Shown here piece after piece: positions 1-40,702 of a DNA stretch of 40,702 nucleotides. Every line of letters starts with the position of its first letter. Position 1 is the stretch's first letter. Under the pieces are notes generated by a model. That model was given only the letters and a program-made list of their open reading frames with translations, had not been told where the DNA came from and searched no databases. A program made the position numbers and the translations under genes. Location of the stretch: IMG/VR virus record IMGVR_UViG_3300005563_000060, positions 1-40,702 of that record. The stretch is one strand, 5' to 3'. Source of the DNA: a virus.

Positions 1-120
1 GTATTGCTTCTTCGAGTTCGATAAGTGCCTTTCCATCTCGGTATTCAATGTCGTATAGGGGTTTTAATTGCATCATCTTCTCCACTAGTTCTTTCTTTTG
101 TAGGTCTAGCTCTGATTTTA
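1..120. repeat. Terminal direct repeat, left copy
   Basis: The first 120 bases are repeated without mismatch at the right end of the window (40583-40702). The repeat lies inside a protein-coding frame that continues correctly across the join. This is what a circular molecule cut at an arbitrary point and assembled with a fixed overlap looks like; a short true terminal redundancy is possible but less likely, since nothing else marks a physical end here. Confidence 0.97.
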
Positions 121-226
121 CAAACCCCTCGATAATCTTTCTTTCCTCATCTGGTATAAGATAAAGTTGAAACATATAACCAATCTTATTCTCTAATCTC
201 TCCTCCATACTCTGTGTGTTATTCAT
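1..226 (-). CDS. Junction-spanning small charged protein (5' part)
   Basis: ATG at 226, reading leftwards off the window edge. Joined with the right-end copy (stop TAA at 40566-40568) it gives an intact 80-residue protein, beginning MNNTQSMEERLENKIG and ending EEAIQIINP. It is rich in Glu/Lys and looks helical, without membrane segment or cysteine motif. The next gene (229-450) ends 2 bases before this start, so both belong to the tightly packed early operon. Function unknown. Its continuity across the terminal repeat is the best internal proof of circularity. Confidence 0.7.
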   Translation of the reverse strand, partial: MNNTQSMEERLENKIGYMFQLYLIPDEERKIIEGFVKSELDLQKKELVEKMMQLKPLYDIEYRDGKALIELEEAI

Positions 227-228
227 GA

Positions 229-450
229 CTAGTTTGCACAAGCTATACCTCCAATAAGATTTCCATATTCGTATTTATCTAGAACGTAACATGTGTGTAC
301 GCCGTCTTGAAAACGACTTACGCCATCGGGCATTATGTCAGACGCTGATGCTGAATTTTCAATATTTACACTTATTCTTGGCATCGTAATAATTACGAAA
401 CCAGAAAACGTTATAAATAGCACTACAATAATAATCGTTAATATTTTCAT
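229..450 (-). CDS. Small membrane-anchored or secreted protein
   Basis: 73 residues. The N-terminus (about residues 2-22, KILTIIIVVLFITFSGFVII) is a hydrophobic membrane segment or uncleaved signal anchor; the rest is polar with two cysteines (residues about 54 and 71) that could form a disulfide outside the membrane. It sits 4 bases after the neighbouring 79-residue gene in the early operon. No family recognised. A role at the host envelope, for example superinfection exclusion, is only a guess. Confidence 0.6.
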   Translation of the reverse strand: MKILTIIIVVLFITFSGFVIITMPRISVNIENSASASDIMPDGVSRFQDGVHTCYVLDKYEYGNLIGGIACAN

Positions 451-454
451 ATGG

Positions 455-694
455 TTATTTCATTAGTTTTCTTAATTCTTTTTGAGCGGTGGTGAGGGCG
501 GTATTCCAACCCTTTTGTGCCGCTTTCGCTATTCTAGCGAAACTTTGACTATCAGAAATTATCATTAGGTCAACGTCGTTGAATACAATTCTCTTCTTTG
601 ACTCCAACATCTCATCTACTCTTTTGAGGGTTGCATTCGTAACTACTTTCTCTAGTTCCTTAAAATGTTCGATTATCTCGTTATCGTTTGTCAT
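455..694 (-). CDS. Hypothetical early protein, 79 aa
   Basis: Starts MTNDNEIIEHFKELEKVV and is mostly predicted helix with many Lys/Glu; no cysteines and no membrane segment. Its ATG overlaps the TGA of the upstream 32-residue frame (691-789) in an ATGA arrangement, which suggests translational coupling. No family recognised. Confidence 0.6.
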   Translation of the reverse strand: MTNDNEIIEHFKELEKVVTNATLKRVDEMLESKKRIVFNDVDLMIISDSQSFARIAKAAQKGWNTALTTAQKELRKLMK

Positions 695-789
695 ATAATT
701 TTATCTTCCCTGTTATAAGCAATTTCACATACTTCCTTAATTGCCTTTGCGTAGTAGTTAGTAATTACCGACCATAGTTTTTTAAACAT
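691..789 (-). CDS. Tiny early protein, 32 aa
   Basis: ATG at 789, TGA at 691-693. The peptide starts MFKKLWSVITNYYAKAIKE and is amphipathic and basic. It fills the only gap between its neighbours: its start overlaps the stop of the upstream gene (782-1045) by 8 bases, and its TGA overlaps the next ATG (ATGA). That packing, typical of this operon, is the main support; there is no recognisable family. Confidence 0.45.
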   Translation of the reverse strand: MFKKLWSVITNYYAKAIKEVCEIAYNREDKII

Positions 790-1045
790 TTCGTATATAA
801 TGAAGTGCTACTCTAATTCTTTCTTTCATAATTTCTGGTAATTCCTTAATACAATCCATTCCAAGTGTTTCCTCGATAACAAGATTGTACTTAGCTATAT
901 CAAGAACTCTTTTATAAGTATTTACAGCTTTAAGTTCTTCGAGTTTAATAAGGTTAAATTCCTTTGCATGCGCCTTTGAGCAGAATACTTTTAAAGGGTG
1001 TTTTACTTCTTTTCCGCACAGCCAACAGTAGTTTTTAAAGGTCAT
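782..1045 (-). CDS. Small zinc-finger-like protein
   Basis: 87 residues. The N-terminal part has CWLCGKEV, then CSKAHAKEF, a C-x2-C...C-x3-H arrangement typical of a treble-clef or similar zinc site (residues about 7-26). The C-terminal part is helical. Its ATG overlaps the stop of rusA (1042) by 4 bases, so it is translated with the Holliday-junction resolvase. A DNA-binding or recombination accessory role is plausible from context; no named family assigned. Confidence 0.6.
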   Translation of the reverse strand: MTFKNYCWLCGKEVKHPLKVFCSKAHAKEFNLIKLEELKAVNTYKRVLDIAKYNLVIEETLGMDCIKELPEIMKERIRVALHYIRNV

Positions 1046-1407
1046 ATTTCATCAATGGTTATTTCGATCCGTGGGTTCGTTTTATCAAATCGCTTTTCGA
1101 CCGTTGCTCTTTGAATTTGAGAATCATCTACCCATACAATTCCTGTTAAGGCGTCCATGGAAAGCTTGTGAAAGTTGTCCCAGTCGCTTTTACGTTTAGT
1201 TCCAAAGTAAAGTGTTACCCATATTTCTATATCCTTAGAACTTGGTTTCCTTTTCCATTGAGACTTTGCTTGCCACTGGTAATCTTCTTTTAATGTCTTA
1301 CCGTCTGAGTTCATATACACAGTTGGAAAGTTTCCTCTACATGTATAGCGATATATATGGCCTGTGCTTTTAGGTTCGCCTTTAAGAACTATTTTGTGTG
1401 TCACCAT
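1042..1407 (-). CDS. rusA: RusA-like Holliday junction resolvase
   Basis: 121 residues, the usual length of the RusA family. The diagnostic C-terminal block is present: KSDWDNFHKLSMDALTG followed by VDDSQI, giving the family acidic residues Asp75, Asp77 (or Asp85) and Asp94/95, and Lys81. RusA proteins are Mg-dependent dimeric endonucleases that cut four-way junctions; in phages they resolve recombination intermediates or branched concatemers before packaging. It overlaps the HNH gene upstream by 26 bases and the zinc-finger gene downstream by 4, within the recombination/replication operon that also has exonuclease, annealing protein and SSB. Confidence 0.88.
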   Translation of the reverse strand: MVTHKIVLKGEPKSTGHIYRYTCRGNFPTVYMNSDGKTLKEDYQWQAKSQWKRKPSSKDIEIWVTLYFGTKRKSDWDNFHKLSMDALTGIVWVDDSQIQRATVEKRFDKTNPRIEITIDEI

Positions 1408-1732
1408 ACTTTTTATTTAACCGTATCTTTAAGAGTGAATAATTAACTGCTTTACTGATTGCATCAAGTTGTCGAAAATTAGCACGATTAAGGGCTATCC
1501 ATATGTTCTTTTCCTTGTTTAAATCGCCGCTATCTTGAAATGTGTTTACTGAGTGATGATATTCACAAAGTGGAATCAAGCTCCATAGTTCATCGAGTTG
1601 GCGGCCACCATAGATGATCGTGTGTTCAATCGTGATTCGACCGCTACACCCGCCATCCATAGCTCGTGCACACTTTTTGTAGTAAGGATCATGGTCAATA
1701 GCCTCACGGTTCTTCTTAGAGATAGGCCTCAT
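1382..1732 (-). CDS. HNH-type endonuclease
   Basis: 116 residues. CARAMDGGCSGRITIEHTI, then SLIPLCEYHHSVN, resembles the beta-beta-alpha metal nuclease core: the His after ITIE, the Leu-Cys and the final His-His occupy HNH positions, and the two early Cys may form part of a zinc knuckle. It sits directly upstream of rusA and overlaps it. In phage operons such proteins can act like NinG-type recombination nucleases or be free-standing HNH enzymes; the sequence alone does not decide which. Confidence 0.7.
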   Translation of the reverse strand: MRPISKKNREAIDHDPYYKKCARAMDGGCSGRITIEHTIIYGGRQLDELWSLIPLCEYHHSVNTFQDSGDLNKEKNIWIALNRANFRQLDAISKAVNYSLLKIRLNKKYGDTQNSS

Positions 1733-1835
1733 ATTTAGTTGTTAAGGTGCTAATAATTTTTATTGAGATGGTATCTGAGTCGGGTTTGAGGTGAAACGTG
1801 GTTCACCGACGATTATATTGACAATGGGAGGCCTT
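1733..1835 (-). other. 103-bp gap with a small dyad
   Basis: One of the few gaps in the early operon. It contains the dyad GGTGAA-N6-TTCACC (1790-1807 on the plus strand) and, on the minus strand, ATTGTCAATATAATC just before it, which could be a -10-like TATAAT without a good -35. There is no terminator T-run. An internal promoter or processing hairpin is possible; nothing else is visible. Confidence 0.25.
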
Positions 1836-2222
1836 CTAATAGTTTGTTATATAACCCGCTTCAACAGGATTCGGTAATGGGACGTTAGTAAGGGCACATA
1901 TTTTGTCTAAATAAGTTCCGAAGTCCGATTTACTTAGCTTTGTTGTACTCGCTGGTATCTTCAGTTCAATTCCAAGCACATTTTTGAACTCTGGGGGAAG
2001 AAACTTTCTTTTGAACAGATCGTGTAAATCCTGTGCGGTATTTCCTGTTTCCCTTTCGATTATTCCGAGGTACAACCAGTAATAAGAATTTTGACTATCA
2101 CTCCTCTTCGCCTTCACCACCTCTATCTTCACTTTCTTACCTTTGTTGTCTTCTAAGAATTGCCTGATTGATGCGCTTTTAAGTTCTAGCAGGCCGTCCT
2201 TATCTATTGTTGTTAGTATCAT
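1836..2222 (-). CDS. NinB/Orf-like recombination protein (putative)
   Basis: 128 residues. The segment KAKRSDSQNSYYWLYLG followed by ERETGNTAQDLHDLFKRKFLPP and TTKLSKSDFGTYLDKI matches the general pattern of a common phage protein class related to lambda NinB/Orf: (R)S..QN.Y.W......E.TG....LH..FK..FL followed by S T..L....F..YL..I. Such proteins bind single-stranded DNA and help load recombinases. It overlaps the MT-A70 gene by 23 bases and is close to rusA, which agrees with a recombination role. Family assignment is from pattern recall, not a search. Confidence 0.6.
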   Translation of the reverse strand: MILTTIDKDGLLELKSASIRQFLEDNKGKKVKIEVVKAKRSDSQNSYYWLYLGIIERETGNTAQDLHDLFKRKFLPPEFKNVLGIELKIPASTTKLSKSDFGTYLDKICALTNVPLPNPVEAGYITNY

Positions 2223-2751
2223 TTAACTCAATATCATTTGGTAATTCATTTCCCCATATATCCCAACCTTCCGTCTTTTCTCTGGCAAATAATTCTATTC
2301 GTGGTAAATCTCCGCTAACGTCAAGAATCATGTCTCTGAACATTTTAGGCTTTTCAGAATGTTTAAGTCTTTTATGTTCAAACCAAGTTGTATCAATCCT
2401 TTTCTTAGCTTTTAATATTCCTCGACGACAGAATAATAGGTGTTCTGTAGTTTGTACGAACGTTCCACCAATACCTATTCCGTGTTTAGGTTTACACCAA
2501 GTAAGTAGACAAGAAACTTTATACCCCCAAGCTTCAGCGACATCATATGATTCTTTTATATATTTATTTATCGTCCATAGATAAAGATGGCTATCAGCAT
2601 CACCAAGTTCTTTTATCGGTAGATTCTTAATCTCGTCTATTGACATGGTGGGGTACGGTAGTGGCTTACTAGGGCCGTTACTATTCCAGTCAGGCCCCCT
2701 TTTTACATCCCAAGGTGGGTCAGCATAGATAACTTTATATTTCTTTTTCAT
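2200..2751 (-). CDS. MT-A70-family adenine methyltransferase
   Basis: 183 residues. DPPW at residues 11-14 is the catalytic motif of adenine-N6 methyltransferases, followed by PYPTMSIDEIKNLPI and the SAM-side block HLYLWTINKYI, VSCLLTWCKPK and EHLLFCRRG, in the order typical of phage MT-A70 enzymes (MunI/Ime4-like). It would methylate adenine in DNA, probably protecting the phage genome from host restriction. No cognate nuclease lies beside it, so it looks like an orphan methyltransferase. It overlaps the NinB-like gene. Confidence 0.88.
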   Translation of the reverse strand: MKKKYKVIYADPPWDVKRGPDWNSNGPSKPLPYPTMSIDEIKNLPIKELGDADSHLYLWTINKYIKESYDVAEAWGYKVSCLLTWCKPKHGIGIGGTFVQTTEHLLFCRRGILKAKKRIDTTWFEHKRLKHSEKPKMFRDMILDVSGDLPRIELFAREKTEGWDIWGNELPNDIELNDTNNNR

Positions 2752-2769
2752 AGTCCTTGGTTATGGGAG

Positions 2770-3000
2770 TTACTTAGTTTTAAGCCAGAGTTTATCGGGA
2801 TTTTTATTGCTAAAGTTCCATTTGTTATCATCGTCCCATTCGCCTAAATCTTTAGTTTCGCACTTACCGAAACTGATTAAGTTATCATCAAGTGCATTTT
2901 CTATACCCGTCTTTATATCCTCTAACCCAAATACATTATTTATTTCTGCAACATACAAGGTAATTTTATATATTGGGGTTACTGGTTCTTTCTTGGACAT
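2770..3000 (-). CDS. Hypothetical early protein, 76 aa
   Basis: Begins MSKKEPVTPIYKITLYVAEI and ends in an aromatic, Asp/Asn-rich tail (EWDDDNKWNFSNKNPDKLW). No membrane segment and a single cysteine. Overall acidic; possibly a small alpha/beta protein. It lies between the MT-A70 gene and a 100-residue hypothetical gene, about 18 bases from each. Not recognised. Confidence 0.6.
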   Translation of the reverse strand: MSKKEPVTPIYKITLYVAEINNVFGLEDIKTGIENALDDNLISFGKCETKDLGEWDDDNKWNFSNKNPDKLWLKTK

Positions 3001-3018
3001 CTCTTTTTAGTTAATTTG

Positions 3019-3321
3019 TTAATCTTTAAAAACAAGCTTTCGCATATCTTCGAGGTGCTTTTCTGTAGCTTCTAGCTTTCCAAGCGTATGTCCTTTGTCT
3101 GGTTTATATCCAAGTTGTGAGAGTTCATTAGAAAGTTCCTGAAGCATTTCTGGCTCAAGTTCTATAATTGGTTTAACGTCCATCAATTCACCCTGCTTAT
3201 AGGATTTGATACTGCCATCTGGCTGCAACACATCCGTACCTCCGTTCCATCTCCTGAATATATAGACTTCCCTAGTGACCTTGTACCCGACGTCTTTTAT
3301 CTTTATTTGCCAGTTTTCCAT
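3019..3321 (-). CDS. Hypothetical early protein, 100 aa
   Basis: Begins MENWQIKIKDVGYKVTREVY. The first half looks like beta strands with a glycine/aspartate turn (LQPDGSIKSY); the second half is helical (LEPEMLQELSNELSQLG). Its first 50 bases overlap the end of the 66-residue frame upstream (3272-3472), an unusually long overlap for this operon. Family unknown. Confidence 0.6.
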   Translation of the reverse strand: MENWQIKIKDVGYKVTREVYIFRRWNGGTDVLQPDGSIKSYKQGELMDVKPIIELEPEMLQELSNELSQLGYKPDKGHTLGKLEATEKHLEDMRKLVFKD

Positions 3322-3472
3322 TTTTCTTAGTTAGTGGATAAAACGCATATTCCCCATCCCTCACAGCATTCATAAACTTCTCTAACCTCTGTAACCTTTC
3401 CTCAGCGTTTAGCTTTAGTTCCCTTATCTCCATTTCCTTGAAGGAGATGAGGAGTTTGTCGAAGCGGGTCAT
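3272..3472 (-). CDS. Small basic helical protein, 66 aa
   Basis: ATG at 3472 overlaps the stop of the HNH gene upstream by 4 bases, a translational-coupling arrangement. The peptide is highly charged (MEIRELKLNAEERLQRLEKF) with a basic end (KDKRRRVQGH), compatible with nucleic-acid or protein contact. Its last 50 bases overlap the following 100-residue gene in another frame, so one of the two boundaries may be wrong. Not recognised. Confidence 0.45.
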   Translation of the reverse strand: MTRFDKLLISFKEMEIRELKLNAEERLQRLEKFMNAVRDGEYAFYPLTKKNGKLANKDKRRRVQGH

Positions 3473-3732
3473 GGATTAAACTGTTCATGCTTTCTAATTT
3501 CTTGCGCAAAGTGTGCAGTAAATCTTTTCATAACCTCTCTAACCCGTTCGTCAGTAAAATCAATCTTTCCGCCTTTATTTGAGTTACATTTTTGACACAC
3601 AAGCTCGATCATAGAAGATTGCAGTGTTTTCAAACCAAAGTTCTCAAGAGCTTTATTGAACCATTGTGGTACAACATGGTCTTGTGTCATTTCAGCCACC
3701 GAATCACATTTAAGACATTTTCCTATTGCCAT
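3469..3732 (-). CDS. HNH endonuclease
   Basis: 87 residues, almost entirely the HNH fold: zinc knuckle CLKC (about residues 6-9), then TQDHVVPQWF with the catalytic His, and the second knuckle CQKCNSNKGG near residues 47-56. The D-H-V-V-P-x-x-F and C-x2-C-N-x2-K-G pattern is typical of McrA/Cas9-like HNH proteins. No terminase or capsid gene adjoins it, so it is not the packaging-associated HNH seen in HK97-like phages; a role in DNA processing or homing is possible. It is translated with the next gene through a 4-base overlap. Confidence 0.8.
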   Translation of the reverse strand: MAIGKCLKCDSVAEMTQDHVVPQWFNKALENFGLKTLQSSMIELVCQKCNSNKGGKIDFTDERVREVMKRFTAHFAQEIRKHEQFNP

Positions 3733-3754
3733 TAGTTTATTCTCATCTTATCGG

Positions 3755-4171
3755 CTAGTAATCTCTTGGGTTTTCCCTTTTATCAAACTCTTCGTTTTCC
3801 TTTTCATAGTCAGTTCTAATTGGATTGAGGGTAATATTGGCAGTTCTGAATATTACATTACCTGTTCTGTATTTCCATTTCTCATATTGTTTTAAGAACT
3901 CCATATGATTGTCAAAAGGGCATAAGATTTGTTCCTTTCCATCTTCACTCATAACGACTTTTACTACTGGTTCATAGAAGGTTTTGCCTTTGTAAGTTCT
4001 TTCTTCAAGGGTTATATATTTCCTATCTCGCATAACAACCATATCTGGGTGTACGTCTAACTTCTGAGCTTCTGAAAGGGCCGATCTAAATTCTTCTTGG
4101 TACTTCTTAAAATCACCCTCGGTATAGGTTTTTTTTGGTAGAGACAATGTCTCCTTTTCAATTTTTGCCAC
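3755..4171 (-). CDS. Hypothetical early protein, 138 aa
   Basis: Begins MAKIEKETLSLPKKTYTEGD. Mixed charged protein with a central strand-rich part (MVVMRDRKYITLEERTYKG) and an acidic/basic tail ending KRENPRDY. It overlaps the end of the replisome-organiser gene by 14 bases, so it may be a replication accessory. No motif identifies it. Confidence 0.6.
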   Translation of the reverse strand: MAKIEKETLSLPKKTYTEGDFKKYQEEFRSALSEAQKLDVHPDMVVMRDRKYITLEERTYKGKTFYEPVVKVVMSEDGKEQILCPFDNHMEFLKQYEKWKYRTGNVIFRTANITLNPIRTDYEKENEEFDKRENPRDY

Positions 4172-4886
4172 TTTTAAGTTTTGTTAAGTCTCTTTTAATA
4201 AGCTTTCCAACCGTTGCTAAGTTCCATGGATAGTCGGCGGTCTTCATTAGGTAGTCCATAGTGTTTATCAATTGACTGTTCGTATAAGCCCCAAGGTCTG
4301 CTTGCTTGATGTGAGCTAGGCACATTCGCAAGTCTTGATGAGATGCAGTCTTTGAAGGGAAAGTCAGTTTTGCCTTAGTCCAATAGAGAGCGATAATGTT
4401 GTGATCTCTTCGAGGTGAATCCTCTAAGCTCTTGATTGCCTCCTGCAAGTTGAATTTAGATTCCTCTTCTGCGCTTTGCGCAGTATCTTTCTTTACCTTC
4501 TTTACATTCTTACATTCTTGAATGTGTCCATCTGTTGTCCGCTTGTTGTCCGCTTGTTGTCCATTCTGTTGGTAACTTTCCCAGTTAAGTATTGTTATTA
4601 GCCGAAATTTGTTGTTTTTTTGTTGTCCGATTTGTCGGTCTTTCTCGTAAAAAGTTAAAAGTCTTTCAACACTAGTTTCGGGTATTCCTGTGCTCTCTGA
4701 TAGTTGTTTTCTACCTGTAACAAATTGGCCCTTATTCAGTTTTTGGGTTTTACCGTTCCACATAAACTCCGTGTCACCATGACTTGCTAGGAGTAGGAGT
4801 TCGACCCAAAGATGAACATAGTGAGATTTGTTGTAGTAGCTCTTCTTGCGAAGCTTTCTATGTATCTTAATCCAGCCTGTTTCCAC
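4158..4886 (-). CDS. Replisome organiser (phage O/DnaD-like, wHTH)
   Basis: 242 residues. The N-terminus METGWIKIHRKLRKKSYY, then LWVELLLLASH, LNKGQFVTGRKQLSESTG and FRLITILNWESYQQ follows the standard layout of phage replication-initiation proteins with a winged-helix origin-binding domain (about residues 1-105). A low-complexity linker (Asp/Lys/Glu) follows, then a C-terminal helical domain (about 135-235) that in relatives recruits the helicase loader or helicase. No helicase or polymerase gene is visible, so this protein probably hands the origin to host machinery. Origins in such phages often lie inside this gene; the linker region 4540-4620, with short repeated TGTTGTCCG units, is a candidate. 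Confidence 0.75.
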   Translation of the reverse strand: METGWIKIHRKLRKKSYYNKSHYVHLWVELLLLASHGDTEFMWNGKTQKLNKGQFVTGRKQLSESTGIPETSVERLLTFYEKDRQIGQQKNNKFRLITILNWESYQQNGQQADNKRTTDGHIQECKNVKKVKKDTAQSAEEESKFNLQEAIKSLEDSPRRDHNIIALYWTKAKLTFPSKTASHQDLRMCLAHIKQADLGAYTNSQLINTMDYLMKTADYPWNLATVGKLIKRDLTKLKSGKN

Positions 4887-4896
4887 GTTTATAGAG

Positions 4897-5160
4897 TTAT
4901 TTGAATAATCTATCCTGCACCTTGTAGGGGCTTTCTACTGCTTGTTTTAATCTATAAAGACAGACTCTAGGACCTTTGTTATTTATCTGCTGGTAGTTAA
5001 CTTCTAGTATTCCGTCTAGTACTGCGTATCTGCATATACGGCTGGTAGAAGAGGCTTTAGAGCCTAATTTAGCCCGCACATGGTCTTCTAGGACTCCTGC
5101 AAAGACAAAATCTTTACCTGTTAAGTATTCTTTAACAGTTTCAAGTACTGATTTTTTCAT
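4897..5160 (-). CDS. Small winged-helix protein
   Basis: 87 residues. The pattern of helices (SVLETVKEYLTGKDFVFAG, then a probable recognition helix STSRICRYAVLDG) and a terminal strand pair (ILEVNYQQINNKGPRVCLYRLK) fits a small winged-helix domain. Directly upstream (10 bases) of the replisome-organiser gene. It may regulate the operon or assist initiation; DNA binding is inferred from fold pattern only. Confidence 0.55.
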   Translation of the reverse strand: MKKSVLETVKEYLTGKDFVFAGVLEDHVRAKLGSKASSTSRICRYAVLDGILEVNYQQINNKGPRVCLYRLKQAVESPYKVQDRLFK

Positions 5161-5161
5161 G

Positions 5162-5308
5162 TTAGTTTTTAGGTTTATCTATTCCACATCTGACGCAGAA
5201 ATTTGTTTGGATTACCTTTGTTCTTCCTATGTATTTCATCACCTTTGTCTTTTCTACAAGAAGGAACTTATGTCCCCACAACCAGCACCAGAACGTTCCT
5301 ATTTTCAT
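5162..5308 (-). CDS. Small zinc-ribbon protein, copy 1
   Basis: 48 residues from the ATG at 5308 (the frame is open further upstream, but the paralogue at 5445-5552 aligns from this Met). Pattern: KIGTFWCWLWGHKF at the N-terminus, CVRCGIDK at the C-terminus. The Cys/His in W-C-W-L-W-G-H-K and the final C-x2-C could form one zinc site. Only the loop between them differs in length from the second copy, pointing to tandem duplication. Function unknown. Confidence 0.6.
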   Translation of the reverse strand: MKIGTFWCWLWGHKFLLVEKTKVMKYIGRTKVIQTNFCVRCGIDKPKN

Positions 5309-5425
5309 TGTTAATTTATTAGAGAGAGTGACGGAGTGATACAGATAAGTGCGCCGTGTTAAACGCACAACACTTTTTAGAGTCCAGCGTATAAGTTGTT
5401 CCGCCCCTCTAACCTCTGTATCTTT

Positions 5426-5444
5426 CCACCACTCTCTGTGGTGG
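5426..5444 (-). other. Perfect 7-bp hairpin between duplicated zinc-ribbon genes
   Basis: CCACCAC-TCTCT-GTGGTGG forms a perfect stem with a 5-nt loop. On the minus strand it follows directly on the TAA of the 35-residue gene and is not followed by a T-run. It could be a pause, processing or stability hairpin. A second, weaker set of competing 5-bp repeats (GTGCG/CGCAC with GTGTT/AACAC) lies at 5349-5373. Confidence 0.45.
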
Positions 5445-5552
5445 TTAAACTTTATCTATTCCGCATCTAACACAATAGTGATATTGGTGCCAACCAAGAG
5501 GTGAAGAAAATTTGTGTCCAAACAGCAAACACCAAAATGTGCCTATTCTCAT
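5445..5552 (-). CDS. Small zinc-ribbon protein, copy 2
   Basis: 35 residues: RIGTFWCLLFGHKF at the N-terminus and YCVRCGIDKV at the end. It is clearly related to the 48-residue protein at 5162-5308 (GTFWC.L.GHKF ... CVRCGIDK). The ATG overlaps the TGA of the upstream gene (5549-5749) as ATGA, which supports its being translated. Likely a product of tandem duplication with later loss of the middle loop. Function unknown. Confidence 0.6.
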   Translation of the reverse strand: MRIGTFWCLLFGHKFSSPLGWHQYHYCVRCGIDKV

Positions 5553-5749
5553 ATAAGTAGATATTTCTTAATTTCCCTTCCCAAACAGAAAACTGAAACC
5601 TTGTTAGATTTCAGTTCCTGCTTAGAATATTCTGGTAATGGGGCGGGTTTCGACTCCCTAGCCCAGCGAATCCAATCTTCCTTTTCTATGATTGCGTTAA
5701 TCCATTCGTAGTACCCTTTGTGGTACTTTTTAAGTGGTGGGTGGATCAT
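5549..5749 (-). CDS. Hypothetical early protein, 66 aa
   Basis: Begins MIHPPLKKYHKGYYEWINAI; basic, aromatic-rich, one cysteine. It overlaps its upstream neighbour by 4 bases and its downstream neighbour by 4 bases (ATGA), so it is well embedded in the operon. Not recognised. Confidence 0.55.
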   Translation of the reverse strand: MIHPPLKKYHKGYYEWINAIIEKEDWIRWARESKPAPLPEYSKQELKSNKVSVFCLGREIKKYLLI

Positions 5750-5973
5750 AGACTGGTAATAATTTGTTCTAATTTGATTAAGTCTCCTTTACTACAAAAC
5801 TCGTAGTGAATAAGTTTTTTAACAGGGTCAAACTTTCCAACCGTTATTCGTTTCTTTCCATTCCACACGTCCATGAAAGTATCAGCGTTATAGAATCGAG
5901 CCTTTCTTTGTTCTTGATCTTCAAAATCAAGAATCCAGCCGAGACATGATACTAATTCGATTATTTCTTTCAT
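5746..5973 (-). CDS. Hypothetical early protein, 75 aa
   Basis: Begins MKEIIELVSCLGWILDFEDQ. Compact alpha/beta appearance with a strand pair (WNGKKRITVGKFDPVKKLIHYEF) and a final helix (DLIKLEQIITSL). Lies directly downstream of the SSB-like gene. No family recognised. Confidence 0.6.
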   Translation of the reverse strand: MKEIIELVSCLGWILDFEDQEQRKARFYNADTFMDVWNGKKRITVGKFDPVKKLIHYEFCSKGDLIKLEQIITSL

Positions 5974-5975
5974 GG

Positions 5976-6266
5976 CTAGAACGGAATATCCTCTGGATTA
6001 ATCTCCTCTGTTGGATAATCTATATCAGTTCCTCTAACCTTTTCTGGCGGTTTCTGTAGGCTCTGGTGAAACTTCTCATCATCTTTATCAGCTTTTGGTT
6101 TTTGTTCAAACACTCCGAATTTAGTATTCGGGAACATGTTAAGTTCGAGAATAAAGCTATCATTCTTACCCTCTGTTGCCTGAAACCACACGAGCGCACC
6201 AACATTAGACCAATAAGTTTTTCCGTCCTTACCCTCTTTCGGAACTGACACGTTATATCGTTTCAT
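5976..6266 (-). CDS. Single-stranded DNA-binding-like protein
   Basis: 96 residues from the ATG at 6266; a TTG just before is open but less likely. A strand-rich body (RYNVSVPKEGKDGKTYWSNV, then LVWFQATEGKNDSFILELNM) resembles the compact OB-fold single-strand-binding proteins of many small phages. The acidic end, EEINPEDIPF, mirrors the SSB C-terminal tip (D-D-I-P-F) that docks recombination and replication partners. It overlaps the exonuclease gene by 14 bases and completes an exonuclease, annealing protein and SSB set. Confidence 0.7.
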   Translation of the reverse strand: MKRYNVSVPKEGKDGKTYWSNVGALVWFQATEGKNDSFILELNMFPNTKFGVFEQKPKADKDDEKFHQSLQKPPEKVRGTDIDYPTEEINPEDIPF

Positions 6267-6855
6267 CAATTTTTTGTTTAATTGCTAATATCTTTTCTTT
6301 TCCCTTTTCCAATCCCTCCTTTAATGCTTTGAACTTTTCTTCGTCTGGTGTAATTCGGTAGACACAAACTGACTTTTTGTAATTCGGGTTATACATCACC
6401 AAGTCCCACCATTTTCTTCCTGTAATAAGTAAGTTCATTTGGATTTGCCAAATGTGCCCGCTATCAATTTCACTTTCACCATTCAAGAGAAACTTAAAAT
6501 ACTTGTTATCTGCAACACATTTAATTTCAATACCGCCGTCTTCACCTATAAGGCCGTCTGGCGAACAACCAGAGAACTCATTGTGTTCGATAAATCCAAC
6601 CTGTTCCACTTTTACATCGTTCTCAAACTCGTATATCTCCCTTGCGATAGGTTCTAGCTCGTTTCCGCGATCCGTATGTTCGCTAGAGAACTGTTCTTTT
6701 TCAGCGGTTGAGTAGTATTCGGCCATTAACTCTGTGATGTAGGTATCTAGGCCTTTACCGTTGTTTCCAATAGCGGTTGCGTGTGAGGCTGTCATTTTCC
6801 CCTTTCTCACATCGAACCATTCCTGTGTACCTTGTTCGTGATTATGAATTTGCAT
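6253..6855 (-). CDS. Lambda exonuclease/YqaJ-type recombination nuclease
   Basis: 200 residues, close to lambda exonuclease. Family motifs in order: QGTQEWFDVRKGKMTAS (residues 8-24), DRGNELEPIAR (62-72), GCSPDGLIG with Asp100, and GIEIKC with Glu110 and Lys112. This is the D...E-x-K core of the PD-(D/E)XK fold. It should digest 5' ends of duplex DNA to expose single strands for the annealing protein encoded just upstream (overlap of 14 bases). Such enzymes work as trimers in phage Red-type recombination. Confidence 0.9.
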   Translation of the reverse strand: MQIHNHEQGTQEWFDVRKGKMTASHATAIGNNGKGLDTYITELMAEYYSTAEKEQFSSEHTDRGNELEPIAREIYEFENDVKVEQVGFIEHNEFSGCSPDGLIGEDGGIEIKCVADNKYFKFLLNGESEIDSGHIWQIQMNLLITGRKWWDLVMYNPNYKKSVCVYRITPDEEKFKALKEGLEKGKEKILAIKQKIDETI

Positions 6856-7324
6856 TTTTGAGGAAGTTAGACTTTTCTATTATGTAAGTATCAAGTTCCT
6901 TACCGTTACCCTTATTTTTTAAGTAGAATTCTCTAAGGACTTTTAGGTCAGTTATTTCATCAACTTGCTTCATAAGTTCTGCAACTTTCTTTGATTGTTT
7001 TGATTCGATGAACTCTTCCATTTCCTCACTTGAGGCGATTGCACCGTCTGCACCATATCCAAGGAGTGCTAATGCTCTACCAACTGCAATAGTCTCAATC
7101 TTTTCAAATGCTTTTGCGCCTTTGTTTTCACCCATTGCGTGTCCTGTAGCTTCCGCAGAATCTAGATTGCTCTTATCTTTTAAGATTCGAGCTTTGAACA
7201 TTATTGTTGTTCCAGTAATAGTTGGAGTGGTTTCAATCAATCCGTTAGGATTATTTGTTCTAAACTCTAACATTCTGTCTTTCACCTGCGCGTACTCCTT
7301 TCCTTGTAAATTTATTGTTTTCAT
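6842..7324 (-). CDS. Single-strand annealing protein (ERF/Sak-like)
   Basis: 160 residues. The central FEKIETIAVGRALALLGYG followed by GAIASSEEMEEFIE is the signature of ERF/Sak-type annealing proteins (AET.AIGRAL..LG.G...IAS.EE). The N-terminal half is strand-rich and the C-terminal 45 residues are helical (SKKVAELMKQVDEITDL). It would coat and anneal single-stranded DNA generated by the exonuclease encoded next to it. Shorter than typical ERF (about 200 residues). First recognisable DNA-metabolism gene of the early operon. Confidence 0.75.
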   Translation of the reverse strand: MKTINLQGKEYAQVKDRMLEFRTNNPNGLIETTPTITGTTIMFKARILKDKSNLDSAEATGHAMGENKGAKAFEKIETIAVGRALALLGYGADGAIASSEEMEEFIESKQSKKVAELMKQVDEITDLKVLREFYLKNKGNGKELDTYIIEKSNFLKNANS

Positions 7325-7355
7325 ATTGGTTAAACTCTTCCGAGTTGCTTAGTTA

Positions 7356-7577
7356 TTAACTTTGGTGACAAGTCTGCATGTCGTATGCGTCACTTTCTTC
7401 TGTCTCTTCTGCTGTTTTGCAGTCGTAGCAGTCACAGCCTGTAGCGTGTACTTCTGGGTTAATTGTCTTGTGGCACGCCTTACATTCGCCCCAAATAATC
7501 ATGTCGAAGATGTGGTTTTTGTTAGAACATCTTTTCCAATCAACTGGCCTAACGTTTATTGGTTTGCTTCTGATCAT
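7356..7577 (-). CDS. Cysteine-rich small protein
   Basis: 73 residues with seven cysteines. CKACHKTI (residues about 32-39) and CDCYDCKTA (about 48-56) look like two zinc knuckles forming one ribbon; the C-terminus is acidic (EETEESDAY). Begins MIRSKPINVRPVDWKRCSNK. Located between a 48-residue membrane peptide gene and the annealing-protein gene. Possibly a transcription or host-takeover factor; no family named. Confidence 0.55.
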   Translation of the reverse strand: MIRSKPINVRPVDWKRCSNKNHIFDMIIWGECKACHKTINPEVHATGCDCYDCKTAEETEESDAYDMQTCHQS

Positions 7578-7578
7578 G

Positions 7579-7725
7579 TTATTTCAAGCTAAAGAGTGCT
7601 AGTAATATCGAGCTTCCCATACACGCTAGATACAACCCAAAGGCTGAAATGATAGCGAGTCCTACTCGTTCTTGATTTGTTAGGGTAATACCTAATCTGC
7701 CCCTCTTTGTTTGAAGGTCAATCAT
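7579..7725 (-). CDS. Small one-pass membrane protein, 48 aa
   Basis: ATG at 7725, TAA at 7579-7581. A basic N-terminus (MIDLQTKRGRLGITLTNQER) is followed by a long hydrophobic segment (VGLAIISAFGLYLACMGSSI, then LLALFSLK). The stop is one base from the next start. This is the first gene after the long structured leader, so it may be the first translated product of the early operon. Function unknown. Confidence 0.55.
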   Translation of the reverse strand: MIDLQTKRGRLGITLTNQERVGLAIISAFGLYLACMGSSILLALFSLK

Positions 7726-7745
7726 AATTTTTTGTAATTAAACCC

Positions 7746-7795
7746 TTACATGTGCCCTCTCCCAAGTGAGAAAGAGGACATGTAAAGGCACTTGG
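7746..7795 (-). ncRNA. Competing-hairpin switch in early leader
   Basis: Two overlapping inverted repeats: a 13-bp stem (7746-7753 plus 7756-7760 with 7773-7785, two-base bulge at 7754-7755) and a 7-bp stem CCAAGTG/CACTTGG (7762-7768 with 7789-7795). One arm of the second lies in the loop of the first, so both cannot form as simple hairpins. It lies 20 bases before the first early gene. It looks like an attenuator, antiterminator or translation switch; the alternative is a dyad-rich DNA site. Confidence 0.5.
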
Positions 7796-7814
7796 TAATT
7801 TTGCTGTTCAACAC

Positions 7815-7980
7815 AGCTTAGGAAACTCCAATCATTAAACTTTCTGGTGACAACGAGTCTTTAACTTTTGTGTGTGCGTTTGCTACGCTTTGTATCAAAT
7901 TGGTTTGAAAATAAGACCGAGAAACGAACACGGCTAAGAACAAATTGTTCCACCCATTTAACCCTGGAATTTCCTAAGCT
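7815..7980 (-). ncRNA. Leader domain closed by a long-range 11-bp helix
   Basis: AGCTTAGGAAA at 7815-7825 is the exact reverse complement of TTTCCTAAGCT at 7970-7980, 144 bases away. Smaller hairpins sit inside (GCGT/ACGC at 7876-7888, CAAA/TTTG at 7896-7907, palindrome GAACAAATTGTTC near 7938-7950) and outside (GCTGT/ACAGC 7803-7817; ACAAG/CTTGT 7985-7997; CCTC/GAGG 8008-8020; CACTG/CAGTG 8080-8096). No open frame of note. The whole 7726-8170 stretch is probably the structured 5' leader or a separate noncoding RNA, and may also contain the early promoter or origin. Orientation inferred from flanking genes. Confidence 0.4.
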
Positions 7981-8177
7981 ATGAACAAGCGTCTTGTCTG
8001 TGTATCGCCTCCGACCGAGGTAGTTTCTCTCAAAATGCAAATGAAAAAATCTTTGACTAATTAGTATTAACCAAGGTACTCACTGTCTCTAGCAGTGTAT
8101 GTTGTGGGTCAGGGGCGAAACACAAACAAGCGTGGTAGCTTCACAGGGTTATATATTCATCGGAGAACATATAAACG

Positions 8178-8199
8178 AAAAACCACCCGAAGGTGGTTT
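8178..8199 (-). terminator. Rho-independent terminator with UUCG loop
   Basis: On the minus strand: ACCACC-TTCG-GGTGGT followed by TTTT. The UUCG tetraloop and T-run make it a strong intrinsic terminator for transcription coming from the integrase/HTH-HNH side through the tRNA-like site. It isolates that unit from the early operon. As it follows the tRNA 3' end, it could serve the reconstituted host tRNA after integration. Confidence 0.8.
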
Positions 8200-8208
8200 C
8201 ATAATCTG

Positions 8209-8250
8209 TGGACCCTAGCGGATTCGAACCGCTGACCTCCTCAGTGCAAA
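8209..8250 (-). other. Candidate attP: 3' half of tRNA-Ala(UGC)
   Basis: Read on the minus strand, this is an anticodon loop TTTGCAC, 3' anticodon stem TGAGG, variable loop AGGTC, perfect T arm (AGCGG, loop TTCGAAT, CCGCT), acceptor AGGGTCC and discriminator A. Anticodon TGC with T at position 70 (pairing G3, the alanine identity base pair) points to tRNA-Ala. Upstream bases do not complete the anticodon stem, although GGACCCT at 8277-8283 mimics the acceptor 5' strand and GTCA/TGAC mimics a D stem. A tRNA 3' half near an integrase gene is the classic phage attachment core. Confidence 0.65.
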
Positions 8251-8361
8251 ATAGTGTCACTACCTTGCTCTGACGGAGGGTCCATTTTTTATGAAAATTA
8301 CCTTCTCGCTTGCTTGTTATTCAGTTGTCAATTTTCGTGTCCGTCTATCGGATATGTTTTA

Positions 8362-8389
8362 ACTATACACCCAGCTTTACTTTTGTAAA
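8362..8389 (-). promoter_or_regulatory. Promoter with palindromic operator
   Basis: Minus strand: -35 TTTACA (complement of 8384-8389), 16-bp spacer, -10 TATAGT (complement of 8362-8367). The -35 is inside the palindrome CTTTAC-TTTT-GTAAAG (8375-8390), the same dyad found twice at the promoter of the HTH-HNH gene. It overlaps that gene's stop codon. Transcription from here would run through the attP/tRNA-like site to the terminator at 8178-8199. Confidence 0.5.
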
Positions 8390-8835
8390 GTGCCACCTGT
8401 GGATAACGAATTTCTCCTAATTCTAGCTGTCAAATGGTCAATCTTTTTATGACATGAACGGCACAGTGTCATCAAATTATGCGGTGAGTTATCTTTAGGA
8501 TCTCCTATGTGATGAATATGCAGTAGCCCCGTATCTTCAAATAGTCTTAGGCAAATCTTGCAAGTATTGTTATCCCTTTTCTTGATTTCGTTTTTTTCGA
8601 TCTGAGTCAGCTTACTTAACCCATATCTATACCACTGATAAATACTAGCTTTTGTTACATTAAAAATCTTTCCTATTTCTTCATAAGTCATTCTCTTACT
8701 AATACAATATTCAATAAATTCATACCTCTTTTTTTCATATTTGGCATTAACTTTTGCGAATTCATCGAGTTTATCAGTTGTGAATCTACTCCAGTTTGGC
8801 GTTCTTGGCTTTCTTACTTTTATTATTTCAGTCAT
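8377..8835 (-). CDS. HTH-HNH protein (regulator or nuclease)
   Basis: 152 residues in two parts. Residues about 30-75 form a helix-turn-helix of the sigma-70 region 4/homeodomain-like type (RMTYEEIGKIFNVTKASIYQ). Residues about 88-135 form an HNH nuclease: CKIC knuckle, LLHIHHIGDPKDNSPHN with catalytic histidines, LCRSCHKKI second knuckle. The gene lies between integrase and attP, and matching operator dyads sit at both its ends, so it may autoregulate; equally it may be an HNH enzyme that uses the HTH to find a DNA target. No other repressor candidate is visible in the window. Confidence 0.75.
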   Translation of the reverse strand: MTEIIKVRKPRTPNWSRFTTDKLDEFAKVNAKYEKKRYEFIEYCISKRMTYEEIGKIFNVTKASIYQWYRYGLSKLTQIEKNEIKKRDNNTCKICLRLFEDTGLLHIHHIGDPKDNSPHNLMTLCRSCHKKIDHLTARIRRNSLSTGGTLQK

Positions 8836-8870
8836 TTACAAAAGTATAGCAGAATATTTACAAAAGTAAA
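8835..8870 (-). promoter_or_regulatory. Promoter with two operator copies
   Basis: TTTACAAAAGTATA (8835-8848) and TTTACAAAAGTAAA (8857-8870) are near-identical dyads spaced 22 bp apart, two helical turns. On the minus strand they cover a promoter: -35 TTTACT, 16-bp spacer, -10 TATACT, placed just before the ATG of the HTH-HNH gene. The first dyad overlaps the -10 and start codon, the second the -35. This is the geometry of an autoregulated repressor operator. Confidence 0.6.
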
Positions 8871-9782
8871 TTACAACTCACCTATTACTTTCTTATGGAT
8901 GGGTTGCAATCTTTCTAGGTCAACTTCGTAGTAATGCTCAAGTGTTGTACGCAAACTTGCATGCCCAGCCATTACCTGTACTTCTTTAGGGTCAACCTTT
9001 GCCCTAAATAATGTAGTAACGAATGTCTTTCTAAATATGTGATGTGATAAATGCTTTCTTAATTTAAGTCTCTTTTTTAGTGACTTTAAACTGCTTTGCG
9101 CTGTTGCGTATGAAAGTCGCTTACCTGTATTAGAAACAAACAACGCAGGGTTTCCGTCCTTTCTTGTCTCAAGGTATTTTTGAATAGCTTTTTCAGCACC
9201 ATAAAAGTAAACCGTTCGCCATTTTCTGGTCTTCTCATTTAAAATTTTAAGAGAACTTTCTTTCCAATTTAGGTCTTGGATATTTACCGCCAATGCCTCT
9301 GACAATCTCACCCCTGTATGCAAAAGAAACTCAAAGAAACATAAGGTGCGAGCATATGATATTTTATTAGCTTCATAACAGCCTTGACCTGCATATTTAC
9401 TAAACTTAGGGGGGTTACTTAAATGACTTCTAATTACAGCGATCTCATCTTTATCAAGAGCCTCCACTGGCTTAACTCTAAAATACTGCGCGCCTTTCAT
9501 TTCATCTAGGTGAAACGTGCTTCTATATCCGCAGTCTCTAGCATACGCCAGAAGGCACCTAAGGCTCACCATAGAACGCTGTGGGACACTTGCACCCATT
9601 GGGGTAGCTTTCTCTAATACCAGACTTCTATGGATGGGTAAAAGGTCCTTAATATCAAAGTCCCCTAATACAGGTAAAACAACCCTTGTAAGGAGGTTTC
9701 TATGGGATTCGACTGTGTTAGGTCTAAGCCCTATTCGTATGCAGTTTTGTATAAAGCTTGGGATTAATTCTTTAATTTTCAT
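8871..9782 (-). CDS. int: Tyrosine-family integrase
   Basis: 303 residues from the ATG at 9782 (an in-frame TTG nine bases earlier is less likely). SAM-like N-terminal DNA-binding domain (about 1-95, NTVESHRNLLTRVVLPVLGD). Catalytic domain with all expected residues: Arg159 (HTGVRLSEAL), Lys184, His248 and Arg251 (HHIFRKTF), His274 (MAGHAS) and Tyr284 or 285 (LEHYYEVD). It should recombine the phage attP with a host tRNA-Ala gene. It is followed on the same strand by the HTH-HNH gene and attP. Its presence makes a temperate life cycle likely. Confidence 0.93.
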   Translation of the reverse strand: MKIKELIPSFIQNCIRIGLRPNTVESHRNLLTRVVLPVLGDFDIKDLLPIHRSLVLEKATPMGASVPQRSMVSLRCLLAYARDCGYRSTFHLDEMKGAQYFRVKPVEALDKDEIAVIRSHLSNPPKFSKYAGQGCYEANKISYARTLCFFEFLLHTGVRLSEALAVNIQDLNWKESSLKILNEKTRKWRTVYFYGAEKAIQKYLETRKDGNPALFVSNTGKRLSYATAQSSLKSLKKRLKLRKHLSHHIFRKTFVTTLFRAKVDPKEVQVMAGHASLRTTLEHYYEVDLERLQPIHKKVIGEL

Positions 9783-9791
9783 GAAAATCAA

Positions 9792-10101
9792 AAAGGTACT
9801 TCACATGAAATGAAGAGTTGCTCCCTGTAAAGCTTAATTAGTTTGTTAAATGGACATTACAAAAGCACCGTGTCCGACCACGATGGTTATGTACGTACTA
9901 TATTAGGGGTATGCCGTGAGGCATTAACTAACCGAAGGATTACCACAATGATGTTAGAATGTCAAACTGATTGTCAGAATGTTGATATTTTATCTTAATA
10001 AAAATTTAATACTAATTTTTTGTTGATATCTTGTGGATAGGTGTAATAGGGTTCACTTATAAAACTATTTACTTTCTTAATAAAGGAGGTAGTGTATATT
10101 A
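9792..10101. promoter_or_regulatory. Divergent control region between int and the FkbM gene
   Basis: 310 bases without a credible gene. It holds hairpin ATGCC-GTGA-GGCAT (9911-9924), palindrome GTACGTAC (about 9892-9899), repeats of AGAATGT, and an operator-like TTACAAAAG (about 9857-9865). For the plus-strand gene, TTGTTG and TAATAG spaced by 18 bp near 10020-10050 could be a promoter, and AAAGGAGG at 10082-10089 is a strong ribosome-binding site. The integrase promoter should lie here on the minus strand; TTGTAA-N16-TAATTA is a weak candidate. Confidence 0.4.
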
Positions 10102-10737
10102 ATGCGAACCAAATACTATCTTGGGAGATTGAATGTCCTACTTAGAGGACTCAAAAAGAAAGAAACTAATTCGATGATAAATGAGGACAATATCATTGAT
10201 TGGCTATTGGGTTACAAGGATAAAGGAACTTATATTGATATAGGTGCTTTTCACCCTAAGACACTAAGTAATACTAGGCTGTTTTATGACAGAGGTTGGA
10301 GTGGTGCGACTATCGAACCAAACACTGACAGGGTTGAACTATTTAAACAAGAACGACCACGAGACACCCACTTTAATGAAGCTATTGGACTAGGAACTAA
10401 AATCTATTACAAACAAGACCCTATGGACGGTGCTGGAAATACATTCAACCAAGAATGGGCTAATAAGAATGGGTTGATAAATAAGGAGGAAATTAAACTA
10501 ACTCCCCTTTCAAGTATATTTGAGAAAATGGGGCTGAATCATGTTGATTTTATATCAATAGACGTAGAGGGGTTTGAAAAAGAAGTTATCGAAAGTAATG
10601 ACTGGGATAAGTATGGTGCTACTGTCGTATGTGTAGAGGGTGATAATAGCGATCTGACTAAATACGGGTATAAAAAGGTTTTCTTTGACGGGGCTAATTC
10701 TTATTACAAAAATCAAAACACCACTCATAAGGAGTGA
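10102..10737 (+). CDS. FkbM-family methyltransferase
   Basis: 211 residues on the strand opposite to most genes. DIGAFHP (residues 46-52) is the SAM-binding motif, followed by GATIEPN (68-74) and FISIDVEGFEKEV in the second half, the FkbM signature. Such enzymes O-methylate sugars and are common in surface-glycan gene sets. An excellent Shine-Dalgarno (AAAGGAGG) precedes the ATG, unlike most late genes here, and two terminators follow it. Position and orientation suggest a moron expressed in the lysogen, perhaps altering the host surface to block other phages. It could also act with the glycosyltransferase island. Confidence 0.85.
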   Translation: MRTKYYLGRLNVLLRGLKKKETNSMINEDNIIDWLLGYKDKGTYIDIGAFHPKTLSNTRLFYDRGWSGATIEPNTDRVELFKQERPRDTHFNEAIGLGTKIYYKQDPMDGAGNTFNQEWANKNGLINKEEIKLTPLSSIFEKMGLNHVDFISIDVEGFEKEVIESNDWDKYGATVVCVEGDNSDLTKYGYKKVFFDGANSYYKNQNTTHKE

Positions 10738-10793
10738 TGCTTGATTGGCTCCGTCCTTTTCCACTACGTCTAGTGGTGAATTAAGTATAAGAT

Positions 10794-10819
10794 AACTCCC
10801 CTATATTTCAAGGGGAGTT
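10794..10819 (+). terminator. Strong hairpin after the FkbM gene
   Basis: AACTCCCCT-N8-AGGGGAGTT, a perfect 9-bp stem. The bases before and after give only a short T-run (GAGTTTGG), so termination may be partial and may work in both directions. A smaller hairpin, CCACTA-CGTC-TAGTGG, lies at 10761-10776. Confidence 0.55.
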
Positions 10820-10869
10820 TGGCCTAAGGTGCGACTCGTCGGCCTACTGCAAATTTATTGTTCGCACAG

Positions 10870-10900
10870 AACAGCGGGTTAGGCTGTTAAGAATTTTTTT
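10870..10900 (+). terminator. Intrinsic terminator with competing upstream stem
   Basis: AACAGC-GGGTTAG-GCTGTT followed by AAGAATTTTTTT (plus strand). The loop and first bases of the 3' arm (TTAGGC, 10879-10884) can also pair with GCCTAA at 10822-10827, enclosing a second stem GTGCGA/TCGCAC (10829-10834 with 10862-10867). The two folds exclude one another, as in an attenuator. It probably insulates the plus-strand cargo gene from the convergent late operon. Confidence 0.55.
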
Positions 10901-11310
10901 CACCTCCTTTGGCGACGGACTGGTTTACGTTTCCTATTAAGTAAGACGTGGTAACGTCTCATTGCTTTGGGATAGACCGTTTCGATATTATCTCCTTTCT
11001 CGTTTTGATTCGGCTTATCGTGTGTATGGCCATTGCGAGGCCATGTTCTTCCAAACAAGATGCCACTTGTAGGACTTCCGTTGGTTCAAGACCCATTAAG
11101 AGGACTTGAAAACAATGTCTACGCATTAAGCGATGTGCGTGGATACTCATAGAAATATCCTGAACTCAGTTCCCTCCAATACGTCCATTTCCGAAAAAAT
11201 GGCGCATAGGCGAACAGTAGTAGTTGGTGGTGGTTGTACTGCATAAAGAACTATCTAGCTTTCTAATTCGCTAGCCCAAGAGCGTGCAAGCATGCTCAAG
11301 GGTCAGAAAA
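10901..11310. other. 410-bp region without a recognisable gene
   Basis: No supported gene. It has a series of small dyads: AGACGT-GGTA-ACGTCT (about 10942-10957), ATGGCC-N7-GGCCAT (about 11027-11045), ACAAG-N6-CTTGT, TTCAAG-N14-CTTGAA, ACGCA...TGCGT, CTAGC-N10-GCTAG and CCC-AA-GAGCGTG-CAAG-CATGCTC-AA-GGG (11278-11302). Two minus-strand frames of 63 and 41 codons (10959-11150 and 11119-11244) overlap these and have no recognisable family. Most likely the 3' end of the late transcript plus a structured RNA or intergenic spacer. Confidence 0.35.
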
Positions 11311-11526
11311 CTATTCTGTCCAACTCGCCCACTTTTCCGCTGCGAGGATTACACCAGAGATGAATCCAATGAATCCAGAAAGCGCAAGAAGTGAAAGAGC
11401 TGTAGGCAAATCCGCCCATGTATGAATATCTTTTAGAATCACTGATGAAGCGGTAATAGTTGCAAGACTTCCTGCAATACCACCTTTCAAGAATCTGATT
11501 AGAATTGATTTAATTTTGTCTGTCAT
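11311..11526 (-). CDS. Putative holin
   Basis: 71 residues with a short basic N-terminus (MTDKIKSILIRFLKGG) and two hydrophobic helices (about 14-34, GGIAGSLATITASSVILK; about 43-63, ALSLLALSGFIGFISGVIL) separated by a short polar loop, ending charged (AAEKWASWTE). Size, two-helix topology and position right after the endolysin gene fit a small holin that times lysis by opening the membrane. No family signature recognised. Confidence 0.65.
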   Translation of the reverse strand: MTDKIKSILIRFLKGGIAGSLATITASSVILKDIHTWADLPTALSLLALSGFIGFISGVILAAEKWASWTE

Positions 11527-11557
11527 TTGAAATATGTTATTTTTCTTCTATTAATTT

Positions 11558-12214
11558 TTACTGGTAACGTTTGCCTGCGAAACCAGGAACGTATTGCCAC
11601 TTTCCATCTTTCCATTCCACCCCAGCCGCATTTAATCCAACTAAGAATTTTTGATACCATGTTAATTGTGGTTTAGGTGCCGCTAGGTCTGGTAAGAGAC
11701 CCGTGTCGAAATATGGCGCTGGGTCAATGGCACCAAAATATCCATTATTCTGTTCGACGTTGTACCAAGAGTTAGAAGACTCACCCTGTGCTACAGGTTT
11801 AAGGCCGAAGTGCAAATGGTCCCCTGTTGAAAGACCTGTGTTATCTGCATAGCCAATAAAGTCTCCCCTCGTAACGTCCTTGCCCCACGGAAAGTCTTGG
11901 ATAGGTGATTTAAATTGAGGTTCCTTAGTTGAATCACAGAGATGCCAATAGATCGTCTTGAAATATGCCTGACCGTCCTGATAGTCGAATGGCTGGTTTG
12001 TTATGAGGACTATTCCATGACCGCCCGCTGAATCAATCTGAAAGTAAGCTCTACCATCATGACACGCGTATACGGGGGTCGCATGAGGGGCGTAGAAATC
12101 AATTCCGTTGTGACCGGGCATGCCTTCTTGCTTGTAAACATTCGTGGCGTTCGCACCAAAATATTGGTTTATCTTGATAGGGATTTTTAATGGTGAAGAT
12201 AGTTGTAATTTCAT
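11558..12214 (-). CDS. M23-family peptidase endolysin
   Basis: 218 residues. LytM/M23 zinc peptidase motifs: GHNGIDF (His35, Asp39), YWHL (His91) and DHLHFG (His133, His135), so the metal site looks complete. No signal peptide, so export probably depends on the neighbouring holin. After about residue 180 a short C-terminal segment (YQKFLVGLNAAGVEWKDGKW) may bind the cell wall or the partner protein. It would cut peptide cross-links in host peptidoglycan. The start overlaps the stop of the membrane-anchored coiled-coil gene by 4 bases. Confidence 0.88.
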   Translation of the reverse strand: MKLQLSSPLKIPIKINQYFGANATNVYKQEGMPGHNGIDFYAPHATPVYACHDGRAYFQIDSAGGHGIVLITNQPFDYQDGQAYFKTIYWHLCDSTKEPQFKSPIQDFPWGKDVTRGDFIGYADNTGLSTGDHLHFGLKPVAQGESSNSWYNVEQNNGYFGAIDPAPYFDTGLLPDLAAPKPQLTWYQKFLVGLNAAGVEWKDGKWQYVPGFAGKRYQ

Positions 12215-12519
12215 TTCCAGAAGTGGTTAATTAAAAGAATGATTATTCCCATGACGGCGACGATCGTGGTATTGATTCCCCATACACGTCCAGACCACGT
12301 GTTCACCCACGTATTCAAGGCCTGGTTATCTTTTTCCAGGGTTTTCAGACGAGTATCAACCTCGTTCTTATTTTCTAAATAGGTAGAAATCGGCACAAAG
12401 TTAGAAGTGATATTCTGCAGGGTCTTACTCATTGTTAATATGTCTCGTCGCATGTACGAGAGGTGTATGGCGACACCTGCGATGTCGGTTGGAGCTTGTA
12501 CGGGTGCTTCGTCTTCCAT
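12211..12519 (-). CDS. Membrane-anchored coiled-coil protein of the lysis cassette
   Basis: 102 residues: acidic N-terminus (MEDEAPVQAPTD), central coiled coil (ENKNEVDTRLKTLEKDNQAL), C-terminal hydrophobic helix (about 80-99, INTTIVAVMGIIILLINHFW). This layout resembles XhlA-like lysis helpers and tail-anchored holin partners. It precedes the endolysin and holin genes with a 4-base overlap to the endolysin. Probably a holin accessory or second holin. AAAGGA lies about 10 bases before the start. Confidence 0.6.
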   Translation of the reverse strand: MEDEAPVQAPTDIAGVAIHLSYMRRDILTMSKTLQNITSNFVPISTYLENKNEVDTRLKTLEKDNQALNTWVNTWSGRVWGINTTIVAVMGIIILLINHFWK

Positions 12520-12567
12520 GTGGATAATCCTTTACTTTTTATTGGTAAACCCAGTTAGAATGGGAGA

Positions 12568-12632
12568 AGTAACTTGCATTGTGAGTTCCCTAGCTGATGG
12601 TTTCTTGCAAGTTACTCGTTGGCTAGGGAACT
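12568..12632 (-). ncRNA. Interleaved 11-bp inverted repeats (pseudoknot or switch)
   Basis: A = AGTAACTTGCA (12568-12578), B = AGTTCCCTAGC (12584-12594), A' = TGCAAGTTACT (12606-12616), B' = GCTAGGGAACT (12622-12632). A pairs perfectly with A' and B with B', in A-B-A'-B' order. Nine bases of B (GAGTTCCCT from 12583) can alternatively pair with AGGGAACTC at 12652-12660. The element fills the 228-bp gap 12520-12747 between the capsid-type/fibre genes and the lysis cassette, and is transcribed with them. No coding frame is convincing in the gap. Confidence 0.65.
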
Positions 12633-12747
12633 TTCTAATTAACGGCCTGACAGGGAACTCCGACTATGTATTTGTTGCTAAGACCTCTAAGTCCTTTGCT
12701 CATACATTTTCGGATTCGAGGAGCTACCTCTATCCACTGTCAAATAA

Positions 12748-13104
12748 TTAACCAGTGAACTTAATCACGTGCCATTCGCTGTTATTCGGGTCATAACCGA
12801 GGGCGGCCGTTTCAAACGGTGCAACCGTCAAATCAGTACCCGATGCGGTGAATATCCTGTTCTCTGCCGAAGAACCCGAATTGTTATTTTTTATTACGAG
12901 GTTATTGGTTGGCCCTACATTGGCAACGAAGATTAAAGTTCCGCTTCCAGGCGCGGGGTTTACAATTCCTGTAATAGCATCGTTATTGTTTGATACTGTG
13001 ACAAAAATCAAAGAACCTGAAATAACCACGTCGGCATTGTCACCCAAAGAGGTGGTTACTGCGTAGGGGTCTAATATGAGTGAGCCGTCGATGAATCCTG
13101 CCAT
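12748..13104 (-). CDS. Small virion (receptor-binding?) protein
   Basis: 118 residues, rich in Asn, Thr, Ser and beta-branched residues, as in fibre domains. The C-terminal half (IKNNNSGSSAENRIFTASG, then ALGYDPNNSEWHVIKF) is clearly similar to a segment inside the 746-residue fibre protein (LKNENTGSTAANRILTYNA, then LVYDPSNNRWRPI). So it looks like a free copy of a fibre domain, possibly a chaperone-like or accessory tip. Located just after the fibre genes. Confidence 0.6.
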   Translation of the reverse strand: MAGFIDGSLILDPYAVTTSLGDNADVVISGSLIFVTVSNNNDAITGIVNPAPGSGTLIFVANVGPTNNLVIKNNNSGSSAENRIFTASGTDLTVAPFETAALGYDPNNSEWHVIKFTG

Positions 13105-13108
13105 ATTG

Positions 13109-13504
13109 TTATGTGTTATAGACTAAATAAAGACTAGCGAACCAATTGATGGTCACACCAAGCGTTCCGGTAAACTTGATGTCGATGTTCTGCGTTCCCG
13201 TGTTCGCAACCATGTCGACAACGAGTCCGGGGATACTTCCACCGAGGTCGGTGATGAGGTTTCCACCTTTCGCCACGTTTCCACCGCTCGCACGATAGAA
13301 CGAACCCTGGACATACCCTCCGTAGTTACCCGAGAAATCAGATTTCGCCGCAACGAACTCGACTCTGACGAACACGGACTTCAATTCGGCAACCGGAATC
13401 GAATAGACGGTCTGGGTCGTCAGGTTAACGGTCTGCACCTTCGGTAGACAAACAAACTCCATCGTCGTGTCCTTACCTCTGATTATGTTTCCTGTGTTTG
13501 CCAT
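13109..13504 (-). CDS. Small beta-rich virion protein
   Basis: 131 residues, begins MANTGNIIRGKDTTMEFVCL. Alternating hydrophobic strands and Gly/Asn turns (GNYGGYVQGSFYRASGGNVA) suggest a beta-sandwich fibre or tail-tip protein. No cysteine motif, no membrane segment. It lies between the fibre gene and the 118-residue protein, spaced only 1-4 bases from each, and shares their unusually high GC. Confidence 0.55.
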   Translation of the reverse strand: MANTGNIIRGKDTTMEFVCLPKVQTVNLTTQTVYSIPVAELKSVFVRVEFVAAKSDFSGNYGGYVQGSFYRASGGNVAKGGNLITDLGGSIPGLVVDMVANTGTQNIDIKFTGTLGVTINWFASLYLVYNT

Positions 13505-13505
13505 G

Positions 13506-15746
13506 TTAACTGCTTAATGTATAAGTTCGTATCGTCGCGACCCACGATACGTTGTTGTTCGCCGCACCCGTCACTTGTAAAAGGGCATTACCTGAACTCG
13601 GATTGAACGTGCAGTCCCATGCTGGCTGGTCTTCTGCGGTGAACACTGAGTTCTCGCCTATCTCCGTTGCCGTACCTGATACGTTCTTGTAACTCGAATA
13701 AATGACATATGAGGCACCGTCCTCCGCAGTACCCGACGTACCGCCCGTCCTACGGGCAACGACCCGAGCCTCTATCATCACTGTCGTTGTCGAAGGAATG
13801 GTTATAGTCGCAAGGGTCGTAATGGTCGCGTTGGTAGTAGTGGCCTTAGTCTGATAGACGGTCTCGTTCGGCGAGGTGTTTGTCGTCGTTGAAGAAAGTG
13901 ACTGAACGGCGTTACCAGGAGTGGCCTGGGTTACGGCTTGACCTGAGGCGGCGGTATAGGTGAAATTCGCATCGGTCGAGAGAGCAGTGTTACCGGAGTT
14001 CTGGAATATGATTCGATTCGCTCCAAATGACGATGAAATCGTCGAAGCAGCGATGGTGGCACTAGCTATAAGCCCGATATTTTGAAGTGCCGTTATCACA
14101 TCTCCCGTCGGTTTAACTATTGGCGTGGAGTTGTAGAAGGCTAACTTTTGAGTGGTCGAAGTTCCTATCTTCGTTCCCGTCGAAGTTCCAAAAATGAGAT
14201 TGGCCGCGTCTGTGAATGTCTGATTCAATGCCCATGTGTTTGCCGTGATTGTTGGGTCTACCTTGCCTAGGGAAATTGGTCGCCACCTATTATTGGATGG
14301 GTCATAGACTAGAAGAGCGGCCGAAGAGGCCGGTATGACGTTATCTACCGCGTTATAAGTGAGGATTCTATTGGCCGCCGTTGAACCCGTATTCTCGTTT
14401 TTCAGGGTGATGGTCGTTGCGACAGGAGTTATTAGGATGAGATATTTTCCCGAATAGCCACCCGTGAATCCCGTGATAGTCACGGAACCGCCACCGAATC
14501 TAACTGCTGATATTCCCACTGTACTGTAGTTGTTTAGGGTACCGCTCGATGAGTTGTCGGTCGTAACGGTCGTGCCGAAAGCCGACGTGAACTTCATGGA
14601 ATTATTGTCGAAGAACGCATTGATGCTTTGGAAAAGGGCATTTCCATTCCCATAGACCAAGAGGTTATTCGTCGCGGGAATGTCTCCTTGGAAGACAGAG
14701 CTCGGAAAGAAGTCACCTGTATTGTCTACTTTCCATATTCCACCTGATCCCAAAGAGGACGGCCAGTGATATGACACGCCGTTCACATCCATGTCTGCAC
14801 CGTCAAAGATGGCGGCCTTTGATTTACCTATCGGGGTCGTGACGGGAACACCGACCGTCCATGAACCATCATCAGTCGCCGATGTCGTATTACCGATGGT
14901 CTCATATGTCCCTGTCGTACCATTTTGTACGACATAGCCATCTATCGGAGTGGCCGCACCACCCCATGAAAGGGCGACATTGTATGAAAGTGCGTTATAT
15001 GAAGCAGAGGAAGTCCAACCTGTATTGCTGTCAGTGAACGGGAAACCACCGACCACTTGGAAAAGCCCGCTATTAGGATTACTACCAGTCACTTGAACCA
15101 GATAGGCATCAGGGCTAACTGAGCCTATCGGAGCACTCCATGAGACATCCACTGCATACGGGCTTCCATCATTGAAGTCAGACACGCTTCCGAAACTCGT
15201 GGAACCTACACTGATAGCCGTACTACTACCGTAGAGTGCCCATATCGTGTAGGTGAAATCGAATCCACTTGCGATGTAACCTGATTCCCCTGTGTTTATC
15301 ACCGCACCCGCACCAGAAGGGTCGAAATCGGTACTAGCGGGCTCAGTGAAGGTGGTTGATATGGCACTCGCGAATATCGGGACGGTTGAGTTCTTGGCAT
15401 ATAGGTTGTATTCCTTGTCACCCGAACCGAGTAAATAGAACCCCGCTCCTAATGATGAGATTACGGCACTAAGGCTCGTCGGAGATGGTGTGGGCGTGAC
15501 ATGTAGAACAGCTTGAGGGGATGTTTGGCCGAGACCAACCGCTCCTGATGAAGTGTCTACCGATGAGTTAGAGACTCCACCGAAGTAACCACTATTGTTA
15601 TATTGGAGTTGAGTTGGTGAACCTCCTGGTGATCCACCAGGATTCTGTTCTAATTGCGCGACTTCTTGTTCAAGTTTGTTTAGTCTGCCAATAGGTATTC
15701 CCCTAATCATCTGTTGATTTCCAGGTAGGATTGTATAGTCGTCCAT
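13506..15746 (-). CDS. Tail fibre / receptor-binding protein
   Basis: 746 residues. A short coiled N-terminus (IGRLNKLEQEVAQLEQN) leads into a Gly/Ser/Pro linker (PGGSPGGSPTQLQYNNSG), a common tail-attachment layout, then long Ser/Thr/Asn/Gly-rich beta repeats including two fibronectin-like segments ending in DGYVVQ and PDAYLVQ. Around residue 440 is the domain shared with the 118-residue gene. The C-terminal part (SYVIYSSYKNVSGTATEIG, DCTFNPSSGNALLQVTG) looks like a fibre tip. Host recognition is inferred. GC is much higher than in the early genes, suggesting recent acquisition. Confidence 0.75.
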   Translation of the reverse strand: MDDYTILPGNQQMIRGIPIGRLNKLEQEVAQLEQNPGGSPGGSPTQLQYNNSGYFGGVSNSSVDTSSGAVGLGQTSPQAVLHVTPTPSPTSLSAVISSLGAGFYLLGSGDKEYNLYAKNSTVPIFASAISTTFTEPASTDFDPSGAGAVINTGESGYIASGFDFTYTIWALYGSSTAISVGSTSFGSVSDFNDGSPYAVDVSWSAPIGSVSPDAYLVQVTGSNPNSGLFQVVGGFPFTDSNTGWTSSASYNALSYNVALSWGGAATPIDGYVVQNGTTGTYETIGNTTSATDDGSWTVGVPVTTPIGKSKAAIFDGADMDVNGVSYHWPSSLGSGGIWKVDNTGDFFPSSVFQGDIPATNNLLVYGNGNALFQSINAFFDNNSMKFTSAFGTTVTTDNSSSGTLNNYSTVGISAVRFGGGSVTITGFTGGYSGKYLILITPVATTITLKNENTGSTAANRILTYNAVDNVIPASSAALLVYDPSNNRWRPISLGKVDPTITANTWALNQTFTDAANLIFGTSTGTKIGTSTTQKLAFYNSTPIVKPTGDVITALQNIGLIASATIAASTISSSFGANRIIFQNSGNTALSTDANFTYTAASGQAVTQATPGNAVQSLSSTTTNTSPNETVYQTKATTTNATITTLATITIPSTTTVMIEARVVARRTGGTSGTAEDGASYVIYSSYKNVSGTATEIGENSVFTAEDQPAWDCTFNPSSGNALLQVTGAANNNVSWVATIRTYTLSS

Positions 15747-15747
15747 A

Positions 15748-16158
15748 TTACTTTTCGTAAATTTCGATAGTCTCCTGAATGTCCTCGACCTTTTTGTTCA
15801 ACATTTGTTTTAGTACTTCTAACTCAGTTGCACTCTCAAAATCCCCAACAGCTTTTAGCTTGTCGAGTTTTTCTTCTGTGTCCTTTAGCTGGTTTAAATA
15901 CCCTGTCTTTTCTTTGAGGAGATTTACGTATTCAAAAACATGGTCTATTCGGTTTACTGGCTTACCTCTTGTGGCCTTTGTAACTAAAAAACGCCGAGTA
16001 TCCTCGGGTAAATCTTTGAAATATTCAATTACAGCCTGAAACCGTGCGAATCGCTGGGGTATCTGTAAGTCCTGAGTATGCAGACCTAAAAGGTCCAACA
16101 TTTCAGTACCAACTATTGCGTTTACACCTAGATCATTGAATGCAGTCTCGATATTCAC
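15748..16158 (-). CDS. Coiled-coil protein, first gene of the fibre unit
   Basis: 136 residues from a GTG start at 16158. The C-terminal half is a long coiled coil (LNQLKDTEEKLDKLKAVGDF then LEVLKQMLNKKVEDIQETIE); the N-terminal half is globular (FNDLGVNAIVGTEMLDLLGL). GC is lower than that of the fibre gene beside it. First gene behind one of the three late leaders. It could be a fibre assembly or adaptor protein. Family unknown. Confidence 0.6.
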   Translation of the reverse strand: MNIETAFNDLGVNAIVGTEMLDLLGLHTQDLQIPQRFARFQAVIEYFKDLPEDTRRFLVTKATRGKPVNRIDHVFEYVNLLKEKTGYLNQLKDTEEKLDKLKAVGDFESATELEVLKQMLNKKVEDIQETIEIYEK

Positions 16159-16159
16159 C

Positions 16160-16216
16160 GTTGCTAATTAAGCAAGGTAAGGTCAAGAACCGCCTCTAAT
16201 ACAACCAATATATCAC
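16160..16216 (-). promoter_or_regulatory. Late promoter and leader, copy C
   Basis: Minus strand: extended -10 TGATATATT (complement of 16207-16215), then AGGCGG, seven bases, CCTTACCT, then hairpin TTGCT-TAATT-AGCAA (16161-16175), immediately before the GTG start at 16158. The same order occurs at 25767-25881 and 36498-36551. No -35 is evident, as expected of activator-dependent phage late promoters. Confidence 0.65.
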
Positions 16217-16242
16217 GAAATCACTCTTTTTACCAGTGAACT

Positions 16243-16271
16243 TTAGTTTACTTTTATGTGATTTTATGCTA
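16243..16271 (+). promoter_or_regulatory. Possible plus-strand promoter
   Basis: TTTAGT and TATGCT separated by 17 bp upstream of the two-hairpin RNA element at 16337-16404. TTTACTTTTATG inside the spacer resembles half of the operator dyad near the HTH-HNH gene (TTTACTTTTGTAAA). Weak on sequence alone; supported only by the terminator-like element downstream. Confidence 0.3.
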
Positions 16272-16336
16272 ACTTATAAGCACTAAGCAGGCTCTATGTG
16301 AAGGGAGTTCTTTACTTAAAAAACTTAATAGCTCGG

Positions 16337-16404
16337 TACTCATTGAAAAGGAATGAGTAGTGGACAATAACCACCACTTCTCCTTTTCAGGAGTGGTGAT
16401 TTTT
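16337..16404 (+). ncRNA. Two hairpins with complementary loops; attenuator or small RNA
   Basis: Hairpin 1: TACTCATT-GAAAAGG-AATGAGTA (16337-16359). Hairpin 2: CACCACTTCT-CCTTTTC-AGGAGTGGTG (16372-16398, one G-U pair) followed by ATTTTTG, a terminator. The 7-nt loops are exact complements; the match extends to nine bases (TGAAAAGGA with TCCTTTTCA). So the two could kiss, or the nine-base pairing could break the terminator as an antiterminator. It lies about 210 bases before the plus-strand peptidoglycan-binding gene, in a 458-bp gap (16159-16616) that has no gene. Confidence 0.65.
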
Positions 16405-16553
16405 GTTTAATACGAATGGTTCCCTAAATGGAATACCATTTCAGTGTCATTGGACATTGAGGAAATTCTTTTCTGCGGGGGACTTTTCTTTTTCTTATTT
16501 GTTTTACTCAGTTTTCTTTCTTCTATTTTCTTTAAGATAAGTTATTTATGCAC

Positions 16554-16585
16554 TTGACACATCAACAAGTAGGTGTAGCTTTAAT
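16554..16585 (+). promoter_or_regulatory. Possible promoter of the peptidoglycan-binding gene
   Basis: TTGACA at 16554-16559 is a perfect -35 hexamer, but the best -10 (TTTAAT at 16580-16585) is 20 bp away, longer than ideal. It precedes the ATG at 16617, which has no Shine-Dalgarno. Confidence 0.3.
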
Positions 16586-16616
16586 AGATATAACAAAGCG
16601 GTATTAACCTTACTTT

Positions 16617-17393
16617 ATGAAAAAACTTGCAATAGCTATATTTATAGCCACACTTTTACCAAGCCTAAGTTTTGCGTCAATTGATACAAACCTTAAATAT
16701 GGTATGAAAAACACGGAAGTATCTGAATTACAGGACTTCCTTGTGGATAAGGGATATATGAATACTTCGACTGGTTTCTTTGGTCTTCTGACACTAAAGG
16801 CAGTTCAGAAGTACCAGGCTGATAACGGCATCTCTTCTACAGGTTATGTAGGTATTCTTACTCGTACTCAGATCAACAAGGAACTTGAAGTTGCAACACA
16901 GGATTCAACTCAGGCTGAAATATCTGAAACAGGAACAACCACAAGCGCAGTAACAGCTTGTGGTAATGGAGAGATATACAATATATTTAACGGTCACTTG
17001 TGTAATCCCCCTCAGGCAACTCAGACAGTTGTAAATACATCAAGCAATACTGGTGGTGTTGTTATACCTGTACAGCCAACTTATACGATTGAAAACCCGT
17101 CTGTTATTGTTGAAAGCGATGGAACGCACGAATTGCTGTTCCCTATCTCTAATAATCCAAAGTTTGTAACTGGTTCTCTAAATGGAGTTCAGACATCTCA
17201 AGATGGTTCAAACAATTATTCTGGTGGTAGAAACCTAGAAAAAACAGCTGATGGATATATATGGGATTTAGGCTCAATGAAATCAGGTACTTACTCTTAC
17301 ACAATCAAGGTATATGGAAATTCACAGCCAGATGCCTTTGGAAATGGCAACGTAGATGCTACTTCTGTTGGATCGTTTACAATAAGCCAATAA
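16617..17393 (+). CDS. Secreted peptidoglycan-binding protein (Patescibacteria type)
   Basis: 258 residues. Signal peptide MKKLAIAIFIATLLPSLSFA (1-20). Residues about 25-92 are a peptidoglycan-binding (PG_binding_1) domain: LKYGMKNTEVSELQDFLVDK, then STGFFGLLTLKAVQKYQ and GYVGILTRTQIN. This wording is characteristic of Parcubacteria/CPR cell-envelope proteins. A Thr/Ser-rich linker follows, then a C-terminal beta domain (about 165-256, VIVESDGTHELLFPISNN) of unknown type. On the plus strand, opposite to the virion genes, so probably lysogenic cargo acting on the host envelope. An in-frame membrane segment follows the stop. Confidence 0.8.
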   Translation: MKKLAIAIFIATLLPSLSFASIDTNLKYGMKNTEVSELQDFLVDKGYMNTSTGFFGLLTLKAVQKYQADNGISSTGYVGILTRTQINKELEVATQDSTQAEISETGTTTSAVTACGNGEIYNIFNGHLCNPPQATQTVVNTSSNTGGVVIPVQPTYTIENPSVIVESDGTHELLFPISNNPKFVTGSLNGVQTSQDGSNNYSGGRNLEKTADGYIWDLGSMKSGTYSYTIKVYGNSQPDAFGNGNVDATSVGSFTISQ

Positions 17394-17456
17394 TATGGAA
17401 GACAAAACATCAAGAGGGGTTGGTCTTATAAATACAGAACTTATAATCAAAATGAT

Positions 17457-17546
17457 ATGCCTATTATAATTTTGATATTTGTATGTTTCTTCGGAGCTAT
17501 GGCAGTAGAGCTTCTGTTTGAAAAAATAAATAAGAAAATTAAATAA
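17457..17546 (+). CDS. Possible tiny membrane peptide after the PG-binding gene
   Basis: ATG at 17457 gives 29 residues: MPIIILIFVCFFGAMAVELL followed by a basic tail (FEKINKKIK), one transmembrane helix. The same frame is open back to the TAA at 17391-17393 that ends the PG-binding gene, so it is also the in-frame 3' extension of that gene past a single stop. No ribosome-binding site is evident. Another 24-codon frame starts at 17395. Could be chance. Confidence 0.3.
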   Translation: MPIIILIFVCFFGAMAVELLFEKINKKIK

Positions 17547-17548
17547 GT

Positions 17549-19891
17549 TTATTTAATTACAGGAAGTTTTGTCTTAGCTTGAGCAGGATTACCACCTGCC
17601 TTAATTACAGGAAGTTTATCGTTTGGTATATAAGGTTCGTTTAGAAATCTTGATATTGCGTCTTTCTCAGATTGTTTTAACTGTGACTTCTCTACAAGTT
17701 GTGCAATTGATGCTTTAGCTTTTGAATTAGAGTAATTAATTTTCTGTGCTTGTGGTTCGTAACTTGTATGAGGTGTTACAATCGGTACATCACCCGAAGG
17801 TAAAACGTTAACACCATTAATCATCTGAGCTTCACGAGGGGCAGGCAGCTTGAGTAAGTTTTCTTGTTTGTTTATATAATCCCTAATTTCATTTTCCAGA
17901 GCTGCAATTGCCTTTGGTGTTGCTTTTGAATCTCCAAATCTTTCAATAAGTTTTCTATCAAAATAAGTTCTTAATGAAGGGTTTGCAAGAATTTTTGCAC
18001 CATACTCACTTCCTAATTCTCCAAGAATTAATCCGCCTAAGCCTCCAGAATGTAAACCAAGGGTTCCAAATAATAACTTCCTCGCTATTGAACCACTCAA
18101 ACCTCCAACGGTTTTAAATGTTTTACCAGAATCCTCAATTTTTTGTAGTATCTCCTGTGCATGAATCAATTTTCCCCATTCTCTATTAGCCTCTCTATAG
18201 GCTGGAAAAGTTCCTTCTTTCTCTACCTGATCTCGTACGGCATTAGCTAAGGCCCAACCAGCAGATTGTCCTACCTTTTCAGGGTCAGAAGCATTAAAAG
18301 GTGTCCAACTATTACCTGTTCTTCGTAGTCTTTCCATAATACTAGAATCAACCAAGGTTTCATCTTTTGATCCTTTAACTACTGAACCTTTATTTGCCTT
18401 AACGATAGCATCTATTTCAGCGTCCACTTTATTTTTTGCGGAAGCTCTTGAGACTTCTGAAGAGATCCTATTATTTATTTCTGCAGCCGCTCTATTCTTT
18501 ACTTCGTCAATATTAAATAATGCATGTTCGTTTTGTTTTGCATAGTTTATAGCATTTTCAAATTGATCTCCAACTTTTTGTAATTGAGGAATTGCTTCTT
18601 CTGACCCAGCGTTTATATTGTATTTAGCAAGTGTTGTATAAACATTATCTCCTGTCTTGTTTAATAGATTCACCTCCTCAACCTGTTGTGATGGGGTTAA
18701 AGGTAAAGCCTTTCTGTATGCATCTGCAACGTTAGATCGAGCTTCTTCAACGGCCTTTTGCATTCTATTTACACGCTCCTCAGTTTGAGGGAGTATTGCA
18801 TTAACAATTCCACTTTTATCTAGTGCTGAAACTGCCTTACCAGCAACAATCCCTGCACCTGATAACGTTCCGCCTAGTGCAGCACCAACTCCAGCTCCTA
18901 ACGCAGTGCCTCCAGCAACACCACCTAATCCTTGATTATCCTGCATTGCATTAAATCCACCTCCTAAGCCACCATAAGTAGCACCGATCTTTGCACCTTC
19001 ACTAATTTTTCCAAGAGTGCCTAATTCCTTAGAAGCAATAGTATTTGCACCCCCTGACAATATTCCACCAGATGTAAGTTCCAATCCAAATTGACCAGCT
19101 TGGCCTAAGATTTGTTCAGGTGTCTTATTTATTACATCTCCAGTAAAGTCCTGTAGGTTTGGTGCAGATGCTAGATGTTGTTTTAATGCCATCTGTAACC
19201 GTGAAGGGTCTTTACCTTCTGCAATCTGTTGCTTAATTGCTGCTTGTAAATTATTAGCAATATCTGAATGCTGATTAGACGCATCTGCAAAAAGTTGAGC
19301 ATTCTGTGGGGCTGCAATTGCGTTACCAATTGTTTGGCCAAAAGCTTGCGTACCACCCGTAAAGAAATCACCAACTTTTTGCAAAAAAGATTTATCTTGA
19401 TTATTTGATGTTTGAGATAAAACATTTGGTTGTACCATTGCCGCATCTGCAGCACCAACGCCAAGTCCTTGCTGTTTAAACTGTTGATATAAGTCCATTG
19501 AATTCTTAACGTACTGAGGGACGTTATAAGCAACACCTTCCTTATTAACTCCAATCTTATTTTCCCAGTTATTAGGATTGCCACTATTCCATTTGGCAAA
19601 GAATTGTGCAGCGTTTAGTCCTTCGACTTCCTTATCGTGTTTAGCCTGAGCATAGATAACGGCCTTTTGGATTTCTGGTGTCATTTCCTCACTTCCGAAC
19701 TTGGGAACATAACCTAAAAACTGTTTAGCTTGTGCCGCCCATGTTTGAGGCATCCACTGGCCTGCCCCGTATTCTCCTGATGCACCCTTTGCCTGAAAAT
19801 TACCACCACTTTCATTTTGAATAAGTGCCTTAGAAGCTGCTACGAGTGTCGGATCGAGTGTAATTGGTTTTGTGGTTTGTGTTGGATTCAT
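17549..19891 (-). CDS. Internal virion protein with lytic transglycosylase domain
   Basis: 780 residues. N-terminus (about 15-110) is a transglycosylase-like fold: ALIQNESGGNFQAKGASGEY, then GAGQWMPQTW, with Glu27 as probable catalytic acid. Residues about 255-365 are Gly/Ala-rich zipper segments (GGVAGGTALGAGVGAALGGT, then LSGAGIVAGKAV) suited to membrane insertion, followed by long helical stretches. This is the build of podoviral ejection proteins, which leave the capsid and make a path through the envelope. Last gene of late region B, 3 bases after the 585-residue gene. Confidence 0.7.
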   Translation of the reverse strand: MNPTQTTKPITLDPTLVAASKALIQNESGGNFQAKGASGEYGAGQWMPQTWAAQAKQFLGYVPKFGSEEMTPEIQKAVIYAQAKHDKEVEGLNAAQFFAKWNSGNPNNWENKIGVNKEGVAYNVPQYVKNSMDLYQQFKQQGLGVGAADAAMVQPNVLSQTSNNQDKSFLQKVGDFFTGGTQAFGQTIGNAIAAPQNAQLFADASNQHSDIANNLQAAIKQQIAEGKDPSRLQMALKQHLASAPNLQDFTGDVINKTPEQILGQAGQFGLELTSGGILSGGANTIASKELGTLGKISEGAKIGATYGGLGGGFNAMQDNQGLGGVAGGTALGAGVGAALGGTLSGAGIVAGKAVSALDKSGIVNAILPQTEERVNRMQKAVEEARSNVADAYRKALPLTPSQQVEEVNLLNKTGDNVYTTLAKYNINAGSEEAIPQLQKVGDQFENAINYAKQNEHALFNIDEVKNRAAAEINNRISSEVSRASAKNKVDAEIDAIVKANKGSVVKGSKDETLVDSSIMERLRRTGNSWTPFNASDPEKVGQSAGWALANAVRDQVEKEGTFPAYREANREWGKLIHAQEILQKIEDSGKTFKTVGGLSGSIARKLLFGTLGLHSGGLGGLILGELGSEYGAKILANPSLRTYFDRKLIERFGDSKATPKAIAALENEIRDYINKQENLLKLPAPREAQMINGVNVLPSGDVPIVTPHTSYEPQAQKINYSNSKAKASIAQLVEKSQLKQSEKDAISRFLNEPYIPNDKLPVIKAGGNPAQAKTKLPVIK

Positions 19892-19894
19892 TGT

Positions 19895-21652
19895 TTACCA
19901 GTTAGTTGGGATATCTCCTACCTTTGTCTGTACTACGCCTCCTGTTGTAGAAGTTTGTGTTTGTCCATACTGAGGAACATTATTAGTGTTTGAGTACTCT
20001 TGAATCTTCTGTTGCATCAATAATTTAGCCGCATTAATAGCACCTGATATCTGACCTGGTGTCATATTGTCCGGTAAGACTGACTTAGCTGCCTGATTTT
20101 CAGAATCAGATGGTGCTCCACCTCCTGCTAATACCTTTGCGATTTCTCCTCTAGCTGCTTGAAGCGTTGTGTTGTATGACTGAACTGCACCTGAACCAAA
20201 TATGCTTGCGATCCAATTAGATGCTCCGTTTAATGGAGTTATTGAAGTTTTAGAAGATGCTGGTAGAGCGTCAAAGTATGTCTGCAAATCGTTTAAGTGA
20301 GATACAGCTGTACTCTGAGCATTTGAAAGCGCTCGGAATGTTGTTGCGTTCTGCGTTAAGGCCGCCTGTGTCGCTCCATAGTTTGCCTGTGCTTTATTTG
20401 CATCAAAAGGCTGACCAGTAGTTTGTAATGACAACTGATTCGCTGCTTGTAATACTACTGCCTGATTTAGTCCAGCTGGAATATTGCTTGGTGAAAGTGT
20501 TCCATTAACGAGCATTTGAGCTACTGACTGTAACTGGTTTGTTCCGCTTCCTCCCTGCGTACTTCCCATTGAGTTTCCTAGACTTCCACCACTGAAAGCC
20601 ATTTGTGCGGCCTGTTGGTAGTAATTTGTGTCAATCTGACCTGTTGGAGTTGTTCTAAGTGTTCCCTGTGACTGGTCGTTCTGAATAAGCTGTTGAGCAT
20701 AAGAGAGAATTGCCTGTGGAGAGCCACCACCTCCCTGATAATTAACACCTGTAATAGGATTGTACAAAGATGAACCAGGTGACACTTGAGTAGGCTGTAA
20801 TAGACCTGCAAGATTTTGGTAAGCAGTGAGTTGATTTCCTCGAATCTGTCCAAGAACTCCGAGTGTGTTTGACTGTGCTGACTGTGCTGTTGCGAGGTCT
20901 GCGAGTTGCTGATCTGAACGTCTCTGTGAGTCAGAAATAAACGCAGCAGCCTGGTCTTTAGTAATCTGGCCATCTTCTTGCAACTGCTGAATCTGTCGTC
21001 TTGCCGCTAGATTCGTTACATTGATTCGACTATTAATATCAGCAAGATTCTGTAAAGCTCCTTGTTCATCTGGTGAGTACTGAGATGCTGTATAAATCTT
21101 TCCAGCTAATTCGCTTAACAGACTATCTGACGGAACTCCCATATTAGTACCGTTCATCAATCCAGTGAGTGAGTTTACGTGATTATCAAGAAGTGAATTC
21201 ATGTCATAGCTTGAACCTAGATGACTTGAATCAATAGTTGAAGGCATATCAACATTAAAGTTCTTTGGAGAAAGATTTGATGGTGGAGTATACGCTGGCG
21301 GAGTATCGTATGGCTGAAGAGTATATGGATTGATACCAGCATTTACCCCTGTTGACTGATATACGCCTGTATATGGTGAAGAAACTGGGGTTGCAGCTGG
21401 AATAGAGGTGCTACTTGATGCAACCATAGGCTTAGGAGAAACATTCAACTGTGAGGGACCAGGTGCCATGTTTTGAATAGAAGAATAGCCAAATGGTGCG
21501 GTGTAGTTTGTGTTAGCAGAGCCTCCCTTAAAGAAACTAGAATTAACCAAAGAACTTCCAATATTACTAAGACCATCTATAAACGAAGATGACGTATTCG
21601 TTGGTGTGTATGTTTGGAAACCTGTATTTGATTGTGTGCTTATTGGATTCAT
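19895..21652 (-). CDS. Gln/Asn/Ser-rich internal virion protein
   Basis: 585 residues, begins MNPISTQSNTGFQTYTPTNT; very rich in Gln, Asn, Ser and Ala, with helical blocks (NLAARRQIQQLQEDGQITKD; LNDLQTYFDALPASS). Low-complexity, largely soluble, no catalytic motif. Shares the opening MNP with the transglycosylase protein beside it. Position and composition fit a second ejection (core) protein. Open frames seen inside it in other phases are shadows of its biased composition. Confidence 0.6.
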   Translation of the reverse strand: MNPISTQSNTGFQTYTPTNTSSSFIDGLSNIGSSLVNSSFFKGGSANTNYTAPFGYSSIQNMAPGPSQLNVSPKPMVASSSTSIPAATPVSSPYTGVYQSTGVNAGINPYTLQPYDTPPAYTPPSNLSPKNFNVDMPSTIDSSHLGSSYDMNSLLDNHVNSLTGLMNGTNMGVPSDSLLSELAGKIYTASQYSPDEQGALQNLADINSRINVTNLAARRQIQQLQEDGQITKDQAAAFISDSQRRSDQQLADLATAQSAQSNTLGVLGQIRGNQLTAYQNLAGLLQPTQVSPGSSLYNPITGVNYQGGGGSPQAILSYAQQLIQNDQSQGTLRTTPTGQIDTNYYQQAAQMAFSGGSLGNSMGSTQGGSGTNQLQSVAQMLVNGTLSPSNIPAGLNQAVVLQAANQLSLQTTGQPFDANKAQANYGATQAALTQNATTFRALSNAQSTAVSHLNDLQTYFDALPASSKTSITPLNGASNWIASIFGSGAVQSYNTTLQAARGEIAKVLAGGGAPSDSENQAAKSVLPDNMTPGQISGAINAAKLLMQQKIQEYSNTNNVPQYGQTQTSTTGGVVQTKVGDIPTNW

Positions 21653-21658
21653 ATTTTT

Positions 21659-23479
21659 TTATTTAGCGTCTTGTGAAGGTATTGTTTGTATTTGGAGTTC
21701 TTCTAGGTCTTTTCTTCCCGTCAGTATCATGCATATCTTTAATTGAACCCACGTTGATGTTGCCGACATTTTAAATTGATAATTAAAGAAGTTACTTGTT
21801 TGGTCATTAACCGTCCCCATTTTTATCCATTGGTTAAATCGTGCTTTAGCTGTTTGATTTGAGGCTCCCGTATATGTTTCGTCTACTGTGACTGTGTAAG
21901 TAGGATTTGAATATGAAATTGCTGTGATGTGTGAACATCTTCCACCACCAACACCTTGAGTTATTTCAACTTCATCACCAACGGCATAATTTGCCATATT
22001 CGCGTCTGTTGTTGTGAATGTAGTTGTAGATGTCCAAGTGATAGACATCTCTGTTGGATCGTTTTCTATAATTCGGTATTTAGCAATTATTTTGTCAGTT
22101 GCTGACCCAAGTCTTCGATATCTTCCATAAAGTGATTGCCATGTATTTGTAATATCTGGCGAGTAGATTTTAGGCGTTATGAAATAGCCACCCTTTTGTA
22201 AGGTGTCGTTTGAGTCGTCGTAGAAGATTCCATATTTAGTAGTAGTGTTGTCAGATTTATATGCTGCACCAGCTAGAAATATTCCATTTCTTGTTGCACC
22301 TGTTCCCGCTAAGTTAAGCTCCGAAAGTGCACCAGCTGTCACAATTCTGTTCTGTCCAAAATCATTTAATGTATCTGTCGCGTGACAGAGGCTAAATGAA
22401 TTTTTATGTATCAATCCCCTACCTGGGACTCCTGCTTGCGGGTTTCCTAGATCAAGCTCCCAAACTCCTGATGGTATGGTTTCCTCGATTGTCGAACCAT
22501 TATCTGAGTTAAGGTTGTTAATTAAGATATGAATATTATCTGTGATAATACTCATTCCATTAGGGTGAATAAATCTATTATTTGAGTTAGACGTTGCCCC
22601 CGTTAAAAGTTTATTGTTTTGTCTGTAGAATCCTGTTACTTTTTGAAAATTACCGCCACTCCAAAAAAGTACGTTAGCGTTTGAATCAACAATGTACGGA
22701 ATATCATCTTTGATTACACAAGCAAGTGATCCTGACGACTGTAATCTATACGAGCTTGTTGCTTGGTTTGATGATCCGTCCCATGCAAGAACGTAACCCT
22801 TACCACCTGTAGAGTTTTCAGTATTAACCCAGATTCTGTTTGCTGACGATCTCAGACATGTGATAACTGTCTGTGCATTATTAGTAATAGAGAGCTGTAA
22901 GGTATATTGAACTGAGTTTGGAGAGCCAGAAGGAAATACAACCGTTCCTGATGTATTCATTGAACAAACATTCGACAGCTTGTCGGTGATATACAATCTA
23001 TTTCCATAGACCGTCATCATATGTGGGGTGGCTGCACCAAATGAAGAAGATACAGTTGTCCAATTTCCGCTTGAGTCTAACTGGTAAAGAGAACTAGTTC
23101 CTGTGACATAAAGATTTCCATTAAATATTTCTATATCTGACATGTTTCCACAATCAGTAGGAGCACCAGATGAAACATCTTTTACATAGTTTCCGACAAG
23201 GCCTGTACCAGAAGAAGAAGCATAGTAAACGAATGAACCCATGACTGTGTAAATTCGGTCTGAACCGCTAACTGTAAAGAATCTGTATCCAATAGGTACA
23301 CCAGCAATGGTGTTTACATCATCACTTGAGGTATTTAAAACAAGTCTCTTCCCCAATCGCATCTTTCCCTGATTTGTATTTAAATCAAGGTTAAAAGAGG
23401 CCCACAAAGAACCTAAGACATCAGAGTTATTAGGCTGATTCCATATTCGTGTTTTTGGGTCTGGGATTTTAATAGGCAT
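21659..23479 (-). CDS. Large beta-rich tail protein (propeller-like)
   Basis: 606 residues. Repeated short strand units with Gly/Ser/Asn turns (IYTVMGSFVYYASSS; IEIFNGNLYVTGTSSLYQLD; MMTVYGNRLYITDKLSNV) suggest a beta-propeller over roughly residues 70-330. The N-terminus IPDPKTRIWNQPNNSDVLGS and the C-terminal beta domain (SATDKIIAKYRIIENDPTEM) fit a podovirus tail nozzle/stabilisation protein (similar role to T7 gp12 or P22 gp10). Exact homologue not assigned. Confidence 0.6.
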   Translation of the reverse strand: MPIKIPDPKTRIWNQPNNSDVLGSLWASFNLDLNTNQGKMRLGKRLVLNTSSDDVNTIAGVPIGYRFFTVSGSDRIYTVMGSFVYYASSSGTGLVGNYVKDVSSGAPTDCGNMSDIEIFNGNLYVTGTSSLYQLDSSGNWTTVSSSFGAATPHMMTVYGNRLYITDKLSNVCSMNTSGTVVFPSGSPNSVQYTLQLSITNNAQTVITCLRSSANRIWVNTENSTGGKGYVLAWDGSSNQATSSYRLQSSGSLACVIKDDIPYIVDSNANVLFWSGGNFQKVTGFYRQNNKLLTGATSNSNNRFIHPNGMSIITDNIHILINNLNSDNGSTIEETIPSGVWELDLGNPQAGVPGRGLIHKNSFSLCHATDTLNDFGQNRIVTAGALSELNLAGTGATRNGIFLAGAAYKSDNTTTKYGIFYDDSNDTLQKGGYFITPKIYSPDITNTWQSLYGRYRRLGSATDKIIAKYRIIENDPTEMSITWTSTTTFTTTDANMANYAVGDEVEITQGVGGGRCSHITAISYSNPTYTVTVDETYTGASNQTAKARFNQWIKMGTVNDQTSNFFNYQFKMSATSTWVQLKICMILTGRKDLEELQIQTIPSQDAK

Positions 23480-23480
23480 G

Positions 23481-23810
23481 TTATTGAAGAACGATTATGT
23501 AATTCACGACATCAGACGCGACACCACCTGATGCAAAAATAACTGCGTTACCACTATTACAAACAGCTGCAAGTGTGCTTTGTCCGCCTGTTCCTACCGC
23601 ATGAGATGATTGACTAGTAGCTGTAATGACGCATGTCGGAGTAATTCTTCCGTCTGTGATGGTTACTGTTCCAGAAGCAAGTTGAGCAATTCCTGCAATA
23701 ATCTTTGGTGCCGTATTAAACTCACTAAGAATTTGAATACTCACTGGATCGAGCGGGTATCTCAGTTGCTGGTTACTACTCTGTATGTTTTGAATAGGTG
23801 AATCTTGCAT
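23481..23810 (-). CDS. Small virion protein, 109 aa
   Basis: Start chosen at the ATG at 23810 (MQDSPIQNIQSSNQQ); a TTG four codons earlier would overlap the previous gene. The C-terminal half is strand-rich and Gly/Ala/Thr-rich (CVITATSQSSHAVGTGGQST), like a small tail or decoration protein. Placed between the propeller-like tail protein and a fibre-like protein, 1 base from each. Confidence 0.55.
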   Translation of the reverse strand: MQDSPIQNIQSSNQQLRYPLDPVSIQILSEFNTAPKIIAGIAQLASGTVTITDGRITPTCVITATSQSSHAVGTGGQSTLAAVCNSGNAVIFASGGVASDVVNYIIVLQ

Positions 23811-23811
23811 A

Positions 23812-24759
23812 CTAGTTATCAAGTCTTATTACCAATGTTCTGTTCTGTGTATATGTGATAGAAGTCGGAGTGATTGTTGAAGGGAGTGTTCCTGATGTAA
23901 CTGTCAAAGTACCTTCTAGGATTACCTTACCTGATGGAACGTTTGTGAACTGTGTAAGACCAGTATCAATCAACCAGAAATCTGGGTTAAATGAACCTGA
24001 GACAGCAACACAAGTAACAAAGTAATAACCAACGCTTACAACAACAGGTGAACCGAGAGTGATTGTCTGAAAACCAGTACCGCTAATAGTTCCTGATGTT
24101 GCTGAAATTACCTGAGTTGAACCGTCGTAAGAATAGAGACCAATCTTCATCGTTCCACTACTTGAGAATGATTCGATTTTGAAAGTAAGTTTATTTACTG
24201 TGATTGTTGCAGGAACGAATATAAGACCAACCTGCATTGTTGTTGCTGTTGCAATCGAGCTTGATGTTAGAGACACGCTACCCATTCCAGGAATTGGGAG
24301 CAATGATGTAGCGGTTGCACCTGCTGTAATTGGTTGCCATGTTTGATCTCCTCTAAGATATGTTGATGATGTTGCTGAACCTGAACCGAGTCTTGCTGTT
24401 GCTACAGTTCCAGAGCCAATAGCAGCCGCATCTAGTGAACCACCACCCGCTGCGTTTTGGTGATTGTGCGTAGCGTTTACAAACGAAGCGATTGTCGGAG
24501 TGGTAAGTGTTTTACCTGAAAGAGTCTGTGTAGCTGTCTTACCTACAGCTGTATCACCTCCAGTAATTTCCTTAGTCTTAAAATCAAGAGAGGTATTATC
24601 TGATGAACTTGTAATACCAACTTTAGTTTCGAGTGCAACAATGGCGTTATTCTGAAAATCTTCTAATCCAGCATGGTCAAAAGTATCTACGGCATCAGTC
24701 GCAGCTGGTAGAGTTGGGTTATCTAGAGTGGTTGGATATGTAGTGTTAGGATATGACAT
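23812..24759 (-). CDS. Fibre-like tail protein, 315 aa
   Basis: Begins MSYPNTTYPTTLDNPTLPAA. Residues about 60-160 contain repeated fibre phrases (SLDFKTKEITGGDTAVGK; TATQTLSGKTLTTPTIASF; STYLRGDQTWQPI) typical of phage fibre shafts and hyaluronidase-type proteins, followed by a beta-sandwich C-terminal domain (about 170-315). Likely a tail appendage or a second host-contact protein. Its GC is lower than that of the 746-residue fibre gene. Confidence 0.65.
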   Translation of the reverse strand: MSYPNTTYPTTLDNPTLPAATDAVDTFDHAGLEDFQNNAIVALETKVGITSSSDNTSLDFKTKEITGGDTAVGKTATQTLSGKTLTTPTIASFVNATHNHQNAAGGGSLDAAAIGSGTVATARLGSGSATSSTYLRGDQTWQPITAGATATSLLPIPGMGSVSLTSSSIATATTMQVGLIFVPATITVNKLTFKIESFSSSGTMKIGLYSYDGSTQVISATSGTISGTGFQTITLGSPVVVSVGYYFVTCVAVSGSFNPDFWLIDTGLTQFTNVPSGKVILEGTLTVTSGTLPSTITPTSITYTQNRTLVIRLDN

Positions 24760-24760
24760 A

Positions 24761-24982
24761 CTAAGACTTTGTTTGATTAGTGACCGTTATTCCCGTTCCA
24801 AGCGAATTGAAATAAATACGCAATCCTGTTACCGAATCGAGTGGCCCATTAAAAGTCACTCCTGCTTGATTAAACTTCCAACCCTTTCCAGCTCGAAATA
24901 GATTAGTAGCAACTGCCGAATTCTTTGAAGTATCAGTTGGTGAAACCAAGTTTTTAGATTGATTTGTAGGAGTTACTGTCAT
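24761..24982 (-). CDS. Small virion protein, 73 aa
   Basis: Begins MTVTPTNQSKNLVSPTDTSK; Asn/Thr-rich, beta-like (WKFNQAGVTFNGPLDSVTGL). Its ATG overlaps the stop of the connector gene by 4 bases. Probably a minor tail component; not recognised. Confidence 0.55.
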   Translation of the reverse strand: MTVTPTNQSKNLVSPTDTSKNSAVATNLFRAGKGWKFNQAGVTFNGPLDSVTGLRIYFNSLGTGITVTNQTKS

Positions 24983-25740
24983 TTCATTGATTGATAATCA
25001 GAAATAAGCTGATACTTTCGATCAGATTGTTTAGTTGAATATTGTCTTCGGAGTCTTATTTCAAAGTCCTGGTATTCTCGATAGAGTCTGTCTGCTTGTG
25101 GGAGGCCTTTAGCGGCACAAAACTCATAGGCTGCGCCATATGCGAGCATCATGTGGAATGAAGCATCAAAGCCTGGAATAACTGTTCCAGCTGTAAGTTC
25201 TGCAAGCGTAAACTCAACAGGGGTTCGGTACCATTCGATAACCATTTTTGCCCCGTTAGCTACATCTGCTGATGTTGCCATTGGATAAAGGAACAAAGAG
25301 TTGTTCTTAAAGTCGTATCGTGGAACTGTTCTAGAGAATTCACCGTCAATAGTCGTGTTCTGAGTACTTGTCGTCATTGATGGCGCATTGCCAAACTCGT
25401 AGTCGTTTAAATCAAGAGGAAACGCTTTGTAGAAATTAGTTCCGTCATAAGAGACAGAAACGTTCTTAACCTTTAAAATGCTGTAACTTAAACCTGCATT
25501 GTTAGTGAGGACCTGACCAAATGCATAGTCTCTATTTGTAGTAAGAGGAATAGTGACTGATGGATAGTCAGTGTATCGTGCATCGTCAAAATCCATTTCA
25601 TCTTCTGAATCAAGAATCATCGTTACTACCTTTTGTAAGTGTAGATTGATGTCAATGAGTCGATCAGAAAGAGGATACTGGTTAGTATCAGTAGTTGTAA
25701 GGTTAGATATCTTTGTACTTATGTCCCCAATAGTCGCCAA
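24979..25740 (-). CDS. Head-tail connector / adaptor protein
   Basis: 253 residues, apparent start TTG at 25740 (no nearby ATG; frame open to an ATT before it). Begins MATIGDISTKISNLTTTDTN. Features typical of podoviral adaptors: an N-terminal helical part (LSDRLIDINLHLQKVVTMIL), a central beta part with Tyr/Pro (RYDFKNNSLFLYPMATSAD), and a C-terminal helix (RLYREYQDFEIRLRRQYSTK). It leads late region B, where connector, nozzle and ejection proteins follow. Function from order and general pattern. Confidence 0.6.
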   Translation of the reverse strand: MATIGDISTKISNLTTTDTNQYPLSDRLIDINLHLQKVVTMILDSEDEMDFDDARYTDYPSVTIPLTTNRDYAFGQVLTNNAGLSYSILKVKNVSVSYDGTNFYKAFPLDLNDYEFGNAPSMTTSTQNTTIDGEFSRTVPRYDFKNNSLFLYPMATSADVANGAKMVIEWYRTPVEFTLAELTAGTVIPGFDASFHMMLAYGAAYEFCAAKGLPQADRLYREYQDFEIRLRRQYSTKQSDRKYQLISDYQSMK

Positions 25741-25766
25741 AATTTGTTCTTTTAAACAAAATACCC

Positions 25767-25829
25767 GTCATCTTCTTACTGCAGGCCTTGTTGTTGCTTC
25801 TGCAACAAGGGCTTTAGTAAAGAGATGAC
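25767..25829 (-). other. Long leader hairpin of late region B
   Basis: Nested stems GTCATCT/AGATGAC (25767-25773 with 25823-25829), TTACT/AGTAA (25776-25780 with 25816-25820) and CCTTGTTG/CAACAAGG (25786-25793 with 25803-25810). This makes one extended hairpin of about 20 pairs in the mRNA leader, between the shared late motif and the TTG start at 25740. It may protect the 5' end or act as a processing site. Confidence 0.6.
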
Positions 25830-25830
25830 A

Positions 25831-25881
25831 GGTAAGGTCGACTAACCGCCTCTAGATATTTGATTACGTCTAATATATCAC
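25831..25881 (-). promoter_or_regulatory. Late promoter and leader, copy B
   Basis: Minus strand: TGATATATT (complement of 25872-25880), 24 bases, AGGCGG, eight bases, CCTTACCT, then the long hairpin at 25767-25829. Same order as copies A and C, but with a longer spacer after the -10. Lies 2 bases after the stop of the last glycosyltransferase gene. Confidence 0.65.
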
Positions 25882-25883
25882 AT

Positions 25884-26552
25884 TTAAGAGAGAAAATCCA
25901 GCTTAGGATTCTCATCATATTCCGCAATAATCTTGTTTACTTCTACAGGATTAAAGAACTCTCTGAATGGGTGTTTTATGTGCGCATCATGGTCATATGC
26001 AATGGCTGGGTTTGTAAAAAGACACTTGAATTTATATCCTAATATGTCTGCGCGCTTACCCATTGAAACGTTATCCATCGACCAAAATTGGTCCAGTCTT
26101 TCATCAAATCCGCCAATCTCATAAAGAATCTTTTTAGGAACAGCGCCCCAGTCTAATTCACAGCATCTCCACAGACAGTCTGTATAATCAGTTTGATCTG
26201 CACGTTGTTTCCCTGCCCTCCAGTCCCATGCATATGGTGGTTTAAATTCTAAGTTATCGCATTTACCTAAAGGCGCTGTAAATAGAGTGTCTGGTTGTTC
26301 TTGATAGGCTTTCCACCATCTTTCCAGAGCATCTGGTGTTATTTTTGTGTAGTCTTCGTAAAAAACAATTAGCTCGCCTTTTGACTTTTTAATCATTCTA
26401 TTGAAAGCGGCGTTAAGATCGTGCTTTCCAGTAACATTTATATCCACTAACCATTCCCAGTCTTTATGAGGCATTGTTTGCTTCATCAAGCTTTCACGCA
26501 TGATAACAAGCCCCTCTGGTCTAATAGTTGGTGTAATTACTGTTATTTTCAT
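25884..26552 (-). CDS. Glycosyltransferase, GT2-like (GT-A fold)
   Basis: 222 residues. MKITVITPTIRPEGLVIMRE is the GT-A N-terminal strand and helix; GELIVFYEDYTKITPDALER contains an E-D-Y in the place of the usual D-x-D metal/nucleotide motif; KILYEIGGFDERLDQFWSMD matches the acceptor-side GGFDE...D. Last gene of the glycosylation island, overlapping the next one by 4 bases. Substrate unknown; may decorate the virion or the host surface. Confidence 0.75.
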   Translation of the reverse strand: MKITVITPTIRPEGLVIMRESLMKQTMPHKDWEWLVDINVTGKHDLNAAFNRMIKKSKGELIVFYEDYTKITPDALERWWKAYQEQPDTLFTAPLGKCDNLEFKPPYAWDWRAGKQRADQTDYTDCLWRCCELDWGAVPKKILYEIGGFDERLDQFWSMDNVSMGKRADILGYKFKCLFTNPAIAYDHDAHIKHPFREFFNPVEVNKIIAEYDENPKLDFLS

Positions 26553-27127
26553 TTTAAATTTAATTTATCCATCCACTTTGAAATAAATATTTCCTTGTTC
26601 CTCTGCATCATCTTCTCTTTGTCTTCCTTAAATACAGTGTTATAGGTAAGGGTTTCTAAATGAGTTAGTTTTATTTGGCTATCAACAATACCAACACCTT
26701 TATCTAAACAACTATAAAAATAGTCATCATCGTCAAAGCCATATCCCTCTGAATATGAGCTGTCCATTAGTCCTACTTTATTTAATACTTCTCTTGATAT
26801 ACCCCAACATGCAAAGTCTGGTCTATATAACCCAGTTAAGTAGAAAGGAATAGTCCGCCAACCACATATTGAGTTATCTTTTGTTAGTTTTTCTAACCAT
26901 TTAGAGTCTTCTAGGAATACATCATTTGCAACTTGTACAATGTATTCACCCTTTGCTCTACTTAAACCCTCATTTACTGCATTTACATACCCTTTAACAT
27001 TCTTAACATGTATCAATTCAAAGTCGTATTCTTTTGAATTATCAATAACAGACTGCAAACTTTTTATCGTAGTCTCTCTATTTACCCCATTCGGGTCGTA
27101 TTCTAAAAACAAAATACTATATCTCAT
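26549..27127 (-). CDS. Glycosyltransferase family 2
   Basis: 192 residues. YSILFLEYDPNGVNRETTIK opens a GT-A fold; GYVNAVNEGLSRAKGEYIVQ followed by VANDVFLED gives the nucleotide-sugar loop (N-D-V); ISREVLNKVGLMDSSYSEGY then GFDDDDYFY is the acceptor/metal block typical of rhamnosyl/galactosyl GT2 enzymes. Overlaps both neighbours by 4 bases, so the set is co-translated. Confidence 0.8.
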   Translation of the reverse strand: MRYSILFLEYDPNGVNRETTIKSLQSVIDNSKEYDFELIHVKNVKGYVNAVNEGLSRAKGEYIVQVANDVFLEDSKWLEKLTKDNSICGWRTIPFYLTGLYRPDFACWGISREVLNKVGLMDSSYSEGYGFDDDDYFYSCLDKGVGIVDSQIKLTHLETLTYNTVFKEDKEKMMQRNKEIFISKWMDKLNLK

Positions 27128-28026
27128 AGGTTTTCTATTACTTTTAAAATAGCGTCTGCATAGTGCTTACTTGTCCATTTTGATAATACATAGTCTCTTC
27201 CTCTTGTTCCCCAGTCGGTACTCATTGCAATCGTTACGGAGTGTTTAATCTTTGATGGTTCTGGTTCAGTAACCAATCCACAACCGCTTTCTTCTACAAA
27301 CTCACGATTCTTAGGGCTATCTGACATACAGACAACTGGAATATTACAAGCCATAGCTTCCAATGTTGCTCGCTGTCCCCCACCCATTGCCGCTGATGTC
27401 TGAACACACACATAAGATTGATTAACTAATTTGCATAGTTCTTCGGGAGTCTGTTCTGGTAGAACCGTAGAACCTAATTCACGGCACTTATCGAATCCAA
27501 ATGTATCAATCCTATTTTCTTGTTCTCTGCCTACTACGATCCCATCTTTACCCAAAGCCTCCCCAATAAATCCTTGTCGTTTCCACGATGCACAAGTTCC
27601 AGCATGAATACCCCACCACTTCTTTTCTAGGTTCATTGGCTTGAATATCTCCTCGTTAATTCCAAATGCTGTAGAATGGCTAATATTAAGGTCTTTTAAC
27701 TCGTCTGCGTTTATCTTACTTTCAATAAATACATGATCGAAACCTTCTAACCATTCTTTTTTAATTGGACCACCTGCAAATAACAGCGCTTTCTTATTAG
27801 GTAAGCCCTGCACCTTTAAGTAGTTATGTTTGTCTTTAGGACTAACAGCCGTGCATGGTGCTTCCCAATACAGAACAATTGAATCCTCTGGAATGTCATC
27901 AGTTGGTTCTAAATAAATAACGTCATGCTTATCTTCGATAAGTTTCATTGCCGACCACAATCCATCTTTCCATTGTGTCTTCCTATTTGATATTCCTTGC
28001 CAAATAAAACTAATCTTTTTTCTCAT
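27124..28026 (-). CDS. Glycosyltransferase, GT4-like (GT-B fold)
   Basis: 300 residues. C-terminal half has the GT-B retaining pattern: SYVCVQTSAAMGGGQRATLE then AMACNIPVVCMSDSPKNREF, with the catalytic E (ATLEAMACG-like) and NREFVEESGCGLVTEPEP closing loop. The N-terminal half (SFIWQGISNRKTQWKDGLWS) is shorter than usual (300 against about 370 residues). Second of the four glycosyltransferase genes in order of transcription. Confidence 0.75.
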   Translation of the reverse strand: MRKKISFIWQGISNRKTQWKDGLWSAMKLIEDKHDVIYLEPTDDIPEDSIVLYWEAPCTAVSPKDKHNYLKVQGLPNKKALLFAGGPIKKEWLEGFDHVFIESKINADELKDLNISHSTAFGINEEIFKPMNLEKKWWGIHAGTCASWKRQGFIGEALGKDGIVVGREQENRIDTFGFDKCRELGSTVLPEQTPEELCKLVNQSYVCVQTSAAMGGGQRATLEAMACNIPVVCMSDSPKNREFVEESGCGLVTEPEPSKIKHSVTIAMSTDWGTRGRDYVLSKWTSKHYADAILKVIENL

Positions 28027-28153
28027 CTTTTGATTCCTCTGGTTTTACAGATGCTTGTCTTTGTAACTCATTAATAAGTTCAAATACTTCTTGATAAGGT
28101 TTTGTCGCTAAATAATTTGCTATCGCCTGCACTAATTGTAATGTTATTTGCAT
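28010..28153 (-). CDS. Small hypothetical protein, 47 aa
   Basis: ATG at 28153, TAG at 28010-28012. Begins MQITLQLVQAIANYLATKPY; helical, ends in a charged tail (KPEESKDEKKD). The last 17 bases overlap the start of the next glycosyltransferase gene. The short pattern (LVQAIANYLATKPYQEVFEL) resembles small proteins found in virion operons of uncultured podoviruses, but function is unknown. Confidence 0.5.
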   Translation of the reverse strand: MQITLQLVQAIANYLATKPYQEVFELINELQRQASVKPEESKDEKKD

Positions 28154-28155
28154 TT

Positions 28156-28299
28156 TTATATTCCTAATATGTTTGATAATAAAACGACAAGTGGTCTTCT
28201 AATAAAGTAATAAGTACTTCCATAGCTTTTACAGAAAAGAACAAGTCTAGGTCTTATATACCTTCCTAATTTATTTGCTTTAGTTGTTAACCAGTACAT
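28156..28299 (-). CDS. Small basic hydrophobic protein, 47 aa
   Basis: ATG at 28299, TAA at 28156-28158. Begins MYWLTTKANKLGRYIRPRLV; contains RRPLVVLLSNILGI at the end, which may be membrane-associated. Spaced 2-3 bases from both neighbours. No family recognised. Confidence 0.45.
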   Translation of the reverse strand: MYWLTTKANKLGRYIRPRLVLFCKSYGSTYYFIRRPLVVLLSNILGI

Positions 28300-28302
28300 T
28301 GT

Positions 28303-28563
28303 CTATTTTTTATTAATCCAATAAAACTGATAAATCCAATTCTTTTTGTCGTAATATCCTATTTTTATCCACCATCTATAGTTTCTCCACCAATATGGGT
28401 AGGATATAGACTTCTCAATAAAGTCTGCCAATCTAATAAGAGGTTTAATAAACCAATACTTTTTGTAGTAGTTAACACCTTCACTAAAACCAGCCTTGCG
28501 TGCATCAATTATTTCACGCAGCAAGCGGTGTCTTTCCTCCTTTGTTAGAAGTTCTTTTTCCAT
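28303..28563 (-). CDS. Small aromatic-rich protein, 86 aa
   Basis: Start chosen at the ATG at 28563 (MEKELLTKEERHRLLREI); an ATG seven codons earlier would deepen the overlap with the 783-residue gene. Remarkably rich in Trp, Tyr and Lys in its C-terminal half (YPYWWRNYRWWIKIGYYDKK). Possibly membrane-peripheral or carbohydrate-binding, in keeping with the glycosyltransferases around it. Function unknown. Confidence 0.5.
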   Translation of the reverse strand: MEKELLTKEERHRLLREIIDARKAGFSEGVNYYKKYWFIKPLIRLADFIEKSISYPYWWRNYRWWIKIGYYDKKNWIYQFYWINKK

Positions 28564-30896
28564 TGTTCTGCAATTAGTGGCCATGCAAACTTCTTAGTCC
28601 ATGACTTCATTTTCTTTTCCTCTTTCATAGGAGTTTTAAGTTCCTTGACTACAGCTTCAACCCATTCATCTTGAGCCTTAGGATCATCAAGACCGAATGA
28701 GAACTGATAGGGCTTTGACCAGTTTTCAGTATTTTTATTTGAGTGAACCTTTACACCGTACTGCACTGATTCATCAAAGGCGGCAAAGTCCGTAGTAATT
28801 GGTTTACAACCGCAAGCCTGTGCCTTTTTAACCGAGATACAGTCAATCTCGTAGAACTCTGATGGATAAGCTAAGATTCTTCCCTCTAAATACAACTTGG
28901 CACATTCTGCCTGTGATAGTCTTCCCATGTTCTCAATTCCAACCTCTTCCATTTCCTTTAGACATTTATCTTTCCATTCCATCATTGTCTTGTTCTCTTT
29001 GTGGGCGTTGTCAAAGATATCGAAACCATAGGCCCATTTAAGTCGCGCTTCTGGTACTTGCTCCTTTACTCTTTTAAAGAGCTTAGGCAATACGTCCATT
29101 GATCGCTCTGGTGAAGAAGTATTTACAAGAAGATACGGGTCTTTCTTAACTTTCTGACTGAACAAATCAAAGTCCTGTCCATTAGGGATAATGGCAAACT
29201 TCTCATCTGGGATATTTGGGAACAATACTCTGTGAGCTTTTGTCTTAACGAATATCTTTTTGATTTTCTTTAGGCGCTTCTCAGTAAACTCACCCTCTGG
29301 AATAACATCGTGGAGATCAACATAAATATTATCCGTATTCATATCTACGTCTGCGTATCTAGGAGTTCTCCAAAAGATAATATGGTCGAACTTATCCTTT
29401 GCGTTAAAGTGCCAAAACGGCTTATATTCAACCCCATCACAAGTCATCGGAACTGGACCGCAAGTGTTATATACGGTTACGTTATAGCCCATATCCTTCC
29501 ATTGCTTAGCAAGGTTAATCACAGCCTCTTCAGAACCTCCAATACCTTTTGTTTTTGCCATCTCTGGATTCCACTCGTGAGATGTTTGACCACAATAATA
29601 TGCGATGTCCTTACCAGAGCTTTCTTCTTTGATGACGAATAGATTTTTAATCTTACAAATCATAGGGTGAGACTGTAAGTCATGGTCGAGTTTATTTATC
29701 TCAAACAAAACCTTTTCCTTATCATCACCATATCCTTTAATCCTTTCGCAAGCTTCAAGTACCTTTTCAAGTCTCTTTACCTCTTCTGCCATTCCACTAG
29801 CTAGGGCTTTTAAGTCTTCTCTATTGGGATAGAGCTTTATGCAACCTTTAAGCATTACTAATGCTAAGTCTGGCCTACTCTTATTCAAGTACACCTTTGC
29901 CAAGGCGTGCATTGGCTTATAGTCGTAGTCTCTAGGGTTATATACGATCATCTTGTCCATCTGAGGCTTCATCACAAGACCCCTAAGGAGCATTTCTTCC
30001 GCCTCATCTAACAAGTTGTAATCGAGGTATCTAATACCAAGTTCAATGTAAGCCTCTGGATAGCCCGGGAATAAACCAATAGCCATTTGTAGGTATTCAA
30101 TGGTCTTACTTCTGTTTCCTAAACAGAATTCTGCAGACGAAAGTCGCTGGTATACGATGTACTTCTCGTCCTTTGATTCAGAGGTTTCCAGGAATTTAAG
30201 ATATTCGTCCCGTGCCTCTTTATAGTTTCCTACCTGAAAGTTTGAGTTAGCGAGGTTGAAGTGTGATGTTGGATCATTACCTCTATCAATTACATCAAGC
30301 TTTGAAATTTCAAGGTTTCTTATAGCACTTTCTGCATTGTGCTTCTCGTCGGCTGTGTGGATTCGTTCTATTGAATCAATAAACTTAACACTTACGGCAC
30401 GATTCTCCTTTAAGTCTTCATGAATTCTATTGACCCATGTCATGCAACCATCGTTCTTAATTACCTGAGTTTTCTTATGGACTACAACAGGATTCATTTC
30501 ATCATCAAAAGCATAGAGATAGTTAAAACCAAATGCGTCAACAGTAGGATTTGCTTCGATAATAGGTTTCAAATCTTCAAGTCCTCTGAAAATGTCGTCA
30601 GCATCACACCAAAGAATATAGTCGTAGTCTTTAGGAACTTGTGAGAAGTTAAAGTTTCTAGCTTTAGAAAAGTCATTTACCCATTTGAAACCACTAATAA
30701 ATGCTCCATATTTATTAATGGCAATATTAGCTACTTTTTGGTTTATATGTCTATCTGATTCATTGCTTGTCACTGTTACGTATATAGCATCAACATAAGG
30801 CCTCACACTTTCTAAGCATTGGTCAAGTAAAACAGCTTCTTCGTCAGTCCCTTTCACAATTAACGCTAATGCGATTTTTGTATTTTTTTTGTTCAT
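28545..30896 (-). CDS. Large fusion glycosyltransferase: GT2 + TPR + GT4-like
   Basis: 783 residues. Residues about 8-200 are a GT2 domain (KIALALIVKGTDEEAVLLDQ; YDYILWCDADDIF with D-A-D-D). Residues about 205-385 are TPR repeats (SHFNLANSNFQVGNYKEARD; AYIELGIRYLDYNLLDEAEE). Residues about 440-760 are a GT-B domain (KGIGGSEEAVINLAKQWKDM; RILAYPSEFYEIDCISVKKA; QACGCKPITTDFAAFDE). One chain could thus add two sugars, with TPRs scaffolding. First glycosyltransferase after the GroEL gene. Such fusions are known in environmental bacteria; in a phage virion operon this is unusual. Confidence 0.8.
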   Translation of the reverse strand: MNKKNTKIALALIVKGTDEEAVLLDQCLESVRPYVDAIYVTVTSNESDRHINQKVANIAINKYGAFISGFKWVNDFSKARNFNFSQVPKDYDYILWCDADDIFRGLEDLKPIIEANPTVDAFGFNYLYAFDDEMNPVVVHKKTQVIKNDGCMTWVNRIHEDLKENRAVSVKFIDSIERIHTADEKHNAESAIRNLEISKLDVIDRGNDPTSHFNLANSNFQVGNYKEARDEYLKFLETSESKDEKYIVYQRLSSAEFCLGNRSKTIEYLQMAIGLFPGYPEAYIELGIRYLDYNLLDEAEEMLLRGLVMKPQMDKMIVYNPRDYDYKPMHALAKVYLNKSRPDLALVMLKGCIKLYPNREDLKALASGMAEEVKRLEKVLEACERIKGYGDDKEKVLFEINKLDHDLQSHPMICKIKNLFVIKEESSGKDIAYYCGQTSHEWNPEMAKTKGIGGSEEAVINLAKQWKDMGYNVTVYNTCGPVPMTCDGVEYKPFWHFNAKDKFDHIIFWRTPRYADVDMNTDNIYVDLHDVIPEGEFTEKRLKKIKKIFVKTKAHRVLFPNIPDEKFAIIPNGQDFDLFSQKVKKDPYLLVNTSSPERSMDVLPKLFKRVKEQVPEARLKWAYGFDIFDNAHKENKTMMEWKDKCLKEMEEVGIENMGRLSQAECAKLYLEGRILAYPSEFYEIDCISVKKAQACGCKPITTDFAAFDESVQYGVKVHSNKNTENWSKPYQFSFGLDDPKAQDEWVEAVVKELKTPMKEEKKMKSWTKKFAWPLIAEQWKKNF

Positions 30897-30901
30897 ATTC
30901 T

Positions 30902-31186
30902 TTAAACTGCCTTGCTGAGACGAAACTGCGGGAATTCATCTGCAAACCATCGAGCATTTTCCTGTTCCTTAAAGGCTGTTCGTTCCTCCATTGATAATTT
31001 AAGTGCGATCATCGCAGATAGTTTTTCAGATACAGTAAATAGTCCTCGCTTTACAGCGTGATTGGTTTTAATGTCGGCCATTTCGTTGTCTAACTTCTGC
31101 CTCTGGTCTTCAATGACAATCATCAAGTCTTTATATTCCTCTGGGTACATTTCTTGATAGTCTTTGACTGCCATTCGTACCTTCAT
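30902..31186 (-). CDS. Hypothetical protein after GroEL, 94 aa
   Basis: Start chosen at the ATG at 31186, one base after the GroEL stop; the frame is open further back to a TTG inside groEL. Begins MKVRMAVKDYQEMYPEEYKD; helical and charged, without the beta barrel or mobile loop of GroES. It has GroES-like size and position but not its sequence, so it should not be called GroES. May be a GroEL partner or capsid-assembly factor by position only. Confidence 0.55.
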   Translation of the reverse strand: MKVRMAVKDYQEMYPEEYKDLMIVIEDQRQKLDNEMADIKTNHAVKRGLFTVSEKLSAMIALKLSMEERTAFKEQENARWFADEFPQFRLSKAV

Positions 31187-31187
31187 C

Positions 31188-32687
31188 TTAGTCTTGGGGT
31201 TCACGTGGTTTTTCTTTTTTAAAGGCAATAGCGACCTCTGTTGTTAATACCGTTCCAGCAATTGAGCAGGCTGTTTTAAGAGAACTGATGGCTGTTTCAA
31301 GTGGATCAATTACACTTTCTCCAACTTTGAGTATTCCCCCAGCATTCTCCTTAAGTTGCTTGTACGGGGCTTGTATGGCCTGTGAGAGTACGTTCTGAGG
31401 CAACTTCTCTGAGATTTCTTTGAGTGTCATTCCTCCACCTTTAACAACTCCATCTCGCATTGCGTTCTGAGCGGCGTTAACGGCATTTTCCATTTTTAAT
31501 TTAAAGTAAGACCGTTCAAATTCTGACTCTGCACCTACGGTAATGACAGCAGAACCACCTGAGAGTGACGCGATTCTCTTTTCCAATGCGTCCTTGTCAT
31601 AGATAGATTGTGAGGCCTTGTATTGCTTCTTTAAGTCTGCCACTCGTTTCTTAGTGTCTCCCTTTCCACCAATGAGCATTGTCTTAGAAGGACCGATTAC
31701 AGCTCGTTCAATTCGTGCCATGTTCTTGAAACCTACTTCTCCAATGAATGAATCAACATTAGTGAGAACATTCTTATCAATGAACTTTGCCTTAGTGAAT
31801 ATTGCAATGTCCAGGAAGTGATCGTCCTTCCCAAGATATGGAAGTTTAAGTGCAACGATAGGGAACTTCGTATCAAGCATTGTCTTTGCGAGGCGAGCCA
31901 ATAGATCACGCGAGAAGTCAGGTGCGACAAGGATAATGCCTGTTAAGTTTTTCTTAACTTCTTCGTCCTTCATACCTTCAATGATGTTTGCAACTGTATT
32001 AATCTCCAATAGATTGTTTGTCACCAATACATATGGGTTTTCAATAACACATTCGTCATTGTCGTTATTGATGTAGTAGTCAGAGTGAAACCCTGCTTTA
32101 AGTTCAAGACCAGTAGAAACCTTATAAGAAGTTTCCTTACCTTCTTGGATATCAACGTAGCCGTCCTTACCAATGTTTTCATAAACATCAGCCACGATCT
32201 TAGCGATCCAAGAATATTCACCTGCGCCAAGTGCTACGTTATAGATTTCATTACTCTTAATAGGTCTGGCTCTCTTCTGCAATTCTTTGACGATAAGGTC
32301 ACATGCTTCATCAACTGCCCGTTTCAACTGGATTACATTAGGCTTTTTAGAAACCAACGAACCGTCATCTTTGATTTGCTCGAAAAGGTCATTTACTATC
32401 GCTTGGAGAAGTACTGTTGTTGTAGTAGTACCGTCTCCTGCTTTCTTTGAGGCTAGTGATGCGGCTTCCTTAACCATCATCACTCCCAACTGTTCAATCT
32501 CATCTTCTGATTCAACATTCAATGCTATCGAAACACCGTCATTCGTCACTGTAGGGGGGATATCAAGCTTTCCAAGTACTGCATTTCTTCCTGCTGGACC
32601 AAGTGTCACTTTCACACAATCCGCTACAAGGTCAATTCCTTTCTTGATTCCGTCCCGAGCTTCCTGACCAAGTTTTATTATCTTCAT
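31188..32687 (-). CDS. groEL: Phage-encoded chaperonin GroEL-like (Cpn60)
   Basis: 499 residues (cellular GroEL is about 540). Group I chaperonin motifs: VTLGPAGRNAVLG (27-39), TNDGVSI (48-54), the ATP-site GDGTTTTTVL (84-93) and the C-terminal VIDPLETAISSLKTACSIAG. The GGM tail is missing; it ends KKEKPREPQD. Apical-domain residues are divergent, so it may use a different co-chaperonin or none. Placed between the capsid gene and glycosyltransferases in a late operon, suggesting it folds virion proteins. GAGGA lies seven bases before the ATG and can be buried in a hairpin (32693-32738). Confidence 0.92.
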   Translation of the reverse strand: MKIIKLGQEARDGIKKGIDLVADCVKVTLGPAGRNAVLGKLDIPPTVTNDGVSIALNVESEDEIEQLGVMMVKEAASLASKKAGDGTTTTTVLLQAIVNDLFEQIKDDGSLVSKKPNVIQLKRAVDEACDLIVKELQKRARPIKSNEIYNVALGAGEYSWIAKIVADVYENIGKDGYVDIQEGKETSYKVSTGLELKAGFHSDYYINNDNDECVIENPYVLVTNNLLEINTVANIIEGMKDEEVKKNLTGIILVAPDFSRDLLARLAKTMLDTKFPIVALKLPYLGKDDHFLDIAIFTKAKFIDKNVLTNVDSFIGEVGFKNMARIERAVIGPSKTMLIGGKGDTKKRVADLKKQYKASQSIYDKDALEKRIASLSGGSAVITVGAESEFERSYFKLKMENAVNAAQNAMRDGVVKGGGMTLKEISEKLPQNVLSQAIQAPYKQLKENAGGILKVGESVIDPLETAISSLKTACSIAGTVLTTEVAIAFKKEKPREPQD

Positions 32688-32692
32688 TTAGT

Positions 32693-32738
32693 TCCTCAAT
32701 TGGCTGATGCATCTCTTTGAGGAGCGACCATCAGCCAA
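32693..32738 (-). promoter_or_regulatory. Competing helices that can bury the groEL Shine-Dalgarno
   Basis: Helix 1: TTGGCTGATG/CATCAGCCAA, 10 perfect pairs (32700-32709 with 32729-32738). Helix 2: TCCTCAA/TTGAGGA, 7 pairs (32717-32723 with 32693-32699, on the minus strand). The 3' arm of helix 2 holds the GAGGA ribosome-binding site of groEL, six bases before the ATG, and its 5' arm is in the loop of helix 1. The two cannot both form fully without loop space, so this looks like an on/off translation switch. It fills the 69-bp gap between capsid and groEL genes. Confidence 0.65.
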
Positions 32739-32756
32739 CCAAATGTTAATTTGTAA

Positions 32757-33692
32757 TTACGCTACCAACTGGTAACCAGATGCATAGAAACATGAATCCT
32801 GGTTTCGGAATTCTGTTGTAAGAGAACCGTAAACCGCCTTCTTGTTGTAAGCACCGTTTTCCGCCAAATCCTTGATGAAAGGCATATCGAGATATGCAAC
32901 TTTGATCTTTTCTGGTCGGATACCGAGAACCTTACCCTGCAAGTTGTTATCTGCTGTAGCAGATGTCTGAACGTATCGATGCTTGTGGATAGTAACTGTA
33001 CCCATAGAAGTTTCGAAAGTTGTAACTGTTCGAACGATTGTAGAAATACCAGGGGCATTTACTACTACGTTTGACTTCTGGACAAAGTTATCTACTACTC
33101 GCTTCATGATACCTCCAACGTAAATGTCAGTTGTGACATCGCCGTTTGAGTTGTTCCAAACGTTATACATGTGAGCATCAAGAATTGTTGCTGAGAAGAT
33201 TGTTCCTGATGTCTGCGCTGTATAGTTTGTAGACTTAGAGATACCGTTCAAGATACCGTTCATAGATGCGACTGTTCCTGAGATACCTGAGGCGAGAGTT
33301 GCTCGTACGAGGTCGAATTCGAGAGCATTACCCCAATCCTTAAGTGCCTTAGTGATCTGTCGATCGAGTTCGTTCACACCTGAGTATGACTGAACTACTT
33401 CTTCTGGTCGTGTGACCAAGAACGCCTTAGCAATTTCCTCAACGATGTTTGTGAGTCGTGTTGGAGTTGTAAGTGTTGAGAGTGAGAAGTCTGCACCCTG
33501 TTCTGTTGCCAATGAACCTGCTGTCAAAAGGGTATCTACAAGGTAGCTGTGCACCATGTTGATAGCCTTAGTTTTGCCGAGAGCCGTCTGGATAGTGTTT
33601 TCTGTTGCTGTAAGGATTTCGATTGAGTTCAATACTACGTCCTCTCGCTTAGAAGAATCTCCATAGGTCTGCAAAGCACCTGCTATTGCCAT
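32757..33692 (-). CDS. Major capsid protein (SU10/DUF5309 type)
   Basis: 311 residues, typical of SU10-like HK97-fold capsids. Begins MAIAGALQTYGDSSKREDVV; TATENTIQTALGKTKAINMV and VVQSYSGVNELDRQITKALK resemble the family's N-arm and spine helix; TSGTIFSATILDAHMYNVWN and GVNELDRQ-like segments complete the P and A domains. Follows the scaffold gene and precedes groEL. No Shine-Dalgarno; hairpin TAACG-GCGAT-CGTTA sits directly before the start. This is the main shell protein. Confidence 0.8.
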   Translation of the reverse strand: MAIAGALQTYGDSSKREDVVLNSIEILTATENTIQTALGKTKAINMVHSYLVDTLLTAGSLATEQGADFSLSTLTTPTRLTNIVEEIAKAFLVTRPEEVVQSYSGVNELDRQITKALKDWGNALEFDLVRATLASGISGTVASMNGILNGISKSTNYTAQTSGTIFSATILDAHMYNVWNNSNGDVTTDIYVGGIMKRVVDNFVQKSNVVVNAPGISTIVRTVTTFETSMGTVTIHKHRYVQTSATADNNLQGKVLGIRPEKIKVAYLDMPFIKDLAENGAYNKKAVYGSLTTEFRNQDSCFYASGYQLVA

Positions 33693-33719
33693 ACTGTTAA
33701 CGATCGCCGTTATCCAGGG

Positions 33720-34307
33720 TTACATTCCGTAGGCGTCCTTGATAGCTGAAACGACATTTTGTTCTACCGCTTCTTTGCTACCACCTGACTGAGAAAGTTC
33801 TCGTGCCTTTGAAAGTGCGTCCCTGCTTGCGACGACTCGTGGATTACTTTCAAGCACAGTCTTCAATTTCTGCGTTTCATCGTATCCTGAGACCTTTTCG
33901 AATATCTTTTTGAAGGCTTCTGATTCAACGACTTCTTGAGGCTTTTTGCCTGTAGATTCGATGAAGCTTCTTACTTCTGGAGAAGCAAACTGAGGGTTCT
34001 TATCATAGAATCTCTCCTTTCGCATTTCTTCAAGTTCTTGTGCGAGTGCATTTGTACGGTCAGTTTCCTGAACTCGTGACAAGACTCTCTTCTCAATATC
34101 TTCGGTTTTCATACCGACATATGAGTTTGTATCTTTCCAACTCTTTAGGGCTGCGTCCTTCGAGGTGAAGTTCTTGCCGAGAGCTGCATTGATTTCTGCG
34201 AGGGTCATTGCATCGCTGGGTACGCTTCCAACAGTCCCTTCCGCGACTGGTGCATTCAATTGAGATGCATCAGTTTGTGCGTCAGAGATAATGTTATCGT
34301 CTTGCAT
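33720..34307 (-). CDS. Scaffolding protein
   Basis: 195 residues, acidic/Ala-rich N-terminus (MQDDNIISDAQTDASQLNAP) and helical, charged remainder (AQELEEMRKERFYDKNPQFA) ending in a basic-amphipathic tail (SAIKDAYGM), the usual build of a capsid scaffold. Position between portal-side gene and capsid gene supports this. No protease gene is visible nearby, so the scaffold may leave intact. Confidence 0.7.
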   Translation of the reverse strand: MQDDNIISDAQTDASQLNAPVAEGTVGSVPSDAMTLAEINAALGKNFTSKDAALKSWKDTNSYVGMKTEDIEKRVLSRVQETDRTNALAQELEEMRKERFYDKNPQFASPEVRSFIESTGKKPQEVVESEAFKKIFEKVSGYDETQKLKTVLESNPRVVASRDALSKARELSQSGGSKEAVEQNVVSAIKDAYGM

Positions 34308-34332
34308 TTATATAAACGTGCTAACTAATAAA

Positions 34333-34371
34333 GGGCATTTCGATTAAATGCCCACTTAAAGCCTGTGGGCA
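34333..34371 (-). ncRNA. Three-segment alternative hairpin before the scaffold gene
   Basis: GGGCATTT (34333-34340) pairs with AAATGCCC (34346-34353), while TGCCCAC (34349-34355), which shares five bases with that arm, pairs with GTGGGCA (34365-34371). The middle segment must choose, a 1:2 against 2:3 attenuator layout. Only a short T-run follows. It occupies the gap 34308-34380 and may adjust the ratio of scaffold/capsid to upstream genes. Confidence 0.5.
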
Positions 34372-34380
34372 CTAAATCCC

Positions 34381-34668
34381 CTAATCTAGTCGCACGATGT
34401 GTGTATCTTTTGTATTAAAATTATCGTTCACCACTTCAGTCGACCCCTCAATTTGTTTGAGAAAATCGTAAAGCAATGTTGTGGCGATCTTTCGAGCCTT
34501 TACATCTATTAAGAACTTCTGCGCATCTGAATCATCAAGATTAAATGCGTTCTGTAAGTCCAGTATGCTTTCAATGAACCTCTCTCTAACCAATTTCCAA
34601 CCCTGATGGTTAATTATCTCTGAAATTAGCTTCTCGTTACTTATTATTTCTTTAGTTTCTGTATCCAT
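34381..34668 (-). CDS. Hypothetical virion-operon protein, 95 aa
   Basis: Begins MDTETKEIISNEKLISEIIN; helical acidic protein (GWKLVRERFIESILDLQNAF). Lies between portal and scaffold genes, a place often held by small portal- or scaffold-associated proteins. Its start overlaps a promoter-like TGATATAAT. Family unknown. Confidence 0.55.
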   Translation of the reverse strand: MDTETKEIISNEKLISEIINHQGWKLVRERFIESILDLQNAFNLDDSDAQKFLIDVKARKIATTLLYDFLKQIEGSTEVVNDNFNTKDTHIVRLD

Positions 34669-34677
34669 TATATCACA
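34667..34677 (-). promoter_or_regulatory. Fourth late -10-like element
   Basis: Minus strand TTTGTGATATAATGG closely matches the late promoters (TTTTGTGATATAGTAG at copy A). The TATAAT overlaps the ATG of the 95-residue gene, so a transcript starting here would begin inside that gene and serve scaffold, capsid and groEL. It lacks the AGGCGG/CCTTACC leader of the other copies. Confidence 0.35.
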
Positions 34678-34679
34678 AA

Positions 34680-36494
34680 TTAAGCATTATTCATAGTGGA
34701 CTGAGGTACACCTTGAGCCATTCCAGGCATCTGCTGAGGTTGTTGTGGCTGACTAGCCTGTGCAATTGGATTAGACGGCATAGAAAGACCCATCAAGTCG
34801 TAAATCATAGGCTTAATCTCTGGTGCGTCCTCTGGTGAAATCTTGAGCATGGCCATAAGGTTCTCGATTGTCTTCTGAGTATCGAGGTCTTCGTTAGTAA
34901 TCTGAACCTTAGACTCAACCTGTGAAGCGATAATCTCCTGTACAGCATTAACAAAGAGCTGAGGCTGTGACAAAAGCTTCTTATGAATCTTAACAAGCTC
35001 TCTAAGAAGTTCTTCTCGTGAAGGAATCACTGTAGAGTTCTCTAATTCCTGTGCAACGATGTTGAGCGCTACATTTTCTGCAATCTGGTCGAATCGTGAA
35101 TCTTCCTTTGTGATTCGTAGAATGTCACCAGCCTTTAGAGTCTTAGCAATAATAGGTAGCGCCCCTCTATCAAGCCAACGTTCTAGGAATGAGCCAGTTC
35201 CCTCAATGAACATTGAATAAGAACTCTTTGCGCTATTTGAGGCAATAGAGTTTGCTGTCGCTGTTGCTGAGGCTGGCATAATATCGCCATTACTAATTGG
35301 AAACGCTGATGAGATGTTCTGTGCCCAATATTTAATAACGTCTTCGTCCTTGTAAGAAGAACCGTCATCTGGAGACATTTCCATTGGCTGAAGGTCTTCC
35401 ATGTCAGTAAGCTGAATACCACCGTTTGCTGACAATCTTCCAAGCATTGCTGAGGTAATTCCCTTTCCTTTCTTTATCTTAAAGAGTCCAAGCTGTGAGA
35501 TGTAATGCTTGTTGATACGAATATTCACAATCGTATTCAAATATTCCTGTAGAGCTAATATACGCTCTAATGGACCCATTCCATACCATCGTCCTGAAAT
35601 CTTAGCCGCTCTCCATTCTTCGTAAGGCTTGATGATGTTTCCGAATGAATCTTTGTTAGTGTTGTATTCAACAAGATGAAGAGTTGGTTCTGGTGCTTCC
35701 AAACCTGAAACTACAATATGACCGTCAACTTCATCATCTGCGTCTTTCGCATTGAAGTCACCTGTAATGAGTTTCTTAGGAATCTTACCCCATGTCTCCC
35801 ATACGTCTCGATAGTCTGCTGTTGATCGAGTACCAAAGTTAGACCGTCTTGAACCGTCAACACGGTTAAGAACCTGCGAGCCTGGTAGGTCATCAGTGTT
35901 AATCCAACCACTCATTGCTGCAATCTGTGAAGGCAAGAAGATACCTCGCTCAGTGAATCTGTATGCTGACTGAATATTCTCTTCTGTAGGGTCAATATAG
36001 ACGTTTAGAAGGTCCACTGTTCGTCGCTTGAGAACAGGCTTACCGCTTGATTTATCTTCCCAAGTCTTCCAAACAACCGTTCCGTCAATGAGTACCTGCC
36101 TCTCGTCTGCATCAAGAGTTTCTCCAAAGTACATCTTATCCAAATACTGCTTAACGTAGATTCGTGTAAGGTCAGTAATAGCGTCTCCCTCTGGTGATCG
36201 AGCTACGAAACTAATGTCTTTCTGGTCAATATCAATGTTCTTAGTCCATGTTTCTACCGTTGCCATTGCAAGGTTAATCCAAATCTTTTCTCGTGAGGTG
36301 TTCTTGTCGTAAGGGTGATCAAACACTCCCCAAAAGTTCTTACGCAAAATACGAATGAGCTCTCTCATTCTGAATGCTACTTTTGGAGTTACGAAAGTTA
36401 CCGCCTCTTCCCAGTTAGTACGCTCTCGATCAACGATAGCGATACACTGCTTCTCTATCTCTAGTTGTATTTTAGACTTTTTTGGCTTAGCCAT
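34680..36494 (-). CDS. Portal protein
   Basis: 604 residues from the ATG at 36494 (MAKPKKSKIQLEIEKQC); the TTG at 36503 is part of a leader hairpin and is a weaker start. Portal-like order: N-terminal helical domain (RERTNWEEAVTFVTPKVAFR), wing (LIDGTVVWKTWEDKSSGKPV; DLLNVYIDPTEENIQSAYRF), long stem/crown helix region (NGDIMPASATATANSIASNS) and Gln/Pro-rich tail (SQPQQPQQMPGMAQGVPQ). Forms the dodecameric ring at the capsid vertex through which DNA is packaged and leaves. First gene after late leader A. Confidence 0.8.
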   Translation of the reverse strand: MAKPKKSKIQLEIEKQCIAIVDRERTNWEEAVTFVTPKVAFRMRELIRILRKNFWGVFDHPYDKNTSREKIWINLAMATVETWTKNIDIDQKDISFVARSPEGDAITDLTRIYVKQYLDKMYFGETLDADERQVLIDGTVVWKTWEDKSSGKPVLKRRTVDLLNVYIDPTEENIQSAYRFTERGIFLPSQIAAMSGWINTDDLPGSQVLNRVDGSRRSNFGTRSTADYRDVWETWGKIPKKLITGDFNAKDADDEVDGHIVVSGLEAPEPTLHLVEYNTNKDSFGNIIKPYEEWRAAKISGRWYGMGPLERILALQEYLNTIVNIRINKHYISQLGLFKIKKGKGITSAMLGRLSANGGIQLTDMEDLQPMEMSPDDGSSYKDEDVIKYWAQNISSAFPISNGDIMPASATATANSIASNSAKSSYSMFIEGTGSFLERWLDRGALPIIAKTLKAGDILRITKEDSRFDQIAENVALNIVAQELENSTVIPSREELLRELVKIHKKLLSQPQLFVNAVQEIIASQVESKVQITNEDLDTQKTIENLMAMLKISPEDAPEIKPMIYDLMGLSMPSNPIAQASQPQQPQQMPGMAQGVPQSTMNNA

Positions 36495-36497
36495 TCT

Positions 36498-36551
36498 CTT
36501 CAATAAAAATTGAAGGTAAGGACTATGCCGCCTTTTGTACTACTATATCAC
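36498..36551 (-). promoter_or_regulatory. Late promoter and leader, copy A
   Basis: Minus strand: TTTTGTGATATAGTAG (extended -10 on the complement of 36542-36550), 12 bases, AGGCGG, six bases, CCTTACCT, then hairpin CTTCAAT-TTTT-ATTGAAG (36498-36515), whose 3' arm leads to GAAGAG just before the portal ATG at 36494. No -35 hexamer. Separates the terminase genes (early transcript) from the virion genes. Confidence 0.65.
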
Positions 36552-36561
36552 AAAATTAACT

Positions 36562-37812
36562 TTAAGAAAAGTTTTGGACGTACAATTCAAATTCTTCCGC
36601 TGGTTTATAATCGTACTTTTCTTTTATACCCCAAACAGCTAATGCAAGTGACATAACTCTATCGTCTGTTGTGCCTGTGAGAATCTTTAATTTACCCTTT
36701 TCGCTCGTTTCCATTCGTACTTGTTCAAGCTCTGATAGAAGTCCCTCATCGTTTGGTAATTTAATCTTGTCCTGTTCAAGCTGGATAGCAAGATTATTAA
36801 GCAAGTTAGTTCTAGATTGTTCTGTGAACTTAAATGAGGATTCATCATCAAAGTTAAGACCTTTAGATCGCAGGTCCTCAACCACTGGATCGCCTATACC
36901 TGTTGAGTCAATTCGAATAAGAGCGTTGTTATATCTCCTAGCAGAGGCCTCAATACGTGCTTTCTGTAGTTGCCAATCAATTTGGTTGAATCTGTCCTGT
37001 GGGTAAACGTAGAAAGTATTTAAGTTAAAAGGAGTTATAACGGTCCAGTCGTTATATTTAGCTAAGTCTACTCCTAATTGGAATTGAGCATCATCGTTTA
37101 ATTCTGTTTCTTTATAAACATTATCCCGTATTCTTCTAAAGAACTGACCTGCACCATCTATGAATGAACAAAGGTACTCTTGGTTAAACAAAGCCTCTGG
37201 TGTTTCCTTTCTTGCTTGCTCGATCTCTTCTGCTGAAAGTCCATTGGTGTCATAAACAGTCTTTACGTCCCAATACCAGTATTCTGGATTTTGTTTTGCG
37301 TATTCTAAAAGTCTATAAGAATGATTCTTTCCCTTAGGAGTGAATACAAACGTAGCAGTCCCACCATTCTCTCTTAAAATTGGTTGAATGATAGCGGTCC
37401 AAATAGCCTCGTCCATTTCAGAATATTCATCGAACACTACGTCAATTGGTGAAATACCTCGGTGTTTATCAATATCTTCACAACCTACGAATCTTTGAAT
37501 AGAACCGTTCTTATAGTAAATGGCTAATTCACTTTCATTCTTCTTCTCTACAACTTCTAATGGCAAATGCTCACTAATGAGGCTATCCCATATAACTTGC
37601 TTAGCCTGTCTATAGGTTGGGAGTATGTAGTAATAAATACCTTTCTTAGCTACAGCTTTTCTGATCTGATCGTTTAGAGCAGTTTTAGACTTTCCACCTC
37701 GTCTGTGAATTACCAATATCCTAAATCTCTTATCAGACTTTAAGAAGTTAAGCTGGTAGTCCCTCGGTTGGTAGTTGTGGGGAATTGTTACTGTCTTTGT
37801 AGTTGATGACAT
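36562..37812 (-). CDS. terL: Terminase large subunit
   Basis: 416 residues. ATPase: adenine-binding NYQPRDYQLNFLK, Walker A RRGGKSKT (37-44), Walker B DVVFDEYSE (about 123-131). RNase H-like nuclease: LGVDLAKYND (about 245), RIDSTGIGDPV (about 300), C-terminal DDRVMSLALAVWG (about 385). All active-site acidic residues are present. It packages DNA into the prohead. Last gene of the early/middle transcript before late leader A; overlaps the small subunit gene by 65 bases. Confidence 0.92.
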   Translation of the reverse strand: MSSTTKTVTIPHNYQPRDYQLNFLKSDKRFRILVIHRRGGKSKTALNDQIRKAVAKKGIYYYILPTYRQAKQVIWDSLISEHLPLEVVEKKNESELAIYYKNGSIQRFVGCEDIDKHRGISPIDVVFDEYSEMDEAIWTAIIQPILRENGGTATFVFTPKGKNHSYRLLEYAKQNPEYWYWDVKTVYDTNGLSAEEIEQARKETPEALFNQEYLCSFIDGAGQFFRRIRDNVYKETELNDDAQFQLGVDLAKYNDWTVITPFNLNTFYVYPQDRFNQIDWQLQKARIEASARRYNNALIRIDSTGIGDPVVEDLRSKGLNFDDESSFKFTEQSRTNLLNNLAIQLEQDKIKLPNDEGLLSELEQVRMETSEKGKLKILTGTTDDRVMSLALAVWGIKEKYDYKPAEEFELYVQNFS

Positions 37813-38146
37813 TTACATTTAAAGTTTCTCCTTCCTTGCCTGTTAATTCGCTTCTCTGTGCAAACTCATTCTTAGCTTTTCTTTCTAAGTACCATTGAGA
37901 AAGTTGTTTATCTCCCTCTCTAATTGCCTTATCAATGTTCATTCTGGCTGTAATCTTTGGCATATCTCTTAAAGCGTCTATTCTTTCGGTAAATTCTGGG
38001 TGTAATTTACAGTAGTCATAGAAAGCATCTTTAGAAATATTGGCTAAAAATATAGCTTCTTTGTCAGTTGCACCAAATAGAAAAGACTCTTCTAATTTAG
38101 CGATTACCTCTGGTGTCATTACTGTTGGTCTTCCTACGTCTGCCAT
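37748..38146 (-). CDS. terS: Terminase small subunit
   Basis: 132 residues. N-terminal HTH (GRPTVMTPEVIAKLEESFLF; ATDKEAIFLANISKDAFYDY), central oligomerisation helices (KITARMNIDKAIREGDKQLS; WYLERKAKNEF) and a flexible tail. Recognises the packaging site and loads TerL. The 65-base overlap with terL is long but both frames are well supported. Confidence 0.85.
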   Translation of the reverse strand: MADVGRPTVMTPEVIAKLEESFLFGATDKEAIFLANISKDAFYDYCKLHPEFTERIDALRDMPKITARMNIDKAIREGDKQLSQWYLERKAKNEFAQRSELTGKEGETLNVNVINYKDSNNSPQLPTEGLPA

Positions 38147-38149
38147 GTT

Positions 38150-38506
38150 CTATTTCTTATTAAGTTCTATATAAAGCTTTGCTACAGCTTCTTCTAGGGT
38201 TGAGCCGTCAGCAGTTCTTTCATAAGTAAATGCCCTCCAGTGAGGAGCTTCCACGCCTAGAATCCTTTTGGTTAATTCTTTCTCTTCTTCTGTCGGGGCT
38301 GTGAACCTAATCAATTTCTCAAACTTATCCCCACAAGCCTCTATGAGTTCTGAAAGAGAGGGTACTAATAATCCATCATCTCCAACATCACCCTTTATCT
38401 CATACTGTATGTATTCTCCGTCTTTAAAGTAACTGAATCCTATCCATTTTGTTTTAAACGGATATCCAGCTTCCTTTAATTCAATTAATAATTCTTTGGA
38501 GATCAT
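38150..38506 (-). CDS. Conserved phage protein of unknown function, 118 aa
   Basis: Begins MISKELLIELKEAGYPFKTK. Contains PSLSELIEACGDKFEKLIRF and YERTADGSTLEEAVAKLYIE, phrases recurrent in hypothetical proteins next to phage terminase and replication genes. Mixed alpha/beta; no catalytic motif. 3 bases from terS. Confidence 0.6.
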   Translation of the reverse strand: MISKELLIELKEAGYPFKTKWIGFSYFKDGEYIQYEIKGDVGDDGLLVPSLSELIEACGDKFEKLIRFTAPTEEEKELTKRILGVEAPHWRAFTYERTADGSTLEEAVAKLYIELNKK

Positions 38507-38553
38507 AATTTATTTAGACTAACCTTTCCCTAAATATACCATATTTTAAGCCT

Positions 38554-38721
38554 TTATACAACTTTTGCATTAGTACAGGGTAGACACATTTTCTGATTTT
38601 CCCGTGTCTTTATGTACCCCTTACCACAATCTCCACAAATAAGTATAGGCTTCTTCCTTTTATAGTTTCCTTTAAACATTCTTAGACTTCTAACGATGTC
38701 AGTTAGTCCCTCGTCTTTCAT
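38554..38721 (-). CDS. Small zinc-ribbon protein, 55 aa
   Basis: ATG at 38721, TAA at 38554-38556. MKDEGLTDIVRSLRMFKGNY, then LICGDCGKGYIKTRENQKMC and LPCTNAKVV: two C-x2-C knuckles (residues 29/32 and 46/49), a classic four-cysteine ribbon. Possibly nucleic-acid binding. Lies in a looser part of the operon, 47 bases before the 118-residue gene. Confidence 0.6.
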   Translation of the reverse strand: MKDEGLTDIVRSLRMFKGNYKRKKPILICGDCGKGYIKTRENQKMCLPCTNAKVV

Positions 38722-38747
38722 ATTTTATTGTTAAAGAACTTAATAAT

Positions 38748-39060
38748 TTAATTCACCGAAACAGAACCTTCTATTTCTTCAGTATCCTTATCATTTCCTG
38801 TAACAAGTGATTTTGGTATTTTCCCTTGATATGTAATTGGTAAGTCCTGTATAGGGCGTTTGAAGATAAAACAGTTGCAGTCTGTATCTAATAATACGGT
38901 TACCAAATCCCAACCTTTTAAACCTAATTCGTTAGCCCCTGCAGTTGAACAGTTCTTTATTTGCTTATATTCCCATCTTTACAGATGCGTTTTCAGAACA
39001 GAATCGGCATTCATTGTTATGTTGTTCCCATTCTGGGATTTTTTCGTCATACCATTTCAT
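38748..39060 (-). pseudogene. Broken or frameshifted DUF4177-like gene
   Basis: A 31-residue frame (38965-39060, MKWYDEKIPEWEQHNNECRF then CSENASVKMGI) ends in TAA. Directly after, in the +1 frame (38748-38978, no ATG), runs WEYKQIKNCSTAGANELGLK, GWDLVTVLLDTDCNCFIFKR and a tail ending EIEGSVSVN, which looks like a DUF4177 domain (WEYK...ELN.LG..GWELV......FKR). Skipping the A in AAG-A-TGG (about 38976) would join them as ASVKWEYKQ. Natural frameshift, sequencing/assembly error, or programmed shift are all possible. Confidence 0.45.
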
Positions 39061-39070
39061 AGTGTTTTAG

Positions 39071-39259
39071 TTAGTCTTTAATTTCTTTAATAATCATTTG
39101 AGGAGAAGGAAAATCGTCCCAAATATAGTAAGTCAGTTTATCTTCAAATATCACGTGACCACCAATCGGCACTTTAAACGACTCTCCCTCAAAATCAAAA
39201 CTTATTGACCAGTGCCCTCCATCAAAAGACATTCCTGTTATTTTTAAATCTTTCTTCAT
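39071..39259 (-). CDS. Hypothetical early protein, 62 aa
   Basis: Begins MKKDLKITGMSFDGGHWSIS. Strand-rich, aromatic (WSISFDFEGESFKVPIGGHV; YYIWDDFPSPQMI). Small beta protein; no known motif. 10 bases from both neighbours. Confidence 0.55.
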   Translation of the reverse strand: MKKDLKITGMSFDGGHWSISFDFEGESFKVPIGGHVIFEDKLTYYIWDDFPSPQMIIKEIKD

Positions 39260-39269
39260 ATTCTATTCT

Positions 39270-39626
39270 TTAATTAGGTCTGATAAAGTTACTAATCTGA
39301 TTTAGCGCACAATTGTGACCTTCCTTCCAAACATAAGCAACTTCTTTTGGATTATCAGCTAAGGTCAATTCTCTAAGTTCCTCTATCTTCTCAATCAATT
39401 CCTTATTCCTAGATTGTAGGGCGAGGTTGAGCTGTTTAATCCAAAAGTTAAAGATGTTCTTAAACTCTTCTTCTGGGTATTTATAAGGTGATTCGTATCC
39501 TTCTGAATTAGCATATTCCATCAAAGCACGGTCAATATGTGGGGAAAATACTTGTTCATAGAACTGAATCTTTAAATCTTTATACTTTCCTTCAAACACT
39601 GGTTCTCTTTCTTCTTTATCTTTCAT
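39270..39626 (-). CDS. Hypothetical early protein, 118 aa
   Basis: Begins MKDKEEREPVFEGKYKDLKI; helical with a long charged segment (LALQSRNKELIEKIEELREL). One cysteine. Overlaps the 49-residue gene upstream by 11 bases. Function unknown. Confidence 0.6.
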   Translation of the reverse strand: MKDKEEREPVFEGKYKDLKIQFYEQVFSPHIDRALMEYANSEGYESPYKYPEEEFKNIFNFWIKQLNLALQSRNKELIEKIEELRELTLADNPKEVAYVWKEGHNCALNQISNFIRPN

Positions 39627-39765
39627 AGTTTTTTAAATTATCAAGTTGTGTTGCCAAATCTCTTAACGCTGAAGCTAAATACTCGGGGTCATTAAAGTAA
39701 TCTCCATTGGCAAATCTCTGTAACTCTTCTAATATCTTTTCGTAGTCTTCTTTATCTTTTGTCAT
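39616..39765 (-). CDS. Small acidic helical protein, 49 aa
   Basis: ATG at 39765, TAA at 39616-39618. MTKDKEDYEKILEELQRFAN, then a second helix (EYLASALRDLATQLDNLKNY). A helical-hairpin-like peptide filling the gap between two genes and overlapping the next by 11 bases. Not recognised. Confidence 0.5.
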   Translation of the reverse strand: MTKDKEDYEKILEELQRFANGDYFNDPEYLASALRDLATQLDNLKNYER

Positions 39766-39770
39766 GTTAG

Positions 39771-39953
39771 TTAATCCCATTTAGTTCTGAACTGCTCTGT
39801 TAATCCACACCTTTTACAATCGTGTTCACACTTCACCGAAAGGCCAAATCCACCGTTACTGCTCGGCATAGGTTCACACCTAGCGTCAATTAAGTTCTTT
39901 GGAAAGTCATGACCTAGCCACCGACATAGGATTTCGTTTAGTTTCTTCTTCAT
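39771..39953 (-). CDS. Small zinc-ribbon-like protein, 60 aa
   Basis: Begins MKKKLNEILCRWLGHDFPKN and contains CEHDCKRCGL. The C-x2-LGH-x-F opening and C-x2-CG ending match the two tandem proteins at 5162-5552, so it may be a third, diverged copy. An extra Cys (DARCEPM) lies between. Probable zinc site; function unknown. Confidence 0.55.
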   Translation of the reverse strand: MKKKLNEILCRWLGHDFPKNLIDARCEPMPSSNGGFGLSVKCEHDCKRCGLTEQFRTKWD

Positions 39954-39955
39954 GG

Positions 39956-40477
39956 TTAGTTCTTAGTTCCTTGTGGCTCTGATAATTCAAACCTAGCTTC
40001 AACCTCTCGAATGGCTGAAAGGAATCCCTTACCAAAGTCATTAGTAAATACTCCTTTTCGTGTATCTAGGAACGCTTTTAAATCAACTTTAAATTCTTCC
40101 CTCTCCTTATCTAGTAGAGACTTTACCAATTCAATCAATACCATATGGGTCATTCGATTTGCATTAGGAGCGTCAGATGACTGAACACCATTTAGATTGT
40201 TCATCATAATTTCTCGAACCTTACTCTCCCAATCTTCTGATACGTCCTTATGGCAAGTACAAGGACAATCTACAACAGGAATTGTGTAATATTGACTAGG
40301 TTTACAGTGACCACACTCAAACTGTCTACCAGCACTGCAATAATACGCAAATTCCTTCCCTTCCTTAGACTGCTCCTTGAGGAGGGAGGATTTAACAATG
40401 CGGCCGTCTTGATGCTTATGAGGCATTGTTACATCGTTACATATACATAGCTCCTCCGTATCTTTTATGTTAGGCAT
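39956..40477 (-). CDS. Cysteine-rich early protein, 173 aa
   Basis: N-terminal half (1-75) is Cys/His-rich: LCICNDVTMPHKH, YYCSAGRQFECGHCKP, DCPCTCHKD, likely two zinc sites. C-terminal half is helical (ESKVREIMMNNLNGVQSS; KVDLKAFLDTRKGVFTND). No enzyme motif. First sizeable gene after the junction gene, overlapping a 29-residue membrane peptide frame by 8 bases. Confidence 0.55.
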   Translation of the reverse strand: MPNIKDTEELCICNDVTMPHKHQDGRIVKSSLLKEQSKEGKEFAYYCSAGRQFECGHCKPSQYYTIPVVDCPCTCHKDVSEDWESKVREIMMNNLNGVQSSDAPNANRMTHMVLIELVKSLLDKEREEFKVDLKAFLDTRKGVFTNDFGKGFLSAIREVEARFELSEPQGTKN

Positions 40478-40559
40478 GACAGTTAGAAATTAGGGCTATG
40501 AAAATTAACATAAATATCGCTCCTGCAATAAAACTGAAAATTATTTTTTCTTCTCTCAT
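40470..40559 (-). CDS. Tiny membrane peptide, 29 aa
   Basis: ATG at 40559, TAA at 40470-40472. MREEKIIFSFIAGAIFMLIF then IALISNCHA: a charged N-terminus and one hydrophobic helix. It overlaps the following gene by 8 bases and starts 6 bases after the stop of the junction gene, the usual packing here. Support is only context and hydrophobic pattern. Confidence 0.4.
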   Translation of the reverse strand: MREEKIIFSFIAGAIFMLIFIALISNCHA

Positions 40560-40565
40560 ACTTAT

Positions 40566-40702
40566 TTAGGGGTTAATGATTTGTATTGCTTCTTCGAGTT
40601 CGATAAGTGCCTTTCCATCTCGGTATTCAATGTCGTATAGGGGTTTTAATTGCATCATCTTCTCCACTAGTTCTTTCTTTTGTAGGTCTAGCTCTGATTT
40701 TA
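40566..40702 (-). CDS. Junction-spanning small protein (3' part)
   Basis: Continuation of the frame that starts at 226: codons run through the repeated 120 bases and on to TAA at 40566-40568, finishing with AIQIINP. The two parts add up to exactly 81 codons including the stop. Function unknown. Confidence 0.7.
   Translation of the reverse strand, partial: KSELDLQKKELVEKMMQLKPLYDIEYRDGKALIELEEAIQIINP
40583..40702. repeat. Terminal direct repeat, right copy
   Basis: Identical to bases 1-120. When one copy is removed, the flanking gene is intact and the early operon runs on without a break. Confidence 0.97.

Follow-up and report, generated by a model that had tools for sequence, protein, structure and literature searches.

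What lies between the capsid gene and the chaperonin gene of an uncultivated phage, and does it work as a switch? A phage particle needs hundreds of capsid proteins, whereas the head proteins encoded by the neighbouring genes are required in about a dozen copies; classic phages set this ratio with terminators. In T7, the intrinsic terminator T-phi follows gene 10. The DNA analysed here, which we call the window, is a 40,702-base IMG/VR virus record in which the boundary between the major capsid protein (MCP) gene and a groEL-like gene lies on the minus strand, with a gap of 69 nt from the MCP stop codon (32757-32759) to the groEL ATG (32685-32687). A first-pass annotation, made from the sequence, described two competing helices in this gap and proposed a translation switch, perhaps temperature-sensitive, that hides the groEL Shine-Dalgarno (SD); it suggested folding across temperatures and looking for compensatory changes in related phages. 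Are the two helices rival states of one switch? Or are they parts of a single structure with another role at the end of the capsid gene?

A check of the sequence bore out both helices and the length of the gap. On the minus strand, the perfect 10-bp stem joins TTGGCTGATG (32738-32729) to CATCAGCCAA (32709-32700), and TCCTCAA (32723-32717), the 'anti-SD' within the loop of this stem, is complementary to TTGAGGA (32699-32693), which is indeed the groEL SD. A third helix had been overlooked: CATTTGGT (32745-32738) pairs with ACTAAATG (32692-32685), enclosing the other two and pairing the groEL AUG. The same outer helix is present in the minimum free energy (MFE) fold as CAUUUGGU (32745-32738) with ACUAAAUG (32692-32685), the groEL AUG included. 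The 7-bp pairing connects the loop of the 10-bp hairpin with its 3' flank, giving the topology of an a-b-c-b'-c'-a' pseudoknot, for which we use the labels P1 (outer helix), P2 (main hairpin) and S2 (pseudoknot helix) of Table 1.

Table 1. Genes and parts of the pseudoknot element at the capsid-groEL boundary of the window.
Feature	Position	Strand	Basis
MCP gene, SU10-type	32757..33692	(-)	Pfam PF17236, E 3.5e-42; PHROG major head protein
P1a, outer helix 5' arm (CATTTGGT)	32738..32745	(-)	pairs with 32685-32692; MFE fold, motif scan; P1 covaries in relatives
P2a, main hairpin 5' arm (TGGCTGATG; the 10-bp stem of the first-pass annotation also takes in 32738)	32729..32737	(-)	pairing, folding
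L1 loop (GTCGC)	32724..32728	(-)	
S2a, pseudoknot strand in hairpin loop (TCCTCAA, the 'anti-SD')	32717..32723	(-)	pairing to 32693-32699; covariation of S2 in 24 relatives, 9/9 pairs changed on both sides
L2 loop (AGAGATG)	32710..32716	(-)	
P2b, main hairpin 3' arm (CATCAGCCA)	32701..32709	(-)	pairing, folding
S2b, pseudoknot strand 3' of hairpin (TTGAGGA), doubles as groEL SD	32693..32699	(-)	compensatory double change against relative L058 (TTCTGGA)
P1b, outer helix 3' arm (ACTAAATG), holds groEL start codon	32685..32692	(-)	MFE fold
groEL-like chaperonin gene, downstream of element	31188..32687	(-)	Pfam PF00118, E 1.4e-25; PHROG chaperonin groEL, E 1.5e-85
108-aa gene 3' of groEL	30902..31228	(-)	resemblance of translations to relatives; no match in Pfam or PHROG

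Elsewhere in the window, a tyrosine-type phage integrase gene is present at 8871-9791, and the phage is therefore probably temperate. Downstream of the head genes, 28545-30896 encodes a 783-aa protein with an N-terminal glycosyltransferase-2-like match, a TPR match and a C-terminal glycosyltransferase-1-like match.

The 98-nt fold is moderately unusual (z = -2.3), with 6 of 200 shuffled sequences equally stable, and the 7-bp pairing by itself stands out little, being equalled in 7% of shuffled loops. The full three-helix motif is a different matter. Its thresholds were reached in the window's gap by 16 of 12,000 shuffles and none of the 12,000 was as strong, and the window's motif is not a product of chance. 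Because the 7-bp complementarity is not striking alone, the comparison of relatives had to decide. When GroEL was used as the query against viral contigs no relatives were found; with the MCP as query there were many, from which 84 distinct post-MCP gaps were analysed.

Most of these gaps share one layout while differing in letters, with strands a, b and the loop strand c followed by b', c' and a', almost free of spacers. The element is about 50-72 nt long, typically 60, with a P2 of about 9 bp, an S2 of 7-9 bp and a P1 of 6-10 bp. At strict thresholds the full motif was found in 51 of the 84 gaps, as against 1 of 840 dinucleotide shuffles, a control run with the first version of the scanner, which scored 50 gaps rather than 51. 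When the hairpin loop of one locus was set against the flank of another, 7% of pairs reached the S2 strength common to all true pairs. Eight elements that align without gaps are paired in 96.5% of cells, a percentage that is inflated because the elements were first chosen by complementarity; 20 of their 25 pairs have changed on both sides, and the covariation score is 0.904, compared with 0.265 after shuffling and at most 0.22 with slid partners. In the larger set of 24 elements, changes on both sides are seen in 24 of 25 pairs, all nine pseudoknot pairs among them, and the score is 0.678 against 0.218 shuffled. These alignments, too, include elements picked by complementarity, a bias that the shuffle and flank-swap controls address. 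Covariation thus exceeds the shuffled and slid controls in all helices, as is expected of a conserved RNA. In the pseudoknot helix, the window has TCCTCAA/TTGAGGA where its relative L058, also with groEL next, has TCCAGAA/TTCTGGA, a compensatory double change; the SD-like GAGGA of the window therefore arose within a covarying helix. By comparison of sequences we thus show a conserved RNA after the MCP gene, with three covarying helices in a pseudoknot layout.

The element also has an orientation. The forward (MCP-sense) fold is the more stable one in 40 of 50 cases (p 2e-6), and the motif scan found it in 51 gaps forward and 21 in reverse. By symmetry, the reverse complement of the element in the window (32684-32744, plus strand) retains the knot topology; in relatives, stability favours the sense strand. 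A covariance model built on P1 and P2 only (CM R1) gave 43 matches in 639 kb. Every one is on the sense (+) strand, and all are 3' of an MCP gene except one weak match in the window (12533-12571). The window's own element, found by the motif scan, is missed by this model because its loops differ. Whole records of 20 phages were also searched with a covariance model: 13 have a single confident match each and seven fall below the threshold, though some of these carry the motif by scan. One further weak match (E 0.3) was seen in G003.

Can the three helices exist at the same time? In a coarse rigid-helix model, three full helices nearly coexist with the observed loops, with a best residual of 3.9 as compared with 138 without loops; sampling in this model was limited and not converged, and other starts with the same geometry reached only 27. 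For this reason the coexistence of all three helices is taken as likely, not proven. Once the whole knot forms, it is plausible that the SD (in S2) and the AUG (in P1) of the window are sequestered.

The gene that follows the element varies and may be groEL, an HNH-type endonuclease, a gene of about 100 aa, or others. The 108-aa gene of the window, which has no match in Pfam or PHROG, has by resemblance of translations an apparent counterpart (~100 aa, ...FPEEY...) that adjoins the element in many relatives lacking groEL at this place. Of 47 genomes, 30 have the P1 end at -4 to +3 nt relative to the next ATG; in the other 17 this ATG is 6-109 nt away, and occlusion of the start site therefore cannot be universal. 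An SD-like tetramer precedes just 17% of the long ORFs in these phage loci, which makes an SD-based function unlikely to be general. Nor is the element strictly tied to the MCP stop codon, since in L087 (4693-4754) and L030 (4712-4767) an HNH-type gene separates it from the MCP gene; the element still precedes the next gene. Between the MCP gene and the next gene of L029 (3943-4446) and L116 (3960-4580), two differing copies of the pseudoknot lie on either side of an inserted HNH-type endonuclease gene. In the post-MCP gap of L017 two hairpins stand where the knot would be, and a 7-nt complementarity between their loops (TAACGGA/TCCGTTA) could make this a kissing-loop variant. The three gaps examined from more distant MCP relatives in INPHARED contain no pseudoknot of this kind, and L133 has a terminator-like hairpin. 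A search for hosts, in which GTDB genomes were scanned with two MCP alignments, gave no match.

What occupies this position when the knot does not? On an MCP tree of 77 rows, sorted into three classes from the scan and by eye, the pseudoknot is present in about 57, spread over the entire tree, and a terminator (a GC hairpin with a U-run) stands in its place in 11. Eight changes are needed to explain this distribution, of which at least seven are forced by supported branches. Exchange is seen between sisters (knot in L100, terminator in L107) and, in L002, within the window's own clade. The element of the window is not itself an intrinsic terminator: its hairpin is followed by TTGAGGAACTAAATG and not by a U run, and none of the relatives' elements compared has a U run 3' of it. 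In the relatives with terminators, a promoter-like site usually precedes the next ATG (p <=0.03 in 7 of 11, median 0.01), whereas those with knots have no consistent promoter upstream of the element (median p 0.42) and usually too little room for one before the next gene. Good candidate promoters upstream of the element do occur in L001, L004, L008 and L116; the one in L116, about 30 nt past the MCP stop codon and just upstream of the element, is near-consensus and sigma-70-like (TTGACA-17-TATACT), with similar candidates in L001 and L004. The post-MCP gaps of L002, L051, L063, L083 and L006 contain a composite of terminator and promoter: a -35-like hexamer lies inside the terminator loop or close to it, and a -10-like hexamer lies between the U-tract and the next ATG, directly before the latter. 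Phage Mu has a predicted terminator in the same place, between the MCP and head-tail connector genes. Replacement by terminators establishes a common position and does not by itself prove equivalence of function.

On balance we lean towards a reading in which the element is an RNA boundary that lowers expression from the capsid gene to the genes that follow, and does so post-transcriptionally. The pseudoknot would be transcribed along with the capsid gene and fold, acting in cis, directly past its stop codon; the loop strand of P2 would pair as S2 with the bases directly 3' of the hairpin, and P1 would close the knot. In genomes with a knot, the MCP gene and the next gene would share one transcript from which the capsid cistron outproduces the genes behind it. 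The knot may hide the next start region, as in the window, where SD and AUG would both lie inside it, and/or it may block exonucleases or ribosomes. The relatives with terminators would achieve an equal step-down by ending transcription and starting it anew. Going further, and only tentatively, we propose that these elements could be a new RNA family found 3' of capsid genes, nearly free in sequence and fixed in geometry (a P2 of about 9 bp, a 9-bp S2 and near-zero junctions), that would serve a large uncultivated phage group as a mechanical block in place of terminators and set the ratio of capsid to head-completion protein post-transcriptionally.

It is unlikely, if worth weighing, that the knot is purely an mRNA-stability element, stopping 3'-to-5' or 5'-to-3' exonucleases and so defining the end of a stable capsid message. 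Its position directly past the capsid cistron would suit this role, as would its exchange with terminators, which likewise leave a protective 3' hairpin, and viral exonuclease-resistant RNAs are pseudoknots too (PMC10520033). That the element so often adjoins the following start codon (30/47) is something that stability would not predict, except through compaction.

We think it quite unlikely that the knot is an operator, bound by the capsid protein or by another phage or host protein that would thereby regulate its own message or the gene that follows. The coat protein of RNA phages binds RNA to control messages, and here the element keeps near the capsid gene and has near-constant positions amid variable pairs, namely two U-A pairs in P1 (22-23 of 24) and UUNUA/GUU-like loops. 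These constant letters may, however, reflect inheritance, and an operator does not predict replacement by terminators.

The two-state or temperature-sensitive switch of the first-pass annotation, which would close or open the groEL ribosome-binding site by alternating between the 7-bp SD stem and the 10-bp stem, is very improbable. The annotation was right that a functional RNA lies at this site, both of its helices are kept by compensatory change in relatives, and the complementarity to the SD is genuine; nested alternatives are also no more than 3 kcal/mol apart in 18 of 50 relatives. In the other 32, however, they differ by at least 3 kcal/mol. Folding without knots at 10-70 C, with four window sizes, populated the 10-bp stem (probability about 0.90-0.97), but the 7-bp SD stem never exceeded 0.0012 (<0.2%) at any temperature. 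Taken as a nested alternative, this stem trails by 7.8 kcal/mol in the window, and its equivalent by a median of 5 kcal/mol in 50 relatives. The 7-bp pairing is not merely a rival of the 10-bp stem; it forms a pseudoknot helix, with covariation across about 50 relatives, whose constant lengths and near-zero junctions fit a coexisting knot. An RNA thermometer, with an SD-closing helix that dominates when cold and melts near physiological temperature, was considered and rejected, as no such behaviour appeared in the knot-free folds at 10-50 C or up to 70 C. A kinetic switch may exist. Hiding an SD does not hold as a general function either, because in most relatives S2b is not an SD, and the tie to groEL fails because the element is also present where the next gene is another. 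Sequestration of the SD is not kept even in relatives that keep groEL: S2b in L058, L004, L016 and L108 is TTCTGGA, GATCTTGAG, GGTTTGAC and GGTTTGAA, respectively, unlike the SD type of the window, and L058, L016 and L108 have no SD in S2b.

A feature of the DNA or of a mobile element, such as a cruciform or a repeat associated with homing endonucleases, is disfavoured as the least credible reading: HNH-type genes adjoin the element and two copies flank one in L029 and L116, but stability is biased to the sense strand, GU pairs are tolerated (82/1,290, a weak point alone since GU was allowed in the search), most relatives carry the element without HNH, and the paired copies differ in sequence.

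How does the element compare with known RNAs? Rfam 15 gave no match at the gathering cut-off in the window and 18 relatives, and a permissive search with two elements gave matches at chance level only. Mu-gpT-DE (RF03012) is a short conserved RNA directly 3' of the major head gene of Mu-like phages; it resembles the element in this place and in size (53 positions, compared with about 58 here). It differs in belonging to another phage lineage, and its model reached at best 13.1 bits on 10 of these phages, under the cut-off of 49; phage Mu itself gave no match at the cut-off either. Post-capsid terminators (T-phi of T7, and the predicted one after gene T of Mu) have the same place in the head operon and replace the element in the 11 relatives, whereas the element lacks a U-tract, is pseudoknotted and adjoins the following start codon, with no promoter. 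The preQ1-I and SAM-II riboswitches and S15 autoregulation use pseudoknots that sequester ribosome-binding sites. The element shares with them the pairing of a loop to the 3' flank, which in the window contains the SD, but it has no conserved ligand pocket or Rfam match, has an extra enclosing helix and 0-nt junctions, and mostly lacks an SD. Viral exonuclease-resistant RNAs of flaviviruses and dianthoviruses are compact knots, made when the loop of a hairpin pairs with a strand further downstream (PMC10520033). The element is similar in this pairing; it comes from bacterial DNA viruses and has no three-way junction. The L17 downstream element is a bacterial structured RNA 3' of a gene, and STAXI is a bacterial pseudoknot found in tandem (PMC2864571); these belong to other genes and have other structures, and neither was matched through Rfam in the 18 relatives scanned. 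We did not find the element described in the literature searched, a search that most subscription journals lie outside.

Across a diverse group of uncultivated phages, then, a knotted RNA without a U-tract holds the place of a terminator and has been exchanged with one at least seven times on the tree. This is a natural comparative experiment, with RNA structure in lieu of transcription control. It also carries a warning, in that a match between SD and anti-SD in a single genome can be the by-product of a covarying helix. For these phages the element is a compact and sequence-tolerant part, one that may stop ribosomes or nucleases at the end of the capsid gene.
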